A stretch of DNA of 64,000 nucleotides from Methyloterricola oryzae (GTDB taxonomy: Bacteria; Pseudomonadota; Gammaproteobacteria; Methylococcales; Methylococcaceae): contig NZ_JYNS01000002.1 of NCBI RefSeq assembly GCF_000934725.1, positions 248,001 to 312,000 on the forward strand, written 5' to 3'. The position numbers were made by a program, and so were the translations under genes. Within the stretch, counting starts at the first letter, position 1, and the number at the start of each line of letters is the position of its first letter. Positions 1 to 64,000 of this stretch are shown here, piece by piece. Below the pieces are notes generated by a model. It made no database searches. It saw nothing but the letters and a program-made list of their open reading frames with translations, and was not told the origin of the DNA.

Positions 1-9
1 GGCGGCAGG

Positions 10-1029
10 GTGAGCCTGAAGACCACGGACTCGAGGACGCCAGGCGGTGCGTGCACCGCTCTTGAAACCCGGGAACTGTTTCATCGGCTGCTCAACCCAC
101 ATCGCGTTCCCGATGCGGCGGAGGCGGCTGGCATTTATGCCGAAGGCGTCCTGCGCCGCGCGCAACGACGCATCGGTCGCAGAGGCAGGCTGCGGGAAGC
201 TTACTTTGATTACAGCCCGCAAGGTCTGCAGGACTGGGTGAATCGTGTCCATGCCCAGGAAGTCGCCCGCTACAAGCCCTTTCGGGGCCAGGCCCGATTG
301 CGGCGGGAGGAATACGAATTCGGCATTCGCCAGTTCGCCCCGGCCATCCTCGTCGATGGCGCCTGGCTGCAGCGGGCCTGCGCCGCCGGCCAGCAGGACC
401 GGCGTCTGCAACGGCTGCTGCTGCGGATCTATGCCGATGAACTGGGCGCGGGCCAGGTTGAATGGAACCACCCCAACGTCTATCGCCGACTGCTGCGGCA
501 GTGTGGCATCGAGTTGCCCGAGGTGCGGGAGGCGGCCTTTGCTGAGGACGCGGGCTTTCTGGATGCGGCTTTCGACCTGCCGGCCTATTTGCTCGCCATC
601 GCCTGCTTTCCCGAGCGCTGGCTGCCGGAAACCCTGGGGCTGAACCTGGCCATAGAACTCAGCGGGCTCGGCGCGCAATACCGCTTCCTGGCGGATGAAC
701 TGGAGCACTGGGGACTTGACCCCCTCATCGTGAGCTTGCACCAGTCCATCGACAGCCTGGCGGGCGGCCACGCCGCCTTGGCGGTGGAAGCGGTGCAGAT
801 CCATCTGGAGCAGGTCCGTGACCTGGGCGGCGAAGTCAGCGTGCAGGCGCACTGGCGTCGCGTGTGGTGCGGCTACCGCTCCCTGGACGCTGCAACGCGG
901 CGTTTCCGTTGGCAATTGGGGCTCGCTTTCTGTCGCCGGTTCGTTCCAAAACGATTGGCCAAGGTCGTACAGAACGGCCTGCGTCATCTTGTGACGGCGC
1001 GCAATCCTTTCAGGGTACTGTCGCCATGA
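10..1029 (+). CDS. Iron-containing redox enzyme family protein (haem-oxygenase-like fold)
   Basis: The 339-residue soluble protein looks all-helical. It carries the spaced acidic and histidine pattern of the haem-oxygenase-like diiron/iron oxidase (HDO) superfamily. Candidate metal ligands are E144 and H154 in 'DELGAGQVEWNH', E216 in 'AIELSGLG', and H244/D248/H254 in 'HQSIDSLAGGH'. Family members oxidise small molecules or fatty acids with O2; the substrate here cannot be read. It starts with GTG at base 10, and the TGA at 11-13 could end a truncated upstream gene (GTGA overlap), so it is probably not the first gene of its operon. Its stop overlaps the next start by ATGA (1026-1029), so the two products are likely to work together. 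Family assignment is fairly sure; ligand choice is inference. Confidence 0.75.
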   Translation: MSLKTTDSRTPGGACTALETRELFHRLLNPHRVPDAAEAAGIYAEGVLRRAQRRIGRRGRLREAYFDYSPQGLQDWVNRVHAQEVARYKPFRGQARLRREEYEFGIRQFAPAILVDGAWLQRACAAGQQDRRLQRLLLRIYADELGAGQVEWNHPNVYRRLLRQCGIELPEVREAAFAEDAGFLDAAFDLPAYLLAIACFPERWLPETLGLNLAIELSGLGAQYRFLADELEHWGLDPLIVSLHQSIDSLAGGHAALAVEAVQIHLEQVRDLGGEVSVQAHWRRVWCGYRSLDAATRRFRWQLGLAFCRRFVPKRLAKVVQNGLRHLVTARNPFRVLSP

Positions 1030-1967
1030 ACCGGCGCAAGGACGCCTCCGTGCAAAGCTGGTTAGGGACCAAGCCCAGCTTGGCCGAACTGCGTTCGCGC
1101 TTTCCCGCGGAATGGGATGCGGTGGAAGCCGAATTCGCCGCGATCGTCGCCAAGCGCGATTTCAAGCAGTTGCATGCCCGGATTACCTCGGAATCCGGAC
1201 TTATGGCCGGGAGTCCGCCCAAAGACCGGCGCGGGCGGGCCGGCGATTCCCGGGCTTTGGTGCGAAAACGCATGTTCGGCCTGCTCTTCAAGAGTTACTC
1301 GCTGGCGGCTGCGGCAGGTGGCCAGGGGCGGCGGCTGCGCTTCGGCCTGGTCAGCGGGACCCTGGCGCAGTGGCTGCTCTTTCGGCGTGCCTTTGAGCGC
1401 AAGCCGGTGTCCCTGCGCTGGTTCCGCCTGCTGTGGCCCTGCATCCGGCAGCGGGATCTGCTGATGCCGCTGGTGGAAAGCAAGGGCATCTACTGCTTCT
1501 ATTCGCGCGAACTGGTCCAGCGGCTGGCGAGCCTGATCGGCGGGCGAACATGTCTGGAGATAGGCGCCGGAGACGGCACCTTGGCGCGGTTTCTCTCGGA
1601 TGCGGGCGTCAGCGTCACCGCCACCGACGATCACAGTTGGGGACACCGCATCGACTATCCGGCATCGGTTCTGAAGCTGGAGGCCAGCGAGGCCCTGCGC
1701 CGCTTCAAGCCGCGGGTGGTGATTTGCTCATGGCCGCCGGCGGCCAACCGCTTCGAACGCCATATCTTCCAGACCGCCAGCGTGGAGTTGTACATCATGA
1801 TCGGCAGTTGCTACCGGACCGCGGCGGGCGACTGGAAAGCCTACGGGGCTCAGCGTGAATTCAGCCTGGAACTGGACACGGCGCTCAGCGCCTTGGTGCT
1901 GCCGCCGGAGTTGGGCTCGGCGGTGTATGTGTTCAGGCGCAAATCGCTGGCTGCGCCATCAGCTTAG
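1026..1967 (+). CDS. Class I SAM methyltransferase-like protein with long N-terminal extension
   Basis: This 313-residue protein has a glycine-rich SAM motif I ('LEIGAGDGTLARFL', near residues 175-188) followed by an acidic 'TATDDH' strand end, as in class I methyltransferases. About 170 residues come first, basic and helical, with no domain I recognise. The post-SAM region ('ICSWPPAANRFE') lacks a familiar NPPY or DPPY catalytic motif, so the acceptor is unknown. The ATG at 1026 was chosen because it overlaps the stop of the iron redox enzyme gene by ATGA; an open frame extends further upstream but lies inside that gene. Translational coupling suggests a two-step modification, oxidation plus methylation, of one metabolite. 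Confidence 0.7.
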   Translation: MNRRKDASVQSWLGTKPSLAELRSRFPAEWDAVEAEFAAIVAKRDFKQLHARITSESGLMAGSPPKDRRGRAGDSRALVRKRMFGLLFKSYSLAAAAGGQGRRLRFGLVSGTLAQWLLFRRAFERKPVSLRWFRLLWPCIRQRDLLMPLVESKGIYCFYSRELVQRLASLIGGRTCLEIGAGDGTLARFLSDAGVSVTATDDHSWGHRIDYPASVLKLEASEALRRFKPRVVICSWPPAANRFERHIFQTASVELYIMIGSCYRTAAGDWKAYGAQREFSLELDTALSALVLPPELGSAVYVFRRKSLAAPSA

Positions 1968-1997
1968 TTTTTCGGGAAGCTCCGGCACTGACTTCGT

Positions 1998-2915
1998 TCA
2001 GGCGGCCTGCAATTGCAGTTCGCGCAGTTTCATCAGCGCATAGAGCGATTCCAAGTGCGGGATCGCGACGCCCAGGCGCTGGCCGTAGCGCACCGCATTG
2101 CCCAGGATCGCCTCGGTTTCCATGGGGCGGCCGGCCTCGTAGTCCAGCAGCATGCTGGTCTTGTAGGGCGGCATCTTGTGGGTGCTGGACACATTGAGCT
2201 CGATGATGTCGTCGGACAGCTTGTGGCCGGCTGCCGCCGCAATGGCGCAGATTTCCGCCATGATGGCGCGCACGAATGGCTCCTGGGTGGTGAGGATGTC
2301 GCTGGTGGGCAGCCCGCCGGACAACACCGAGAGCGGACTGAAGGCGGCATTCCACACGCATTTCTGCCAACGCGCGGTGGCGATGTCTTCGGTGGCGACG
2401 CAATTGATGCCGCTGGTGTCGAACAGCGAGGCCAGCCGCTTGGTTTTATCCGAGGTGCCCGACGGATAGCTGCCCAGCGCCAGCTTGCCGTAAGCCTGGT
2501 GCCAGATGCGGCCCGGAGCGGTGCGGGTGACGCAGATGAAGGCCAGACCGCTGATGAGTTCGTTGTCGGGATAGGCTGAGGCGACCTCCGCCTCGATGTC
2601 GATGCCGTTGGAGATGAGTACGATGGCGGTGCCCGGGCCGATGGCGTCGCGCAGGATCTCCGTGCGGTCGGCGCCTTCCACCACCTTGATGCAGAGCAGC
2701 ACGTAGTCGGGCTTGCCGAACAACTCCCGGGCGGAGCGCACTACCTGGTGCGGCCGGAACTCGTAGTTGCCCAGCTTGCTTTCGATGTGAATGCCGTGTT
2801 CCTTCACATGCTCATAATCGCTGCGCGCCAACACCGAGACTTCCGCGCCTTGCTTGGCCAGGAGGGAGCCGTAGAAGCTGCCGATGGCGCCGGTGCCGAT
2901 GACGAGTACTTTCAT
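1998..2915 (-). CDS. panE: 2-dehydropantoate 2-reductase (ketopantoate reductase) family protein
   Basis: A 305-residue NADPH-dependent reductase of the ApbA/PanE family. The product begins MKVLVIGTGAIGSFYG, a Rossmann GxGxxG. It then has an Asn-containing 'LISNGID' and the catalytic helix 'WQKCVWNAAFSPL', which holds the family's Lys and Asn. A Glu-bearing C-terminal helix follows ('GRPMETEAILGN'). PanE makes pantoate for coenzyme A, but paralogues with other 2-keto acid substrates are common, so the symbol is tentative. The start at 2915 overlaps the hda stop by ATGA, so it is the last gene of a wrbA-DUF2069-hda-panE minus-strand run. Confidence 0.8.
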   Translation of the reverse strand: MKVLVIGTGAIGSFYGSLLAKQGAEVSVLARSDYEHVKEHGIHIESKLGNYEFRPHQVVRSARELFGKPDYVLLCIKVVEGADRTEILRDAIGPGTAIVLISNGIDIEAEVASAYPDNELISGLAFICVTRTAPGRIWHQAYGKLALGSYPSGTSDKTKRLASLFDTSGINCVATEDIATARWQKCVWNAAFSPLSVLSGGLPTSDILTTQEPFVRAIMAEICAIAAAAGHKLSDDIIELNVSSTHKMPPYKTSMLLDYEAGRPMETEAILGNAVRYGQRLGVAIPHLESLYALMKLRELQLQAA

Positions 2916-3610
2916 GAGGATTCTTCCAGATAGGTTTTCAGAAACGGGATGGTGAGCTTGCGCTTGGCGGCCAGGCTGGCCTGATCCAGGCGCTCCAGCA
3001 ACTGCCGAAGGCTCGCCAGGTCGCGCCGGTAATGGGCGAGCAGGAAACGTCCGACCGAGGGCGGCAGGTCCAGGCCCAGGCTGCGCGCCTGTAGCGACAG
3101 GGCCGCGAGCCGGTCCTCGTCCTCCAGAGGTCTGAGCATCAAGGTCAGCCCCCAACTCAGGCGGGTCTTCAGGTCCGGCAGGGCGATGGAAAGCTCGGCG
3201 GGCGGCACACCGGCCGAAACCATCAGCCGGTGCCCGCCATCGCGCAGGCGATTGAACAGGCGGAACAAGGCCTGCTCCCAGGGCGGCTGGCCGGCCAGAA
3301 GGTCGATGTCGTCCAGGCAGACCAGATCCTGTTGCTCCAGCCCTTCCAGTACCTCGCTGCCGTATTCTATGAGCAGGGCCAGGGGCAAGTAGGACACGGC
3401 CAGCCCGGCGGCATGGGCTTCCCGGCAGCAGGCTTGTAAAAGATGCGACTTGCCCGAACTTTCGCCGCCCCAGAGGTAGAGTAAGGGTTCATCGGGGCTG
3501 GCCGCGAGCCGGCGCAAATGGGCCACGGTTTCTTCGTTGCCGCCGGAATGGAACTGCTCGAAACCCAGTTCGGCGTTGAAGGCGAAGGGCAGGGGAACTT
3601 GCCGGGACAT
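2912..3610 (-). CDS. hda: DnaA regulatory inactivator Hda
   Basis: This 232-residue protein matches the AAA+ part of DnaA without its DNA-binding domain, the architecture of Hda. Visible are an N-terminal clamp-binding-type segment ('MSRQVPLPFAF'), a P-loop 'WGGESSGKSH', Walker B 'LVCLDDID', and a sensor region with 'LKTRLSWGL'. With the DNA-loaded beta clamp, Hda stimulates ATP hydrolysis by DnaA and prevents over-initiation of replication. It sits just downstream of a DUF2069 membrane-protein gene, a common gammaproteobacterial arrangement. Confidence 0.9.
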   Translation of the reverse strand: MSRQVPLPFAFNAELGFEQFHSGGNEETVAHLRRLAASPDEPLLYLWGGESSGKSHLLQACCREAHAAGLAVSYLPLALLIEYGSEVLEGLEQQDLVCLDDIDLLAGQPPWEQALFRLFNRLRDGGHRLMVSAGVPPAELSIALPDLKTRLSWGLTLMLRPLEDEDRLAALSLQARSLGLDLPPSVGRFLLAHYRRDLASLRQLLERLDQASLAAKRKLTIPFLKTYLEESS

Positions 3611-3614
3611 GGCT

Positions 3615-4603
<989 letters not shown>

Positions 4604-4663
4604 CTACCCGCAGAACGCCAATCTTTCATGGCTTTGCCCGCGAGGAGACGCTCAAGGACGGCA

Positions 4664-6034
4664 TCAGCGCGAAACTTCTTCCAAGCACAGCGCATTGGTC
4701 CGGGGCCCGAAAGCGGCGATGAGCAGGGCGACGCCAAGCATGGCCGCGCCCATGAACAGGAACACCGGGAGCACCCCGTGGGCCAGCAGCAGGCCGATGA
4801 TGGGGGTCGACAAGATCACGCTGAGGCGGCTGATGCTGTAAGTGAAACCGACGCCAGTCGCCCTCACCCGGGTGGGAAAGAGCTCCGCCTGGTAGGCGTG
4901 CAGCACCGCCGAGAACCAGTAGGTGAACAGGGTCAGCACCGCGCCGGTGGCGACAATCTGCCAGGCGGTGTCGGCAAAGGGGAAGAGCATGCCGCTCGCG
5001 GCCATGAGCGTGGCCAGGACCACGATGGCCCATTTGCGCTCGAACAGTTCGGTGCTCAGGACGCATAGCAAGGGGCCCACGGGGCTGACCAGGGCGATGA
5101 GGAAGCCGTATTCCAGGGACTCGCCCAGGCTCTTGCCCTGGGCCAGCAGAAAGGTGGGCGCCCAGTTGGCGAAACCGTAGATGCCTATGGTCTGCAGCAG
5201 ATGGAAGACGGCCAGCAGCAGGGTACGGCCACGGTATTGCGGTTGCCAGAGTTCCCGCAGCGAGGCCTTGGCCCCGGTCGTGACGGCAATCGCGGGCACG
5301 GCTGGCAGCTCCGCGCGGGTGCTGTGGCGGACCTGATCCTCGATGGCGCTCATCACGGCCTCCGCTTGCGGGTGGCGGCCGGCGATCTCCAGCCAGCGTG
5401 GCGACTCCGGGAGCTTGCGGCGAAGATACCAGACGAACAGCGCGCCACCAGCGCCCATGAGCATGACCCAGCGCCAGCCCTCCAGCAGCCAGTGGGTGGG
5501 CACCAGCAGCTTGGCCGCTAGGGCCACCACTGGAATCGCCGTGAACCCCACCACCTGGGTGATGGCCACATAGCGGCCGCGCACGCGGCTGGGAACCATT
5601 TCCGAGACATAGGTGTCGATCACCGTCAGTTCCGCGCCGATGCCGAGCCCGGCCAGGGCGCGCAGGACGATCAGCTGCCAGGCGTTTTCGGCAAAGGCGC
5701 CCAGCAGGGTGAACAGCGAATAGATCAGCAGCATGAACAGGAAGGCGGTGCGGCGGCCGAATCGGTCGCTGCCCATGCCGAATACGATGGTGCCCAGGAA
5801 CATGCCCAGGAAACCGGCGGAAATGGTCAGGGTGAACTCGTCGCGGGTCAGGAACCCGGAGTTCTGCATGGCCGCGCCGATGTAGGCCATCATGAAAATG
5901 TCGTAGAAGTCGAACCAGCCGCCCAGGGCGATGAGGGAAATGAAACGGCGGTGGAAGCCGCACACCGGAAGCCGCTCGATGCGGCCCGCCATGCTGGCGA
6001 TTGCCTGCTCATGGACAATAGATTGTTTATGCAT
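4664..6034 (-). CDS. MFS transporter (sugar/metabolite:H+ symporter type)
   Basis: A 456-residue polytopic protein with the major-facilitator signature 'GSDRFGRR' between helices 2 and 3 and an 'RALAGLGIGAEL' helix 4. This pattern is closest to the sugar-porter and NiaP-like organic-acid branches. About twelve membrane spans are apparent. The substrate cannot be deduced. The start at 6034 (MHKQS) places a short cytoplasmic tail before helix 1; a longer reading to 6124 adds residues with no support. It is transcribed divergently from gltA with 200 bases between starts. Confidence 0.8.
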   Translation of the reverse strand: MHKQSIVHEQAIASMAGRIERLPVCGFHRRFISLIALGGWFDFYDIFMMAYIGAAMQNSGFLTRDEFTLTISAGFLGMFLGTIVFGMGSDRFGRRTAFLFMLLIYSLFTLLGAFAENAWQLIVLRALAGLGIGAELTVIDTYVSEMVPSRVRGRYVAITQVVGFTAIPVVALAAKLLVPTHWLLEGWRWVMLMGAGGALFVWYLRRKLPESPRWLEIAGRHPQAEAVMSAIEDQVRHSTRAELPAVPAIAVTTGAKASLRELWQPQYRGRTLLLAVFHLLQTIGIYGFANWAPTFLLAQGKSLGESLEYGFLIALVSPVGPLLCVLSTELFERKWAIVVLATLMAASGMLFPFADTAWQIVATGAVLTLFTYWFSAVLHAYQAELFPTRVRATGVGFTYSISRLSVILSTPIIGLLLAHGVLPVFLFMGAAMLGVALLIAAFGPRTNALCLEEVSR

Positions 6035-6072
6035 TCTGCGCCTTGTGTACAGGACAGCGGGGGCGAGTTCGG

Positions 6073-6078
6073 TATAAT
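6073..6078 (+). promoter_or_regulatory. TATAAT -10 element, candidate gltA promoter
   Basis: A perfect TATAAT lies about 157 bases upstream of the gltA ATG in the intergenic region shared with the MFS gene. No good TTGACA stands 16-18 bases upstream (the window there reads CAGGAC), so this would be an activator-dependent or weak sigma-70 promoter. It implies a 5' leader of about 150 bases. Confidence 0.35.
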
Positions 6079-6234
6079 CGGACACGTCGTCCAGGGGAAA
6101 TGCTGAATAGAACCGGCACAGCATAAGCCGGCACCTTCCTGGGCCCTGGGAGTCTCTTCAGCCGCGTGCCAGACAACTGGCGAACGGCCGCCTACTTTAC
6201 CAGAACCCCATCAAGGATCAGCGAAAACATTGCC

Positions 6235-7524
6235 ATGAGTACCGCCAAACTCGAACTCAACAACAAGACCTATGAAGTTCCCCTCATCGAGGGCACCGAA
6301 GGCGAGAAGGCCATGGATGTCACGCGCCTTCGGGCCGAGACAGGCTACATCACGCTAGACCCCAGCTACGCCAACACCGGCTCCTGTCTCTCGTCCATCA
6401 CCTACATCGATGGCGATGCCGGCATCCTACGCTACCGGGGCATTGATATCGCCGAGTTGTGCGAGAAGTCGACCTTCATGGAAGTGTCCTATCTGCTGAT
6501 CTACGGCCATCTGCCGAGCCAGGAGGAATATCAGCGCTTCAAGGACAAGATCACCTATCACTCCCTGATACACGAGGACATGAAGAGCTTCTTCACCTCG
6601 TACCCGGGCCATGCCCATCCCATGGCCATACTCTCCGCCATGGTGTGCTCCCTCTCGGTGTATCACCCGCAGTTGCTGAAGCCCGACCAGACCGACGAGG
6701 AGCGGGACGAGACCATCACGCGCCTGCTGTCCAAGGTTCGGGTCCTGGCGGCATTCGCCTACAAGCGCTCAGTAGGCCGAGCGTTCGTCTACACCAAGCC
6801 GGAACTGGATTACCTGTCCAACTTCATGCACATGATGTTCACCACCCCGATCCAGCCCTATGTGGCGGACGAGGTGATTCGGAAGGCCCTGGACGTGCTG
6901 TTCATCCTCCATGCGGACCACGAGCAGAATTGCTCGACCTCCACCGTGCGCATGGTGGGTTCCTCCAAGGCCAATCTGTTCGCCGCCATTTCCGCCGGCA
7001 TCTGCGCCCTGTGGGGACCCTTGCATGGCGGCGCCAACCAGGCGGTGATTGAGATGCTGGAGGCCATCAACAAGGACGGCGGCAGCTACAAGAAATTCAT
7101 CGACAAGGCCAAGGACAAGTCGGACCCTTTCAAGCTCATGGGCTTCGGGCACCGCGTCTACAAGAACTACGATCCGCGCGCGCAGATCATCAAGAAATAC
7201 TGCGACAAGGTGCTGGACCACCTGGGGATCAACGACCCTATCCTGGAAATCGCCAAGGGTCTGGAGGAAGCCGCCCTCACCGATCCCTATTTCATCGAGC
7301 GCAAGCTCTACCCCAACGTGGACTTCTACTCGGGCATCATCTACCGCGCCATGCGCATTCCCACCAACATGTTCACGGTGATGTTCGCGCTGGGGCGCCT
7401 GCCCGGCTGGATCGCCCACTGGAAGGAGATGATCGAGGACCCGGGCATGAAGATAGCCCGCCCCCGCCAGATCTACACCGGCGAGGGGCATCACAACTAC
7501 GTGGATATTGGCATCCGCCCCTGA
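6235..7524 (+). CDS. gltA: Type II citrate synthase
   Basis: This 429-residue enzyme condenses oxaloacetate with acetyl-CoA at the entry of the TCA cycle. The catalytic triad regions are intact: 'WGPLHGGANQA' (first His), 'GFGHRVYKNYDPR' (second His) and 'YPNVDFYSG' (Asp). The N-terminal 'LDPSYANTGSCLSSITYIDG' segment is typical of the hexameric, NADH-regulated gammaproteobacterial type. The start at 6235 (MSTAKLELNN) gives the usual length; an upstream in-frame ATG at 6166 would add 23 unlikely residues. Confidence 0.95.
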   Translation: MSTAKLELNNKTYEVPLIEGTEGEKAMDVTRLRAETGYITLDPSYANTGSCLSSITYIDGDAGILRYRGIDIAELCEKSTFMEVSYLLIYGHLPSQEEYQRFKDKITYHSLIHEDMKSFFTSYPGHAHPMAILSAMVCSLSVYHPQLLKPDQTDEERDETITRLLSKVRVLAAFAYKRSVGRAFVYTKPELDYLSNFMHMMFTTPIQPYVADEVIRKALDVLFILHADHEQNCSTSTVRMVGSSKANLFAAISAGICALWGPLHGGANQAVIEMLEAINKDGGSYKKFIDKAKDKSDPFKLMGFGHRVYKNYDPRAQIIKKYCDKVLDHLGINDPILEIAKGLEEAALTDPYFIERKLYPNVDFYSGIIYRAMRIPTNMFTVMFALGRLPGWIAHWKEMIEDPGMKIARPRQIYTGEGHHNYVDIGIRP

Positions 7525-7534
7525 GGGGAATGGC

Positions 7535-7554
7535 GGCGCCCGGGACCGGGCGCC
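7535..7554. terminator. Bidirectional hairpin terminator between convergent genes
   Basis: A perfect 9-bp stem, GGCGCCCGG / CCGGGCGCC with a GA loop, lies 10 bases after the gltA stop and touches the stop of the facing exported-protein gene. Only a short T tract (TATTT) follows on the plus strand, so intrinsic strength is moderate. Confidence 0.6.
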
Positions 7555-8384
7555 TATTTCCAGAGGGAGAGCGATTCGGTCTTATAGCCGGTCGGTTCTT
7601 TCATCAGGTCGTCTGACACGGACGAGGTGACGACGCGGTTGAGAGTCAGGCTGCCCTGCCGCGAGCCCGAGAGATCGCGCATTTCCACGGGCACACCGCC
7701 GATTTCCTTGACGTTCAAATGGGGAATCTTGATGCCGAAGTGCTCCGCGAAACCGTGGGTCTTGGCGGCCAGATTGCCGGAGAAATCAAACAGGGAACGG
7801 ATGGTGGCGTAATCGTCCTTGGTCAGATTGAGTTTTTCCGGCGGCGCCACACAAACTTCCGCCATTGTTTTCTTGCCCTGCACCACGCTCATTTCCTCGC
7901 ACTGGACGCCGGCAACCTGCTTGTCGATCCCGGTGCGGACGATATTGGTCGGTTTGGGTGGCTTTGCCGTATCGGCCAGGTGATCCAGGGAGATCTTGCC
8001 GCCCAGCATCTGTTCCCATTTGGCGCGCTGTTCGGGCTTGAGTTTAGCGGCCTGTGCTCCAAGGCCCTGCAGCAAGGGCATGAAGTCCTCCGTTTGGCGC
8101 GAGATTTTTTTAACCTGCTGTTCGTCTACCGGCATGATGGTCTTGCGCCGGTGATCGATGATGCTCAAGCGTTGCTGGCTGCGGCTGTAAAGCAGGTCAA
8201 GGTGCTTGTCGCCGCCGGCGCCCTTTACCAGCAGCATGCCGTTCTTGATCATCACCGGCTGGGTGGTGCCGCTAGAGCCGGCGGATTCCTGCATGAGGAA
8301 TTCCAGCATGCTCTCGGCCTGTGCCGCAGGCTGCCAGGCAGAGGAAATCAGAAATATGGGGAATAAAAGCGTACGCGTGTTCAT
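7554..8384 (-). CDS. Exported protein of unknown function (DUF4412-like)
   Basis: A 276-residue predicted periplasmic protein. The start at 8384 (MNTRTLLFPIFL) gives a good signal peptide ending near 'PAAQA-ES'. The mature part has an early beta-rich stretch, 'VMIKNGMLLVKGAGGDK' then 'LLYSRSQQRLSIIDHRRKT'. This resembles DUF4412-type proteins that begin with a lolA-like sheet, but I would not press the assignment. Two Cys residues in the C-terminal half could form a disulphide. Function unknown. It is convergent with gltA and divergent from mscL. Confidence 0.65.
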   Translation of the reverse strand: MNTRTLLFPIFLISSAWQPAAQAESMLEFLMQESAGSSGTTQPVMIKNGMLLVKGAGGDKHLDLLYSRSQQRLSIIDHRRKTIMPVDEQQVKKISRQTEDFMPLLQGLGAQAAKLKPEQRAKWEQMLGGKISLDHLADTAKPPKPTNIVRTGIDKQVAGVQCEEMSVVQGKKTMAEVCVAPPEKLNLTKDDYATIRSLFDFSGNLAAKTHGFAEHFGIKIPHLNVKEIGGVPVEMRDLSGSRQGSLTLNRVVTSSVSDDLMKEPTGYKTESLSLWK

Positions 8385-8563
8385 GATGATGCTCCAGCAG
8401 GGAGCGAGGCGAGGGATGAGGGCCTTTAGCGTATGCCAATTCGGGCCGCTTGCAAAGGCCGTGAACGGTGGCTTGCCCCGAGGCCCGGTAGACCTTAGCA
8501 TGTGAATCGCGGCTGTTGGATCCCGGGTGCCGCAGCGTAATAACAATAAAGAGGGCAACGCAA

Positions 8564-9004
8564 ATGCTGAAAGACTTCAAAGAGTTCGCGATGCGCGGCA
8601 ATGTGGTGGACATGGCCGTCGGTATCATCATCGGCGCTTCCTTCGGCGGCATCGTCAAGTCGCTGGTAGACGATGTGCTGATGCCGCCCATCGGCATGCT
8701 GCTGGGCAACGTGGATTTTTCCAATCTTTACCTCGTCCTCAAGGAAGGCGCGACGCCGGGCCCCTATGCTGCTCTGGCCGAGGCGAAGAAGGCGGGCGCG
8801 GTCACCATCAATTACGGGCTATTCGCCAATTCCGTGATCAGTTTTCTGATCGTCGCCTTTGCCGTGTTCCTCCTAGTGCGTGCCTTGAACAAGCTCAAGA
8901 AGGAAGCCCCTCCGGCCGACCCGACCACCACCGAGTGTCCCCATTGCGCTTCCGTCATTGCACTGAAGGCCAAGCGCTGCCCCAATTGCACCTTGCCGGT
9001 TTGA
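8564..9004 (+). CDS. mscL: Large-conductance mechanosensitive channel MscL with C-terminal zinc ribbon
   Basis: A 146-residue channel that releases solutes on hypo-osmotic shock. The N-terminus '[20 protein letters not shown]' and helix TM1 '[17 protein letters not shown]' are canonical, and TM2 follows at about residues 85-105. The usual C-terminal helical bundle is followed by a four-Cys ribbon, '[18 protein letters not shown]', absent in E. coli MscL. The start at 8564 matches the family N-terminus exactly. Confidence 0.93.
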
Positions 9005-9016
9005 ACACGAGGCCCT

Positions 9017-9976
9017 TTGTCCCACTCACACCAACATGATGCCGCCGGGAACGGTAATTCGCGTGCGCGGCTCGCCCTGTCGCTGCTGGTCACCCTGGCA
9101 TTCGTCGTTTTTGAAGCGATCGCCGGCATCTATGCCAACAGTCTGGCGCTGCTGACGGATGCCGCCCACAACCTGACCGACGTGCTGGCGCTGGCGCTGA
9201 GCTGGTGGGCGTTGCGCCTCGCCGACCAACCCTCGCATGCGGGCAAGACCTATGGTTATCACCGGGCTGGCATCCTGGCGGCGATGGTCAATTCCAGCAC
9301 CCTGGTGGTGATCGCCATCGGCATCTTCTATGAATCCTACCGGCGGTTGCTGGAACCGCCGCCGGTGGCGGAGGATATCCTGATGACGGTGGGTGCCGCC
9401 GCTTTCGTGGTAAATGGCTTGACCGCCTGGCTGGTGAGTCATGGCAGTGAGCATGACCTCAACCTGCGCAGCGCCTTCGTGCATCTGATGGGGGATCTGT
9501 TTTCCAGCGTGGGCGCGGTCGCTGCCGGTGTCGCCATCTGGCTGACAGGCATCAACTGGTTCGATCCCTTGGCCAGCGTCCTCATCGGCTTGCTGATCGT
9601 CTGGAATGCCTGGACCATCCTGCGGGAAACCGTGGAGATCCTGCTGGAAAGCACGCCGCGCGACATCGACATGAGCCAGGTGGTGCGCGACCTGATGCAG
9701 ATCGAAGGGGTGCGCGGAGTCCACGACCTGCACGTGTGGAGCATCTCCAAGAGCCTGCGCATGCTGTCAGCGCATATCGTCACCGACGACATACCGATAA
9801 GCCAGGGAGTCCTCATCCAGCGGCGGGTGAACAACTTCATGGGGGAGCGCTACAGCATCGCCCATTCCACCCTGCAATTGGAATGCGAGGGCTGCGAACC
9901 GGATCTTCTCTACTGCGATATCACCAAGGCCAACGGGCATACGCGCGTGGATTGCCACGCCGGGCATGACCATTGA
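9017..9976 (+). CDS. Cation diffusion facilitator family zinc/divalent metal exporter
   Basis: A 319-residue inner-membrane antiporter with about six spans. The transport-site metal residues are in 'LTDAAHNLTD' (helix 2) and 'HLMGD' (helix 5), the HxxxD/D arrangement of Zn-CDF proteins (CzcD/ZitB-like). The N-terminus 'SHSHQHD' and the C-terminal 'HAGHDH' are histidine rich. The cytoplasmic domain has 'GVHDLHVWSISK'. The start is TTG at 9017, 13 bases after mscL; no ATG precedes the His-rich tail. Zn2+ is the likely substrate. Confidence 0.88.
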   Translation: MSHSHQHDAAGNGNSRARLALSLLVTLAFVVFEAIAGIYANSLALLTDAAHNLTDVLALALSWWALRLADQPSHAGKTYGYHRAGILAAMVNSSTLVVIAIGIFYESYRRLLEPPPVAEDILMTVGAAAFVVNGLTAWLVSHGSEHDLNLRSAFVHLMGDLFSSVGAVAAGVAIWLTGINWFDPLASVLIGLLIVWNAWTILRETVEILLESTPRDIDMSQVVRDLMQIEGVRGVHDLHVWSISKSLRMLSAHIVTDDIPISQGVLIQRRVNNFMGERYSIAHSTLQLECEGCEPDLLYCDITKANGHTRVDCHAGHDH

Positions 9977-9994
9977 CGCGGCGCGTGATTGAAA

Positions 9995-10049
9995 CCGGAC
10001 CAGTGCAAGTCCGGCTGCATGCCCGAGCCTGCGGACATGAAGCCGGACT
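9995..10049. other. Overlapping inverted repeats (alternative hairpins) between convergent genes
   Basis: CCGGAC (9995-10000) can pair with GTCCGG (10009-10014). The latter is part of AGTCCGGCT (10008-10016), which can instead pair perfectly with AGCCGGACT (10041-10049). The two helices exclude one another. The site lies 19 bases after the cation-exporter stop. It may act as a terminator for either gene, but there is no T tract. Confidence 0.4.
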
Positions 10050-10107
10050 CCTTGCTGTCGGCCTGGCGTCAATATGCGGCTACCAACCGTACCTAACATA
10101 ACTTAAC

Positions 10108-10668
10108 TTAACTGCGATTGTCCGTATCCAGGTACTCCCGTACTTCGTAGCTCCGGATCGCGGTGCCGCTCGGTAGCGAACAATTGATGCCGTAGTAACC
10201 GCCTTCCTCACTGAGATCCACGTCCAGAAAGAGAGTCTGATCGCCTGTCGCTGAAGTCGATGCCTGATTGGAATCTATGGGCACGGCATACTGGCTATTG
10301 CTGTACAGCGTACAGGTCAAGGTCTTGTTGGCTGCGTTATTGACGTGCACGCGCACCGAGAAGGTGCCATCCAGGTTGGAGGTGTTGTCGCGAACGATGG
10401 GGCAGACAACCGAGCGTTTCGCGGTGGCGATGTTGAACATGTCGAAGCCGACGTTGGAAAAATCGGCATCCTGAGCGGTAGCTTGGGCTTCGCAGTTGAT
10501 TCCGGGGTAGGTCTTGGCATCGTAAGGGGTAAACAACGGGTTGGGTTCTGCTTCAAATCCTACGGCGATATCGGGTGCAGTTTGTGCAGACACGGGGCTG
10601 CTGAGTGCAGTGGCTGCCAGGATAGCGATCAGAAATTTTGCTAGGTTGTTCTTGTGTAGACGGTGCAT
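10108..10668 (-). CDS. Exported protein of unknown function
   Basis: This 186-residue protein has a clear signal peptide (basic start, then 'FLIAILAATALSSPVSA') cleaved near residue 29. The mature part is beta-rich, with four cysteines in two spaced pairs ('INCEAQ', 'SVVCPIV', 'LTCTLYS', 'INCSLPSG'), which suggests a disulphide-bonded secreted domain. I do not recognise the family. It lies downstream of queG on the same strand, 170 bases away, and is convergent with the cation exporter. Confidence 0.65.
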   Translation of the reverse strand: MHRLHKNNLAKFLIAILAATALSSPVSAQTAPDIAVGFEAEPNPLFTPYDAKTYPGINCEAQATAQDADFSNVGFDMFNIATAKRSVVCPIVRDNTSNLDGTFSVRVHVNNAANKTLTCTLYSNSQYAVPIDSNQASTSATGDQTLFLDVDLSEEGGYYGINCSLPSGTAIRSYEVREYLDTDNRS

Positions 10669-10837
10669 GGGATTCTCCTTTTGACTGACATTGTGCGAGC
10701 GCTGCGGTGCGCTCGGGAGAGATTCTCTGAAATCGGAACCCGCCAGTCTGGGTGGAATTCACCAGCGATACGTAAAATAGTCATACCCGTAAAGCCGAAA
10801 TGTTGCGGTGCGCCGCCGGCGAAAATCGGCTCCGCAA

Positions 10838-11941
10838 TCAATTCCCATGGCGCGTCAACGCCCAGCACACGTGCTCGCGCACCAGTTCGGAGGGATGGCT
10901 GGCTCGGGCCTGCAGGGCCGCTATGACCAGGCCCGACGTTGGCGCGTTGCCGAGTGCCACGGCGATATTGCGCAGCCAGCGCTCGTAGCCGATGCGGCGG
11001 ATGGCCGAGCCTTCCGTCCGGCGGTTGAAGCTGTCTTCGTCCCAGGCGAACAGGTCCAGCAAGGCGGCGGTATCGAGTCCATGGCGGGGCGCGAAATCGC
11101 CTTCAGCGGTCAAGTGCGCGTAACGGTTCCAAGGGCAGACCATTTGGCAATCGTCGCAGCCAAAGATACGGTTGCCCATGGCCGGTCGCAGTTCCAGCGG
11201 GATGGGACCCTTGAGTTCGATGGTCAGGTAGGAGATGCAAAGGCGCGCGTCGACCCGGTAAGGTGCGACGATGGCCCGGGTGGGGCAGACGTCGATGCAG
11301 GCCTTGCAACTGCCGCAATGATTGGGCAATGGCGTGTCCACCGGCAGGGGCAGGTCGGTATAGATCTCGCCCAGGAAGAACCAAGAGCCCGCCTTCCGGT
11401 CGATCAGGTTGGAATGCTTGCCGATCCAGCCCAGCCCGGCTTTTTCGGCGAGCGCCTTTTCCAACACCGGCGCACTGTCGGTGAAGACCCGATAGCCGAA
11501 TGGCCCCACCGCCGCTTCGATGCGCGTGGCCAGTTGCTGCAGGCGCGCTCGCATGAGCTTGTGGTAGTCCCGGCCCAGGGCATAGCGCGAAATATACGCC
11601 GCTGCGGGGTCTTCCAGGCGCTCGCGCAGGCTTTCCCGAGGTTCTGGCAGGTAGTCCATGCGCGCGCTGATGACCCGCAGCGTGCCTGGCACCAGTTCCT
11701 GCGGCCGGCTGCGTTTGCTGCCATGACGCGCCATATAGTCCATCTCGCCGTGGAAGCCGTCGTCCAGCCAAGCCTGCAGTTGGCCCTCCGCCTCGCTGAG
11801 GTCGATGTCCGTGATGCCCAGGGCCTGAAAGCCGAGTTCCCTTCCCCAGGCCTTGATGTGGCGGGCGAGGGTGACCGTGTCGGGCAATGCGGGTTCCGCT
11901 TCAGATCCGGAGCTTGGCGTCGGTGTGGGGTTTGGCGACAA
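10838..11941 (-). CDS. queG: Epoxyqueuosine reductase QueG
   Basis: This 367-residue cobalamin-dependent iron-sulphur enzyme performs the last step of queuosine synthesis in tRNA, reducing epoxyqueuosine. Two 4Fe-4S cluster motifs are present: 'CGSCKACIDVCP', with a later 'LCISYLT', and 'CDDCQMVCPWN'. The 'AEKAGLGWIGKHSNLI' block is diagnostic. A C-terminal HEAT-like tail follows ('IRRIGYERWLRNIAVALGN'). The first 20 residues are Pro/Ser rich and may not be translated. It is divergent from nnr with 58 bases between starts, as in many gammaproteobacteria. Confidence 0.93.
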   Translation of the reverse strand: MSPNPTPTPSSGSEAEPALPDTVTLARHIKAWGRELGFQALGITDIDLSEAEGQLQAWLDDGFHGEMDYMARHGSKRSRPQELVPGTLRVISARMDYLPEPRESLRERLEDPAAAYISRYALGRDYHKLMRARLQQLATRIEAAVGPFGYRVFTDSAPVLEKALAEKAGLGWIGKHSNLIDRKAGSWFFLGEIYTDLPLPVDTPLPNHCGSCKACIDVCPTRAIVAPYRVDARLCISYLTIELKGPIPLELRPAMGNRIFGCDDCQMVCPWNRYAHLTAEGDFAPRHGLDTAALLDLFAWDEDSFNRRTEGSAIRRIGYERWLRNIAVALGNAPTSGLVIAALQARASHPSELVREHVCWALTRHGN

Positions 11942-11999
11942 TGGGCACCTGATAGGGCCGGCGCACGAGTCGCGCCGCGTAAAACTAGCTTAGCGTCCA

Positions 12000-13490
12000 A
12001 TGACTACCCACGACAATCCGAGTTTGCCGCGGCATCTGTTCCGGGCCGAGCAGGTCCGTGCGATGGACCGTTTCGCCATCGAAACCATCGGTATTCCAGG
12101 TTACGAGCTGATGTGCCGGGCTGGCGCGGCGGCACTGGACGTACTCCGCCAGCGCTGGCCGGGCGCGCGCACCGTATCGGTTCTGTGCGGGAGCGGCAAC
12201 AACGGCGGCGATGGCTATGTGCTGGCGCGCCTGGCCAGGGCCGAGGGCATGGACGTGCGGGTCTATCCGGTCGCCGACCCGGCACACTTGCGCGGCGATG
12301 CGCTGAAAGCCTGGCAGGATTACCGCCAGGCGGATGGTCCGGTGCTGGATTTCATCCCGGAAGGTTTCGAAGGTGCCGAGGTACTGGTGGACGGGCTTCT
12401 GGGCACCGGGCTGGACCGCCCGGTCAGCGGCGTCTACGAACAGGTGATCGGTGCGATCAACCGCTTTGCGGGCGGCGTGCTGGCCCTGGATATTCCCTCG
12501 GGGCTCCATGCGGACACCGGCGCGATCCTGGGCGCGGCCGTGCGCGCTCAGGTCACTGTGAGTTTCATCGGCCTCAAGCAGGGCCTGTTCACCGGCGAGG
12601 GCCCGGATTGTTGCGGGGAGCTGCGTTTCGCCGATCTGGATACGCCGGTGGCGGTGCAGCATTCTCAGAAGGCTTCGGCGGAATTGCTTCCGTGCCCGCC
12701 GCTGGATTTGCCTACGCGTAGCCGAACCGCCCACAAGGGCCACTGCGGCCATGTGCTGGTGGTGGGCGGCGACTGCGGGTTTGCTGGCGCGGCCCGCATG
12801 GCGGCGGAAGCAGCGGCGCGGGTGGGCGCCGGACTGGTGTCCATCGCCACCCGGCCCCAGCATGCCTCGGTCTTGAATCTGACCCGCCCGGAACTCATGT
12901 GCCGTGGTGTGGAATCGGCGGCGGAACTGGACGGTCTGCTGCGCTCGGCCAGCGTGGTGGCGGTCGGCCCGGGACTCGGGCAATCCCCATGGGCACGGGA
13001 TCTATTCAGGGCCGTAATCGACTCTGCCCTGCCTCTGGTGGTGGATGCCGACGGACTCAATCTGCTGGCGGCCGATCCGCGCCGGCGGGATGACTGGGTG
13101 CTGACGCCCCATCCGGGCGAGGCGGGTCGCCTGTTGGGAGTCGCTTCGGGGGAGGTTCAGCGCGACCGTTTCGCCGCCGCCGCGAGTCTGCAGGAGCGAT
13201 ACGGCGGTGTCCTGGTGCTGAAGGGAGCCGGCAGCCTTGTGCGCGGTGGGGATGACGTGCCCCGCATCTGCCGGCTCGGTAACCCCGGCATGGCTTCGGG
13301 CGGCATGGGCGATGTGCTGACGGGCGTCATCGCTGGCCTCATTGCCCAGGGAGTGAGTGTGCAGACGGCTGCAGAAATGGGTGTCGTGGCGCATGCGGCG
13401 GCGGCAGACCTGGCGGCCGCCGAGGGCGGCGAGCGCGGTTTGCTGGCCTCGGATCTTTTTCCGCATCTGCGGCGTCTGGTCAATCCATGA
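12000..13490 (+). CDS. nnr: Bifunctional NAD(P)H-hydrate epimerase / ADP-dependent dehydratase
   Basis: This 496-residue two-domain metabolite-repair enzyme restores damaged NAD(P)H hydrates. The N-terminal YjeF_N epimerase domain carries 'CGSGNNGGDGYVLARL'. The C-terminal ribokinase-fold dehydratase domain carries 'LTPHPGEAGRLLG' and 'GGMGDVLTGVIAGLIAQG'. It heads the run nnr-tsaE-amiC-mutL-miaA; its stop overlaps the tsaE start (ATGA, 13487-13490). Confidence 0.94.
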   Translation: MTTHDNPSLPRHLFRAEQVRAMDRFAIETIGIPGYELMCRAGAAALDVLRQRWPGARTVSVLCGSGNNGGDGYVLARLARAEGMDVRVYPVADPAHLRGDALKAWQDYRQADGPVLDFIPEGFEGAEVLVDGLLGTGLDRPVSGVYEQVIGAINRFAGGVLALDIPSGLHADTGAILGAAVRAQVTVSFIGLKQGLFTGEGPDCCGELRFADLDTPVAVQHSQKASAELLPCPPLDLPTRSRTAHKGHCGHVLVVGGDCGFAGAARMAAEAAARVGAGLVSIATRPQHASVLNLTRPELMCRGVESAAELDGLLRSASVVAVGPGLGQSPWARDLFRAVIDSALPLVVDADGLNLLAADPRRRDDWVLTPHPGEAGRLLGVASGEVQRDRFAAAASLQERYGGVLVLKGAGSLVRGGDDVPRICRLGNPGMASGGMGDVLTGVIAGLIAQGVSVQTAAEMGVVAHAAAADLAAAEGGERGLLASDLFPHLRRLVNP

Positions 13491-13942
13491 AGCGGCTGCT
13501 GGCGGACGAGGCGGAAACCTTGGCTTTCGGCGGGCGCTTGTTTGACGCCCTGATCCCGGGCTGCGTGGTGTTCCTGCACGGCGATTTGGGAGCCGGCAAG
13601 ACTACCCTGGTGCGCGGCGCACTGCGCGCCGGCGGATACACCGGCGCCGTAAAAAGCCCCACGTATACCCTGGTGGAGGAATACCGGATCGGGGAAGCGA
13701 CGTTCTTTCATTTCGACCTGTACCGGCTGGCCGATCCGGAGGAGTTGGAGTGGATGGGCATCCGGGATTTCTTCCGACCCGATGCCATTTGCTTTGTCGA
13801 GTGGCCCGAGCGCGGCGCCGGCCTGTTGCCAGTTGCCGATCTTGATCTATCCTTGCTCGTACACGGAACATCACGCCAGCTTTCGGCCCTGGCCTCAACC
13901 CCCTGCGGCGAGGCTGTACTGAGGGCGATGATGGACGCGTAA
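13487..13942 (+). CDS. tsaE: tRNA threonylcarbamoyladenosine biosynthesis ATPase TsaE
   Basis: A 151-residue ATPase that works with TsaB, TsaC and TsaD to make t6A37 in ANN-decoding tRNAs. The P-loop is 'HGDLGAGKTTLVRG'; the family blocks 'SPTYTLVEEY', 'HFDLYRL' and 'FVEWPERG' follow. The length is normal. It is coupled to nnr by a 4-base overlap; a 180-base gap then separates it from the amidase gene. Confidence 0.94.
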   Translation: MKRLLADEAETLAFGGRLFDALIPGCVVFLHGDLGAGKTTLVRGALRAGGYTGAVKSPTYTLVEEYRIGEATFFHFDLYRLADPEELEWMGIRDFFRPDAICFVEWPERGAGLLPVADLDLSLLVHGTSRQLSALASTPCGEAVLRAMMDA

Positions 13943-14121
13943 GCGGCCGGGGCGCCACGCGACACTGCAGCACAGACCGCGTTGGCGTTCAGGCCGGCTC
14001 CCTGTGCGGACATGCGCGGGGGACATGAAGTCGCTTCGCGACATTTTAATAAGAAAAAGCTTGCGGCCATTCCGCTTGCTGCGTTAAGGTCATGGGCCCG
14101 CGAGGCGGTCGTCGGACGGTT

Positions 14122-15399
14122 ATGTTGAATATTGCAAGTCGCCTTGTTTTTCTGCTGTCGCTGCTGGTTGCAGATGCCGCAGCCGCCAGTCAGCTTAAAT
14201 CCATCAGTCTCGCGACTGCGGACCGGCACGCGCGCCTGTTGCTGGATCTTTCCGCCCCCGCCGAATCATCCTTGAGTCTGGATCCAAACCACCGCCGACT
14301 GGTGTTCCGCTTGCGCGACACGCAGATGGCCGCCACATTGAAACAGCCCCCGGCGTCCCATCCCCTGGTTGAAGGCATAAAGGCCTCTGCGGATGGGCAC
14401 GGCATGACCCTGCGGATTGACCTCAAGAAGCAGGTGAGTGCGCATTGTTTTCCGGCCCATCAGGGCCAGCAATGGGTCATCCAGTTGGCCGAAGATGGTA
14501 ACGCGGCCGCGGCCAGGCCGACAGGCTCGCCCCGGGTAGAGACCGGGCCATCGCGGGCCGCCGCAGCCAGCGAGCGGGTTGCCCCAAAGACGGATTCCAA
14601 GGCGGATGCCAAGAAGGTCACGGCGGCTGCGCGCAAGTCCCGTTCCCAGGAACGCATCATCGTCATCGACGCCGGTCACGGCGGGAAGGACACGGGCGCC
14701 ATCGGGCCGGCAGGGACCCGTGAGAAGGATGTGGTGCTGGCCATCGCCCGCAAGCTGGAGGCGATGGTCCGCGCGGAGCCGGGCATGCGCGCCGTGCTCA
14801 CGCGGCAATCCGACCAGTTCGTGCAGTTGGCAGAGCGCGCCGACATCAGCCGCCGCGAACACGCCGACCTGTTCGTGTCCCTGCATGCCGATGCCTATAT
14901 CAATGCCGAAGCCAAAGGCTCGTCTGTTTTCACGCTTTCCAACAACGGCGCCAGCAGCGTCGCGGCGCGCTGGCTGGCTGATCGGGAAAATAGCGCGGAT
15001 CTGGTGGGCGGCGTGCAGTTGCGCGACAAGGGCAAGGTACTGGCGTCCGTGCTGTTGGATCTGTCCCAGAATGCGGCCATCGAGGACAGCGATCATGCCG
15101 CCGCGCACATTCTGGACGAACTCGGGAAGGGGCACGAGCTTCATCACCGTGAAGTCCAGAAAGCCGGCTTCGTGGTGCTGAAATCGCCGGACGTGCCATC
15201 GCTGCTGGTGGAAACGGCTTTCATCTCCAATCCGGACGAAGAGAAAAACCTGCTCAGCACGAAATACCAGGAGCGGGTCGCGCGGGCGGTATTTCGCGGG
15301 ATACGCGCCTATTTCGCCGATCGAGGCCCGCATGCCCCGTCCCAGGGCACGCAGCAGGAGGCCGCCACATCCGCAGACATACTGGTGGCGCAAGACTGA
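14122..15399 (+). CDS. N-acetylmuramoyl-L-alanine amidase with AMIN domain (AmiB/AmiC type)
   Basis: A 425-residue periplasmic zinc amidase that cuts septal peptidoglycan during daughter-cell separation. The start at 14122 (MLNIASRLVFLLSLLV) yields a signal peptide ending near 'ADAAAAS'; an ATG ten codons earlier would spoil it. An AMIN septal-targeting domain (about residues 25-125) and a Ser/Lys/Ala linker precede the Amidase_3 domain. That domain has the zinc ligands in 'DAGHGGKDTGAIG' and 'VSLHADAY' and the catalytic Glu in 'LLVETAFISN'. The 'ILDELGKGHELH' region corresponds to the EnvC/NlpD-regulated autoinhibitory helix of this family. AmiC versus AmiB cannot be settled. Confidence 0.92.
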   Translation: MLNIASRLVFLLSLLVADAAAASQLKSISLATADRHARLLLDLSAPAESSLSLDPNHRRLVFRLRDTQMAATLKQPPASHPLVEGIKASADGHGMTLRIDLKKQVSAHCFPAHQGQQWVIQLAEDGNAAAARPTGSPRVETGPSRAAAASERVAPKTDSKADAKKVTAAARKSRSQERIIVIDAGHGGKDTGAIGPAGTREKDVVLAIARKLEAMVRAEPGMRAVLTRQSDQFVQLAERADISRREHADLFVSLHADAYINAEAKGSSVFTLSNNGASSVAARWLADRENSADLVGGVQLRDKGKVLASVLLDLSQNAAIEDSDHAAAHILDELGKGHELHHREVQKAGFVVLKSPDVPSLLVETAFISNPDEEKNLLSTKYQERVARAVFRGIRAYFADRGPHAPSQGTQQEAATSADILVAQD

Positions 15400-15512
15400 G
15401 CGTCGCCGGCTTCAGCAACTTTCATCCCCGAGACTGGGGCAAAATCCAAGCGCAGCCCTTTCCCTTCGAGCCGCCATGGGTCTGGTAGAATGCAGCCCTG
15501 TCGGAGCGCCGC

Positions 15513-17318
15513 ATGCCAATACGCCTATTACCCCCGCAACTGGTCAACCAGATCGCCGCCGGCGAGGTGGTGGAGCGCCCAGCTTCTGTCGTCAAGGAGT
15601 TGTTGGAAAACGCCTTTGACGCCGGCGCCCGATCCGTCGAGGTGGATGTGGAAATGGGCGGGCTGCGCTTGATCCGGATACGGGATGATGGCTGCGGCAT
15701 TCATAAGGATGAACTGCCGCTGGCCCTGTCGCGCCATGCCACCAGCAAGATCGCCAGCCTGGACGACCTGGAAAGGGTGTCCAGTATGGGATTTCGCGGC
15801 GAAGCCCTGCCTAGCATCAGTTCCATCGCACGGCTCAGCCTGACGACGCGGGTGCCGGAGGCGGAGACAGCCTGGCGCATCCTCGCCGACGGCAGCGAGA
15901 GCGACTTCCAGATCGAGCCCGCGGCCCACCCTAAGGGCACCAGCGTTGAAGTGCGCGACCTGTTCTATAACACCCCGGCGCGGCGCAAGTTCCTGCGCAC
16001 CGACAAGACCGAGTTCGGCCATGTGGACACGCTGTTGCGCCGTATGGCCCTGAGCCGTTTCGATATCGGCTTTCAATTGCGCCACAATCAGCGGGAGGTG
16101 CTGAAATTGCGCCCGGCCGAGGGAGTTGCGGAGCAGAACGAGCGCCTGGCCCTGGTGTGCGGGGAGGCCTTTCTGGAAAACGCCTTGACGGTCGATTATG
16201 CATCGGCGGGGCTGCGCCTGCATGGTTGGGTGGGGCTACCCACGTTTTCCAGGGCCCAGGCCGATCAGCAGTTCTTTTATGTCAACCGCCGCCTGGTGCG
16301 GGATCGCCTGGTAACTCATGCGGTGCGCCAAGCCTACCACGATGTGTTGTATCACGGGCGTCAACCGGTGTACGTTCTCTACCTGGATATGGACCCGGCC
16401 CTGGTGGACGTCAACGCCCATCCTGCGAAGCTGGAGGTGCGCTTCCGCGACGGCCGCCTGGTGCATGACTTCCTGTTTGGCGCCCTGGGGCGCGCACTGG
16501 CCGGCGTGAAGCCGGAGAGTCGCGCTGGCCTTTCGGCATCACCGGACTCGGTGCCGCAACCCACGTTTCCCGAGCCTCAGGAACTGGCATCGAGGCCCGT
16601 CGCGGCGGGATCTTCCCGCCCGCCGCTGCAATCCTCGCTCCCCTTGCATGTGCTGGAGCCCCAGGTGGCTCTGGAGCATCTCTACCGTCCAGCGGAAATG
16701 CCGCGAAATGCGCCGGCCGAGACGGAAGCGTCCTTTCCCCCGCTGGGCTTCGCCATCGCCCATGTGCACAATATCTACATCCTGGCCGAGACCCGTACGG
16801 GTCTGGTCCTGGTGGATGCCCATGCCGCCCATGAGCGCGTGACCTACGAAAAGCTCAAGCGGCAGCACGCCGGCGGCGATGTGGTCAGCCAGCCCTTGTT
16901 GTTGCCGCTGAACGTTAAACTCAGCGAGGCTGAGGCAGACCTGGCGGAACAGCACGGCGGCGATTTGGCCCGGCTTGGGCTGAGCGTCACGCGCTCGGGC
17001 GTGGATGCGGTATTGGTGCGGGCAGTACCCGCACTGCTCGGCAGCAGTGACGCCGAGGCCTTGTTGCGGGATGTCCTGGCGGAGTTGTCGACCCACGGGC
17101 ACAGCCTGCAACTTGAGCAGGCTGCCCAAGCAGTTCTGGCCAGCATGGCTTGTCATGGCTCGGTGCGAGCCCATCGGCGCCTGACGGTGCCAGAGATGAA
17201 TGCGCTGCTGCGGGAAATGGAGCAAACCGAGAACAGCGGCCAGTGCAACCATGGCCGACCTACATGGGTCGAGCTGTCCACCAAGGATCTGGATCGTTTC
17301 TTCCTGCGCGGGCGATGA
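15513..17318 (+). CDS. mutL: DNA mismatch repair protein MutL
   Basis: A 601-residue mismatch-repair coordinator. GHKL ATPase motifs are intact: 'VVKELLENAFDAG', 'IRDDGCGI' and 'SSMGFRGEALPSI'. A variable Pro-rich linker (about 345-400) leads to the C-terminal dimerisation domain. Unlike E. coli MutL, this domain carries 'DAHAAHERVTYE', which fits the DQHA(X)2E(X)4E endonuclease metal motif, plus 'ACHGSVRAHRR' and 'CNHGRP'. A MutH-independent nicking MutL is therefore likely. Its stop overlaps the miaA start (17315-17318). Confidence 0.95.
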   Translation: MPIRLLPPQLVNQIAAGEVVERPASVVKELLENAFDAGARSVEVDVEMGGLRLIRIRDDGCGIHKDELPLALSRHATSKIASLDDLERVSSMGFRGEALPSISSIARLSLTTRVPEAETAWRILADGSESDFQIEPAAHPKGTSVEVRDLFYNTPARRKFLRTDKTEFGHVDTLLRRMALSRFDIGFQLRHNQREVLKLRPAEGVAEQNERLALVCGEAFLENALTVDYASAGLRLHGWVGLPTFSRAQADQQFFYVNRRLVRDRLVTHAVRQAYHDVLYHGRQPVYVLYLDMDPALVDVNAHPAKLEVRFRDGRLVHDFLFGALGRALAGVKPESRAGLSASPDSVPQPTFPEPQELASRPVAAGSSRPPLQSSLPLHVLEPQVALEHLYRPAEMPRNAPAETEASFPPLGFAIAHVHNIYILAETRTGLVLVDAHAAHERVTYEKLKRQHAGGDVVSQPLLLPLNVKLSEAEADLAEQHGGDLARLGLSVTRSGVDAVLVRAVPALLGSSDAEALLRDVLAELSTHGHSLQLEQAAQAVLASMACHGSVRAHRRLTVPEMNALLREMEQTENSGQCNHGRPTWVELSTKDLDRFFLRGR

Positions 17319-18256
17319 ATAGCCCTTCCATTCCAAAAGCCCTGGCCCTCATGGGGCCGACGGCTTCCGGCAAGACCGCTGCCGCCATTCGGCTGTGCCG
17401 TGCACTGGATGGGGAAGTGATCAGCGTGGATTCCGGCCTCGTATACCGTGGCATGGACATTGGCACGGCCAAGCCCAGTGTGGACGAGAGGCAGGGCGTC
17501 CCCCACCATTTACTGGACATCCTCGATCCCGCCGAAGCCTTCTCCACCGGCCAGTTCCGAGCGCGCGCCCTGGAACTGATCGGCGAGATTGCGGGGCGGG
17601 GAAGAGTGCCGGTGCTCGCCGGCGGCACCATGCTTTATTTCAACGCCTTGTTCAACGGCCTCGCCGACTTGCCGGAAGCCGATCCCGATATCCGCCGGCA
17701 GATCGACGAGGAAGCCCGCCATATGGGCTGGCAGCGCATGCACCAGATTTTGGCTGAGGTGGATCCGAAAGCGGCGGCGCGCATTCACCCCAACGATCCG
17801 CAGCGCATTCAGAGGGCCTTGGAAGTCTACAGGGTGAGCGGCGTTCCGATCTCCAGCCTGTGTGAGCAGGCCGCACAAGTGCCTCCGCCCGTTGACTTCA
17901 TTCGTCTTGTTCTGGCGCCTTCCAGTCGCGAGCTGCTGCATCAGCGCATCGCGCAGCGGTTTCAAGGCATGCTGGAGGGTGGATTGGTCGAGGAAGTGGA
18001 GCGCTTGTATCGGCGTGGCGATCTGGACGAATCCATGCCGTCCATCCGTGCGGTGGGCTACAGGCAGGTCTGGTCCTACCTCAACGGGCAGGTCGAATAC
18101 CCAGCCATGATTCAACGCGGCATCATCGCCACGCGCCAATTTGCCAAACGCCAGTACACCTGGCTACGCCGGCAAGCCACGGCGCGGCACTACATAAGCG
18201 AGGAGCCGAACGTCGCTGAGCGCATGCTCACCGAACTCGCCGGCTGTCTGCGCTGA
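17315..18256 (+). CDS. miaA: tRNA dimethylallyltransferase MiaA
   Basis: A 313-residue enzyme that adds dimethylallyl to A37 of UNN-decoding tRNAs. Visible motifs are the P-loop 'GPTASGKTAAAI', 'DSGLVYRGMDIGTAKP', 'GGTMLYFNALFNG' and the terminal 'ATRQFAKRQYTWLR'. The start at 17315 overlaps mutL by ATGA; the open frame continues upstream only as a mutL shadow. In most gammaproteobacteria hfq follows directly; here 866 bases without a convincing gene follow. Confidence 0.95.
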   Translation: MNSPSIPKALALMGPTASGKTAAAIRLCRALDGEVISVDSGLVYRGMDIGTAKPSVDERQGVPHHLLDILDPAEAFSTGQFRARALELIGEIAGRGRVPVLAGGTMLYFNALFNGLADLPEADPDIRRQIDEEARHMGWQRMHQILAEVDPKAAARIHPNDPQRIQRALEVYRVSGVPISSLCEQAAQVPPPVDFIRLVLAPSSRELLHQRIAQRFQGMLEGGLVEEVERLYRRGDLDESMPSIRAVGYRQVWSYLNGQVEYPAMIQRGIIATRQFAKRQYTWLRRQATARHYISEEPNVAERMLTELAGCLR

Positions 18257-19122
18257 GGTCGAGTCTCCAGCGCCAAGGTGTCCTCGCGGAGGACGGGCTG
18301 GCTAAGTTGCCGTCGTTTTCACCGCGCGCGGATACGCGCGTCGATGGATGCGGTGCTTTGTGTCAGGCGCGCCAGTGCGCCATGGCATCCTTCATGGAAG
18401 TCTTCAAAATCCGCGACACCAGATCAATTACCGCAGAAGCCGTCTTCCGCTTGGCTGGTTTTTTCGACAAGTGTCTGGAAGGTAGTGGAAAATAAGAAAA
18501 ATTTCGTCTCATGGCGTACACCCCCGTGTGTGTGAACATGTTGACTGCCTGTCATTATTATTGGTCCGCAATTTATGTTGAGTTTATTGCTAGCCTGATT
18601 GGACCACAGCTTGACGCTAATTGCCAGGACGAATACCATCGGCAGGTTATAGTGTCGCCATACCCCGACACGGCTTGATTCGCGCTATCAAGCTCACCTG
18701 CCTTTACCGACAAACGCTGGATGGGAATTTGTCCGGGCCTGCCAACGCCGGGTCGGGTAGAGTTCCTAGCCGGCCGTCCGCAACTCATTCAGGTTTTGCT
18801 CATATAATTAAGCCAGATCTGTGCCATGGTATATCTTATTGAAATAAAAGAAACCAGGCCTTGCGAGGGAATCACTGTGGGTCCAGCAATGGGCAGCATG
18901 TTTCGAAGTAGTGCATTCTCGGTTTAGTCACGCGATCTCAACTTGAAAACCAACCATCTGCCAGGGGCGGCATGTGCTTCCAGTGCAAAGTGAAGTGGGT
19001 TGTAAGGTGAGGTAGGGAAAGTCCCTAGCGGTGAGATGACGCCAATTGACGGCGAAGACTTGGTCTTCGGACGCATAATGCGTAGAATCCCAGTGACTTC
19101 AGAGAACGAAGAGGGATTTTTC
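18257..19122. other. Long intergenic region after miaA without a convincing gene
   Basis: No frame here looks coding. A short hairpin (GTCCTC-GCG-GAGGAC, 18280-18294) follows miaA and may aid termination. Composition turns AT-rich at about 18480-18640. A sigma-70-like pair, TTGACG (18611-18616) and TACCAT (18634-18639) with a 17-base spacer, and a TATAAT at 18803-18808 point to possible plus-strand transcription. A 6-bp hairpin (GAAGAC-TTG-GTCTTC, with loop, 19054-19068) precedes the next gene. No Hfq-like product is encoded. Confidence 0.5.
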
Positions 19123-19548
19123 ATGATCGGTCCGATCATACTGACGCTTATCTTCCTGTTGTCGGTGTGGATTGTGCGGTATTTCTACCGAGAAGCCAGG
19201 GCTAGGCGCTTGGCCAGAAGCAGTCGGCGGCGTTTGCCTTTTCGCTGTGTGACCATCAATTACGATGAATCGCTGGCATGCGCGGCTGTCCGGCAGTTGC
19301 CCTCCACCCGTTATCTATGCCGATTGGCGCCCATCGTGCCGCTGCCGCACTGTGACCGCACCTATTGCCAGTGTTGGTACGAGCACTTCGACGACCGGCG
19401 TCACACGGACCGGCGCGACTACTACTCTCGCACCAGCCGGGAATTCGGTGGCGCTGAAAAGCGCATACGCAATGGCGACCGCCGCCGCCACTTCGACCCT
19501 GCCTTGCGGGAGAAACCCGTTTACGTCACCTCCGGCATGCCCCACTAG
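19123..19548 (+). CDS. Small membrane-anchored protein with conserved Cys and D-R-R motifs
   Basis: A 141-residue protein with one N-terminal membrane span ('IILTLIFLLSVWIVRYFY'), then a basic stretch and a cytoplasmic region. That region contains 'LPHCDRTYCQCWYEHFDDRR' and a further 'TDRRDY' and 'NGDRRRHF'. I have a general memory of similar short gammaproteobacterial proteins with C-x-C plus H-x-DRR motifs, but no function is known to me. The start at 19123 has GAGGG seven bases upstream; longer readings have no such site. Three closely spaced Cys could bind a metal. Confidence 0.65.
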   Translation: MIGPIILTLIFLLSVWIVRYFYREARARRLARSSRRRLPFRCVTINYDESLACAAVRQLPSTRYLCRLAPIVPLPHCDRTYCQCWYEHFDDRRHTDRRDYYSRTSREFGGAEKRIRNGDRRRHFDPALREKPVYVTSGMPH

Positions 19549-19683
19549 AGCTGCTCTTTTGGCCTTGGGGGTTCCGATGTTCTGAAGAGCGCCCCTGGGT
19601 CAGGCGCTGGCCTGATCCCTTGCGATCGGGCGCTCGTTCAGAGGATGTAAGCCCAGCCGACATAGCCCTTCGAGCGGCCAACG

Positions 19684-21543
19684 ATGACCTGGAACAGCGG
19701 CGTGTCTCTGGCTAGGCAGATTCGCAAAGTTTACCGGATCATTCTGCCCATTCTCCTGGTCTGTTTCGGGTATGGCGCCAAGGCTTCGGACCCGCAGCCA
19801 TACGAGGTCGGGATTGTTCCCACGGGACAGGCCGAACTCGATCAAGCCCTGCGCGATTCCTCCGTCTTGATGGAATTGCAACAAAAGGCACCGGTAGGGC
19901 CTTTTGGTCTGATGGCGCGCTCGCGGGAGGACCTGCAGCGCTTCCAGACGGCGCTGCGCAGCTTCGGCTATTACGGTGGCTCGATCCTGATGCTGATGGA
20001 TGGCCATACCCTGGATGACCCCGACCTGCCCGACATCCTTGCCAGCCACCCCGCCCAGCCGGTCAAGGTGGCCGTATCCGTGCGGCTGGGCCCATTGTTC
20101 CGCTTGCGAGACATCGATATTCAAGGCAGCGTGCCAAGCCAGGTGCGTGAGGAATTGGGGATACACGCAGGCGAGCCGGCTTTGGCGCCCAAGGTTCTGG
20201 CAGCTAAGGAAAAGCTCTTGCAGGCCCTGCAGGACGCGGGCTATGCCTTGGCTAAGGTCGCCGAGCCAGATGCCGTGCTCGACCGTCCGGCCAAGGCCCT
20301 GGACGTGTATTTCAAGGTCGACGCGGGGCCGCGGGTCGAACTGGGGACGATCGGGTTCAAGGGATTGGAACAGGTGGAGGAACCCTTCCTGCGCCGCCGC
20401 CTGATGGTTCATCCGGGCCAGTTGTTCGACCCGCGCGCTATCGAAAAGGCGCGGGAGGACCTGTTCTCCCTTAGCGTGTTTGCCTCGGTGCGGGCGGCAC
20501 CGTCCGGGCAACTCGATGCGCAGGGCCGACTGCCGCTGACTTTCGAGGTCAAAGAGCGCAAACCGCATTCCGTCAGCGCCAACGCGGCCTATTCCACGGA
20601 CCTGGGCGGCAGCCTGTCCGGCACCTGGCGGCATTACAACCTGCTGGGGCAGGCAGAGCGGCTCAGCCTCATCGCCGGGGTATCGCAGTTGGGCGGCTCC
20701 AGCACCACCGGCATCGGTTACAGTCTGGCCGCCAACTTTCTCAAGCCTGACTTCCTGTTGCGCGACCAGTCTTTGCAGGCGGACCTCGGCGCACTCAAGC
20801 AGAGCCTGATTTCCTACGACGAAAAATCGATATCCAGCAGCCTGCAACTTAGCCGCAAGTTCTTCGACTATTGGAGCTACAGTTTTGGCCTTTCCGGCGA
20901 GCAGGCCCGTATCACCCAGGAGGGCGTGACGCGGAATTACACGTTGCTGGGTCTGCCGCTCACGCTCAAGTACGACAGCAGCGACAGCTTGCTGGAACCG
21001 ACGCGGGGCCTGCGCGCGACGGCTGCGATTACGCCTATGCAGCCTCTGGCGGGCAGCAGCACGTCGCCCTTCGTGATTCTGCAGGCCTCGGGCTCCGCCT
21101 ACCTGGACCTGGCCGACCCCGGCCGCAGTGTCCTCGCCTTGCGCGGCCTGGTGGGCGACGTGGAGGGCGCGGGGCAGTTCGACCTGCCGCCCAACAAGCG
21201 CTTCTACGGCGGCGGCAGCGCCACGGTACGTGGCTTCAAGTTCCAGTCCATCGGTCCGCAATTCCGCAAAGACCGGCCCATGGGTGGCACCAACATCGCC
21301 GCCGCCACGGTGGAGTTCCGCCAGCGCATCCTGGATGACTATGGCGCGGTGGCGTTCGTCGATGCGGGTCAGGTGAATGCCGGCGGCTCGCCTTTCAGCG
21401 GCACCTGGCGCTTTGGCGCCGGTTTGGGCGCGCGCTATTACACATCCTTCGGTCCTATCCGGCTGGATGTGGCCATGCCGCTGAACAAATTACCCGGCGG
21501 CAGCGCGTTCGAGCTGTACATCGGCGTAGGGCAGGCCTTCTGA
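19684..21543 (+). CDS. tamA: Outer-membrane assembly factor TamA (BamA/Omp85 family)
   Basis: A 619-residue Omp85-family outer-membrane protein. A signal segment ('IILPILLVCFGYGAKA') precedes about three POTRA domains (residues 30-270) and a 16-strand barrel domain with 'KRFYGGGSATVRGF' (lid-lock-type motif). The chain ends in phenylalanine, as outer-membrane barrels do. With TamB it forms the translocation and assembly module that inserts outer-membrane proteins or moves phospholipids. The stop shares one base with the tamB start. A GTG at 19702 is an alternative start. Confidence 0.92.
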   Translation: MTWNSGVSLARQIRKVYRIILPILLVCFGYGAKASDPQPYEVGIVPTGQAELDQALRDSSVLMELQQKAPVGPFGLMARSREDLQRFQTALRSFGYYGGSILMLMDGHTLDDPDLPDILASHPAQPVKVAVSVRLGPLFRLRDIDIQGSVPSQVREELGIHAGEPALAPKVLAAKEKLLQALQDAGYALAKVAEPDAVLDRPAKALDVYFKVDAGPRVELGTIGFKGLEQVEEPFLRRRLMVHPGQLFDPRAIEKAREDLFSLSVFASVRAAPSGQLDAQGRLPLTFEVKERKPHSVSANAAYSTDLGGSLSGTWRHYNLLGQAERLSLIAGVSQLGGSSTTGIGYSLAANFLKPDFLLRDQSLQADLGALKQSLISYDEKSISSSLQLSRKFFDYWSYSFGLSGEQARITQEGVTRNYTLLGLPLTLKYDSSDSLLEPTRGLRATAAITPMQPLAGSSTSPFVILQASGSAYLDLADPGRSVLALRGLVGDVEGAGQFDLPPNKRFYGGGSATVRGFKFQSIGPQFRKDRPMGGTNIAAATVEFRQRILDDYGAVAFVDAGQVNAGGSPFSGTWRFGAGLGARYYTSFGPIRLDVAMPLNKLPGGSAFELYIGVGQAF

Positions 21544-24500
21544 TGGCCGTTCGCCCGAGGCTCTGGCGCTGGTTCCTGGTGCTGCTGGCGGCGCCTTTGG
21601 TCCTGCTAGCGACGCTGCTACTGGCGGCGAACACCGGACCGGGGCGGCAATGGCTGATAGCTACCGTGTCGAGCGTAACCGATGGAACGGTGGCCATTGA
21701 AGGATTGTCGGGGCGCCTGCCGGTTTCCTTGAGGGCACACAGGCTGACCATCGGCGATGCGCAGGGGTCTTGGCTGGTCGTGGAGAACCTGTCACTACAA
21801 TGGTCGCCGCTCGCCCTCCTGTCGAGCACCGTCCGCGTGGACCGCCTGGCCGCCGAGCGCCTGGTGTTGGCGCGGTTGCCGGCGCAGGAGGAGACGCCGC
21901 AGACGAATGAGCCGGTGAGCGGCCTGCCTGTGAGGGTCGAATTGGAAAAACTGGACGTGGGACGGCTGGAACTGGCCGCCGGGATTGCCGGCAGCGCCGG
22001 CAGGACATTCAGCCTGCACGCAGGTTTGCGGCTTGATAGCCTGGAACAGGGCCAGGGTGAGGCGCGCCTCCAGGAACTGGAAGGCCAGGACCTGTATTTG
22101 CTGGCGGCGCAGGTGGACGCGGACGGAATTCGGGCGACGGTGCGGGCGCAGGAACGGCCGGAAGGCATGATCGCCTCTCTAGTCGGTCTCGAAGCCATCG
22201 GTCCTCTGGCCCTCAATGCGCGCCTCCAGGGTCCGCGGGATGCAGTAGCCGTCTTCACCAGCCTGACGGCGGGTCCGGCCCGGCTGAAACTGGATGGCAC
22301 GGTGAATCTGATTGCAGGGGCGGCCGACCTCAGCGCCAGCGGCACGACGCCCGCCATGCAGCCCGTGGACGGCGTCGCCTGGCAGGCCGCCTCGCTGCAG
22401 GCTTCCATCGTTGGGCCATTTCAGGCCATGACCGCCAACGGCCATTTCCTGCTGCGGGGATTGGATGCAGGAGCAACGAGCCTACACGAACTCAATCTGG
22501 ACTGGCATGGCGATGCCGGCCAGTTGCATGTGGACGGGCGCGCGGAGGGCCTGCGCCTGCCCATTGCCAGCCCTGAGCGCATCGCAGAATCGCCATGGCT
22601 GCTGGCGGGGGACGCGGATTTCCGTGCGCAAACCGTTAATTTCAGCCTGCGGCATCCGTTGGTCCAAGCGCGGGGCCGCCTCGCGGGATTCGGACCGCTG
22701 TCCGGTGAGGTGAGCCTGCAACTGCCCGAGCTGGCTCCCCTGGCCGAACTGACCGGCCTGAGCCTGAAAGGGCGCTCAAACCTGTCCGGCCGCTTCGATT
22801 GGCGCGACCAGACGTTTGGCCTGTCGGTGGACGGGGCGGTAGCCATCACGGAAGGCCAAGGGCCTCTGCCGGGTTTGGTGGGTGAGGCCGGCCGCCTGGA
22901 GGGAGCGATGACGCTCAAGGGAGACGACATCAAGCTGGAGCGTCTCCGTATGGACGGGCGGTCACTGCGATTCGAAGCGGCAGGAGGGCTTGCACGTGAT
23001 CTGATGGACTTCGCCTGGACGCTCGCGCTGTCCGACTTAAAGCAGCTCGCGCCGGATCTTTCGGGGCACATGACGGCGAAGGGCGCGCTGAGCGGGCCGC
23101 TCAAGTCCTTCGCCGCCAGGCTGGACGCGAACGGGGAACTGGCGGTGCGAAACCTGCCCAAGGGGCCGCTTGCGCTCAAGCTTGAATCCAGTGGCCTGCC
23201 TTCGCAGCCCGAATTCGTGCTGAATGCGAACGGCGCACTCGCAGGATCGGACCTGAACCTATTGACCCGACTGCAGAACGGCACGGCTGGCTGGCGTCTG
23301 TCGGTCGAGCGCGCCCGCTGGCGGAGCCTGCGCGCAGGCGGTGCAATGAGCCTGGCCAAAGGCGCGGCATTTCCGACCGGGAACCTCGATCTCGCCTTCG
23401 AGCGCTTGTCTGATCTCGCGCCGCTAGTGGGAAAGCCGCTGGCCGGCAGTCTCTCTGCCGCGCTGTCGACGCGGGAAACAGGCGGCAGGCAGCAGGCGCG
23501 AATGGTGGTCGAAAGCTTTGGCTTGAGCCTGATGGACGGGCTGTCCGGCCAAGCCCTGCAGGCGGACGTGAGCGCCTTCGATCCCCTGTGCCGGCGGCCG
23601 CTGCTGGACGGCACGGTGAACCTCGATGGCTGGACGTGGAAAGAAACTCAGGGCCATGCCCAATTGAAGGCTTCCGGCGCGCTCGACGCATTGGACTTTA
23701 CCTTGCAGGGCGGCGCCCAGGGGCTGGCCGGGAGCGACCTGACCCTGGCCAGCAAGGGCCGACTGGACCTGCCGGGGTCCGTGCTGACGCTCGATGAGAT
23801 GAATACGACTTGGAAGAAGGAGACGCTCAAGCTGCTACAGCCGGTGCGTCTCCGTTTTGGCGAAGCGTTCGGTGTGGACCAACTGCGACTGGGCTTGCGC
23901 ACCGGTGAACTGGATGTGCGGGGGCGTTTTGCGCCCAGCCTGGACGTGGCAGCGAACCTGAGCGGGCTGCCGGCTTCCTTGGCTGCGGCGGTGCAACCGG
24001 GCCTGCTGCTGGACGGCTCGATCGCGGGGAATGTGCACTTGGTCGGGCCGGTTTCCGCACTTCGCGGCGAGATCGCGTTGAATGCGGATGGATTGCGCGC
24101 GCGCAGCGGGACCGTGGGCGGATTGCCAGCCGCGAAATTGCGCGCCTCGGCCAGGTTGGATGGGGTTCATGCCGACCTTGACGCAGGCCTTACGGCAGGT
24201 TCCGGGCTGAACCTGAAGGTTGAGGGAATTGCGCCCCTGTCCGCGCAGGGCCAGTTTGCACTGAAGGGAGGCGGTCAGGCCGATCTCAAACTGCTGGAGC
24301 CGTTGCTGGCCGCTGGCGGCCGCCGCGCCCGTGGCCGCCTCGCGCTGGATGGCAGTGTGGCAGGCTCCTTGTCCGAACCCCGCATCAACGGGCGCATCGC
24401 CCTGGAGCAGGGCGAATGGCAGGATTATGTTCAGGGTATGCATCTGCTCGGACTGAACGGACTGGCGCAGGCGGAGGGCGACAATCTGCGTCTGGTTCGG

Positions 24501-25544
24501 CTGCAGGGTAGGGCGGGCACCGGCAGCCTTTCCGCGCAGGGAACCCTGGGGTGGAATGATGCCGGCATGCCGCTGGATATCCGTATTGCGGCACGCAAGG
24601 CCACGTTGCTCTCGAGTGAACGCCTGGAGGCCAATCTCGATGCGGATGTCGAGCTCAAGGGACGCTTGAACGAGAAACTGACGGCCAGCGGTAATCTGAA
24701 GATCAACCGCGCCGAGATTCGCATCCCGGAGCGGATGCCTGCCAACATCGCCGTGCTCAATGTGCGCGAAGCAGGTACCGAGCCACAGCCGCCTACCCCA
24801 GAAAAGGAGCTAGACCTCGCGCTGGATCTCAAGGTGGCAGCGCCTTCCGCTGTCTTCGTGCGTGGACGCGGCCTCGATGCGGAACTCGGGGGCAGGGTAC
24901 GGCTGCTCGGTAGCTTGCAGAACCTGCAACCGGAGGGCGGGTTCTTCATGCGCCGCGGACAGTTCAGTCTGGCGGGGCAGACCTTGAACTTCAGCCGCGG
25001 GGTGGTCGGATTCGATGGCGGCCGCATCACCGATCCCAGCCTCAACTTCCTCGCGGAATCCGCCAATGGCAATGTCACCGCCAAACTCGAGGTGACGGGC
25101 ACGGCGCAGAAACCGAAGATCAGCCTGAGCAGCAGCCCTTCGCTGCCTCAGGATGAGGTGCTGGCGCAATTGCTGTTCGGGCGCGGCTCGTCCAGTCTGA
25201 GCCCCTTCGAATTGGTGCAGATTGGCGCCGCCCTGGCCTCGCTCGCCGGCCTCACCCCCATCGGCGGCGATGCCCTGGGGGGCGTGCGCGAACGGCTGGG
25301 GCTCGACCGTCTGTCGTTTGGGGGCGGCGGCAAGGGTCCCACCCTGGAGGGCGGGCGCTACGTGGCGCCTGGCGTCTACGTGGGCGCCAAGCAGGGCGCC
25401 TCGCTCAATTCCACCCAGGGCACGGTGCAGATCGACGTCACCCGGGGTCTTAAGCTGGAAGCCAGCGTAGGCACCGGATCGGCGACCGGCTCCACCGGCG
25501 GCGCCAGCAGCAGTGTGGGTGTGATCTATCAGTTCGAATACTGA
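21543..25544 (+). CDS. tamB: Translocation/assembly module inner-membrane protein TamB
   Basis: A 1333-residue AsmA-like protein. One N-terminal span ('WFLVLLAAPLVLLATLLLAA') anchors a very long repetitive beta structure that bridges the periplasm. The C-terminal DUF490 domain is recognisable from 'GRVRLLGSLQNLQPEGGFF' to the last strands, with 'LSSSPSLPQDEVLAQLLFGR'. It partners TamA and is likely to provide a groove for lipid or barrel transport. The ATG overlaps the tamA stop (TGATG), so the two are translationally coupled. Confidence 0.93.
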   Translation: MAVRPRLWRWFLVLLAAPLVLLATLLLAANTGPGRQWLIATVSSVTDGTVAIEGLSGRLPVSLRAHRLTIGDAQGSWLVVENLSLQWSPLALLSSTVRVDRLAAERLVLARLPAQEETPQTNEPVSGLPVRVELEKLDVGRLELAAGIAGSAGRTFSLHAGLRLDSLEQGQGEARLQELEGQDLYLLAAQVDADGIRATVRAQERPEGMIASLVGLEAIGPLALNARLQGPRDAVAVFTSLTAGPARLKLDGTVNLIAGAADLSASGTTPAMQPVDGVAWQAASLQASIVGPFQAMTANGHFLLRGLDAGATSLHELNLDWHGDAGQLHVDGRAEGLRLPIASPERIAESPWLLAGDADFRAQTVNFSLRHPLVQARGRLAGFGPLSGEVSLQLPELAPLAELTGLSLKGRSNLSGRFDWRDQTFGLSVDGAVAITEGQGPLPGLVGEAGRLEGAMTLKGDDIKLERLRMDGRSLRFEAAGGLARDLMDFAWTLALSDLKQLAPDLSGHMTAKGALSGPLKSFAARLDANGELAVRNLPKGPLALKLESSGLPSQPEFVLNANGALAGSDLNLLTRLQNGTAGWRLSVERARWRSLRAGGAMSLAKGAAFPTGNLDLAFERLSDLAPLVGKPLAGSLSAALSTRETGGRQQARMVVESFGLSLMDGLSGQALQADVSAFDPLCRRPLLDGTVNLDGWTWKETQGHAQLKASGALDALDFTLQGGAQGLAGSDLTLASKGRLDLPGSVLTLDEMNTTWKKETLKLLQPVRLRFGEAFGVDQLRLGLRTGELDVRGRFAPSLDVAANLSGLPASLAAAVQPGLLLDGSIAGNVHLVGPVSALRGEIALNADGLRARSGTVGGLPAAKLRASARLDGVHADLDAGLTAGSGLNLKVEGIAPLSAQGQFALKGGGQADLKLLEPLLAAGGRRARGRLALDGSVAGSLSEPRINGRIALEQGEWQDYVQGMHLLGLNGLAQAEGDNLRLVRLQGRAGTGSLSAQGTLGWNDAGMPLDIRIAARKATLLSSERLEANLDADVELKGRLNEKLTASGNLKINRAEIRIPERMPANIAVLNVREAGTEPQPPTPEKELDLALDLKVAAPSAVFVRGRGLDAELGGRVRLLGSLQNLQPEGGFFMRRGQFSLAGQTLNFSRGVVGFDGGRITDPSLNFLAESANGNVTAKLEVTGTAQKPKISLSSSPSLPQDEVLAQLLFGRGSSSLSPFELVQIGAALASLAGLTPIGGDALGGVRERLGLDRLSFGGGGKGPTLEGGRYVAPGVYVGAKQGASLNSTQGTVQIDVTRGLKLEASVGTGSATGSTGGASSSVGVIYQFEY

Positions 25545-25606
25545 GTTGACGCTGCCCCCCGCTGGTGACTAAATCAAACCTTATCCCAGCTCGTCACGGA
25601 GTCTTG

Positions 25607-26776
25607 ATGTCCCCGCTCGTACCTGAAGTCATCCCCATGATCCGCGCCCTCATCGCACGGCCCTCCGTCAGTTGCACCGACCCGCGGATGGACCAGAGCA
25701 ATCTTGAGGTTATCCACCTTCTGGCAGGATGGCTGGAGTCCCTGGGATTTGCCGTGGAGGTGCTGCCGGTTTCCCAGAACAAGGCCAACCTGCTGGCCCG
25801 GTTGGGCGGAACAGGTGAAGCCGGAGAAGGCCTGGTCCTCGCGGGTCACAGCGACACGGTGCCCTTCGACGAGGGCGCCTGGTCCATGGACCCCTTCGCC
25901 GGCCTGGAACGCGATGGGCGCTTGTACGGTCTTGGCAGTTGCGACATGAAGGCCTTTTTCGCCGTGGCCATCGCGGCGGCGCGCCGTTTCGAGGCCAAGG
26001 CGTTGCGCCATCCGTTGACCCTACTGGCCACCGCCGACGAGGAAAGTTCCATGTCCGGCGCCCGGTCGTTGCTGGCCAGCCAACTCAGGCCCGGTCGCTA
26101 CGCTGTGATCGGCGAGCCCACCGGGATGCGGCCGGTGCGCATGCACAAGGGTGTGATGATGGAGAGCATCCGTATTTTCGGGCACGCCGGCCATTCCAGC
26201 GACCCTTCCCTGGGCGCCAATGCCATCGAAGGCATGCAGGCAGCTCTCCGGGAGTTGCTTGCCTGGAGGCAGGAGTTGCAGGCGCGTTACCGCAATCCAC
26301 AGTTTCATATCCCGGTGCCCACCTTAAACCTCGGCTCCATCCACGGCGGCGACAATCCCAACCGGATTTGCGCCCATTGCGAGACCCAGATCGACATCCG
26401 CCCGCTGCCGGGCATGCAGCCGCAGGCACTGCGCGATGCCATGGCCGAGCGCCTGGCGCGGGTCGTGGCGGAGTATCCCGGGTTGCGCCTGGAGGTATCG
26501 CCGCTTTTCGAGGGGCTGCCGCCCTTCGAGACGCCGGCTGACGCGACTCTGGTGCGCAGCTTCGAGGAATTGACCGGCCAGGCGGCGGGCTCCGTGGCTT
26601 TTGGCACCGAAGCCCCGTTCCTGTCGCTGCTGGGCACGGAGACCGTGGTGTGGGGGCCGGGCGACATCGAACAGGCCCATCAGCCGGACGAGTTCCTCAG
26701 CCTGGACCGCATCGCGCCGACCGTGGATCTGCTGAGCCGACTGATCCAGCGCTTCTGCGTGGACGTGCCTTCCTGA
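25607..26776 (+). CDS. argE: Acetylornithine deacetylase
   Basis: A 389-residue M20-family zinc hydrolase that releases ornithine from N-acetylornithine in arginine synthesis. Metal ligands and catalytic residues lie in 'LAGHSDTVPFD', 'YGLGSCDMKAF', 'ATADEESSMSG' and the C-terminal 'QAHQPDEFLSL'. 'PTLNLGSIHGGDNPNRIC' is typical of ArgE. The start at 25607 has GGAG five bases upstream; a GTG at 25565 is less likely. The length matches the E. coli enzyme. Confidence 0.88.
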   Translation: MSPLVPEVIPMIRALIARPSVSCTDPRMDQSNLEVIHLLAGWLESLGFAVEVLPVSQNKANLLARLGGTGEAGEGLVLAGHSDTVPFDEGAWSMDPFAGLERDGRLYGLGSCDMKAFFAVAIAAARRFEAKALRHPLTLLATADEESSMSGARSLLASQLRPGRYAVIGEPTGMRPVRMHKGVMMESIRIFGHAGHSSDPSLGANAIEGMQAALRELLAWRQELQARYRNPQFHIPVPTLNLGSIHGGDNPNRICAHCETQIDIRPLPGMQPQALRDAMAERLARVVAEYPGLRLEVSPLFEGLPPFETPADATLVRSFEELTGQAAGSVAFGTEAPFLSLLGTETVVWGPGDIEQAHQPDEFLSLDRIAPTVDLLSRLIQRFCVDVPS

Positions 26777-26810
26777 AACACGGCCCGATGCCTGGGGCAA
26801 GCGCATCGCC

Positions 26811-28211
26811 ATGACCGGGCCACTCGCTGCGTGGATCTTTCTGCGCCTGCTGGCGCTGATCTATTTCGCCGCTTTCGCATCCCTCTCTGCTCAGATTAAC
26901 GGCCTGATCGGCGCCGAAGGCATCCTGCCGGCGGCCGAGTTCCTGGATGCCGCCAGGGCGCGCTGGGGCGGGGCGGCCTGGCTCGAATTGCCCACGCTGT
27001 TCTGGCTGGGCGTATCCGACGACCTGCTGATGGATGCATGCTATGTCGGCATGGCGGCGGCCCTGGCCCTGCTGCTGAATGTGTTCGAGCGCGTGGCGCT
27101 GCTGCTCTGCTACGGGCTCTATCTCTCGCTGGTATCGGTGGGGCAGGACTTCACGTCCTTCCAATGGGACATGCTGCTGCTGGAGTCCGGCTTTCTTGCC
27201 CTGTTCCTGCGCCTCGCGCCGTCTATCGCGGTCTGGCTGTATCGCTGGCTGCTGTTCCGCTTCATGTTCATGGGAGGCGTGGTCAAGCTGGCCAGTGGCG
27301 ACCCCACCTGGCGCAACCTGACCGCCCTGAACTACCACTTCGAAACCCAGCCCCTGCCCAGCCCCCTGGCCTGGTATGCCCACCATGCGCCTGCAGCCTG
27401 GCTGCAGGCGGCTACGGTCGCCGTGTTCGTCATCGAACTGGCCGTGCCATTCCTGGTGTTCTGCGGACGCCGGGGGAGGCTGGTGGCGGCGGTGTGTTTC
27501 GTGGCCCTGCAAGGGGCCATCATCCTCACCGGCAATTACACCTTCTTCAACCTGCTGACCATCGCTCTGTGCGTATTCCTGCTCGATGACGGCAATCTTC
27601 GCCGCCCTCTGGGAGCCAGGATTTCTGAAGCTCACGCAGGTTCAACAGATGCTCCGGGACGGCTCGCCACTTATCTGATCGGCACGCTGGCGGCCTTGAT
27701 CCTGACTGTCTGCGCCCTCAGGCTATGGATGGACATCAACCGGCGCCCGCCGGTTCAACCCCTCTACGCACTCGCCCGCCTGGCCTCCAATTGGGGCATG
27801 GTCAACGGCTATGGGCCGTTCGCCGTCATGACGACGGAGCGCCGCGAGATCATCGTGGAGGGTTCCCGAGACGGGATCGACTGGCTGCCTTACGCATTTC
27901 CCTACAAGCCAGGCGACCCGGCGCGGCCGCTGGCCTGGAATATCCCCCACCAGCCGCGGCTGGACTGGCAGATGTGGTTCGCCGCCCTGGGCGATCCCCG
28001 CCGCAGTGAATGGCTCGCAAATTTCCTGCAGCGATTGAAGGCGGGTTCCGCGCCGGTGATCGGCCTGCTTGCGGACAATCCGTTTCCCGGCGCGCCGCCG
28101 CGCCATCTCCGCTTGAGCATCTACCGCTATGAATTCACGGCACCAGAGGAGCGCGGGCGCGATGGTGCTATCTGGCGTCGCTCGCTTCTGGGCCGGTTGA
28201 CGCCTGAATGA
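26811..28211 (+). CDS. Lipase maturation factor family membrane protein
   Basis: A 466-residue polytopic protein resembling vertebrate LMF1 (DUF1222). The hallmark stretch 'FQWDMLLLESGFLALFL' is followed by 'YRWLLFRFMFMGGVVKLASGD', 'TALNYHFETQPLP' and the soluble C-terminal block 'YKPGDPARPLAWNIPHQPRLDWQMWFA'-type sequence. About eight membrane spans precede that block. In animals the family folds secreted lipases in the ER; the bacterial role is not established. It follows argE by 34 bases and may be co-transcribed. Confidence 0.8.
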   Translation: MTGPLAAWIFLRLLALIYFAAFASLSAQINGLIGAEGILPAAEFLDAARARWGGAAWLELPTLFWLGVSDDLLMDACYVGMAAALALLLNVFERVALLLCYGLYLSLVSVGQDFTSFQWDMLLLESGFLALFLRLAPSIAVWLYRWLLFRFMFMGGVVKLASGDPTWRNLTALNYHFETQPLPSPLAWYAHHAPAAWLQAATVAVFVIELAVPFLVFCGRRGRLVAAVCFVALQGAIILTGNYTFFNLLTIALCVFLLDDGNLRRPLGARISEAHAGSTDAPGRLATYLIGTLAALILTVCALRLWMDINRRPPVQPLYALARLASNWGMVNGYGPFAVMTTERREIIVEGSRDGIDWLPYAFPYKPGDPARPLAWNIPHQPRLDWQMWFAALGDPRRSEWLANFLQRLKAGSAPVIGLLADNPFPGAPPRHLRLSIYRYEFTAPEERGRDGAIWRRSLLGRLTPE

Positions 28212-28214
28212 CCG

Positions 28215-28247
28215 TGACCCAGACAGCGCGGTCAGACGCTTGGGTCA
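28215..28247. terminator. Hairpin between convergent genes
   Basis: TGACCCA (28215-28221) and TGGGTCA (28241-28247) are perfect inverted repeats, with AGCG/CGCT able to extend the stem inside. The hairpin starts four bases after the lipase-maturation-factor-like gene and 85 bases before the end of facing pgaB. It lacks a T tract, so its strength is uncertain. Confidence 0.4.
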
Positions 28248-28331
28248 GGGGTAATCTGGTGGTTGGCATGCCACGCAGACTTCAGCTCCTTGCAGGCGAG
28301 CTCACATGCCGCACTAACCGGTGGGGGCCGG

Positions 28332-30266
28332 CTACGGCATGACCGGTAGGGCAAACAGGTCTTTCAGCACGCCGGCCTTGGGTTGATCGCGGAACACGTT
28401 GTCCGGGTAATAGCCGATGTGCCGACCCCCCAGTTCCTCCACTCGACGCCATTGTCCGGCAAACAGGTCCATGGGAATGTCGCTGTGATTCCGCCAGTCC
28501 ACGCCCTGGAGCTCGAACACGGTTTTGGCCAAGCCCTCCGGGTGCAACGCCGCCTTCAGCACCAGCTCCGTCAGCCAGGCGTCCGGGTTGGCTGCTTCCT
28601 CCATCAGCGGCATCGCCTCGATGGCCACGTAATCGTAGGTCTTGAGGGCTGAATCGAAGTTCTGCGCGTACCATTCTTCGGAGTAGGGTTTGAGCAGGGG
28701 CAGGGCATACAGGTTGCGCGCCGTGCGCAGGTCCGGACGCCAGTAGCGCACTTTGTTGGCCAACTCCAGCGTGAAGTCGTCCAGGGCCTTGGTCTTGAAC
28801 TGCGCCCATTGCATGCGCATGGCGGCGGTACCGTGCAGGGTCTCGAAATCCCGTGGCAGCCCGGCTTGCTTCAAAGCCGTCATGCCGGCGGGGCTCACGT
28901 CCTCGAAGTCCGACAGGATGGCGTCATCGTGGAACAACAACCCGCCGAAATGGGCATGCTTGGCCAGGTCTTCGTATATCTCGCCAATCACACGGCGCGC
29001 TTGCGGATGAAATGGCGAGAGCCGCTGGTAGATATGACTGCCCGGCTGCGGCTTGCCGTCCTTCCACTCCTGCACCCGCCAGTCAGGTGGGGCCTTGACC
29101 TGAAAGGCCAGCACCGGCATCCAGGCATAGACCCGGACCCTCAGGCGCGTCTTGATCTGCCAGGCGGCGCGGTTGAACAAGTCGGCGCGCATGGGCAGGT
29201 GCCGGTTGGGAAAGTACAGGGCATCGGCGTTGCCGTCACCGTCCGGGTCGGCGAAGGCCTGCAGGTAGACCGTGTTGGGGTGGATCTTGTGCATGCGATC
29301 CAGCAGCAAGCCCAGATTCTTCTCGGTCTGAGCGGGGTCTGGATCGTAGATATAATCCAGGTCCACGTGCATCACCCGCACCGGCCGGCCGGCGCGCATT
29401 GTCGTCACGACATTGGCGTATTGCTCGATATCCGGATTCTCCGCTACCAGCAGGCGCTTGATGGCGCTCAGATCATTGAGCGTGTTGCGGCTGTCCCCGA
29501 GCTGGAAGCCCAGCACCATGCCTTCGCCCTTGGCGCTTTCCATCAGGGCCTGGTTGAACTCGCCATAGGGCCAGACCACGGCGCGTGGTCGGACACCGAG
29601 ATGCTGCTGGATGTCCTTGGCGCTGTCGTGCAGATCCTGGCGCACGCGCTGCAGGTAGGCTTTCTCGTCCTCGTAGGCGTGGCGGGTCGCGTCGTACTGC
29701 CGGGTCACGGCGGCGGGCTGGGTATTGCCCTGCGGATTGCCGACCAGGCCCTTATGCATCGCATGGGTGTGGGAAGCCACTTCGACGAGGCCTGATTGCA
29801 CCAATTCCTTGACCTGGGCCCAGCTCAAAAAGCGCTCTCGCTTCCAGGGTTCCTCGCCCTCGTCGTAAACGAAGGACTGGCCCGGGGGAATGTCCATCCA
29901 ACTGGTGACCAGGGCGATCATGGCCGGATAGCGGTACTGCTTGAGCAAGGGGAAAACCTTGGTATAGAAGCTGACGTCGCCATCGTCGAAGGTGAGCAGC
30001 ACCGCCTTCTCCGGCAATTTTCCCTTGCCCGCCTTGGCGTCGAGCAGGTTTTGCACGCTTATGACGTGGTAGCCATTCTGTTTGAGCCAGGCGAACTGAG
30101 CCTTGAGATTGTCGTGGCTGACCACGGTGCGCCCCAGCGTTTCTTCCTTGGGGACCACATCCTCGACCTCGTGATAGGAAAGTACGATGAAGCTATCGGC
30201 GGCGCGGGCAATCCCGGCGAGACTCGCGGTGAGCAATAGGATCAGGGCGGCGTGCAATACGCGCAT
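28332..30266 (-). CDS. pgaB: Poly-beta-1,6-N-acetylglucosamine deacetylase PgaB
   Basis: A 644-residue two-domain exported enzyme. The start at 30266 gives a signal peptide ('LHAALILLLTASLAGIARA'). The NodB-type deacetylase domain has the metal Asp pair in 'LLTFDDGDVSFY', the His pair in 'VASHTHAMH' and 'VVWPYGEFN'. The C-terminal domain ('RVMHVDLDYIYDPDPAQTEK' and 'HFGGLLFHDDAILSDFED') matches the PgaB glycoside-hydrolase-like domain. It partially deacetylates PNAG during export in biofilm formation. pgaA, pgaC and pgaD are absent nearby, and the terminal 'GC' lipobox of E. coli PgaB is not evident. Confidence 0.9.
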   Translation of the reverse strand: MRVLHAALILLLTASLAGIARAADSFIVLSYHEVEDVVPKEETLGRTVVSHDNLKAQFAWLKQNGYHVISVQNLLDAKAGKGKLPEKAVLLTFDDGDVSFYTKVFPLLKQYRYPAMIALVTSWMDIPPGQSFVYDEGEEPWKRERFLSWAQVKELVQSGLVEVASHTHAMHKGLVGNPQGNTQPAAVTRQYDATRHAYEDEKAYLQRVRQDLHDSAKDIQQHLGVRPRAVVWPYGEFNQALMESAKGEGMVLGFQLGDSRNTLNDLSAIKRLLVAENPDIEQYANVVTTMRAGRPVRVMHVDLDYIYDPDPAQTEKNLGLLLDRMHKIHPNTVYLQAFADPDGDGNADALYFPNRHLPMRADLFNRAAWQIKTRLRVRVYAWMPVLAFQVKAPPDWRVQEWKDGKPQPGSHIYQRLSPFHPQARRVIGEIYEDLAKHAHFGGLLFHDDAILSDFEDVSPAGMTALKQAGLPRDFETLHGTAAMRMQWAQFKTKALDDFTLELANKVRYWRPDLRTARNLYALPLLKPYSEEWYAQNFDSALKTYDYVAIEAMPLMEEAANPDAWLTELVLKAALHPEGLAKTVFELQGVDWRNHSDIPMDLFAGQWRRVEELGGRHIGYYPDNVFRDQPKAGVLKDLFALPVMP

Positions 30267-30433
30267 GGCGTCGATTTTTGAAGTTGTTGGATAGGGATTA
30301 CCGCCCATGAGCGGGATGCAGTGTCGATTCCCTGCGCAGGCGGCGGTGTGGACGCCCTACTATAGCCGGAATCTTCGAACTTGCAGAAGTGCAAGCCCTG
30401 TGAGCGCGCTGGCGCGGGCCAATGGACCGTCCG

Positions 30434-30439
30434 TATAAT
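30434..30439 (+). promoter_or_regulatory. TATAAT -10 element upstream of the DUF1269 gene
   Basis: An exact TATAAT lies 112 bases upstream of the DUF1269 ATG in the intergenic region divergent from pgaB. No recognisable -35 box stands at 16-18 bases, so this is only a candidate promoter. Confidence 0.3.
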
Positions 30440-30551
30440 CGCTTGGGCCAAACCGCGGCTTGGCCCCCAGTCGGCAGCCAGTAGGCGGGCCGGATTCAGT
30501 CAGGTGTCTGAAACGCAAGCAACAAAATCAATCAGAGAGAGGTAAGGAAAC

Positions 30552-31046
30552 ATGAGTGAGCTTATCGTGATTGCCTACGATCAACCCTACCAGGCCGAGG
30601 AAGTGCGCCTCAAGTTCCTGAAGATGCAGCGGGAGTACCTGGTCGACCTCGAGGATGCGGTGGTGGCCATCAGGCAGGCCGACGGCAAGGTCAAGCTGAA
30701 TCAGGTTTTCGACCTTACCTCGGCCGGCGCGATCGGCGGTGGCTTCTGGGGCGCCCTGATCGGTCTGATCTTCATGAACCCCCTCCTGGGTGCCGCCGTA
30801 GGCGCAGGAGCCGGGGCTATTTCGGGAACCTTGAGCGATGTCGGTATCAACGACAACTTCATGAAGGAACTTGCCAAAACCCTGATGCCAGGTTCGTCCG
30901 CCCTGTTCGTGCTGGTCAGGAAGGCCACCGTCGACAAGGTCCTGGAGGAACTGCGGGGTGCGGGGGGCAAAGTGATCCAGACTTCCTTGTCCCACGATGA
31001 CGAAGCCAAGCTGCAGGCCGCGCTGGATGCAAGTAAGGCAAGCTGA
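30552..31046 (+). CDS. DUF1269 domain protein with glycine-zipper membrane segment
   Basis: A 164-residue protein with an N-terminal ferredoxin-like half ('ELIVIAYDQPYQAEEVRLK') containing 'LEDAVVAIRQADGKVKL'. A Gly/Ala-rich hydrophobic hairpin follows at about residues 55-98 ('GGGFWGALIGLIFMNPLLGA'). The C-terminal half repeats the alpha-beta pattern ('SSALFVLVRKATVDKVLEEL'). This is the DUF1269 architecture, often stress associated and of unknown function. The gene stands alone, with GAGAGAGGTAAGG just upstream of the ATG as ribosome-binding sequence. Confidence 0.85.
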   Translation: MSELIVIAYDQPYQAEEVRLKFLKMQREYLVDLEDAVVAIRQADGKVKLNQVFDLTSAGAIGGGFWGALIGLIFMNPLLGAAVGAGAGAISGTLSDVGINDNFMKELAKTLMPGSSALFVLVRKATVDKVLEELRGAGGKVIQTSLSHDDEAKLQAALDASKAS

Positions 31047-31223
31047 ATCCGCCGCTTGGGCGCAGGGCATTGCTGCCGTGTTTACGCCAGTCGGGTCGAA
31101 GGCTTCCGTCAGGGCCGCAATGCGCTCAGAAAACCTGTGACCCAGGTCTTGCCAAGTCCCGGGTCTCGCCTTTAGAGTTCCTCCTGGCTGCACACATGGA
31201 ATTCAATTACGTGGAGGTTCGCT

Positions 31224-31826
31224 ATGCCGGTCAATCATGCCAAGTTCTTTGACGGTTACCGCCAGGCTTTTGGACGCATGAAGCAGGAGACGGTGACAGG
31301 GATCGAGTTGTTGGGCCGCCAACTCGAGGCGGACGCGCAGATCACCAGCCTGCAGTGGGCCGCTTACATGCTGGCGACAGTGAAGCACGAGTGTGCGGAT
31401 ACCTGGCGACCTATCGTGGAGCGCGGCAATCGGTCCTATTTCGACAAGTACGAGGCCAATACCAAATTGGGCGCCGGCCTCGGCAACAAGCAGCCGGGGG
31501 ACGGCTGGAAATACCGCGGGCGCGGCTATGTCCAGATCACGGGCCTCGCCAACTATGCCCGGCTGAGCAAGGCATTGGGGCTGGCACCGGAGGACAATCT
31601 GGTGGACAAGCCCGACAACGCCTTGGTCCCGGACATCGCCTACCGCATCATGTCCTATGGCATGCGCAACGGCGCCTTTACCGGCAAGAAGCTGTCCGAT
31701 TACATCACCGACGCCAAGTGTGACTATCGCAATGCGCGCCGCATCATCAACGGCCTGGATCAGGCGGAGCGCATTCAGGGTTACGCCGAAGCCTTCGAGA
31801 AGATCCTGAAAGCCAGCATGGAGTGA
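31224..31826 (+). CDS. GH19-like chitinase / endolysin-type glycoside hydrolase
   Basis: A 200-residue protein with lysozyme-like fold signals. An early Glu in 'MLATVKHECADTWRPI' is placed like the family's catalytic acid. The block 'GWKYRGRGYVQITGLANY' matches GH19 chitinases and related phage endolysins. No signal peptide or holin neighbour is visible, so it is either a prophage-derived muralytic enzyme or a secreted effector using a non-Sec route. A strong GGAGG precedes the ATG. The substrate, peptidoglycan or chitin, is not decided by sequence. Confidence 0.7.
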   Translation: MPVNHAKFFDGYRQAFGRMKQETVTGIELLGRQLEADAQITSLQWAAYMLATVKHECADTWRPIVERGNRSYFDKYEANTKLGAGLGNKQPGDGWKYRGRGYVQITGLANYARLSKALGLAPEDNLVDKPDNALVPDIAYRIMSYGMRNGAFTGKKLSDYITDAKCDYRNARRIINGLDQAERIQGYAEAFEKILKASME

Positions 31827-31954
31827 CGGGGACTTACCGCGGCTCCTGGGCAGGCGACACCCTTGCATTCGCTCGATGATAGCCCGGGCGGCGCGCTGGT
31901 GACGGCCGTCTGGGCTGATATGCATCATTCCCGCAGCGGCCGGGCTTCCCGCAC

Positions 31955-31983
31955 TTGAGATTCGCGCAGTCAGCGCTTATATC
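31955..31983 (+). promoter_or_regulatory. Sigma-70-like promoter upstream of cbpA
   Basis: TTGAGA (31955-31960) and TATATC (31978-31983) are separated by exactly 17 bases and lie 49 bases before the cbpA ATG. A C precedes the -35 (CTTGAGA), slightly like a sigma-32 -35, but the CCCCAT -10 is missing, so housekeeping transcription is the better reading. Confidence 0.45.
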
Positions 31984-32031
31984 CAGATCAGGAACTCTGA
32001 TTCGTCTGGCGTGGGGGTTCGTGGGCGGCCG

Positions 32032-32970
32032 ATGAAGTACAAAGACTATTACAAGATCATGGGCGTGGACCGGAAGGCCTCGGCCGAGGAGATCAAGAAG
32101 GCCTACCGCAGGCTTGCGCGCAAGTTTCACCCGGATGTCTCGAAGGAAAGGAATGCCGAGGAGCGCTTCAAGGAGGTCGCGGAAGCCTACGAGACCTTGA
32201 AGGATCCGGAGAAGCGTGCTGCCTACGACCAGTTGGGCAGCTATCAGCCCGGTCAGGATTTCAAGCCGCCGCCGGATTGGGAAAAGCGTTTCTCCGATGC
32301 GCCCTTCACCTTCGAGGATCTGGACCTGGCGGATCTGTTCGCCTCTTTCACCGGGCGCAATGCCCGCGATTCGCGCTCCAGAAGCAAGGTGCCCATGCCC
32401 GGTCAGGATTACGAATTCAACGCGCGTATTTCCCTGGAGGACGCCTACGCCGGGACAGAGTTGACCTTGAACCTCAACGTGTCGGAGCGAGACGAGCGCG
32501 GCGCAGTCCACCATCGCCCGAAGACCGTGAAGGCGCGGATACCCAAGGGGGCCACCGAGGGCCAGCGGCTGCGCCTGTCCGGCAAGGGTGGCAAGGGCAG
32601 CAACGGTGGGCCTGACGGAAATTTGTACATCACCATCAGTCTTGCGCCCCATCCCCTGTTCCGGGTGAGCGGCCACGACCTTTACATCGATCTGCCCCTG
32701 GCTCCCTGGGAAGCGATCCTCGGAACCACCGTGGAGGTGCCGACCCTGGGCGGCGCCGTGCGTCTCAAGGTGCCCCCCGGCACGCGCGCGGGGCAGCAGT
32801 TGCGCATCGGCGACCGCGGCCTTCCGCGGCCCCATTCCGGTGCCGGGAGTCTTTATGCGATCACGCAGATCGTCGTGCCCGCTGCGGTGAGCGAGAAGGA
32901 AAAGGCGCTCCTGCAGAACTGGGCGGAGCATTCCAAGTTCAATCCGAGGGAGCATTTTCAGCGGAGATGA
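32032..32970 (+). CDS. cbpA: DnaJ-class co-chaperone CbpA
   Basis: A 312-residue type II J-domain protein. The J domain at residues 1-70 carries the essential HPD in '[10 protein letters not shown]'. A short G/F-poor linker and two C-terminal beta domains follow ('[15 protein letters not shown]', '[13 protein letters not shown]'), with no zinc finger. This matches curved-DNA-binding protein A. It stimulates DnaK and may bind DNA. ATG at 32032 is chosen because the family begins M-(K/E)-x-K-D-Y-Y; a GTG seven codons earlier is open. It is followed after 3 bases by its modulator cbpM. Confidence 0.93.
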
Positions 32971-32973
32971 ATC

Positions 32974-33294
32974 ATGCCGAGCGGACTTTCCGAAGCCTTC
33001 TGGCTGCATGAGCATTACGAGTTTTCCCTGGAGGAACTGGCAGAACTGGCCGGTTTGACGGCCGGGGAACTGCGTGACTGGGTGGACGAAGGCCTGGTGG
33101 CGCCGGTGAACCTCGCGGTCACACCCTGGCGTTTCAGCGCCGATCGCTTGTTCGTTTTGCAAAGGGCCTGCCGTCTGCGGCGGGATTTCGAACTGGAGCC
33201 TCATGGTCTGGCCCTGGTGCTGCAACTGCTGGAACGGATTCAGGGGCTGGAGACGGAGATGCGCGCCCTGCGCGCGCGACTCCCGAGCGCTTAG
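32974..33294 (+). CDS. cbpM: Chaperone modulator CbpM
   Basis: A 106-residue MerR-HTH-like protein that binds the CbpA J domain and inhibits its co-chaperone and DNA-binding activities. The N-terminal 'FSLEELAELAGLTAGELRDW' is the helix-turn-helix and a coiled tail ('LQLLERIQGLETEMRAL') ends the protein. Position directly after cbpA confirms the assignment. Confidence 0.88.
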   Translation: MPSGLSEAFWLHEHYEFSLEELAELAGLTAGELRDWVDEGLVAPVNLAVTPWRFSADRLFVLQRACRLRRDFELEPHGLALVLQLLERIQGLETEMRALRARLPSA

Positions 33295-33331
33295 GAGGAC
33301 TCGCCGCATCTTTGGCGGGAGATAAGCGGGG

Positions 33332-34312
33332 ATGACCAGTATGTTCAGATCCGTGCGCCTCAAGCCTGAAGCCCTGCGCAGCCACAGGCTTTCCAACCTG
33401 ACCCAGACCGTGCTGCTCGCCGCCGGGCTGCTGGGATTCCTGGCTTTGCTGGGATTTGTGATTGCAGGTCTCGCCGGCATTGTCTGGGCACTGATGCTCG
33501 GTCTGATCTCCTTCCTGGCTGGCCGGCGTCTGGGGCCCTTGATCGTCCTGCGCATGTATCGCGCGACGCCCCTGATGCCCGCCGAGGCCCCCGGACTTTA
33601 TGGCACCGTGCGCCAGTTGGCTGAACGCGCCGAATTGCCCGCGCTGCCGAGACTGTTCTACGTGCCCAGTTCGATGTTGAATGCCTTCGCCCTGAATGTT
33701 GACGGCCGCCCGGTCATCGGTTTGACCGATGGACTGCTGCGCAGCCTCAACAGGTGCGAATTGGCCGGCGTGCTCGGCCATGAAATTGGGCATATCCGTA
33801 ACCGCGACCTGACGGTCATGGGGCTGGCGGACGTGGTGAGCCGTCTGACCCAGGCGTTTTCCTGGGTGGGGCAGATCCTGCTGCTGGTGAGCCTGCCGGT
33901 GTTTTTCCTGCAAGGCATGGCGGTTCCCTGGCTGTTGATCCTGATTTTGATGGCGGCGCCCAGCCTGAGCGGTCTGCTGCAGATGGCGTTGTCCAGGACG
34001 CGGGAGTTCGATGCGGATCTGGAGGCGGTGCGCCTGACCGGTGATCCGGGGGCTTATATCTCGGCACTCAATAAAATCGAATACCAGGGCGCGGGCTTCT
34101 TCGAACGCATTTTTCTGCCCGGCCGGCGCGTGCCCGTGCCATCCCTGCTGCGCACCCACCCGGAGACATCCGAACGCATCGCGCGCATCCACTCGATGGT
34201 CGAAGTCTACCGGCCCGAGCTCTCCCTGCGCGATCTGGTCGACCTCCTGCCGCTACGCCTCGGACCAGTCAGGCGCGCGCCCAGGTGGCGCGTCGGCGGA
34301 TTATGGTACTGA
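33332..34312 (+). CDS. M48-family membrane zinc metalloprotease (HtpX-like)
   Basis: A 326-residue inner-membrane protease. Two spans at residues 28-70 precede the catalytic domain with 'GVLGHEIGHIRNRDL' (HExxH zinc site). Another hydrophobic pair follows (about 175-220), then the third ligand region 'LSRTREFDADLEAVRLTG'. It degrades misfolded membrane proteins. It is longer than E. coli HtpX (293 residues) and has a basic C-terminal tail. It follows cbpM by 37 bases and is probably part of the same stress operon. Confidence 0.87.
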   Translation: MTSMFRSVRLKPEALRSHRLSNLTQTVLLAAGLLGFLALLGFVIAGLAGIVWALMLGLISFLAGRRLGPLIVLRMYRATPLMPAEAPGLYGTVRQLAERAELPALPRLFYVPSSMLNAFALNVDGRPVIGLTDGLLRSLNRCELAGVLGHEIGHIRNRDLTVMGLADVVSRLTQAFSWVGQILLLVSLPVFFLQGMAVPWLLILILMAAPSLSGLLQMALSRTREFDADLEAVRLTGDPGAYISALNKIEYQGAGFFERIFLPGRRVPVPSLLRTHPETSERIARIHSMVEVYRPELSLRDLVDLLPLRLGPVRRAPRWRVGGLWY

Positions 34313-34417
34313 CGGGTAACTGACTACGGGCTCAGCGGTCTCCTCGCCGCGAGGCTTGCTTCGGCAGGTTCGTCGGGATGGGGATGTATTGCTCGCGTAG
34401 CGAATTCTGAAATGCAA

Positions 34418-34438
34418 CCCCCCGCGATCAGCGGGGGG
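34418..34438. terminator. GC-rich hairpin between the protease gene and hsp20
   Basis: A perfect 8-bp stem, CCCCCCGC / GCGGGGGG with loop GATCA, lies between the two convergent stress-gene groups, 29 bases before the second hsp20 stop. No long T run flanks it on either strand; a shared terminator is likely. Confidence 0.55.
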
Positions 34439-34467
34439 CTGTCGAAGAGCCTGAGAGGCGCCGGGCG

Positions 34468-34863
34468 TCAGTGGACGGCGACCTCGATCTTGCGCGGGCG
34501 CGACTCGGGCCGTTTATGGATGCGCAGGCTGAGCACGCCGTCCTTGAGTGAGGCCTCGATGTTGTCCGCGTCCAGTTCGCTGCTGAGAGCGAAGCTGCGG
34601 CGGTAGCGAGTCGAGCGGATATCCGCGTAGAGCGGCTTCATGCCTTCCGGCATGTCGATCCTAGCTTCGCCCTCGATGGAGAGGGTGTCCTTGTCCACCT
34701 GAATGCTCAGCCGCTCGCGGGACACGCCCGGCATGTCGGCCACCAGGGTAATGCCGTCCGCATCCTCGCAGATGTCCACGGGAGGCTGCAGCACCATGGG
34801 TTTCTCGCGGGCTTCGGCCACGGCCTTCTTGGGGGTTTCGGCGATGTCTTTGCTCTCGGTCAT
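34468..34863 (-). CDS. Small heat-shock protein, Hsp20/alpha-crystallin family (second copy)
   Basis: A 131-residue ATP-independent holdase. An N-terminal Lys/Glu-rich arm precedes the alpha-crystallin domain: 'ADGITLVADMPGVSRERLSI', 'TLSIEGEARI', 'RRSFALSSELDADNIEA' and 'KDGVLSLRI'. The C-terminal I-x-I/V-type anchor is replaced by 'RKIEVAVH'. It lies 18 bases downstream of another hsp20, so both are read from one promoter. Confidence 0.92.
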   Translation of the reverse strand: MTESKDIAETPKKAVAEAREKPMVLQPPVDICEDADGITLVADMPGVSRERLSIQVDKDTLSIEGEARIDMPEGMKPLYADIRSTRYRRSFALSSELDADNIEASLKDGVLSLRIHKRPESRPRKIEVAVH

Positions 34864-34881
34864 GACGCACCTCCTCAGTCC

Positions 34882-35316
34882 TTACTGGATCTGGATTTGT
34901 CTGGGTTTGGACGATTCGCGGCGCTGCACGGCGACATGGAGCACGCCGTCGGTGTATTGGGCCGTCACCTGCTCCGGATCGATATCGTCCGGCAGGGTAA
35001 TGACGCGCCGGAACTCACCGGCAAAGCGCTCACGGCGGTAGAACTTGGCATTTTCCGCCGCTGTTGCCTTGCGTTGACCCGCCACGGTGAGGACGTTCTG
35101 CTGGATGGAGACATCCAGTGAGTCAGTCTCCAAGCCGGGGCTGAACAGATAGACATCGACTTTCTCCGGCGTCACTCCGACGTTGACCGGAGGGAAACTG
35201 CCCCGTGCTGCGGAACGGATGCCGGGGAGCCGGCCAAAGATCTCGTCCATCTCCTCTTCCATGCGCCTGAACTGATCGAACAGGCTGCTTTCAAGATTTG
35301 TTAGATTGCCTAACAT
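34882..35316 (-). CDS. Small heat-shock protein, Hsp20/alpha-crystallin family (first copy)
   Basis: A 144-residue small heat-shock protein. A longer N-terminal arm ('SSLFDQFRRMEEEMDEIFG') precedes the crystallin domain ('VDVYLFSPGLETDSLDVSI', 'RRERFAGEFRRVITLPDDID', 'YTDGVLHVAVQR'). A terminal 'RQIQIQ' gives the I-x-I oligomerisation motif. The AAGGAGGTG ribosome site is near perfect. It is the promoter-proximal gene of the hsp20 pair and likely forms mixed oligomers with the second product. Confidence 0.93.
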   Translation of the reverse strand: MLGNLTNLESSLFDQFRRMEEEMDEIFGRLPGIRSAARGSFPPVNVGVTPEKVDVYLFSPGLETDSLDVSIQQNVLTVAGQRKATAAENAKFYRRERFAGEFRRVITLPDDIDPEQVTAQYTDGVLHVAVQRRESSKPRQIQIQ

Positions 35317-35359
35317 GATGCACCTCCTTCAGCGTGCTGCTGGTCGATTCCACTTATCC

Positions 35360-35387
35360 TTATGGGGGTGAAGCGGCGAATTTCAAG
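35360..35387 (-). promoter_or_regulatory. Sigma-32 heat-shock promoter of the hsp20 pair
   Basis: On the minus strand CTTGAAA (35387-35381) is followed, after 13 bases, by CCCCATAA (35367-35360), close to the RpoH consensus CTTGAAA / CCCCATNT. It stands about 44 bases upstream of the first hsp20 start. This is the clearest regulatory site in the window. Confidence 0.8.
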
Positions 35388-35453
35388 AGGTGCCGGGGCC
35401 GGGAAAGTCTCTGTGCGGGGCCCGCGGCCTGGAGGATCGGACGAGGGTGGGGG

Positions 35454-36281
35454 CTAGGCGCCTGGCCGGGCGTGGCCGCGGCAACTCACGGAGATGCGCT
35501 GCGTCGAATTCGGCTCCAGGCGCAGCGCGGTAAGTTCGCCGCCCCACAGGCATCCGGTGTCCAGGCCGATGCAGGCGCTCTGCTCGTAAAATCCCAGGGT
35601 GGACCAGTGGCCGAACAGGACGCGTGAACCCTCGCTTTTGCGTCCCGGCACCTGGAACCAGGGCATCAGTCCGGCCGCTTGCGAGCTGGGGCGGCCTTTC
35701 TCATGGAAGTTCAGGGCGCCGTGGGCGTCGCAGTAGCGCATGCGGGTGAAGCAGTTGGTGATGAAGCGCAGGCGATCCCAGCCGCTCAGGTGTTCGGACC
35801 AGGTGTCGGGTTCATTGCCGTACATCCGAGCCAGGAAATCCCGCCAATGCGCGCCCTGCAGCACGGCTTCGACTTCATGGGCCAGGCTGAGGGCCTTGTC
35901 CGTGTCCCACTGGGGCGGCAGGCCGGCGTGAATCAGGTAAAATCCGTCTGCAGCCCGCATCAAGGGAAGCCGCCGGAGCCATTCCAGAAGTTCGTCCCGG
36001 TCCGGCGCGGCCAGCAGTGCTTCGAAGGTGTCCTTGCGCTTGGTGCGCGAGACGCCGCAGGCCACCGCCAGCAGATGCAGGTCGTGGTTGCCCAGCACGG
36101 AGACGGCGGCTTCGCCCAGTTGCTTGATGAAACGCAGGGTCTCCAGGGATTGCGGCCCGCGGTTGACCAGATCGCCGGTGAACCAGAGGCGGTCACGGGC
36201 CGGGTCGAACGCGATGCGCTCCAGCAGGCATTGCAGTTCAGCGAAGCAGCCTTGCACGTCGCCGATGGCGTAATCGGCCAT
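35454..36281 (-). CDS. apaH: Bis(5'-nucleosyl)-tetraphosphatase, symmetrical (ApaH)
   Basis: A 275-residue metallophosphatase that splits Ap4A into two ADP. Motifs in order are 'GDVQGCFAELQ', 'GDLVNRGPQSLETLRF', 'GNHDLHLLAV' and 'HAGLPPQWD'. The length is normal. It sits directly downstream of apaG: the last base of the apaG gene (36282) adjoins its start codon (36281). The apaG-apaH pairing is typical. Confidence 0.95.
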   Translation of the reverse strand: MADYAIGDVQGCFAELQCLLERIAFDPARDRLWFTGDLVNRGPQSLETLRFIKQLGEAAVSVLGNHDLHLLAVACGVSRTKRKDTFEALLAAPDRDELLEWLRRLPLMRAADGFYLIHAGLPPQWDTDKALSLAHEVEAVLQGAHWRDFLARMYGNEPDTWSEHLSGWDRLRFITNCFTRMRYCDAHGALNFHEKGRPSSQAAGLMPWFQVPGRKSEGSRVLFGHWSTLGFYEQSACIGLDTGCLWGGELTALRLEPNSTQRISVSCRGHARPGA

Positions 36282-36659
36282 TCAGTGCAGCGTGCGGGGC
36301 ACCGCGAGGGTGAAGGCGGGAATCGCGGCTTCGAATCGCTCGCCCTCGTCGGAGACCATGTCGTACTCGCCGCGCATGGTGCCCACCGGCGTCTCGATCA
36401 TGGCTGCGCTGGTGTAGCGGAAAAACTCGCCGGGGGATAGATAAGGCTGCTCGCCCACCACGCCCTCGCCCCGCACTTCCTGGACCTTGCCGTTGGCGTC
36501 GGTGATGATCCAGTGGCGGTTGAGCAGCTTTGCCGGCTGCTGGCCGTTGTTGCGGATGGTGATGGTATAGGCGAAAACGTACCGGTCGGCCTCGGGTTCG
36601 GACTGGGCCTCCAGAAAGCTGGTGGTCGCGTCGACTTCGATGGAGTATTTCTTGTTCAT
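36282..36659 (-). CDS. apaG: ApaG protein (Co2+/Mg2+ efflux-associated, DUF525)
   Basis: A 125-residue fibronectin-III-like beta-sandwich protein. It begins MNKKYSIEVDATTSF and has the family block 'RHWIITDANGKVQEVRGEGV' followed by 'SPGEFFRYTSAAMIETPVG'. The start at 36659 gives the standard length; an open frame to 36734 is unsupported. Its role is ill-defined, linked to metal resistance and Ap4A metabolism. Confidence 0.93.
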   Translation of the reverse strand: MNKKYSIEVDATTSFLEAQSEPEADRYVFAYTITIRNNGQQPAKLLNRHWIITDANGKVQEVRGEGVVGEQPYLSPGEFFRYTSAAMIETPVGTMRGEYDMVSDEGERFEAAIPAFTLAVPRTLH

Positions 36660-36743
36660 GGTCAGGAGCAACGGAGATGGCGTGGAACGGGGATAGTGTA
36701 ATCGCAAGCGCGCGCGGCTGGCTATGCGCCGCACGGGGAGCGT

Positions 36744-37325
36744 ATGGACGGAAATGATATGCTAAGGCGGATTTTCCTGGCGGCTTGCTTGGGCCTGTCA
36801 TGGCCGGCCGGTGCGGAGGAGGCGGCTCCCGCGGCGGGTGGCACGGAGCTGTTTGCGGCGGCGGCGGCCGGGCAAGTGGAGCGGGTGGACGCCCTGCTGG
36901 CGCAGGGGGCGGACGTCAACGCCAAGAACGCGACAGAAAGGACGCCGCTGATGGCCGCCGCCTTCGCCGGTAATGTGCGCATCGTGCGCAAACTCCTGGT
37001 TTTCGGCGCCGACCCCAATGCCGCGGATGCGCGTGGCGTTACGGCACTGATGGATGCGGCGAGCAATGGATTCGAGGGTGTGGTAAAGGCGCTCATCGCC
37101 GCCGGCGTCAACCTGAACGCCGCCGACAAGGGCGGCGCGACGGCCCTGGACAAGGCCAACAAGTCGCGCAATGGCCGGGTTGCTTCCCTGCTCGAACAGG
37201 CGGGGGCCAAAGGGGCGGCCGCCGAGAAACCGGCTCAGGAACCGGGTGATGCGAAAGAAGGCGAAGCGGAAGCGGACAAGCCCGCGGAAGGCGAAGAGGC
37301 TGCCAAAGAGGAAGAGGCCAAATAG
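36744..37325 (+). CDS. Secreted ankyrin-repeat protein with acidic/Lys tail
   Basis: A 193-residue protein with a signal peptide ('LRRIFLAACLGLSWPAGA') and about three to four ankyrin repeats, each ending in a D/A-P-N-A or D-V-N-A turn ('LLAQGADVNAKNATERTPLM', 'VFGADPNAADARGVTALM', 'AAGVNLNAADKGGATAL'). The last 40 residues are low-complexity Ala/Glu/Lys. It probably mediates protein contacts in the periplasm. An ATG at 36759 is an alternative start that shortens the pre-signal residues. It is divergent from apaG. Confidence 0.78.
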   Translation: MDGNDMLRRIFLAACLGLSWPAGAEEAAPAAGGTELFAAAAAGQVERVDALLAQGADVNAKNATERTPLMAAAFAGNVRIVRKLLVFGADPNAADARGVTALMDAASNGFEGVVKALIAAGVNLNAADKGGATALDKANKSRNGRVASLLEQAGAKGAAAEKPAQEPGDAKEGEAEADKPAEGEEAAKEEEAK

Positions 37326-37386
37326 GATGTCAATGCCCATGCCAGACACAGTCAACAGCAATAAATTACACGAGGTGACGACAGAC

Positions 37387-38754
37387 GTGCACATTCACAT
37401 ACAGGGCATTTGCGGGACCTTCATGGGTGGGTTGGCCTTGATGGCCCGCGAACTGGGCCACAAGGTTACGGGGTCCGACCAGAACGTGTATCCCCCCATG
37501 AGCACTCAACTGCAGGAGCAGGGTATCCAGTTGTTCGAGGGCTACCGCGCGGAAAACCTGGAATCCCGTCCCGACCTCGTGATCATCGGCAATGCGCTTT
37601 CGCGCGGCAATCCGGAAGTGGAGGAAGTGCTCAACATGGGGCTGGCCTACACCTCCGGCGCGCGCTGGCTCTACGAGGCAGTCCTGAAGGACCGGTGGGT
37701 CCTGGCGGTGGCGGGCACCCACGGCAAGACCACGACGGCCAGCATGCTGGCGTGGATACTCGACCAGGCAGGCTTGCGGCCGGGCTACCTGATTGGCGGC
37801 ATTCCCATCAATTTCAGCGTGTCGGCGCGCTTGGGACGCTCGCCGTATTTCGTCATCGAGGCGGACGAATACGACACCGCCTTCTTCGACAAGCGCTCCA
37901 AGTTTCTTCACTACCGTCCGCGCACAGTCATCCTCAACAATCTGGAGTACGACCACGCGGACATCTTTCCCGACCTGCTGTCCATCCAGCGCCAGTTTCA
38001 CCACCTGGTGCGCATGATTCCGGGCAACGGCTTGATCATCGCGCCGGCGGATGACGAGAACCTCGCCGAGACCCTGCGCATGGGTTGCTGGACCAAGGTG
38101 GAGCGCACTGCGCTGGCGGAACAGGGGCAGGGGGAATGGCAGGCGCGCCTGATCAAGCCGGATGGCAGCGAATTCCAGGTGCTGCACGAGGGCAGCGCCT
38201 GTGGCACCGTGGCCTGGGGACTCACCGGCCAGCACAATGTGCGCAACGCCCTGGCGGCCATTGCGGCGGCAAGCCACGCGGGCGTGGAGGCGGCACAAGC
38301 CCTGGCTGCACTGGGTAGTTTCCGCAATGTGAAACGCCGCCTGGAAGTGCGGGCCTGCGTCAATGGCATCACCCTCTACGACGATTTCGCCCATCATCCG
38401 ACGGCGATCGCCACCACACTGGGCGGCCTGCGCGCCAAGGTGGAGAAGCAGCGCATCATCGCGGTGCTGGAACCGCGCTCGAACACCATGCGCATGGGCG
38501 TGCACGCGGAGGCCCTGCCTGCCTCGCTGCATGCCGCCGACCAGGCCATCATCTACCAGTCGCCCGACCTGGGCTGGGACGCGGAGGCTGCGGTGGATGG
38601 TTACGCGAACGTGGGCATCATGCGTTCCCTGGACGAGATCGTGCAGTGGCTGACCGGGGAATGCCGGCCCGGCGATCATCTGATCTTCATGAGCAACGGC
38701 AGTTTCGGCGGCATCCACCGCAAGGTGGAGGACGCCCTCAAGGCGCAAGCCTGA
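37387..38754 (+). CDS. mpl: UDP-N-acetylmuramate:L-alanyl-gamma-D-glutamyl-meso-diaminopimelate ligase
   Basis: A 455-residue Mur-ligase-family enzyme that recycles murein tripeptide onto UDP-MurNAc. It shows the dinucleotide-like N-terminus 'HIHIQGICGTFMGGLA', 'SDQNVYPPMS', the P-loop 'GTHGKTTTASML' and 'VIEADEYDTAFFDKRSKF'. GTG at 37387 is preferred because it aligns the protein with the E. coli Mpl N-terminus; ATG codons from 37327 would add about 20 unrelated residues with poor ribosome sites. Confidence 0.93.
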   Translation: MHIHIQGICGTFMGGLALMARELGHKVTGSDQNVYPPMSTQLQEQGIQLFEGYRAENLESRPDLVIIGNALSRGNPEVEEVLNMGLAYTSGARWLYEAVLKDRWVLAVAGTHGKTTTASMLAWILDQAGLRPGYLIGGIPINFSVSARLGRSPYFVIEADEYDTAFFDKRSKFLHYRPRTVILNNLEYDHADIFPDLLSIQRQFHHLVRMIPGNGLIIAPADDENLAETLRMGCWTKVERTALAEQGQGEWQARLIKPDGSEFQVLHEGSACGTVAWGLTGQHNVRNALAAIAAASHAGVEAAQALAALGSFRNVKRRLEVRACVNGITLYDDFAHHPTAIATTLGGLRAKVEKQRIIAVLEPRSNTMRMGVHAEALPASLHAADQAIIYQSPDLGWDAEAAVDGYANVGIMRSLDEIVQWLTGECRPGDHLIFMSNGSFGGIHRKVEDALKAQA

Positions 38755-38839
38755 GCCAAGGCGCCGGCCGTCCGGCGGGCGCCATTCCAGACGACAGCGG
38801 CGCACGCGTGCGGTGCGCCAGTGCAAGGGAGTAGGGGTG

Positions 38840-41800
38840 ATGATGCGACGTCTGTTCACCGGTTTTTGGTTTTTGCTGCTGACCTGCGGGTTCGTCGGTG
38901 CCGAACCGCTGGATCCCGCGAAATTGCCGGCGGAGTTGCGGCCCTGGGTCGACTGGGTGTTGCGCGGCAGCGAGAACCGCATCTGCCCCTTCCTGTACAA
39001 CACAGCCGAGGAACGCATCTGCGCCTGGCCGGCGCGGCTGGAGCTTGCCCTCGACGAGCGCCGCGGCGAGTTCCGCATGCAGTGGTCTGTGCAGGCGGAA
39101 AGCTGGGTGTCCTTGCCCGGCGATGCGGTGCTCTGGCCGCAAGAGGTGCGGGTGGACGGCAGGCCGGGCCGCGTCATGGCCCGCGCGGGAGCCCCGGCCA
39201 TTCTGCTGGCGCCGGGCAATCACATCATCAGCGGCCAGTTGCCTTGGGACCGGATTCCGGAAAGCCTGCCGGTGCCGCGCAGCAGCGGTCTGATCGCCTT
39301 GTCGATCCAGGGTCGTGCCGTCGCTACGCCCACCTTCAACGAGCAGGGACAGCTGTGGCTGGAGGGTGCCGGCGCCCGCAGCGGACAGGGTACGGACGTG
39401 GTCGATCGATTGGAGGTGCAGGTATTCCGGCAGTTGCTCGACGACATTCCTTTCCAGCTGGTGACACATCTCGACCTGGATGTGTCCGGCGAATCCCGGG
39501 AAGTGCTGCTCAGCGGCGCCTTGCCGGCGAACTTCGTCGGCATGTCCCTGCGCAGCGCACTGCCGACGCGCTTGGAGAACGATGGGCGACTGAGGCTGCA
39601 GTTGCGCCCCGGGCGCTGGGAGGTCGAACTGACCGCCCGGCATGCCGGCCCCGTGGATGCATTGGCCTTACCCCAGTCCAGCGCGCCGTGGCCGCCTGAA
39701 GAGATTTGGTCGTTTCAGGCCCGGCCGCAGCTGCGCGTGGTCGAACTGGAGGGGGTGACGTCCCTGGACCCGAACCAGACCAACCTGCCCGAGGCGTGGA
39801 GGATCTTGCCAGCGTATCGGGTCGCGGCCGGGGATACCGTGAACTTCCGCCTGATTCAGCGCGGCGACCCGGAGCCCGAGCCGGATGCGTTGAATCTGCA
39901 GCGCAGTCTCTGGCTGGATTTCGATGGCCGCGGTTTCACCGTGAGTGACGAGATCAATGGCCGCATGACGCGGGACTGGCGGCTCAGCGTATTGGGCGGC
40001 CTGCAACTGGGACGGGTGGCCATCGACGGTACCCCTCAACTCATCACCCGCCTCAGTGAAAAGGGTCCACCCGGCGTGGAGGTCCGCCGCGGCAACCTGC
40101 GCCTTGCCGCCGACAGCCGCATGCAAGGGGACGTGTGGCGCTTTCCGGCCACGGGATGGGACAAGGATTTCAGCTCCGTGGCTGCGCAATTGCATCTGCC
40201 GCCGGGCTGGCGGCTGTTCACCGCCACTGGCGTCGACAATGTACCGGACGCTTGGGTGAACCGCTGGACCTTGCTGGACCTGTTCCTCGTCCTGATCGCT
40301 TCCCTGGCGGTCGCGCGCCTGTGGAACGGGTGGCTGGGGCTGTTGGCACTCGCCACCCTGACCCTGTTGTGGCACGAGCCGGAGGCGCCGAGACTTGTCT
40401 GGCTCAATCTGCTGGCGGCCATCGCCTTGCTGCGGGTCCTGCCGGAAGGCAAGCTGGCGGCGTTTTGTAAAGGCTATGCCGTGCTGGCCTTGCTCGGGCT
40501 GGTGTTCATCAGCCTGCCTTTCATGACCGAGCAGATTCGCACCGCCCTCTATCCCCAACTGGAACTGCCCTGGACAAGCGTGACGGCCCCGCAAGCCGAA
40601 CCGGCCGATGCGGCCGGCGGCGCCAGTCTGGAAGAAGCGGCGGATGCGGTGGCGCCGGTCATGGCGCCAGCTCCCCCGCCACTGGCGCGCAAGCGCGGCC
40701 TGCTGTCGGAGTACGGCTCCGATTACGCCTCGGAACGTTTCAACGAGATCGATCCGTCGGCGGTGACACAGACAGGTCCCGGCCTGCCGCAATGGCGCTG
40801 GAAGACCGTGTCCTTGAGCTGGAACGGGCCAGTGACGCAGGAGCAAGAGGTGGGGCTTTGGCTGATTTCGCCGGCGCTGGAACTGCTCCTCAAGTTCCTG
40901 CGGGTCGCCGCGTTGTCGGGACTTGCTTTGCTTCTGCTGACCGAGGTGCTGCCTGGATTCCCGGCCCAGAGGTTCCGTGTGACACGCCCCGGCGCCAGGC
41001 TCAGCCTCTTCCTTGGGGCTGCGCTGCTGGCAGGCGGGCATACGCCGCCCGCGCGGGCGGATTTCCCGCCGCAGGCCCTGCTGGACGAGTTGAAGGCGAA
41101 TTTGACGCAAGCGCCCGATTGTCTGCCGGACTGCGCCCAGATTCCGCTGTTGAAGCTCCGGGCGGATGGCGAAAGCCTGCAGCAGGAGTTGGAGGTCCAT
41201 GCGCAGCAGGGCGTGGCGGTGCCGCTACCGGCGCAGGAGGGCCAGTGGCTTCCTGCTCGGATCAACGTTGATGGCGCCCCCGCCGAGGGTGTGCGGCGCA
41301 CCGCCGAGGGTGGGTTGTGGCTGTATCTTGCGCCGGGCCGCCACCTGGTGGCCCTGTCGGGCGAACTGCCAGCTCGCGAGCAGGTACAAATCCCGCTGCC
41401 GCTACGGCCGCACCGCGTCGAGCTGGGGATGAATGGCTGGACCGTCTCGGGCCTGGGCCCACACGGCGTTCCCGAAGCCCAATTGCAGCTTTCCAGGGTC
41501 CGCAAGACGGCGGGGACGCCAGCCGCTGCCTTGGAGCCTTTGCCGCTGCCGGCCTTCCTGGAGGTTCAGCGCACCCTGCGCATCGGCCTGGACTGGCGCG
41601 TCACCACGCGCGTGCAGCGCTTGACGCCCGCCGATGCACCGGCGGTGGCCGCAATCCCCTTGTTGGAGGGCGAGTCAGTCCTTAGCCAAGGCTTGCAGGT
41701 CCGCAATGGCGTGATTGCTGTCAGCCTGGTTCCGGGCCAGCAGGAATTGCAATGGGAGTCCATGCTGGAAAAGCGGCCGCAGATCATCCTGCGTGCACCC

Positions 41801-42931
41801 GAGACCACGCAATGGACCGAGGTCTGGAAGCTGGATCTCAGCCCCATCTGGCATGTGCAGAGCGAAGGCATTGCGGTCGTTCATCAGCTTGATAACGCGG
41901 GCAACTGGTTGCCGGAATGGCGGCCCTGGCCGGGTGAGTCGATCAGCCTGAACGTGAGCCGCCCGGAAGCTGTGGCCGGAAAGAGCCTGACCATCGAGAG
42001 CAGCCGATTGCAGCTCAGTCCCGGTAAACGCGCCAGCGATAGCAGCCTCAGCCTCGATCTGCGTAGTTCCCAGGGCGGCCAGCACGTGATCCGGCTGCCA
42101 GAGGGAGCCCTGTTGCAGTCTGTCACGCTTGATGGGCAGCCGCGTCCGATCAGGCTGCAGGACGGGTCAGTCACCCTGCCCATCCATCCGGGCCGGCAGA
42201 GCGCGGCATTAGTCTGGCGAGAAGAAGTCGGATTGGGAGAGCGCTTTACGGTGGCCGCAGTGAATCTGGGGCTACCCAGCGTCAACAGTTTCATCACGGT
42301 GCATCTGCCCCAGGATCGCTGGATGCTGTTGGCCGGAGGGCCGCGCCTGGGGCCCGCGGTGCTGTTCTGGGGCGTGCTGCTGGTCATCGGCATGGTGGCC
42401 CTGGGCTTGGGCCGGATAAGCGTGACCCCGCTCAAGTCCTGGCAGTGGGCCCTGCTCCTGTTGGGCCTGAGCCAGGTGCCCTTGCCGGGGACCGCGTGCG
42501 TGATCGCCTGGCTGGTGCTGCTGGGCTGGCGGGGACGAACGGCGGCGGCGCTGGACGACTCGCGCTTCAACGTGCTGCAACTGCTCCTGGGGCTGCTGAC
42601 CCTGGTGGCGTTGCTGTTCCTGTTCTACGCCGTGCAGCAGGGGCTGCTCGGCCTGCCGGACATGCAGGTGGCGGGCAACAACTCCGACGCCTACACCCTC
42701 AATTGGTATCAGGATCAGAGCGAGGCCAGCTTGCCGCAGCCCTGGGTGTTGACGGCGCCGCTGTGGGTCTATCGGGTGCTCATGTTGCTATGGGCCTTGT
42801 GGCTGGCGTATTCCCTGCTCAACTGGCTGCGCTGGGGATGGGCCTGTTTCACCGCGGGCGGTTTGTGGCGCGCGCGTCCGGAAAAGGCGGCGCCACCTCC
42901 GCCGGAACCCGGTTGGTCAGAGACAGAATGA
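38840..42931 (+). CDS. Very large envelope protein with internal duplication, unknown function
   Basis: A 1363-residue protein. A signal peptide ('RRLFTGFWFLLLTCGFVGA') leads to a beta-rich exported region with a Cys pair, then hydrophobic spans near residues 480-565 and 688-710. A second signal-like segment follows near 718-738 ('LSLFLGAALLAGGHTPPARA'). After it the N-terminal pattern recurs: two close Cys, '(R/V)INVDGAPAEG', 'LAPGRHLVALSGELP'. The first copy reads 'VRVDGRPG', 'LAPGNHIISGQLPWD'. Four to five membrane spans end the chain. I recognise no family function. It lies 85 bases after mpl and is convergent with the SDR gene. The start uses the first Met with a good signal peptide. Confidence 0.75.
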   Translation: MMRRLFTGFWFLLLTCGFVGAEPLDPAKLPAELRPWVDWVLRGSENRICPFLYNTAEERICAWPARLELALDERRGEFRMQWSVQAESWVSLPGDAVLWPQEVRVDGRPGRVMARAGAPAILLAPGNHIISGQLPWDRIPESLPVPRSSGLIALSIQGRAVATPTFNEQGQLWLEGAGARSGQGTDVVDRLEVQVFRQLLDDIPFQLVTHLDLDVSGESREVLLSGALPANFVGMSLRSALPTRLENDGRLRLQLRPGRWEVELTARHAGPVDALALPQSSAPWPPEEIWSFQARPQLRVVELEGVTSLDPNQTNLPEAWRILPAYRVAAGDTVNFRLIQRGDPEPEPDALNLQRSLWLDFDGRGFTVSDEINGRMTRDWRLSVLGGLQLGRVAIDGTPQLITRLSEKGPPGVEVRRGNLRLAADSRMQGDVWRFPATGWDKDFSSVAAQLHLPPGWRLFTATGVDNVPDAWVNRWTLLDLFLVLIASLAVARLWNGWLGLLALATLTLLWHEPEAPRLVWLNLLAAIALLRVLPEGKLAAFCKGYAVLALLGLVFISLPFMTEQIRTALYPQLELPWTSVTAPQAEPADAAGGASLEEAADAVAPVMAPAPPPLARKRGLLSEYGSDYASERFNEIDPSAVTQTGPGLPQWRWKTVSLSWNGPVTQEQEVGLWLISPALELLLKFLRVAALSGLALLLLTEVLPGFPAQRFRVTRPGARLSLFLGAALLAGGHTPPARADFPPQALLDELKANLTQAPDCLPDCAQIPLLKLRADGESLQQELEVHAQQGVAVPLPAQEGQWLPARINVDGAPAEGVRRTAEGGLWLYLAPGRHLVALSGELPAREQVQIPLPLRPHRVELGMNGWTVSGLGPHGVPEAQLQLSRVRKTAGTPAAALEPLPLPAFLEVQRTLRIGLDWRVTTRVQRLTPADAPAVAAIPLLEGESVLSQGLQVRNGVIAVSLVPGQQELQWESMLEKRPQIILRAPETTQWTEVWKLDLSPIWHVQSEGIAVVHQLDNAGNWLPEWRPWPGESISLNVSRPEAVAGKSLTIESSRLQLSPGKRASDSSLSLDLRSSQGGQHVIRLPEGALLQSVTLDGQPRPIRLQDGSVTLPIHPGRQSAALVWREEVGLGERFTVAAVNLGLPSVNSFITVHLPQDRWMLLAGGPRLGPAVLFWGVLLVIGMVALGLGRISVTPLKSWQWALLLLGLSQVPLPGTACVIAWLVLLGWRGRTAAALDDSRFNVLQLLLGLLTLVALLFLFYAVQQGLLGLPDMQVAGNNSDAYTLNWYQDQSEASLPQPWVLTAPLWVYRVLMLLWALWLAYSLLNWLRWGWACFTAGGLWRARPEKAAPPPPEPGWSETE

Positions 42932-42944
42932 ACGCTGGCCGCTT

Positions 42945-43772
42945 TCAGGTTCTGCTCAAAATCGCGTCGAGCGCCCGCTGCGGCAGCACATGGCGCAGGA
43001 AAGCAAACAGGTAGGTGGGGAAGGTCACGTAGTAGCGCGCGCGGGGGCGCTTGGCCTCCAGTGCATTGATGAGCTTGGCGACGACGGCTTCGGGGCCCAG
43101 GGTAAAGGGCACCGCGGCTCCTTCCGTCTGCAGCCGTTGTTCCATGGCGCGGTAGGTTTCCCGGTGCACGCTTGCCTCCACGTCGATGTGCTGCCGGTAC
43201 ATGCGCAAGGCGTTGTCCCGAAATCGGGTGAGGATGGGGCCCGGTTCGATCAGGCTGATATGCACGCCACTGCCGGCCAGTTCCAGGCGCAAGGTGTCGG
43301 TCAGGCCTTCGAGCGCATATTTGCTGGCATTGTAGGCGCCGCGGTATTTCATGGCGACGAAGCCCAGCACGGAGCTGTTCTGCACGATGCGGCCCTCGCC
43401 CTGACGGCGCATGACAGCAATTACCCTGGCAGTGAGTTCGTGGGTGCCGAACACATTGGTTTCGAATTGGGCGCGCAGGGACTCGCGCGAGAGGTCTTCG
43501 ACGGCGCCAGGTTGGCCGTAGGCGCCGTTGTTGAACAAGGCGTAGAGCTTGCCGTCGCTGGCTGCCAGCACGGCCTCCAGGGCCGCTTCGATGGAGGCGG
43601 AGTCGTTCAGGTCCAACTGAATCGCCTCGAAGCCCGCGTCGCGCAGAGCTTGCACATCCTCTGTCCGCCGCGCCGTGGCGAAGACCCGGTAACCGCGGGC
43701 CTTCAGCATTTCCGCAGCGCAGCGCCCGATGCCCGACGAGCAGCCCGTGATGAGCACTGTCCTGGGTTCCAA
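42945..43772 (-). CDS. Short-chain dehydrogenase/reductase (SDR) family oxidoreductase
   Basis: A 275-residue classical SDR. The NAD(P) motif TGxxxGxG is 'ITGCSSGIGRCAAE' at the N-terminus, NNAG appears as 'FNNGAYG', and the catalytic Ser and YxxxK lie in 'NSSVLGFVAMKYRGAYNASK'. The start is TTG at 43772: AGGAGG stands eight bases upstream and the product begins directly before the first beta strand. An ATG twenty codons earlier would place the ribosome site inside the gene. Substrate unknown. Confidence 0.85.
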   Translation of the reverse strand: MEPRTVLITGCSSGIGRCAAEMLKARGYRVFATARRTEDVQALRDAGFEAIQLDLNDSASIEAALEAVLAASDGKLYALFNNGAYGQPGAVEDLSRESLRAQFETNVFGTHELTARVIAVMRRQGEGRIVQNSSVLGFVAMKYRGAYNASKYALEGLTDTLRLELAGSGVHISLIEPGPILTRFRDNALRMYRQHIDVEASVHRETYRAMEQRLQTEGAAVPFTLGPEAVVAKLINALEAKRPRARYYVTFPTYLFAFLRHVLPQRALDAILSRT

Positions 43773-43979
43773 GTGAAAGCCTCCTAATCGTGATTTGGCC
43801 GCAAGAATACCGGGCGCCGCCGGCCGAGCCAAGCAGGCCGACTTGAACTCTCCGGAACATCGGCCTTGAGACCGACGGTTTGTCTGTTCCTGATGATGAG
43901 TAGTCCCCGCTCACAAGGGGGATTTTATGCTGCTCGAACGTCTTATCCTGGGAGGAGGCCGTAAAGTGCCTCCATGACT

Positions 43980-44118
43980 ATTGATCAGGCCCAAATGTAC
44001 CCTCCAGGTATTTTGGGCCGACGCCGATGTCGGTAAGCGCCCGACCTTGGCTGACACGGCCTGTGGCCGCGCCGGGGCATCCGGGCCCCGCGTTAACCCG
44101 GCCACTAAGGGCCGGGTT
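43980..44118 (+). repeat. Multi-hairpin dispersed repeat, copy A
   Basis: About 85% identical by eye to 63362-63500 on the other strand. Five consecutive hairpins are visible: H1 GGCCCAAA/TTTGGGCC (43988-44019, conserved CTCC loop), H2 (44023-44051), H3 CGGCC-TGT-GGCCG (44057-44069), H4 CGGGGC/GCCCCG (44073-44090), H5 AACCCGGCC/GGCCGGGTT (44095-44118). It ends 22 bases before the ATG of an exported-protein gene and points the same way. An additional hairpin (GGAGGC/GCCTCC, 43954-43973) just upstream is not shared with copy B. Confidence 0.8.
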
Positions 44119-44139
44119 AGCAACAGCGAGGAGTTCAGC

Positions 44140-44496
44140 ATGATCAAGACCATGATTGTTTATCTTGTGCCCTTGTTTGGAATTATGCCGCTGCCCTGGT
44201 CGGTAGACGCCGGAATCCTGTCGGGCGGTCATTGGAGCGCCGCGGCCTGCGACCAGGAGCCAGTCCCGTCCGCCATCGAATCGAGCGGCGCTGAGGCTTG
44301 TAACGCCAGTCTCAAGCGGGTGCGGAAATTCGAGCAAAGGGCCCAGGCCTACATCACCTGCGTGGTGCAGGAGGCCAATGGAGACTACGAGGCCAGCGCG
44401 AAGGCGGCCAATGCGCAGCCGGCCCGATTCGAGGCGGCCTTGAGTGAGATCCAGGGCCCGGCCACGGCGATCAATGCCAGGCTCGACCGGCCATAG
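44140..44496 (+). CDS. Small secreted protein of unknown function
   Basis: A 118-residue protein with a signal peptide ('KTMIVYLVPLFGIMPLPWSVDA'). The mature part is Ala rich and has three Cys ('AACDQE', 'AEACNAS', 'YITCVVQ'), with 'LKRVRKFEQRAQAYITCVVQ' reading as an amphipathic helix. I do not recognise a family. The ATG at 44140 has GAGGAG seven bases upstream. The frame stays open back through the hairpin repeat, but that stretch is unlikely to be translated. It is followed after 15 bases by a methyltransferase gene. Confidence 0.65.
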   Translation: MIKTMIVYLVPLFGIMPLPWSVDAGILSGGHWSAAACDQEPVPSAIESSGAEACNASLKRVRKFEQRAQAYITCVVQEANGDYEASAKAANAQPARFEAALSEIQGPATAINARLDRP

Positions 44497-44511
44497 TGAG
44501 GAGACCGGGCC

Positions 44512-45165
44512 GTGAGCGGAGCGTTCAGCCAGTTGCCCTGTCCGCTCTGTTCGACTAGCGCGCCGGCATTCTTCCAGCAACGCGACCGCGTCTTTCATGA
44601 GTGTCCCGAGTGCCGTCTGATCTTCGCGGACCCGGCCAGCCATGTATCGCTCGAGCGGGAGAAGACGGAATACGATCTGCATCGGAATCATCCCGAGGAT
44701 GCAGGCTACCGGCGATTCCTGTCACGGCTGGCTGAGCCTTTGATCGATCGCTTGAAGCCTGGCATGGAAGGCCTCGATTATGGCTGTGGTCCGGGCCCGG
44801 TCTTGGGACTGATGCTGCAGGAGGCGAGGATGCGTGTGGCCGCCTACGATCCGATCTATGCGCCTGATTCAAGCCATTTGTCGCGGCAGTACGACTTTTT
44901 GACCTGCACGGAAGTGGTGGAGCATTTTCGCGAACCGGCGGCCGAATGGGCAAAGATGTTGGCGCTGGTCCGGCCGGGCGGTTGGCTGGGCATCATGACG
45001 CAACCGGTGATCAGCCGCGAGCGCTTCGTCAACTGGCAATACAAGAACGATCCCACCCATGTGAGCTTCCACGCGGAGGCGAGCTTCGACTGGATCGCCC
45101 GGCAGTATGGGCTGTTGCTGGAGCGGCCGGCGCGGGATGTGTTTCTGCTGCGGAAGCGTCAGTAA
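44512..45165 (+). CDS. Class I SAM methyltransferase with N-terminal zinc ribbon
   Basis: A 217-residue protein. A four-Cys ribbon ('CPLCSTSAPAFF' then 'HECPECRLIFADP') precedes the methyltransferase fold: motif I 'GLDYGCGPGPVLGLML', 'FLTCTEVVEHFREP' and 'LVRPGGWLGIMTQP'. This arrangement resembles methyltransferases of O-antigen, sugar or ubiquinone-like pathways. The acceptor is unknown. The start is GTG with GAGGAG about nine bases upstream. Confidence 0.85.
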   Translation: MSGAFSQLPCPLCSTSAPAFFQQRDRVFHECPECRLIFADPASHVSLEREKTEYDLHRNHPEDAGYRRFLSRLAEPLIDRLKPGMEGLDYGCGPGPVLGLMLQEARMRVAAYDPIYAPDSSHLSRQYDFLTCTEVVEHFREPAAEWAKMLALVRPGGWLGIMTQPVISRERFVNWQYKNDPTHVSFHAEASFDWIARQYGLLLERPARDVFLLRKRQ

Positions 45166-45252
45166 CCATAGGGTTCCTCGCCCTGAGCGCAGCGTGCCGG
45201 GTAGAGCTTACCGGGACCTGACCCCGCGGTTGGTCTGAGCGGGGCGGGAGAA

Positions 45253-45284
45253 AGAAAAACCCGCCGACCTGAAGGTGGCGGGTT
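45253..45284 (-). terminator. Rho-independent terminator of the VPLPA-CTERM gene
   Basis: On the minus strand AACCCGCC pairs with GGCGGGTT, with inner ACCT/AGGT, followed by TTTCTTT. It begins 29 bases beyond the stop of the minus-strand exported-protein gene. Confidence 0.75.
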
Positions 45285-45312
45285 CCAAAGGACGAGGCCT
45301 GCTGTTGGGGAA

Positions 45313-46233
45313 TCAGGCCGTCACGCCGGCCTTTTCCTTGCGGCGGCCGACGATGCCCATGCCGGCCAGGGCGCTGCCGAACAGCCAGACAGCGGCGGGC
45401 ACCGGCACGGCCGAGGTGGTGATGCCTAGCTTGTAGTTGTCCACCCCGGTATTCCATTTGGAGAAGTCGACGCCGCCCAAATAGATGGAGTAGATTTTGC
45501 CGGCTTCAGCCAGGAATACGAAGTCGTTGACGGCGTCAACGTTATCCGAATATTTCAGGTTGGTGAGGCCCGTTGTGCCGAACGGGTTATCCTGGTTATA
45601 CGGACGTCCCGCTGCGGGATTATTCCAGGCGCCATGGTGGCTGTAGTTGCCGGTATTGGTGTCCATACCCTCGAAAACGGTGATTCCGAACCGGCTGAAG
45701 GTGGGGCTCTGGGCGCCCAAGGTTGACGGGTTCAGGTGGACGAACTGGGTCACATTGGACTGCAGCAGACCGATATCGGTCTGGTGTTTCCAACCGGTTG
45801 GGGTCACGTTGTCACGCCATGCACCGCCGCCGGTGTCGATCTCGGCGGCAGTGGTGTAGTAAGGCGAGGAGTTGTACTTGGTGGAATCGGCAGCCGAAAT
45901 TTCCGCGGAGTCGCCTGCACTTCCAAGTGAAACTGCCCAGTTCAGGTGCGATGATCCGCCGTACCCGAACGGAAGAGCGCCGCCTGTCGTACCGAGCCAA
46001 GGAAGGACTGTGCCTTTGTTGCCCTGGCTCTCTGGACCGGTCGCGATAGTGTCCACATCTGCTCCGTCATAAACTCGGGTCCAGCCATCAGTGGCGGTCG
46101 TCGCGGCTGTGGTGAAAGTGTTGTACATGGTGGTGGAGGCCGCCGAAGCATCGGAGATGGCCGCGACGGATAACGCGGAGCCGGCGAGAGCCATGCTGAT
46201 GGCCTTGGCCAGTTTAGTTCTATTTTTGTTCAT
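45313..46233 (-). CDS. VPLPA-CTERM (exosortase-type) sorting-domain protein
   Basis: A 306-residue secreted protein. A signal peptide ('ISMALAGSALSVAAISDASA') opens it, and a Thr/Ser/Gly/Asn-rich mature domain with few charges and no Cys follows. The C-terminal sorting tail is 'VPVPAAVWLFGSALAGMGIV' followed by a basic 'GRRKEK' cluster, the VPLPA variant of PEP-CTERM recognised by an exosortase. No exosortase gene is in this window. Such proteins go to the surface or the exopolysaccharide matrix. It has its own terminator and a long upstream region. Confidence 0.88.
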   Translation of the reverse strand: MNKNRTKLAKAISMALAGSALSVAAISDASAASTTMYNTFTTAATTATDGWTRVYDGADVDTIATGPESQGNKGTVLPWLGTTGGALPFGYGGSSHLNWAVSLGSAGDSAEISAADSTKYNSSPYYTTAAEIDTGGGAWRDNVTPTGWKHQTDIGLLQSNVTQFVHLNPSTLGAQSPTFSRFGITVFEGMDTNTGNYSHHGAWNNPAAGRPYNQDNPFGTTGLTNLKYSDNVDAVNDFVFLAEAGKIYSIYLGGVDFSKWNTGVDNYKLGITTSAVPVPAAVWLFGSALAGMGIVGRRKEKAGVTA

Positions 46234-46869
46234 GTATAGTTACCTTGTCACTGTGCTATGAGTGGTTGGTTTTTTTCATAGGCAGTGATGTCCGCGGCGC
46301 CCCGCTCCCGCTAAGGTGTGGTGTCGCGGTCCTCCCCATCACATGGAAGGCAGCCCGGCTGGCTTGGTGCCCAAGTCCCGTGGCTTTCCGGCCCCGCCTC
46401 GCGGCGAGTGTGGCATTGGCATCCTGCCTGCTGACGGTCCAACTTCCATCCATGGCTATAAGCCTTTATGTCCTTGTGCTTTCCCGAAGCGCAGCGTCGT
46501 GACGCCTAATGTCATAAGTGAGGAACTGAGAGCAACAGCTTACGACATGGTGCTACATAAGCATGTGCTATGCCATATTCAGCTACTGGTTTAACAATGG
46601 CTTATGAGTCTATTACTGGACGAAAGTGTGGGAAATCACTTAGTCTGTGGGATCTGGCTCAGAATGCTGGCGCCCTGAGGGTTGTTGCCGCGTTGTATTT
46701 CCGGTGCGCGCGATAAGGGAGTGACTTAGTTATAGAATGAACCGCAAGCAGGGCCTTTCTGCGACTTTGGAAGGGTGTCAAGCGTCTGGCTTGACGGCAC
46801 GATTCCTGGGACGATCTAATTGCTTTCTCCCAATCGCACCATTTCTACTGATCTCATTCGGATCTCTTT
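46234..46869. other. Intergenic region between the VPLPA-CTERM gene and the phosphatase gene
   Basis: About 640 bases without a credible gene. AAGGT precedes the minus-strand ATG at 46233 as a ribosome site. Composition is mixed and includes an AT-rich stretch around 46500-46620. Sequences faintly like sigma-54 -24/-12 elements occur on both strands, but their -12 parts are poor, so I call no promoter. The region is long enough to hold regulatory sites for both genes. Confidence 0.45.
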
Positions 46870-47358
46870 ATGGAGCAAATCAAGGTACTGTTCGTATGCA
46901 TGGGCAATATCTGCCGCTCGCCCACGGCGGAAGGCGTTTTCCGCAAGCTGGTCGAAGATGAAGGTGTTGCCGATTTTTTTCATATCGATTCCGCAGGCAC
47001 TCACGCTTACCACGTTAACAACCCACCGGACCACCGCGCCCAGAAAGCAGCTCTGGCGCGGGGAATCGACATCAGTCCTCTGCGTGCGCGCCAGGTCGCT
47101 GTGGGGGATTTTTCAAGGTTTCATCACATCCTGGTGATGGATCAGGAAAACTATGACGCACTTCGATTCATGTGTCCCAAGCCGCACACGCATAAGTTGC
47201 AGTTTTTCCTGGATTACGCGCCGGCCCTGCAGACACGCGAGGTTCCCGATCCCTATTACGGTGGTCCCCAGGGCTTTGAGCGGGTGCTGGACATGATTGA
47301 ACAGGCCTCGCGGGGCTTTCTCGATCGGGTCAGGCGGGAAGGCTTCGACACGAACTGA
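46870..47358 (+). CDS. Low-molecular-weight protein-tyrosine phosphatase
   Basis: A 162-residue phosphatase. The active-site loop C(X)5R is 'FVCMGNICRSPTAEG' near the N-terminus, and the general acid Asp is in 'VPDPYYGG' (about residue 131). It is the size of Wzb/Etp-type enzymes that dephosphorylate tyrosine kinases controlling capsule or exopolysaccharide export, or of housekeeping arsenate-reductase-like relatives. Neighbouring CapK-like and VPLPA-CTERM genes favour a surface-polymer role, but no kinase is nearby. Confidence 0.9.
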   Translation: MEQIKVLFVCMGNICRSPTAEGVFRKLVEDEGVADFFHIDSAGTHAYHVNNPPDHRAQKAALARGIDISPLRARQVAVGDFSRFHHILVMDQENYDALRFMCPKPHTHKLQFFLDYAPALQTREVPDPYYGGPQGFERVLDMIEQASRGFLDRVRREGFDTN

Positions 47359-47414
47359 CAAATTGCCACACGCGCGAGGGATGAAGCGTATGCCTTCGGA
47401 ACGGGCCTGCTGAG

Positions 47415-48791
47415 GTGCAGTCCGCCCTCGCGCGCCACATCCTGTTGCCTTTGCACGAGCGCCTGCTCCGCCGGCCTACGCTTGCATTCCTTAGCCAGAT
47501 GCGCGCAAGCCAATGGCTGTCGCGCAACGCAATCGAAGCACTGCAGGCCGATCGTCTCAGGTCACTGCTGCAGTCCGCCCTCCATCACAGTCCGTGGCAT
47601 GCGGGCCGCATCCAGGCGTCCGGAATCGATCTGGAAGCGCGGAATTTGCTCGCGGAGTTACGGCGCCTGCCGACGATGGACAAGGCCGAGGCGGCGGCCC
47701 ACCGCGACGCCATGGTGTGGCACCAGGCTCCGGGCGGCGCAATTCCCTACAGCACTGGCGGCTCAAGCGGAACGCCATTGCGCTTCTATTTTGGCAAGCG
47801 GCGGCAGGCGGCGGACATGGCAAGCCGCTTCCGCGCACGTGAATGGTGGGGTCACCGCTTTGGCGAGCCGGAGTTGCTCTTGTGGGGAGCACCCATCGAA
47901 CTGAGCCGCAGCGACGCGGTACGCGCGTTGCGTGACCGCAGTTTGAATCAATTGATGCTCAACGCATTCGCCATGAATGCGGCTAGCATGGACGGCTATC
48001 TGGATGCCATCGAGGCCTGGCGTCCCTCCTGCATCTACGGTTACGCCAGCAGCTTGAGCCTGTTGGCGGCCCATGTGCGCAGCCGTCGGAGAATCCTGCG
48101 CCTGCCATCGCTCAAGGTGGTCTACACGACGGGCGAAACGCTGTACCCGCACCAGCGGCAGTTGATCCGCGAGATCTTTGCCGCGCCGGTTGCCAACGAA
48201 TATGGCTGCCGCGATGGGGGGCTCATCGCCATGGAGTCACCGGACGGACAGATGCTGCTCAGCAGTGAGTCGGTGATTCTGGAGATTCTGGACGCGGAGG
48301 GTCGCGAGGTGGCGGTCGGTGAGGACGGTGAGGCAGTCATCACCAATCTCTACTCGGATGTGCAGCCCTTCATCCGTTATCGCACGGGTGATCTGGTGCG
48401 CCGATCGGATGCCGGCTGTGCCAGCGGGCGTGGCCTGCATGTGCTCGGCGATGTCATGGGGCGTCGTACGGATTTCGTGGTTCGGCCGGATGGTTCATTG
48501 TTGCACGGCCTGGCACTCATCTATGTCTTGCGCGAAACCCTGGGCGTTGCCGAGTTCAAGATCATTCAGCACGCGCTGGAAGATTTCGAGGTATTGGTCC
48601 GGCCCGGCGAAGGATGGGATGCGGCCAGTCGGGTGGCGATTACCCAGGGAATTCAGGCTCGGGTGGGCGAGGCTGCGCGGGTTCGTGTCGTGTCTGTGGA
48701 GTCCATTGAGCCGGAGGCTTCCGGCAAGCATCGCTACGTGGTCAGCCATGTGGCGATGCCCCGGCAGTTTGAAATACTCTCTGCGGACTGA
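47415..48791 (+). CDS. Adenylate-forming enzyme, PaaK/CapK-like
   Basis: A 458-residue member of the phenylacetate-CoA ligase / CapK family. The phosphate loop is 'YSTGGSSGTPLRFYF', then 'LKVVYTTGETLYPHQR' and 'ANEYGCRDGGLIAMES', and the adenylate-binding 'FIRYRTGDLVRR'. CapK homologues are common in capsule and exopolysaccharide clusters, where their acyl substrate is generally unknown. The start is GTG at 47415 with only a weak ribosome site. It follows the phosphatase by 56 bases and may share its operon. Confidence 0.82.
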   Translation: MQSALARHILLPLHERLLRRPTLAFLSQMRASQWLSRNAIEALQADRLRSLLQSALHHSPWHAGRIQASGIDLEARNLLAELRRLPTMDKAEAAAHRDAMVWHQAPGGAIPYSTGGSSGTPLRFYFGKRRQAADMASRFRAREWWGHRFGEPELLLWGAPIELSRSDAVRALRDRSLNQLMLNAFAMNAASMDGYLDAIEAWRPSCIYGYASSLSLLAAHVRSRRRILRLPSLKVVYTTGETLYPHQRQLIREIFAAPVANEYGCRDGGLIAMESPDGQMLLSSESVILEILDAEGREVAVGEDGEAVITNLYSDVQPFIRYRTGDLVRRSDAGCASGRGLHVLGDVMGRRTDFVVRPDGSLLHGLALIYVLRETLGVAEFKIIQHALEDFEVLVRPGEGWDAASRVAITQGIQARVGEAARVRVVSVESIEPEASGKHRYVVSHVAMPRQFEILSAD

Positions 48792-48811
48792 GTCCGGCCG
48801 GGCGGAGCGGT

Positions 48812-50482
48812 TCAGTCGCCCTCGGACACGGTAAGATCCATACCCGGTCGGAACTGTTTGACGACGCCTGCGCCGTTCCATTTCCTCAGATCGGCCAGGG
48901 TGACATTGAACTTCTTGGAGATAGCGGACAGGGAATCGCCCCGCTTGACTTTGTAGCGTAGCGACGGCGCTTCCTTCGCGGCCAGACTTGCCTTGGCAGT
49001 TTTGCGTGAGGGCACTTCCTTGCCGATTACCAACTGCTGCCCCCACTTGACGGGGGTCTTGGCGGACATGTGATTCATCTCGCGCAATTCGTCCACGCCA
49101 ACGCCGTTCTTGCGCGCAATGGAGAACAGGGTATCGCCTTTCTGCACCGTGTAGTTCACATTCCTGTGCGGCGCCTCGACGGCGTTGCCTTTTGAGGCAA
49201 TGGGCAAACGGTCGTGGATTCTCCCGCGGTAGCTCGTTGCGGTTTCTTCCTGCGTGGTCTCCCGATAACTCCGGTAACTTTTTGAACCGCCGCGCGCATG
49301 GCTGTCGATTCCCGCCTCGATCCGGCCGGAATCATCCGCTGACGGCTCGGTGGCGGCAGTAATCAAATCGTCCTGATACAGCGAGTCCTCGACATCGCTG
49401 TGGCGGCCGTGGCCAATGCCAGCCTCCACCAGTCGCGGCAGCGCCTCCTTGAAGCTGCGGTACTTGTGCGCGGGAACGTACAAGCGATAGGACCCGTGCA
49501 CATCGGCCACCTTGTGCTTGAAGCCGGGGTTCAATTCCATCATCTGATCCAGCGACAGGCCGGCCTCGTCGGCAGCCAGGGCCAGATCCAGTTGCGACTT
49601 CACCACCACGGTCTTGAACAGCGCCTTGTTGGGAATTTCCCGTAGGTCGATCCCGTAGCGGTCCGCGTTGGCGAAGACTCTGGACACGGCCAGCAGGCGC
49701 GGCACGTAGGTGCGTGTCTCCCTGGGGAGGTTGAGCGACCAGAAATCCGTGGGCAAACCGCGCGCTTCGTTGCGCTGGATGGCTCTGGATACGGCGCCTT
49801 CGCCACAGTTGTAGGCGGCAATCGCGAGCAGCCAGTCGCCGCCGAAATCCATGTGGAGTTTCTTCAGGTACTTGATGGCGGCCCGCGTCGATGCGTAAAC
49901 GTCTCTGCGCCCGTCATAGGAGCGGCTCTTCTTGAGCCCATAGAGCCGTCCGGTTGAAGGTATGAACTGCCAGATGCCGGCGGCGTGAGCCGGGGAGATG
50001 GCGTGCGGTTTGAAAGCGCTTTCAATCACAGGCAAAAGCGCAAGTTCCCCGGGCACCTCATGCTTCTCAACCTGCCTTACGATAGAGTACAGAAACGGCT
50101 CGGCGCGGCTCTGCACCCGTTCGATGTAATCCGGATGGTCGACAAACCAGGCCAATTCGCGGTCGATGTCCGGATGATTGACGGCGGGCAGGTCGTAGTG
50201 GTCGAACAGGCGCTCCCAAAGGTTTTCGTACTTGGACGAACCGCCGGTCTTGGTGCTCCGCGAGGATTTCTTCTTGAAGTGGAGATTGTCGGTGAATTTG
50301 CCCGACTGAGTTGACTCCGGCGGAACATTATCCGTTAAATTTGTCTCACCCTTGAGCTTGTTTGGATTGCTGGAACAGCCGGAGAGAGAAAGCGCCACAA
50401 TCGATGCGCAACAGATGATGCGGGGGAGAGATTTTCGCCGACTCAATGGTGTGTTCCTCAGGACTTTCATCCGATGAGACAT
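48812..50482 (-). CDS. mltD: Membrane-bound lytic murein transglycosylase D
   Basis: A 556-residue lipoprotein. The lipobox is 'ALSLSGC' (Cys near residue 36). The lytic transglycosylase domain carries the catalytic Glu in 'LLPVIESAFKPHAISPAHAAG' and 'IAAYNCGEGAVSRAI'. Two C-terminal LysM modules ('YTVQKGDTLFSIARKNGVGV', 'YKVKRGDSLSAISKKFNVTL') bind peptidoglycan. It is head-to-head with the methyltransferase gene, with only 24 bases between starts. A start at 50470 (MKVLRN) is also possible. Confidence 0.93.
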   Translation of the reverse strand: MSHRMKVLRNTPLSRRKSLPRIICCASIVALSLSGCSSNPNKLKGETNLTDNVPPESTQSGKFTDNLHFKKKSSRSTKTGGSSKYENLWERLFDHYDLPAVNHPDIDRELAWFVDHPDYIERVQSRAEPFLYSIVRQVEKHEVPGELALLPVIESAFKPHAISPAHAAGIWQFIPSTGRLYGLKKSRSYDGRRDVYASTRAAIKYLKKLHMDFGGDWLLAIAAYNCGEGAVSRAIQRNEARGLPTDFWSLNLPRETRTYVPRLLAVSRVFANADRYGIDLREIPNKALFKTVVVKSQLDLALAADEAGLSLDQMMELNPGFKHKVADVHGSYRLYVPAHKYRSFKEALPRLVEAGIGHGRHSDVEDSLYQDDLITAATEPSADDSGRIEAGIDSHARGGSKSYRSYRETTQEETATSYRGRIHDRLPIASKGNAVEAPHRNVNYTVQKGDTLFSIARKNGVGVDELREMNHMSAKTPVKWGQQLVIGKEVPSRKTAKASLAAKEAPSLRYKVKRGDSLSAISKKFNVTLADLRKWNGAGVVKQFRPGMDLTVSEGD

Positions 50483-50506
50483 TGCATTAATTGATCCTAC
50501 AACACA

Positions 50507-51253
50507 ATGAACCTAAAGCAAACCCTCGCAACCCCCGCCCGTTCACGACAGCAGTTTCTCGCGTGGTATCACGCCCAAGGCCCAGGACAGTTGCTGCGGA
50601 CTATTGAAGCGAGCTATCTCCTTACGGCTACCAAGCTTACGTACAATCAAAAAATATTACAAGTTGGCTGGATGGGTACGGAAAAGCACTATATCGATCA
50701 CGATCTTCGGGCAAATCTCGCCATCGTGGACATCGACGGGACTGCCTCCCCAACTGCCGAGTCGGTCATGCGGGGGGATGCAGAGGCCCTGCCCGTGGCG
50801 ACCGAGAGCATCGACGTGCTCGTGCTTCCGCACGTTCTGGAATTCGAGGATAATCCGCACCAGGTACTGAGCGAGGCCGTTCGTGTGCTCAAGCCGGAAG
50901 GGCTGATGATCGTCTTGGGCATCAACCCGTGGAGTCCCAAGTCAATGGCCAAGTACCTGATCTTTCGCAGCGATTTCACATTGAAAAACCGCATCGGGTG
51001 CTACCGGCTGATGGACTGGTTGACCCTGCTGAAATTGGAGTCCGAGTTTTCCGCCGGTTTCGGCCTGTCTTCCAGCCAGACCGTATTCCGTCCCGACTCG
51101 ATGCTTACGCGTTCGTTGGCTCACCTGGCAACCTCCTATGCTGTCAAGGCGACCAAGCGGACCTACACCTTGATCCCGATCAGATCGGTCTGGGTCAGGC
51201 CCGCCGGTATCTTGCCGGGACAAGTCATAGACACCCCGTTGATGCGTAAATAG
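50507..51253 (+). CDS. Class I SAM methyltransferase (YafS-like)
   Basis: A 248-residue protein with a variant methyltransferase fold: 'QVGWMGTEKHYIDH' in place of a standard glycine motif, then 'LPVATESIDVLVLPHVLEFE' and 'LKPEGLMIVLGINPWS'. It belongs to the family next to rnhA-dnaQ in gammaproteobacteria (yafS in E. coli). The substrate is unknown. It precedes rnhA by 3 bases and is presumably co-transcribed with it. Confidence 0.83.
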   Translation: MNLKQTLATPARSRQQFLAWYHAQGPGQLLRTIEASYLLTATKLTYNQKILQVGWMGTEKHYIDHDLRANLAIVDIDGTASPTAESVMRGDAEALPVATESIDVLVLPHVLEFEDNPHQVLSEAVRVLKPEGLMIVLGINPWSPKSMAKYLIFRSDFTLKNRIGCYRLMDWLTLLKLESEFSAGFGLSSSQTVFRPDSMLTRSLAHLATSYAVKATKRTYTLIPIRSVWVRPAGILPGQVIDTPLMRK

Positions 51254-51256
51254 TCC

Positions 51257-51718
51257 ATGTCTTCCAAAGTGATCTGTTACACCGACGGCGCCTGCAAGGG
51301 CAATCCTGGTCCGGGGGGCTGGGGCGTTTTGCTGACCTATGGGGACAAGTCAAAAGAGATTTATGGCGGGGAGGCCATAACCACCAACAACCGTATGGAA
51401 CTGATGGCGGCGATCCGCGCCTTGGAAACTTTGACGCGGCCCTGTGAAATCTGCCTGGTCACGGATTCGGTCTATCTGTCCAAGGGTATTTCCGAATGGT
51501 TGCCCAACTGGATCAGGCGCGGGTGGAAAACCGCCGGCAACGAGCCTGTGAAGAACGCCGATTTGTGGCAGCGCCTCAATGGTGCCCGGACGCGACACAG
51601 GATAGAGTGGCAGTGGGTTAAAGGTCACGCAGGACATCCGGGTAACGAGCGGGCTGACGTACTGGCTAACCGTGGCGTCAGCGAAGTGCTGGCGGCCCAG
51701 AGGGGCGCGGGCGGATGA
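51257..51718 (+). CDS. rnhA: Ribonuclease HI
   Basis: A 153-residue enzyme that degrades RNA in RNA:DNA hybrids. The four catalytic acidic residues are present: Asp in '[16 protein letters not shown]', Glu in '[10 protein letters not shown]', Asp in 'LVTDSVY' and Asp in '[10 protein letters not shown]'. The handle region '[20 protein letters not shown]' is complete. The stop overlaps the dnaQ start (ATGA, 51715-51718). Confidence 0.96.
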
Positions 51719-52446
51719 GACAGATCGTTCTGGATACGGAAACCACCGGCCTGAATCCGGAAGAAGGACATCGCGTCATTGAAATCGGCTGCGTGGAGAT
51801 ACTGAATCGCAGGCTGACCGGCAACCGCTTTCACGTCTACATCAACCCGGAGCGAGAAATCGACCCTGGCGCGGTGGAAGTCCATGGATTGGATAACGCC
51901 TTCCTGGCGGACAAGCCAAGGTTCGCGGATATCGCGCAGGACTTTATCGCTTTTGTAGACGGCACGGAGCTGATCATTCACAACGCCCCGTTCGACGTCG
52001 GATTCCTAAATGCGGAACTGGGGCGTCTGCCCGACCTGAAGCCGGTGACCGATCATTGCGACGTGTTGGACACCCTGGCGCTGGCGCGCAAGAAGCATCC
52101 GGGTCAGCGCAATTCCCTGGATGCCTTATGTAAGCGCTACGGGGTGGATAACAGTCAGCGCGAACTGCATGGTGCCTTGTTGGACGCCGAGATTCTCGCA
52201 GACGTCTATCTCGCCATGACGGGCGGACAGGCGGTCCTGCTGCTGGAAGGTGATGCCGACAATCCCGGCGATGCACGGCTTTCGACAGGAGCCGGGTTGG
52301 TCCGCCCGGCTCGGAGAGCTGCGCGGCTTCCGCTACCTGTCCATCATTGTCAGGCGCATGAGCTGGAGGCACATGAAAGACGCCTCGACGCTATCGACAA
52401 AGCGAGCGGGGGACGCTGTTTCTGGCGGATGGAATCCCCATCGTGA
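51715..52446 (+). CDS. dnaQ: DNA polymerase III epsilon subunit (3'-5' proofreading exonuclease)
   Basis: A 243-residue DEDDh exonuclease. Exo I is '[20 protein letters not shown]', exo II lies in '[16 protein letters not shown]', and exo III is '[20 protein letters not shown]'. A C-terminal tail of about 50 residues, rich in Arg and Ala, ends the protein and should contact the polymerase alpha subunit. It is coupled to rnhA by a 4-base overlap. Confidence 0.95.
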
Positions 52447-52594
52447 GTCGTGGCTTTGCACATGCGGCGATGGATGAAGCCTTGGGCCGTTGACGGCATG
52501 CGCACAGCTGTGGTGTCATTTCGCGAGATTCATGGCTCAACGGCGTGGCGTGGCTCCATGCCGTCTGGGTGATTTCCCCCATTCTTGATGCAAC

Positions 52595-52670
52595 GCCCTG
52601 GTAGCTCAATCGGTAGAGCGGCTCATTTGTAATGAGAAGGTTGCGGGTTCAATTCCTGTCCGGGGCTCCA
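52595..52670 (+). tRNA. tRNA-Thr (anticodon UGU)
   Basis: A complete 76-base cloverleaf with encoded CCA. The acceptor arm is GCCCTGG paired with CCGGGGC (one T-G pair). The D arm is AGCTCAATCGGTAGAGC, the anticodon arm CTCAT-TTGTAA-TGAG carries TGT, and the T arm contains GGTTCAATTCC. The discriminator base is T. Confidence 0.95.
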
Positions 52671-52677
52671 TAAATTC

Positions 52678-52706
52678 AAAGGCTTGCAGCGATGCAGGCC
52701 TTTTTT
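52678..52706 (+). terminator. Rho-independent terminator after tRNA-Thr
   Basis: AAAGGC and TGCA (with a T bulge) pair with TGCA and GCCTTT around a GCGA loop, followed by a T run (TTTTTT). It starts eight bases after the tRNA CCA end, so the tRNA is a single-gene transcript at its 3' side. Confidence 0.85.
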
Positions 52707-53099
52707 GCACTTGGCTGGGCCGATTACGTGGACAGTGCCGTGCAACCGGCTTAGATGCAGAGCTCTGTCTCAGGTTCCAAATTGCGGAATCGCTGGACCC
52801 TTGTGTGATGAAAGCAGTTCATTTCAACACGCGAGTGGCTTATTTCAACCTGAGGCAAGCAAATCCGGGCCTTTCGAGCTCAGTTGTTTTTTTGAAATCA
52901 ATAGGCTGTAGAAGTCGCGGCCGTGGCGCGCATTTTGCTTTACCCATACGGCACACTGACTGTGCGTGGTTAAACCAAGCGTCTTGGCCGGGGACCAAAT
53001 TTCCCCTATTTGGGAGCCGGCCCCTTTTTGTCGTCTGTTTTTAAGGCAGACCGCTTCGGGACGATTAACCGAGCGGGCAGCGTCGAACGTGAGCCTGCC
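52707..53099. other. Non-coding stretch with sRNA-like 3' end
   Basis: No convincing protein gene lies here. A hairpin GCACA-CTGAC-TGTGC (52951-52965) is followed by a larger plus-strand hairpin with a T run (annotated separately). Together these look like the 3' end of a small RNA, or a leftover transcription unit, between the tRNA terminator and the facing small membrane-protein gene. Confidence 0.4.
52986..53029 (+). terminator. Strong plus-strand hairpin with T run, possible sRNA terminator
   Basis: GGCCGG and CCAAAT on the 5' side pair with ATTTGG and CCGGCC on the 3' side around TTCCCCT, followed by CCTTTTT. The terminator points away from the neighbouring minus-strand gene and no protein gene precedes it, so it must serve an unannotated plus-strand transcript. 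Confidence 0.6.
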
Positions 53100-53297
53100 T
53101 CACAGCATCCAACCGGCCAGCAATATGATGACGCTGGGGAAAAGGGTGGCCGCGCCCCACCAAGCGCCAGACAGCAAAGCAATGAGGCTGATCGCGCTCA
53201 AAACGGTACCCGTTGCTTGAATTTTGCCTTTCAACTGGTGAATCGCTGCCTGCTTCCGGGTGTCAGACCTTTGGTCTTCAGTGACGGTTTTTGACAT
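53100..53297 (-). CDS. Small membrane protein (65 residues)
   Basis: It starts at 53297 with a polar, basic N-terminal third ('DTRKQAAIHQLKGKIQATG') followed by two short hydrophobic segments ('VLSAISLIALLSGAWWGA', 'LFPSVIILLAGWML'). The chain ends right after the second segment. This resembles short integral membrane proteins of unknown function. A frame open to 53372 upstream is unlikely to be translated. Confidence is moderate because of its length. Confidence 0.5.
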   Translation of the reverse strand: MSKTVTEDQRSDTRKQAAIHQLKGKIQATGTVLSAISLIALLSGAWWGAATLFPSVIILLAGWML

Positions 53298-53411
53298 GCC
53301 TGGTGCCTCGTTAGTGCGGTTTGTTCTAGCCGTAAAGCAGTGGGGCCGCGGCGCGCGTCCACCCCTGTTCACCGACCGGCAAAGCTGGTTTGGGATGCAC
53401 GAAACGGATGA

Positions 53412-54311
53412 CTACGGTATTTCTGGCGATAATCCGAGCCTGGCCAAGTCCCTTACGAGACCGGCGCACTCGCCCTGATCGAGTGGAAGGAGCGGCGGTC
53501 GCACGCTCTGCCAACTGTCTGCTCCGGGCTGTGAGGCCAACAAAGCTTTCATAACCGATACGAACGCATACGGCTGCAAAAGTTCCATCAGTCGGCATAT
53601 CGCTGTCCGGTCCGCCGGGTCGACCTCTGGCGCCAGAAGCCGGGCAATCAGTTCAGGCCAAAGGTTGGCCATGCCGCAGATCGTGCCCGCGCATCCTCGC
53701 TTCATCAGTTCCGGCAGATGTGGCTCATGCCCGGCCAGTATCGCGAGATCTGGGAATGTCTTGATCAGTTCCAGTGTGTGTTCCAGATCGGCGCCGCTGT
53801 CCTTCACGCCCGCGATGACTGGCTGAAATGCTCCGGCAAGGCGGGCCGCGGCGCGCAACGGGATCGGTACGCCCGAAAGCTGCGGAATATGATACAGATA
53901 GAGGCGCAGCCGCTGATCGTTCACTGTCTCAATCAAGCTCGCGTAGTAGCGAAACACCGCATCGTCCGACCATGCTTTCCAGAAAAATGCAGGAATCACA
54001 AGACAGCGTGAACAGCCGCATTCCAGAGCGTGGCGTGTCAGCGCAACGGTGTCCTCCAGAGCGGTGCAGCCGGTGGCCACGACGATGCGGGATGGTTCCA
54101 GGCCGGCCGATAAAAGCTGCTCGAGAGCTTGAGCACGTGCTCGCACGGAGAACGACGGACCTTCGCCGGTGGTGCCAAAGAGCGTAACGCCCTGAACACC
54201 CCGCGCCAGCAGGTCGCGAATATGCGACTCGAAGGCTGGGCAATCGATTTGCCCAGAAGAAGACAGAGGAGTCAGGCTAGCACACCACAATCCGCGAACC
54301 ACCGCAGGCAC
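53412..54311 (-). CDS. Dihydrodipicolinate synthase / N-acetylneuraminate lyase family aldolase
   Basis: A 299-residue TIM-barrel class I aldolase. 'LFGTTGEGPSFSV' is the carboxylate-binding loop, 'YLYHIPQLSGVPI' holds the catalytic Tyr, and 'IAGVKDSGADL' holds the Schiff-base Lys. The Arg of true DapA (in its Y-N-V-P-x-R-T-G motif) is replaced: here the block reads Y-H-I-P-Q-L-S-G, like sialate lyase. It is therefore probably not the lysine-pathway enzyme but a 2-keto-acid aldolase of unknown substrate. Confidence 0.85.
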   Translation of the reverse strand: MPAVVRGLWCASLTPLSSSGQIDCPAFESHIRDLLARGVQGVTLFGTTGEGPSFSVRARAQALEQLLSAGLEPSRIVVATGCTALEDTVALTRHALECGCSRCLVIPAFFWKAWSDDAVFRYYASLIETVNDQRLRLYLYHIPQLSGVPIPLRAAARLAGAFQPVIAGVKDSGADLEHTLELIKTFPDLAILAGHEPHLPELMKRGCAGTICGMANLWPELIARLLAPEVDPADRTAICRLMELLQPYAFVSVMKALLASQPGADSWQSVRPPLLPLDQGECAGLVRDLARLGLSPEIP

Positions 54312-54460
54312 CTGTCGAGCAAAACGGGGCTACGACAATAGCAAAGCCTTAGCCGGCGCGTCATCAGCAGCGATGTGAATCTCACTGCAGTAAGCAGCGC
54401 GCGTAGCGTCCCCTTGGTTGGCGATGGTATCGATGGAGCTGACGCGCGCTCGCGGCGTTC

Positions 54461-55015
54461 TCAAGCCGGCAGTGCGATGCGTTCCATCAGCGAGGGCTTG
54501 ATTTGTGCTAGCCAGGTTTCGATACGGCCGTCGGTGAGCATCCCTTGCGTGCGTTGGTCTATTACCAGGCCCACGAAACGGCCGTCCACTATGGACGGGG
54601 AATGTTCGAAGGCATAGCCCTCGGTGCTCCAACTCCCCACCATTTCGGCGCCCATGCCTTGGAAGGTTTCGTAAACTCGGATCAAAGACGCGGCGAATCG
54701 CTCGGAATAACGCTCCTGGGCGCCCAAGCCAAACAGCGCGACACGCTTGCCCGAGAAATCCGCGGACCCAGCGCCGGCCAGAAACTCCTCCCAGTTTGCT
54801 TCCAGACACCCGGCGCTACGGCCCGGAATGTCGCCGACTCCGTAGCTCGGTGTTCCGAGGATCAGCGCGTCATAGCGCAGCATCTCAGGCAGTGTGATGC
54901 GGTTGACGTTAACGGGCTTGTCAGCGATTTCATCGCCGAGCAATTTGTGAATTTTCTTGGCGACCAGACGGGTTGTGCCGGTCTCCGTCCCAAAAAAGAT
55001 GCCGATCTTTTGCAT
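54461..55015 (-). CDS. Long-chain flavodoxin
   Basis: A 184-residue FMN electron carrier. The phosphate loop is 'FFGTETGTTRLVAKKI', the first isoalloxazine loop includes 'LGTPSYGVGD' and the second lies in 'FGLGAQERYSE'. An inserted loop ('STEGYAFEHSPSIVDG') makes it the long-chain type. It could feed electrons to a reductase, IspG/IspH or nitrogenase; no partner is present locally. A small unknown gene lies 78 bases upstream on the same strand. Confidence 0.9.
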   Translation of the reverse strand: MQKIGIFFGTETGTTRLVAKKIHKLLGDEIADKPVNVNRITLPEMLRYDALILGTPSYGVGDIPGRSAGCLEANWEEFLAGAGSADFSGKRVALFGLGAQERYSERFAASLIRVYETFQGMGAEMVGSWSTEGYAFEHSPSIVDGRFVGLVIDQRTQGMLTDGRIETWLAQIKPSLMERIALPA

Positions 55016-55093
55016 GATCCGTTTCCGATGGTGGCTAGATTTGCGAAATTGAAAGCGCCTTGAGCGATGCCGCCGAGGGTCTGCGCGACTGTC

Positions 55094-55411
55094 TCAAGGC
55101 TCCTCGTCGATTCCGTATTCCTTGAGCGCCTGCTGCACGATCTCGCTGCAACGCAGGAGGCCAAGGTAATCTTGTTTGCGCAGGGTCAAGGTTTCGTTCT
55201 CCGCGCAGGGCGCCGCCTTGGGGCTCAAGGCTTGTACCGCATCGAACACGGCCCGTTCGAGTTGGAAGATCCGCTCGCTGGCACGTTCAAGATAGGGAAG
55301 CGGATTTTCCTTGATGTTGTGCTCATGCTGGGCGTCCAGCGCCAGGAGTTCACGAAATCGTCTGACGGTCTCGCGCGGTTTCTTTCCGAAATCTCGTTCA
55401 ATGACGGTCAT
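55094..55411 (-). CDS. Small soluble helical protein of unknown function
   Basis: A 105-residue, charged, mostly helical protein ('FGKKPRETVRRFRELLALDA', 'YLERASERIFQLERAVFDAV') ending in an acidic 'YGIDEEP'. Two Cys occur in its second half. No family is recognised. It lies 78 bases upstream of the flavodoxin gene on the same strand, so a shared operon is plausible. Confidence 0.55.
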   Translation of the reverse strand: MTVIERDFGKKPRETVRRFRELLALDAQHEHNIKENPLPYLERASERIFQLERAVFDAVQALSPKAAPCAENETLTLRKQDYLGLLRCSEIVQQALKEYGIDEEP

Positions 55412-55932
55412 GGTTTGTCACCCGAATGAAACGGCCGCCAGGCCGCGGAAATCTGGAAGCAGACAAGCAGCATTGATGCCTGGTCGCGTCAGTGGCCCCT
55501 AGACGCGTTTGGCCAAGTGCTCCGTCCGACGGGGCCTGTACTCAATTACAGTGTGTTACAAATTCAGTTGACGCCGTCGCCTCAGGGCATAGGGCAGGCG
55601 ACAGGCGGGCGAGCGTGGTGCATGTCTGACAAGGGAGGGGTATTGCAGCTCATATTGTTACTTATCGGACGCGCTCGGTGCGCCTTTTCGAACACGAGAT
55701 TCATGGGTCTTCTGGGTGATGTGGTGATGGGATGCCGAATGAAGTCAACACCTCCTATTCCTCATGGTCTCTAAACTGGTGCGATCGATACGCGCTTCAG
55801 CGCCATCAGAGCGTTCCCGTCAGGGTGAAGCCAATCTGGCCGGCGAATTGCTTGCTGTGACGTAAGCGACGCTTGGCTTTAAACTCCGAACGCTTCGAAG
55901 CCCGTCCCGAACCTTCTGATTAAGAAGTGATC
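55412..55932. other. Intergenic region upstream of the acyltransferase gene
   Basis: About 520 bases between divergent genes. Short open frames exist but their composition and lack of ribosome sites argue against coding. AAGAAG at 55922-55927 serves as ribosome site for the acyltransferase. I see no repeat or strong hairpin apart from a weak GCGC stem near 55670. Confidence 0.4.
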
Positions 55933-57006
55933 ATGAAACAACGCGTCCGCTATGTCGATATTGCCAAAGGAATGAGCATCACCCTGGTGGCCTTGGGCCA
56001 CAGCACAATCATCGACGATGTGGATGTGGATACCGTCAACCGCATGCTGGGGACGGTCAGGATGCCGTTCTTCTTTTTCCTTTCCGGTTTGTTCTTCAAT
56101 TTCTCGCGCGGCTTCCTCACCACGCTGGTTCAGAAGACCGACCAGTTGCTCAAGCCTTACTTTGTCACGCTGTGTCTGGCGCTGACCTGGCATTGGTGGA
56201 TTAACGGGGCGAATGTGTCCGCAGAGATTGTCGGAGCGCTTTACGGCGTAGGCAGGACGATTCCGCCTCCCTGGATTCCCTTGTGGTATTTGCCGCACCT
56301 CTGGCTCTTGTTCCTGTCGGCATGGTCGATGGCGCGGTGCACCGACTACCCAAATCGGTCGCCGTTCTTCCAGGCAGGAATGGTGTGCCTTCTCTATGCG
56401 GCGGGCGTTTTCCTGCTACCCGAATTCCGCTTCATCAAGATTGAAGTTAGAGATGACAGTCTGTTCACGCCGGGCCTGCCTTTCAGCCTAGACCTGGTGC
56501 CGGTTAGCGCGGCCTATTTTCTTTTAGGCGTGGGTGCTCGCGGCCTTGTTGGAAGGTTCCGGCCTCGTGTCAGCGCTGTCGTTCTATGCACGGCAGTTGT
56601 CTTCATGGCGGGTGATTACGCCCATCCCAAATTGAACCTGAATCTGCGGTTGATCGAACAGCCGATCCTGACCGGGCTGACTTCGCTCGCGGGCATCTAT
56701 CTGGCCGTTTGCATCGCCTACCTGTTTGACCGCACGGAGTGGGTCGCACGGACATTCTCTAAAATCGGGGAGAAGAGCCTCTTTGTGCTGATCTTCCATT
56801 CATGTCTGTACCTTAGGTCCGTTGCGGTCCTGAATCGGTTTGATCTGGGTTGGGCTGAGCCTCTCTGTGCCCTCGTGGCCTGCATTCTGGGAAGTGTTCT
56901 GCTGGGTGAACTCATTCAACGGATTCCCGTGTTATCCAAGCTTTACTACCCGATTCGGGGTAAGGGATGGATCGGGACGCAAAAAAAGGCTTACGTTGCG
57001 GGATGA
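55933..57006 (+). CDS. Acyltransferase 3 family membrane protein
   Basis: A 357-residue polytopic O-acyltransferase of the OafA/NolL type. The N-terminus 'RYVDIAKGMSITLVALGHS' carries the family His, and 'RMPFFFFLSGLFF' is the signature of helix 2. About ten spans follow. Such enzymes acetylate surface sugars. The ATG at 55933 follows AAGAAG by five bases; a GTG two codons earlier is in frame. Confidence 0.85.
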   Translation: MKQRVRYVDIAKGMSITLVALGHSTIIDDVDVDTVNRMLGTVRMPFFFFLSGLFFNFSRGFLTTLVQKTDQLLKPYFVTLCLALTWHWWINGANVSAEIVGALYGVGRTIPPPWIPLWYLPHLWLLFLSAWSMARCTDYPNRSPFFQAGMVCLLYAAGVFLLPEFRFIKIEVRDDSLFTPGLPFSLDLVPVSAAYFLLGVGARGLVGRFRPRVSAVVLCTAVVFMAGDYAHPKLNLNLRLIEQPILTGLTSLAGIYLAVCIAYLFDRTEWVARTFSKIGEKSLFVLIFHSCLYLRSVAVLNRFDLGWAEPLCALVACILGSVLLGELIQRIPVLSKLYYPIRGKGWIGTQKKAYVAG

Positions 57007-57086
57007 TCTGACCAGGCCAGCACCGCGTCCTGCGGGCCAGACGCCGGTATCGGGCTGTGAGACCATGAACACTGGGGGAATTGCAC

Positions 57087-57704
57087 ATGCGAGATGAAGA
57101 ACACCGCGCCAGGCTTGCGGCCAATCCGTTTCCGGAGAGCCCCTGGGTGAGGGTGACGGAGGAGGGTATCATCATCAAGGCCGGCTACAGCGACGCGCTG
57201 CACCGCATGCTGCGCTGGGTGCCAAAAGTCGAGTGGGTGCCGCAAAAACGTCACTGGCAGGTGCCTTTGGCCGGCGCGGAGTTGATCCGCTCCGTGCTGC
57301 CGGAGATCAGTCGCCTTGCCGAGGCCACTCATGAGGAGAGCATTGAATCCCGCGCTGGTCAGGACGGGTACGGTTCGACTGGGTTGGCACCTCTGAAAAC
57401 CCAATTTTCGGCAGGCGCCGAGGCGGAGTGGCAGGCGAACGCTTCAGCGCGCGACCTGTTTCGCGATTCGGCCCGATTGCTTTACGGTACCGACTGGCAG
57501 CGCGATACCGCGCGCGCCTTGGGGCGCGACGAAGCCAACCTGGCATGCTGGCTGGTAGGCGAGGCGGTGCAAGAGGATGATCCCCTGGTGCTCCTGCAGG
57601 AGATGCTTGCCCTTATGCGACAGCGCGCCGCGACCGTCACGGCGGCGGCGGACGAACTCGAAGCACTTCTGTCTGGCGAGGCGGGTAAGGACCTGGCGCC
57701 GTGA
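57087..57704 (+). CDS. HARP-like / helix-turn-helix-like protein of unknown function
   Basis: A 205-residue soluble protein. Residues 15-75 have a beta-rich pattern ('WVRVTEEGIIIKAGY', 'MLRWVPKVEWVPQKRHWQVP') reminiscent of HARP-type nucleic-acid domains. A later segment, 'LYGTDWQRDTARALGRDEAN' with 'LACWLVG', reads like an XRE-type helix-turn-helix. Both resemblances are by eye only. GGGGGAA precedes the ATG at 57087. Its 3' end meets the facing gene with two bases between. Confidence 0.6.
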   Translation: MRDEEHRARLAANPFPESPWVRVTEEGIIIKAGYSDALHRMLRWVPKVEWVPQKRHWQVPLAGAELIRSVLPEISRLAEATHEESIESRAGQDGYGSTGLAPLKTQFSAGAEAEWQANASARDLFRDSARLLYGTDWQRDTARALGRDEANLACWLVGEAVQEDDPLVLLQEMLALMRQRAATVTAAADELEALLSGEAGKDLAP

Positions 57705-57706
57705 CC

Positions 57707-58171
57707 TCAGGCGGGCTGCATCTCGTCCGGGTTGGCGATGAACTCCAAGCTCGTAAGCTCGGCGAACACCTCGTTGGGTATGGTTTGCTCGAACTGGTTT
57801 TCGTACCAGAACCGGCTGTAGGGCAGGAACAAGGGACCATGCTGCAGTTCAAGCAATAGCTTGTCGCCGGCGTACAAGGCATAGCCGACACCGGTATTGA
57901 CGCCGATGCTGCTCCAATCGTCGCCGAATGCCTCGAATTGCACGATCAGTTTTGAAAAGGCGCGTCCTGCTTCCGCCGTCTTGATCGCCGTGGCCCTGAT
58001 ATTCTGGTAGCGGCGGGCAATGGCCCCTGTGTCCAGAGTTTGCATGAACTCCTGCAGCTTGCCTTTTTTTACTTGGGTCTCGGCGTCCAGTGGCGCGCCG
58101 AGAGGATTGAGTCCGGTGGTCTTGGCGGGCGCCAGTGCGATTGTTGCGACGCTCTTGATCAGGCTGGTCAT
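57707..58171 (-). CDS. Conserved-looking soluble protein of unknown function
   Basis: A 154-residue protein. The first 40 residues have no strong signal peptide, although 'LIKSVATIALAPAKTTG' is weakly hydrophobic. The rest contains two beta-rich stretches ('GVNTGVGYALYAGDKLLLEL', 'GPLFLPYSRFWYENQFEQTI'). No family is recognised. It is convergent with the HARP-like gene. Confidence 0.55.
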   Translation of the reverse strand: MTSLIKSVATIALAPAKTTGLNPLGAPLDAETQVKKGKLQEFMQTLDTGAIARRYQNIRATAIKTAEAGRAFSKLIVQFEAFGDDWSSIGVNTGVGYALYAGDKLLLELQHGPLFLPYSRFWYENQFEQTIPNEVFAELTSLEFIANPDEMQPA

Positions 58172-58291
58172 GGCATATCATCGTCTGTGGGGCGAAGCGC
58201 GCAGCGCGCCAGGGCCGGGTTGAAAGGGCACGCCCGCGTCATGTGCCGGGCGAGGATATGTTAGTCAAGTAAGTCGGCTTGAGATTACCCA

Positions 58292-58642
58292 TTAGGACAA
58301 GTGGCTGAGTCGAGTCCAGCCCCGCGGGATCGGTTTTCCGCTGAGGGCGGCGGTTTCCGGCCGTGTGGTAATAGGCGCTTTTTCAGCGAAAACACCCCCA
58401 ATGTCGCACAGCGGAATGACTCGGTCTTCGTGAGCCTCGGGACTCGCGGCTACCAGGCCGCGCACCACGATGACGCCCGCAGCCAAATCACCGCGCGCGA
58501 TGATGTCATGGGGCCAGAAGCCTCGGATCACGCTGCCGTCACGGAGCATGACCTGAGTGGGGACCTTCTGGTCGATCAGACGTATCAAGGTTTCGACGTA
58601 GTTCAAGGGACTTCTGCGTGGTTGGAGTGCTGTTGCATTCAA
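58292..58642 (-). CDS. Small protein with possible Sm-like core
   Basis: A 116-residue protein whose segment 'LIDQKVPTQVMLRDGSVIRG' followed by 'GVIVVRGLVAASPEAHEDRV' and 'IPLCDIGGVF' has the strand order and spacing of Sm/Hfq-like barrels. The resemblance is by eye. Tails on both sides are basic and probably disordered. No neighbour clarifies its role. Confidence 0.5.
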   Translation of the reverse strand: MNATALQPRRSPLNYVETLIRLIDQKVPTQVMLRDGSVIRGFWPHDIIARGDLAAGVIVVRGLVAASPEAHEDRVIPLCDIGGVFAEKAPITTRPETAALSGKPIPRGWTRLSHLS

Positions 58643-58826
58643 TTCCGCGTGATCTGGAAGGGATTATGACCTGCCGCCGCGGCTGAATGATAGGGCTCAA
58701 GGCCGGAAATCGGGCCATTTGCGGGGCAGTAGTGTGTTTCCCAATCGGGACAGGCCTTCGGTGAAAGGAGCCATGCCGATGGCGCGGACCCTTATGGCAA
58801 GATGGCGGCCGCGCTTTTGCAAGCGC

Positions 58827-59480
58827 CTACAACTGCGATTTCTGGCTGATCCAGGCCTGATTGGATTGGGGTTGAGATGCGGCCAAAACATCCAGCAAAG
58901 CGGCTGGTTCGCTGTGCGCCAACAGCAGGTTGTAGTTCTCCTTCGACAGAAAGCCCTCGCTGACCGCGCGGTCGCAAAGGGCTAGCAGGGGATGAAAATA
59001 GCCGGCCACATTCAGCAGCCCGATGGGTTTCTGGTGGAAGCCGAGTTGCGCCCAAGTCAGAATTTCGAACAATTCCTCGAAGGTGCCCAGTCCGCCGGGG
59101 AGTGCGATGAAACCATCGGCCAGTTCCGCCATGCGTGCCTTGCGGGCGTGCATGGACGCCACGATTTCGAGGCGGTTAAGGCCGGAATGCTCCACGGCCT
59201 GGCCGTCGACCTCGCGGCCCACCAATGACTCCGGAATCACGCCGACCACACGGCCGCCGGCATTCAGGCAGGCATCCGCTACGATGCCCATGAGGCCGAT
59301 GTTGCCCCCGCCATACACCAGCTGCAAACCCCTTTCAGCCAGCAGGCGCCCGAGCTGTTCTGCCATGGCTGGATAATCGGTCCGGTTGCCTTTGCGTGAA
59401 CCGCAGAAAACGCAGATGCTGCGCAACCCCCGGGGATCTGGGGTGCCTTCGGTGTCAGTACGCTCGGTCTGATTACTCAT
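58827..59480 (-). CDS. LOG family protein (nucleotide 5'-monophosphate phosphoribohydrolase-like)
   Basis: A 217-residue Rossmann-like protein of the 'lysine decarboxylase-like' LOG family. 'ICVFCGSRKG' opens it, 'LVYGGGNIGLMGIVAD' follows, and the signature 'PGGLGTFEELFEILTWAQLG' is intact. Characterised members cleave nucleoside monophosphates to free bases. The start overlaps the small lipoprotein gene by eight bases, suggesting coupled translation. Confidence 0.92.
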   Translation of the reverse strand: MSNQTERTDTEGTPDPRGLRSICVFCGSRKGNRTDYPAMAEQLGRLLAERGLQLVYGGGNIGLMGIVADACLNAGGRVVGVIPESLVGREVDGQAVEHSGLNRLEIVASMHARKARMAELADGFIALPGGLGTFEELFEILTWAQLGFHQKPIGLLNVAGYFHPLLALCDRAVSEGFLSKENYNLLLAHSEPAALLDVLAASQPQSNQAWISQKSQL

Positions 59481-59679
59481 CCGCCTGCCGGTCTATTTCC
59501 TGCTGTTGTTGTTCCGCAGCCCGTCCAAGGTCGGCCTCCACACCCTTGGCTTTTTCGATCGATGCATTGGCGCTCTCGTAAAGTTCCCGATGTTTGGCCT
59601 TGGTCTCCGCTTCCTTGTCTGAACAGCCCATCACTATCGCTGCAATGACGAGCAGCGCGCTGATCAAGCTTGTAGTCAT
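59473..59679 (-). CDS. Small lipoprotein (68 residues)
   Basis: A lipobox 'IVMGC' ends a 15-residue hydrophobic signal ('SLISALLVIAAIVMG'). The mature 50 residues are charged and strongly helical, with 'LGRAAEQQQQEIDRQADE' at the end, possibly a coiled coil like Lpp or entericidin-type proteins. Function unknown. It overlaps the LOG gene start. Confidence 0.65.
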   Translation of the reverse strand: MTTSLISALLVIAAIVMGCSDKEAETKAKHRELYESANASIEKAKGVEADLGRAAEQQQQEIDRQADE

Positions 59680-59774
59680 ACGAGCCTCCCCGCGCAGTCG
59701 CTGCGCAATGTTGCGGTCTGTGACGGCGCGAGATTACGCCGGTAAAGCATCGGGCGCCAGCCGTATCTCAGGGG

Positions 59775-61136
59775 TCAGGTCATGTCCGGAGGGAGAGCTT
59801 TGGGAAAGAATAAGCGGACGCGCAGGCCTTTGCCGCCTTCCCCCTCGTCCAAAGCGAGCTGCGCGCCGCAGGTCTGCGCGATTCGGCTGACGATGGACAA
59901 GCCCAGGCCGGAGCCGATTTCGCCGCTACCAGCTATTCGGTAGAAGCGTTCGAGCGCCCGTGCCCGATCTTCGTCGGGAATGCCGGGGCCGTCATCGCAG
60001 ACCTCGAGAAGGGTTCCATCGGCGCCGCTGCTCAGCCTGACCAGGACATGTCCCCCAGAATGGCCGTAACGGATGGCGTTGTCCACCAGGTTGCGGATGA
60101 GGATGCGCAGCCAGGTTTCATTTCCGCTCACCATCAGGGACGGCGGGCCTTCAAGTTCCAATTGCACGCCGCGCTCGTGGCTCACAGGGACCATGTCGGC
60201 GAGAACTTCGCTGGCCAGCCGTACCAGATCGCAGGGCGCCTCGGACTCGATGCGGCTGGCGCTATCGGCCCGGGCCAGGGTCAGCAACTGATCGACCAGA
60301 TGGGTGCCGCGCCGGCAGGCTTCCAGCACCTTGTTTATAGCGTGCTCCCGTTCAGCCGGAGCGGTGGCGCCTTGGGCCACCTGCGCCTGCACGGTGATGG
60401 CTGCCATCGGAGTCCGCAGTTCATGGGCGGCGTCCGCCGTGAAGCGGCGCTCCTTTTCCAGGGATTGCCCGATGCGCTCAAAAAGCTGGTTGAGCTGCAC
60501 CACCAGTGGGCGCACCTCGCGCGGTGCAGATGCCGCCCTGACTGGCTGCAGCCGGATCGGGTCCATGTCGGCAACCTGTTTTGCAAGCAGGTCAAGGGGC
60601 TTGAGCCCGTTGCGAATCGCCATCAAAAGGGCCATGGCCAGAAGGGGCAACGCTATCGCCACGGGGGCCAGAAGACGCTCGGTGATTTCCAAGCTCACCC
60701 GCTGCCGCGCCGACACTGGTTCACCCACCTGCACCAGGGCTTGGTTTGCCCCAGCCCAGGTGCTGAAGACCCGCCAATCCTGACCGTCCACCGGGTTGGT
60801 CGTGAATCCCGACGTGGCGGGTGACAGGCGCCGGTTCGGGGCTGATGAAGACCGCACGCGCAGGCGGGTGCCGCGTTCCCAGACCTGAAAGGCCACGCGG
60901 CGGCCGTAGCGGTGCAACTGCCGTACATGTTCCAGTTCGATTTCATCCCTGTCATCTTCCTCCGTGAGCTGTGCGGCGAGCAGTTCCGCCGTCTGCTCCA
61001 GATTGGCGTCCATCAGTTCCTCCAGCTGGCGGCGCGACTCGAAGTAGCCGCTAGCGGCCAGCGCGCTCCAGACCAACGCCGTGGCGAAGAGGACGCCTGC
61101 GAGGAGCCGCGCTCTGAGCGAGAGACCTGCCTTCAC
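59775..61136 (-). CDS. Sensor histidine kinase (QseC/PmrB type)
   Basis: A 453-residue membrane kinase. TM1 ('LLAGVLFATALVWSALAASG') and TM2 ('LLAPVAIALPLLAMALLMAI') flank a periplasmic domain of about 130 residues. Then come the H-box 'ADAAHELRTPMAAI', N-box 'LVDNAIRYGHSGG', 'CDDGPGIPDEDRA' and 'GSGLGLSIVSRIA'. The GTG start overlaps the response-regulator stop (GTGA, 61133-61136). It is the last gene of the cytochrome operon and probably senses a redox or quinone-related cue. Confidence 0.93.
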   Translation of the reverse strand: MKAGLSLRARLLAGVLFATALVWSALAASGYFESRRQLEELMDANLEQTAELLAAQLTEEDDRDEIELEHVRQLHRYGRRVAFQVWERGTRLRVRSSSAPNRRLSPATSGFTTNPVDGQDWRVFSTWAGANQALVQVGEPVSARQRVSLEITERLLAPVAIALPLLAMALLMAIRNGLKPLDLLAKQVADMDPIRLQPVRAASAPREVRPLVVQLNQLFERIGQSLEKERRFTADAAHELRTPMAAITVQAQVAQGATAPAEREHAINKVLEACRRGTHLVDQLLTLARADSASRIESEAPCDLVRLASEVLADMVPVSHERGVQLELEGPPSLMVSGNETWLRILIRNLVDNAIRYGHSGGHVLVRLSSGADGTLLEVCDDGPGIPDEDRARALERFYRIAGSGEIGSGLGLSIVSRIAQTCGAQLALDEGEGGKGLRVRLFFPKALPPDMT

Positions 61137-61798
61137 GCCTGGTCCTTGGGCAGCATGTATCCGATGCCGCGCAGGGTGACAATGAGCTCGGGAGCCAGCT
61201 TGCGCCGCAAGTGGTGGATATGGACCTCGATGGCGTTGGATTCGATCTCTTCGCCCCAGGCATAGAGCCGGGTGCTGAGCTGCTCTCGGGACAGGACCCG
61301 GCCGGGCTCGCGGGCCAACTCATGCAGCAGGGCGAATTCACGGGCCGACAGTTCCACGGCTTGGCCGCGGAACTCGACGGCATGTGTCTGCGGGTTCAGG
61401 CAGAGGGTTCCGACCCGAATTTCCGGCGACGCCTGCCCGACGGCGCGCCTGAGCAATGCCCTGAGGCGCGCCGCCAGTTCACCGAGGTCGCAGGGTTTGA
61501 CCAGGTAATCGTCCGCGCCCGCATCCAGCCCGGCAATGCGGTCTTCCACGGCGTCGCGGGCGGTCAGGATCAGCACCGGCACGGCGTTTCCGGCGCTCCG
61601 CAGGTGGCGCAGCAGATCCAGCCCGGAAAGCCGGGGTAATCCTAGATCCAGCACCACCGCCGCAAAGGGCTCGGCCTCCAGGGCGAGGCGCGCCGCGATT
61701 CCGTCCCGAACCCAGTCGACAGCGAAAGCCGCCTGTTTCAAGCCGGCCTGCAAGCCATCGCCCAGCAGGGTGTCATCTTCCACCAGGAGGATTCTCAT
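61133..61798 (-). CDS. OmpR-family response regulator (QseB/PmrA type)
   Basis: A 221-residue regulator. The receiver has 'LVEDDTLLGDGLQ', phospho-acceptor Asp in 'AVVLDLGLPRLSG', 'LILTARD' and Lys in 'DYLVKPCD'. The winged helix ('LSAREFALLHELAREPGRVL', 'SNAIEVHIHHLRRKL') binds DNA. It lies between the cytochrome b gene and its kinase, so it likely controls this operon. Confidence 0.94.
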   Translation of the reverse strand: MRILLVEDDTLLGDGLQAGLKQAAFAVDWVRDGIAARLALEAEPFAAVVLDLGLPRLSGLDLLRHLRSAGNAVPVLILTARDAVEDRIAGLDAGADDYLVKPCDLGELAARLRALLRRAVGQASPEIRVGTLCLNPQTHAVEFRGQAVELSAREFALLHELAREPGRVLSREQLSTRLYAWGEEIESNAIEVHIHHLRRKLAPELIVTLRGIGYMLPKDQA

Positions 61799-61819
61799 CA
61801 GACAGGCCGGTCGGCGGGG

Positions 61820-62500
61820 TCAATCGTCATCGTCATCGCCGGAATCGACTTGGTCGGACATGCTGCCTTGAAGCAGTCCGCCCGGTCCGATTTGGTCCAC
61901 CGGCGCCCAGGTCCACAGTGCCGCCATGGCGGCGATCAACAGCGCGCCGACTATCGGATAGGTGCGGCCGATGCCGTTCCCGGCTTCGCCTGGCTTGCGT
62001 CCGGTGATCATTGCCTTGATCAGGTTCTCCTGATGTATCCAACTGCTCGCCAGCACGCCGAGCACATGCACGATAACGACGGCCAGCATGGCGTTTGCGG
62101 CCACTTCGTGCACTTCCTCCAGCCACTCGGGGCCCAGTTCCTCGTACACCAGCCAGCCAGTCAGGGAACTGATGAGGCCCAGTCCGATCAGCAGGATGAT
62201 GGCGAGGGCGCCGGCCGGGTTGTGGCCCAAGTGCCGTTGCGGCCGTCCGGAAAGAAGTGATTTTAGATATTCCTTGATGGCAGCGGGCCCCTTCAGGAAA
62301 TCACCGAAGCGCGCATAGCGGGAACCCAGGAAGCCCCACGCGATCCGGAAGCAGAGCAGCCCTGCCACCATGTAGCCCAGCAGGACATGCAGATCGCGCC
62401 AGCGCTCGCTGTCGCCCGTGATGAACAGTCCGGTGAAGCTGGCAACCAGGGACCAGTGGAATATACGGGTGGGAAAGTCCCAGACTATGACGGTATTCAT
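61820..62500 (-). CDS. Cytochrome b561-family protein
   Basis: A 226-residue diheme membrane cytochrome. It begins with 'VWDFPTRIFHWSLVASF', holding the first haem His; others are in 'RDLHVLLGYMVAG', 'EEVHEVAANAML' and 'VIVHVLGV'. The four-helix bundle ends with an Asp-rich tail. It should pass quinol electrons to the adjacent diheme cytochrome c. It starts 13 bases after that gene. Confidence 0.9.
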   Translation of the reverse strand: MNTVIVWDFPTRIFHWSLVASFTGLFITGDSERWRDLHVLLGYMVAGLLCFRIAWGFLGSRYARFGDFLKGPAAIKEYLKSLLSGRPQRHLGHNPAGALAIILLIGLGLISSLTGWLVYEELGPEWLEEVHEVAANAMLAVVIVHVLGVLASSWIHQENLIKAMITGRKPGEAGNGIGRTYPIVGALLIAAMAALWTWAPVDQIGPGGLLQGSMSDQVDSGDDDDD

Positions 62501-62513
62501 GGAAATTTACTCC

Positions 62514-62969
62514 TCAGGGTGTAGGGAGTTGAACATCATGTTCGGAAAAGCGGCCGTTTCCGGCTCCGAGGTGGCAGGCACCGCAATTGGAAGGCTTCTT
62601 CACGGCGTCCCAGACGCGCTTTGGCACTTCGTCGTGCTCGTGGAGAAACCAGCGCGATTCGGTAATGCGGAGTAGCGGCTGCGCCGGGGGCGGATTCGGT
62701 TCGCGCCGCGCGCCCTGCTCCAGATAGGCCTGGATCTGGCGCTGCACGTCAGGCTCCAGGCTGGCATCGGAATCGAAGTGGCGGTCCAGGCCTGCAAGCA
62801 AGGCGCGCCACGAGGATGCAGGGAGCAAGCGCGCAGGGTAGGGAACATGACAGGTTCCGCATTCCTCCGTGTATCGTGGATCCGGCGGGAGCTGCTTACC
62901 GCCGCTGGCTGCAGCCTCGACAGCAGCAAACAATAGAACAGTCATCAGGACGCTGAGTGGGAGTTTCAT
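62514..62969 (-). CDS. Diheme cytochrome c (DHC)
   Basis: A 151-residue exported cytochrome. The signal peptide is 'LSVLMTVLLFAAVEAAAS'. Two haem-binding motifs are present: 'CGTCH' near residue 40 and 'CGACH' near residue 130. The start at 62969 overlaps the SHP-like gene stop by ATGA. In known SHP operons this protein hands electrons to SHP. Confidence 0.92.
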   Translation of the reverse strand: MKLPLSVLMTVLLFAAVEAAASGGKQLPPDPRYTEECGTCHVPYPARLLPASSWRALLAGLDRHFDSDASLEPDVQRQIQAYLEQGARREPNPPPAQPLLRITESRWFLHEHDEVPKRVWDAVKKPSNCGACHLGAGNGRFSEHDVQLPTP

Positions 62970-63373
62970 GGCTTCACCTGTTGAAGGCTTAGCAGATAGG
63001 TTAGAACATCGCCTTTTTCGCGGGGCGTGCAAGCCCGCTTGAGCACATCATTGCAATTGCGCCTGAACCATTTTTCGGTCTTGCGGGCATCCGTGAAGCG
63101 CTCGGGGTTGGCCGATGGCGCCAGGGGGGCTATCGCCTTGCTGGTCACCGCATGCCTGCCAGGACCCATCGGATTTTTGGTGTGGCAGGTGGCGCAGCTC
63201 CAGTCCCCGTGGGGCTCCTGGAAGAAGCGCTCTCCGGTCTGAGCGTCGAAGCCGACGAATCCCGTAGCGCTCGCCTTGGATTCGTTTGCGTATCTGTCCA
63301 GGATGTCGTCCGGCTGCTGTGCCGCTGAGCCGTTACCGGCCATCAGAAGTAGGATTATTATCCCGGCCCTCAA
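62966..63373 (-). CDS. SHP-like monoheme cytochrome c (DUF1924)
   Basis: A 135-residue exported protein with one haem motif ('DWSCATCH') and the block 'KTEKWFRRNCNDVLKRACTP', typical of DUF1924/sphaeroides haem protein. That family binds O2 or NO and uses an Asn as sixth haem ligand, for which the Asn in 'NCND' is a candidate. The frame stays open upstream to 63523, but that stretch is the hairpin repeat seen elsewhere, so I choose TTG at 63373. It yields a proper signal peptide ('RAGIIILLLMAGNGSA'). The start is uncertain; the gene itself is not. Confidence 0.8.
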   Translation of the reverse strand: MRAGIIILLLMAGNGSAAQQPDDILDRYANESKASATGFVGFDAQTGERFFQEPHGDWSCATCHTKNPMGPGRHAVTSKAIAPLAPSANPERFTDARKTEKWFRRNCNDVLKRACTPREKGDVLTYLLSLQQVKP

Positions 63374-63500
63374 ATTGGCCGGGTTAATGCGGGGCAGGGA
63401 TGCCCCGGCGCGGCCAGAGGCCGCGTCAGCCAAGGTCGGCCGTGTTACGACCTTGGCGTCGGCCCGAAATACCAGGAGGGTATTTTGGGGCCTCATCAAT
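63362..63500 (-). repeat. Multi-hairpin dispersed repeat, copy B
   Basis: Reverse-strand homologue of 43980-44118 with all five hairpins retained. H1 has AAATACC/GGTATTT with loop CTCCT, H2 CCAAGGTCG/CGACCTTGG, H3 CGGCC-TCT-GGCCG, H4 GGGGCA/TGCCCC and H5 CCCGGCC/GGCCGGG. Differences from copy A often fall in loops or are paired. H5 overlaps the proposed TTG start of the SHP-like gene, so the element forms that operon's leader. Confidence 0.8.
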
Positions 63501-63650
63501 AAAGGATAGGCTACTCGATTCATGGAACTCTCCGTCGCTTGCGGGGAGTGCAGAATCGCAGGGTTTGCTTAAGGCAACATTACGGCGGATAGAGAACGAA
63601 GGCCCACCACGGTTTGGCCTTGATGCCGTGTTTTTAAGCGGCCCTTCCGG

Positions 63651-64000
63651 TCACAGGACGGAAACCTCGAATTGCTCGAGTATCCGCACCAGTCGGATGA
63701 GGGGCAGGCCGACCAGGGCATTGGGGTCTTCCGTCTCCAGGCGCTGAAATAGTGCAATGCCCAGGCCTTCCGACTTGAAGCTGCCGGCGCAGTCGTAGGG
63801 CTGCTCGCGTTCCACATAGCGGCGGATTAGAGCATCATCGAGACGGCGGAAATAGACTCGGGTGCGGTCGAGATCGTGTCGAGACTGACCGCTTGCGGTA
63901 TCCAGCACACAGATACTGGTCAGAAACTCCGCGCATTGGCCCGAAGCACGCCTCAGTTGCTCGAATGCAGCATCGGCGCCTCCCGGTTTGCACAGCTGTC
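63651..64000 (-). CDS. Maf-family nucleotide pyrophosphatase, partial (5' end outside window)
   Basis: The frame runs off the window end, so only the C-terminal ~115 residues are visible. 'RVYFRRLDDALIRRYVEREQ' and 'YDCAGSFKSEGLGIALFQRL' followed by 'ALVGLPLIRLV' are the Maf/YceF signature. These enzymes hydrolyse non-canonical or normal nucleoside triphosphates. Its stop lies 128 bases from the outer edge of the upstream open frame of the SHP operon. Confidence 0.9.
   Translation of the reverse strand, partial: QLCKPGGADAAFEQLRRASGQCAEFLTSICVLDTASGQSRHDLDRTRVYFRRLDDALIRRYVEREQPYDCAGSFKSEGLGIALFQRLETEDPNALVGLPLIRLVRILEQFEVSVL

Follow-up and report, generated by a model that had tools for sequence, protein, structure and literature searches.

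A recently mobile MITE family whose five-hairpin interior is unusually well kept across several gammaproteobacterial families

The window (the whole 64,000-nt stretch of Methyloterricola oryzae DNA analysed here) carries two copies of a dispersed element, A and B, on opposite strands (Table 1). The copies agree at 118 of 139 aligned bases (85%), matching the first-pass annotation, which had described a repeat of about 138 bases recurring at 63362–63500 on the other strand; its bounds are refined here. Seventeen bases separate the end of copy A from the ATG (44140) of a small gene, and the open reading frame that contains this gene (43981–44496) has no Pfam match. Copy B is inserted in frame within the signal-peptide region of a DUF1924 gene (CxxCH motif in the product, read by eye), adding 144 bp beyond one TA; with the copy and one TA taken out, MNRVAYPL is joined in frame to ILLLMAGNGSAA, giving a signal peptide by eye. 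The earlier statement that a secreted-protein gene follows shortly after the element holds for copy A, but not for copy B. Elsewhere in the window, a c-di-GMP-I riboswitch (46346–46424, minus strand; Rfam, 53 bits) lies about 110 bases upstream of an open reading frame (45313–46233, minus strand) that ends in what we take to be a PEP-CTERM-like sorting signal.

Table 1. Element copies, hairpins of copy A and adjoining genes in the window.
Feature	Position	Strand	Remarks	Basis
Copy A, whole element	43979..44122	+	right end degenerate (TTAGCA in place of TTAATA)	comparison with other copies
Left inverted end of copy A	43979..43992	+	TATTGATCAGGCCC	
H1 of copy A	43988..44019	+	loop region CCCTCCAGG	fold and other copies
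H2 of copy A	44023..44051	+		fold
H3 of copy A	44057..44069	+		fold
H4 of copy A	44070..44092	+	loop region GCATCC	fold
H5 of copy A	44094..44119	+	terminal hairpin, including right inverted end	fold
Small, possibly secreted protein gene	44140..44496	+	adjoins copy A; outside element	
DUF1924 (PF09086) gene	62966..63523	-	copy B near 5' end	
Copy B, whole element	63356..63501	-		comparison with other copies

The element has inverted ends (TATTRATCAGGCCC on the left and, read as the reverse complement, TATTAACCCGGCC on the right), which are carried by the outer members, H1 and H5, of five hairpins in fixed order. The H1 loop region is CCCTCCTGG in most relatives within the family, vs. CCCTCCAGG in copy A. 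Both copies fold more stably as RNA than any of 200 shuffled sequences (copy A, -75.8 kcal/mol, z -4.3; copy B, -80.7 kcal/mol, z -6.6), and copy A refolded with DNA parameters has a z of -5.2. The predicted fold of copy A comprises H1 to H5. For copy B, the five hairpins previously described hold for H1 to H4, while H5 is shortened to seven pairs, and bases near the left end pair with bases just before H5.

Complete copies are 143–152 bp long, with lengths not confined to multiples of three, and the element is therefore non-coding; these frame-breaking lengths rule out a coding reading. The first-pass annotation had reached the same view from an excess of substitutions at first and second codon positions, but that pattern is weak (8, 8, and 5 of the 21 mismatches between A and B at positions 1, 2, and 3 of the open frame). 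The orientation of the element relative to genes is as expected by chance: the gene on the 3' side (beyond H5) points the same way as the element at 11 of the 24 M. oryzae copies, and at 24 of the 46 copies with a known right neighbour in G021, a genome of the same family (47 of 67 copies placed, one of them lacking a right neighbour). These counts use a purpose-written gene finder that scored none of the copies (M. oryzae and placed G021 copies) as intragenic, and that may miss insertions at gene starts, such as copy B. Because orientation is random, we reject the proposed leader or cis-regulatory function; a riboswitch is rejected on the same randomness together with the absence of an Rfam match, and a general regulatory role for adjacent genes is not indicated. 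No curated Rfam family matches the element (the sole match touching a copy is PhotoRC-I, at 17.8 bits against a cutoff of 45), which agrees with the earlier view that no named class fits, and a literature search found no description of it.

By sequence search, the M. oryzae genome contains 24 matches, copy A included, of which 17 span 125 bases or more with no less than 84% identity and the rest are partial or more diverged. G021 holds at least 67 distinct copies, and 40 of these are 96–100% identical to the query copy, indicating recent amplification and recent mobility. Among 61 genomes (M. oryzae and 60 relatives), the element was found in at least nine, representing six of 26 genera, all in the family of the window. 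A covariance model (R1) matched 11 of 311 genomes from the order, comprising ten in that family (one, G031, poorly) and G309, from another family of the order, with three copies of about 170 nt. A second model (R2), searched over 369 genomes sampled from the class, matched 13: M. oryzae, G008, and one genome from each of 11 other families. When the sequences are folded singly, the five-hairpin plan is plain in G324, G522, G518, G570, and G377, less complete in G610, G319, and G618, but doubtful in G506, G530, and G546; the plan is kept in at least seven families of bacteria and probably in ten. Matches were absent from plasmids (seven element queries), phages (one query), and viral contigs (one element pattern), and an exact 21-mer scan of a genome contig collection gave two matches, neither of them the element.

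Window-type elements are flanked by a doubled TA (YTA...TAR). Among 29 copies in G021 (30 loci, one dropped because it is cut by a contig end), a pyrimidine precedes the first TA in 28 and a purine follows the last TA in 27, and no duplication longer than TA occurs at any flank offset. The right-hand TA is TG in five M. oryzae copies (L005, L007, L008, L011, and L015). Empty sites are of two kinds: one instance of a repeated target in G021 is element-free with a single TA (the repeat is paralogous, and its flank differs by one base), and G026 and G014 lack the element at the orthologous site where G021 has an old, shortened copy, upstream of an htpG-like gene (identified by eye). Four further alignments of sister-genome sites were too poor to reveal an empty site. 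Together with the copy numbers, these sites bear out the earlier suggestion of a dispersed, mobile element. L100:619-862, which shares a G021 region with some of the element copies, belongs to another dispersed repeat family; G026 has many members of it, and G014 and G030 have some.

The duplication is longer in two more distant relatives. All 12 G522 copies with both ends lie between YTAR 4-mers, which are identical on the two sides in 11 (permutation, 3e-5). In G570, the 4-mers are identical in seven of the 16 copies with both ends (0 of 100,000 permutations), four of the seven being YTAR; 14 of 30 G570 sites have no recognisable right end and are not counted, and a pattern that fell on H4 rather than on the end gave 0 of 24 identical 4-mers. 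In the G522 and G570 copies, the 4-bp duplications are accompanied by ends of IS5 type (GGAARCNCTGA-type), and a second end type, CAGGCTGTTGAAAAA, bounds the elements of G377 and G518. Some G570 elements (e.g., L235, L237, and L247) have an insert in the H2 loop, so that one repeat sits inside another; the insert is presumably REP-like, judging by resemblance.

A candidate mobiliser is present in G570: a 1.2-kb insertion sequence, for which 12 sites score equally. Its ends start with GGAAACGCTGA, as do those of the G570 elements; all seven copies read have identical 4-bp flanks (six of them YTAR); and its transposase matches NF033581 IS5 at 325.7 bits (cutoff 140). Similarity to at least 5000 plasmid records marks it, on sequence grounds, as a common IS type. 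In the M. oryzae genome, one IS5-family gene (L262:798-2188, contig C5) has inverted ends CAGGRTGTTGAA and TTAA flanks; these ends resemble the CAGGCTGTTGAAAAA ends of the five-hairpin elements in G377 and G518. An autonomous partner with window-type ends was not found in M. oryzae or G021: 75 of the 77 window-type end matches in G021 were examined and are element copies, some truncated, or isolated matches; none of nine element-free G021 stretches with end matches coincides with a PF01609 or PF13358 match; and none of the 11 PF01609 loci examined (of 13 in the two genomes) has a window-type end. G522 has no PF01609 match. An IS630 partner was rejected, since PF13358 has no match in M. oryzae and three in G021 whose ends do not fit. 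No transposase was seen by eye among open reading frames flanking relatives at 11 loci, nor in those around the copies at L100 (two) and L102, which had been candidates for an autonomous form and are 3'-truncated copies ending in TTAACCC. Those three copies (L100:1001-1123, L100:3792-3913, and L102:2893-3013), and L221 in G522, break off within H5, with the remainder 99% identical to full copies; either an assembly break or hairpin cutting could be responsible.

Covariation was assessed on the five-hairpin plan of the single-sequence folds; RNAalifold on the MAFFT alignment favoured another, long-range pairing. Alignment A2 (MAFFT) comprises 37 copies from the window's family, leaving out deleted or diverged copies (L017–L019 and L021–L024), L046, L051, and near-duplicates. 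In A2, two-sided changes occur in nine of 52 pairs, against a shuffle mean of 4.4; they amount to 34 cells, compared with 5–14 for structures slid along the alignment, though slid structures show them in 4–11 pairs. Alignment A3 has 36 copies (33 from A2 and the three from G309), and 25 of its 51 pairs carry two-sided changes; the diverged copies L010, L012, L015, and L020 were dropped, which may have raised its paired percentage. Alignment A4 has 19 rows, nine from the window's family and ten others from nine genomes (G570 twice), omitting second or partial copies (L149, L167, L172, L173, L180, L183, and L184), L150, and the doubtful L175, L178, and L179. In A4, 94.5% of cells pair, in rows aligned to the covariance model and hence in an alignment that favours the structure. 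Two-sided changes there affect 46 of 51 pairs (shuffle mean 30.2; slid, at most 31) and 226 cells (shuffled 61.5; slid, at most 59), and covariation is 0.679 vs. 0.191 shuffled and at most 0.124 slid. The first-pass reading of an element whose substitutions often preserve pairing is supported. Of the supporting signs named there, many copies and two-sided changes were found, but no consistent position or orientation before genes.

Across families, shape seems to be kept more than letters. Relative to a G021 copy, the ten out-group rows have identities of 0.43–0.58 in stems and 0.44–0.62 at unpaired positions, overlapping ranges; taken together, the loops are thus no better conserved than the stems. 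Two motifs are found repeatedly: TCCTG in the H1 loop (6/10 out-group and 9/9 family rows; copy A itself has TCCAG) and CATCCNTG at H4 (5/10 and 8/9). Three distant copies score higher with the covariance model than with a sequence-only model from A3 (L170, 70.6 vs. 15.9 bits; L171, 66.1 vs. 14.5; L169, 95.7 vs. 41.7), a comparison affected by the different weighting of the two models, and the sequence-only model finds none of L181, L182, and L177 at E 1.

The element is short, non-coding, and multicopy, with terminal inverted repeats, target-site duplication, and empty sites, and its membership of the MITEs is well supported. We consider it very probable that the element moves as a non-autonomous DNA transposon, on which a DDE transposase (from the IS5 superfamily, most likely) acts in trans. 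For the G522 and G570 relatives, mobilisation by IS5 is indicated by ends and duplications; for the window copies, we infer an IS5-type enzyme. Such a transposase would act on the inverted ends and insert at a YTAR-like target, the duplication being TA for window-type copies or 4 bp in G522 and G570. Because the duplications differ, there may be two mobilisers. The folded single strand or cruciform may matter for the element's own life cycle; our guess is that it would fold as single-stranded DNA at replication forks, presenting or protecting the ends. Alternatively, hairpin-templated repair might keep the arms matched.

A version of the MITE explanation in which the fold is unselected is a serious contender, though less likely than not: quasi-palindrome correction, by template switching on the arms, would yield compensatory changes as a mutational by-product. 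It is consistent with the similar tolerance of G.U and A.C in stems, with out-group loops no better conserved than stems, and with the neutrality expected of MITE copies once inserted, but correction alone leaves the recurrence of hairpin number and order in at least seven families unexplained. Somewhat more tentatively, the elements may form a class-wide superfamily in which the five-hairpin core and the loop motifs TCCTG and CATCCNTG are kept, ends are swapped, different transposases serve different lineages, and the fold is active (e.g., as a handle of single-stranded DNA that a host protein of replication or repair would bind). It is unlikely that the RNA fold is the selected function, as a cis-regulatory leader or selfish sRNA that is incidentally mobile. 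The RNA folds are very stable (z -4.3 to -9.8 in five sequences), the A4 covariation is strong, and a report on Coxiella describes QMITE1 as transcribed and QMITE2 weakly so (PMC5896051). However, a selected RNA of this strand should tolerate G.U better than A.C, with equality as the neutral expectation, and the stems show no significant G.U excess (47 vs. 34 cells in A2, p 0.18; 40 vs. 34 in A3, p 0.56; 25 vs. 16 in A4, p 0.21), although all three alignments lean to G.U; an RNA role is therefore unsupported, DNA hairpins or palindrome correction fitting better, and random gene orientation and the lack of an Rfam match also count against it. Single-stranded-DNA transposition of the IS200/IS605 or REP/RAYT type, with an HUH enzyme recognising hairpins, is more improbable still, as hairpins at both element ends and the lack of duplication beyond TA in window-type copies would suit it but the two-fold symmetric target and 4-bp duplications of G522 and G570 are DDE-like.

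The interior of a MITE is usually considered filler. In these elements, the five-hairpin plan is kept while stem letters diverge and ends differ by lineage, providing a testable case that a folded interior acts in transposition, replication, or host tolerance. The covariance model also allows annotation of such elements, which could otherwise be mistaken for terminators, leaders, or novel RNAs.

Among known systems, IS5-family MITEs and insertion sequences are closest to the G522 and G570 elements, which share a YTAR-like target, a 4-bp duplication, and GGAARCNCTGA-type ends (found also around the IS5_4 transposase of G570), but differ in an interior that is a five-hairpin chain. IS5 itself duplicates a 4-bp YTAR, whereas window-type copies (in G021) duplicate TA only, have other ends, and have no partner found. 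The palindromic elements ERIC, REP/BIME, and RPE are likewise dispersed and structured, and RPE, like copy B, can lie in frame within genes; by description, they are set apart in size, sequence, or host. REP is a single palindrome of 20–40 bp, and the REP-like identity suggested in the first-pass annotation is ruled out by a length of about 145–170 bp, five hairpins, inverted ends, and target duplication. We know of no five-hairpin plan in Correia/NEMIS, Nezha, or other TA-duplicating MITEs. These too are 100–200 bp long, high in copy number, and mainly intergenic (cf. the review PMC10969869). For Coxiella QMITE1, the published description reports no orthologues in other genomes; QMITE1 and QMITE2 are gammaproteobacterial MITEs whose predicted folds are also very stable, with duplications (2–4 and 7–9 bp) unlike those of the present element (PMC5896051).
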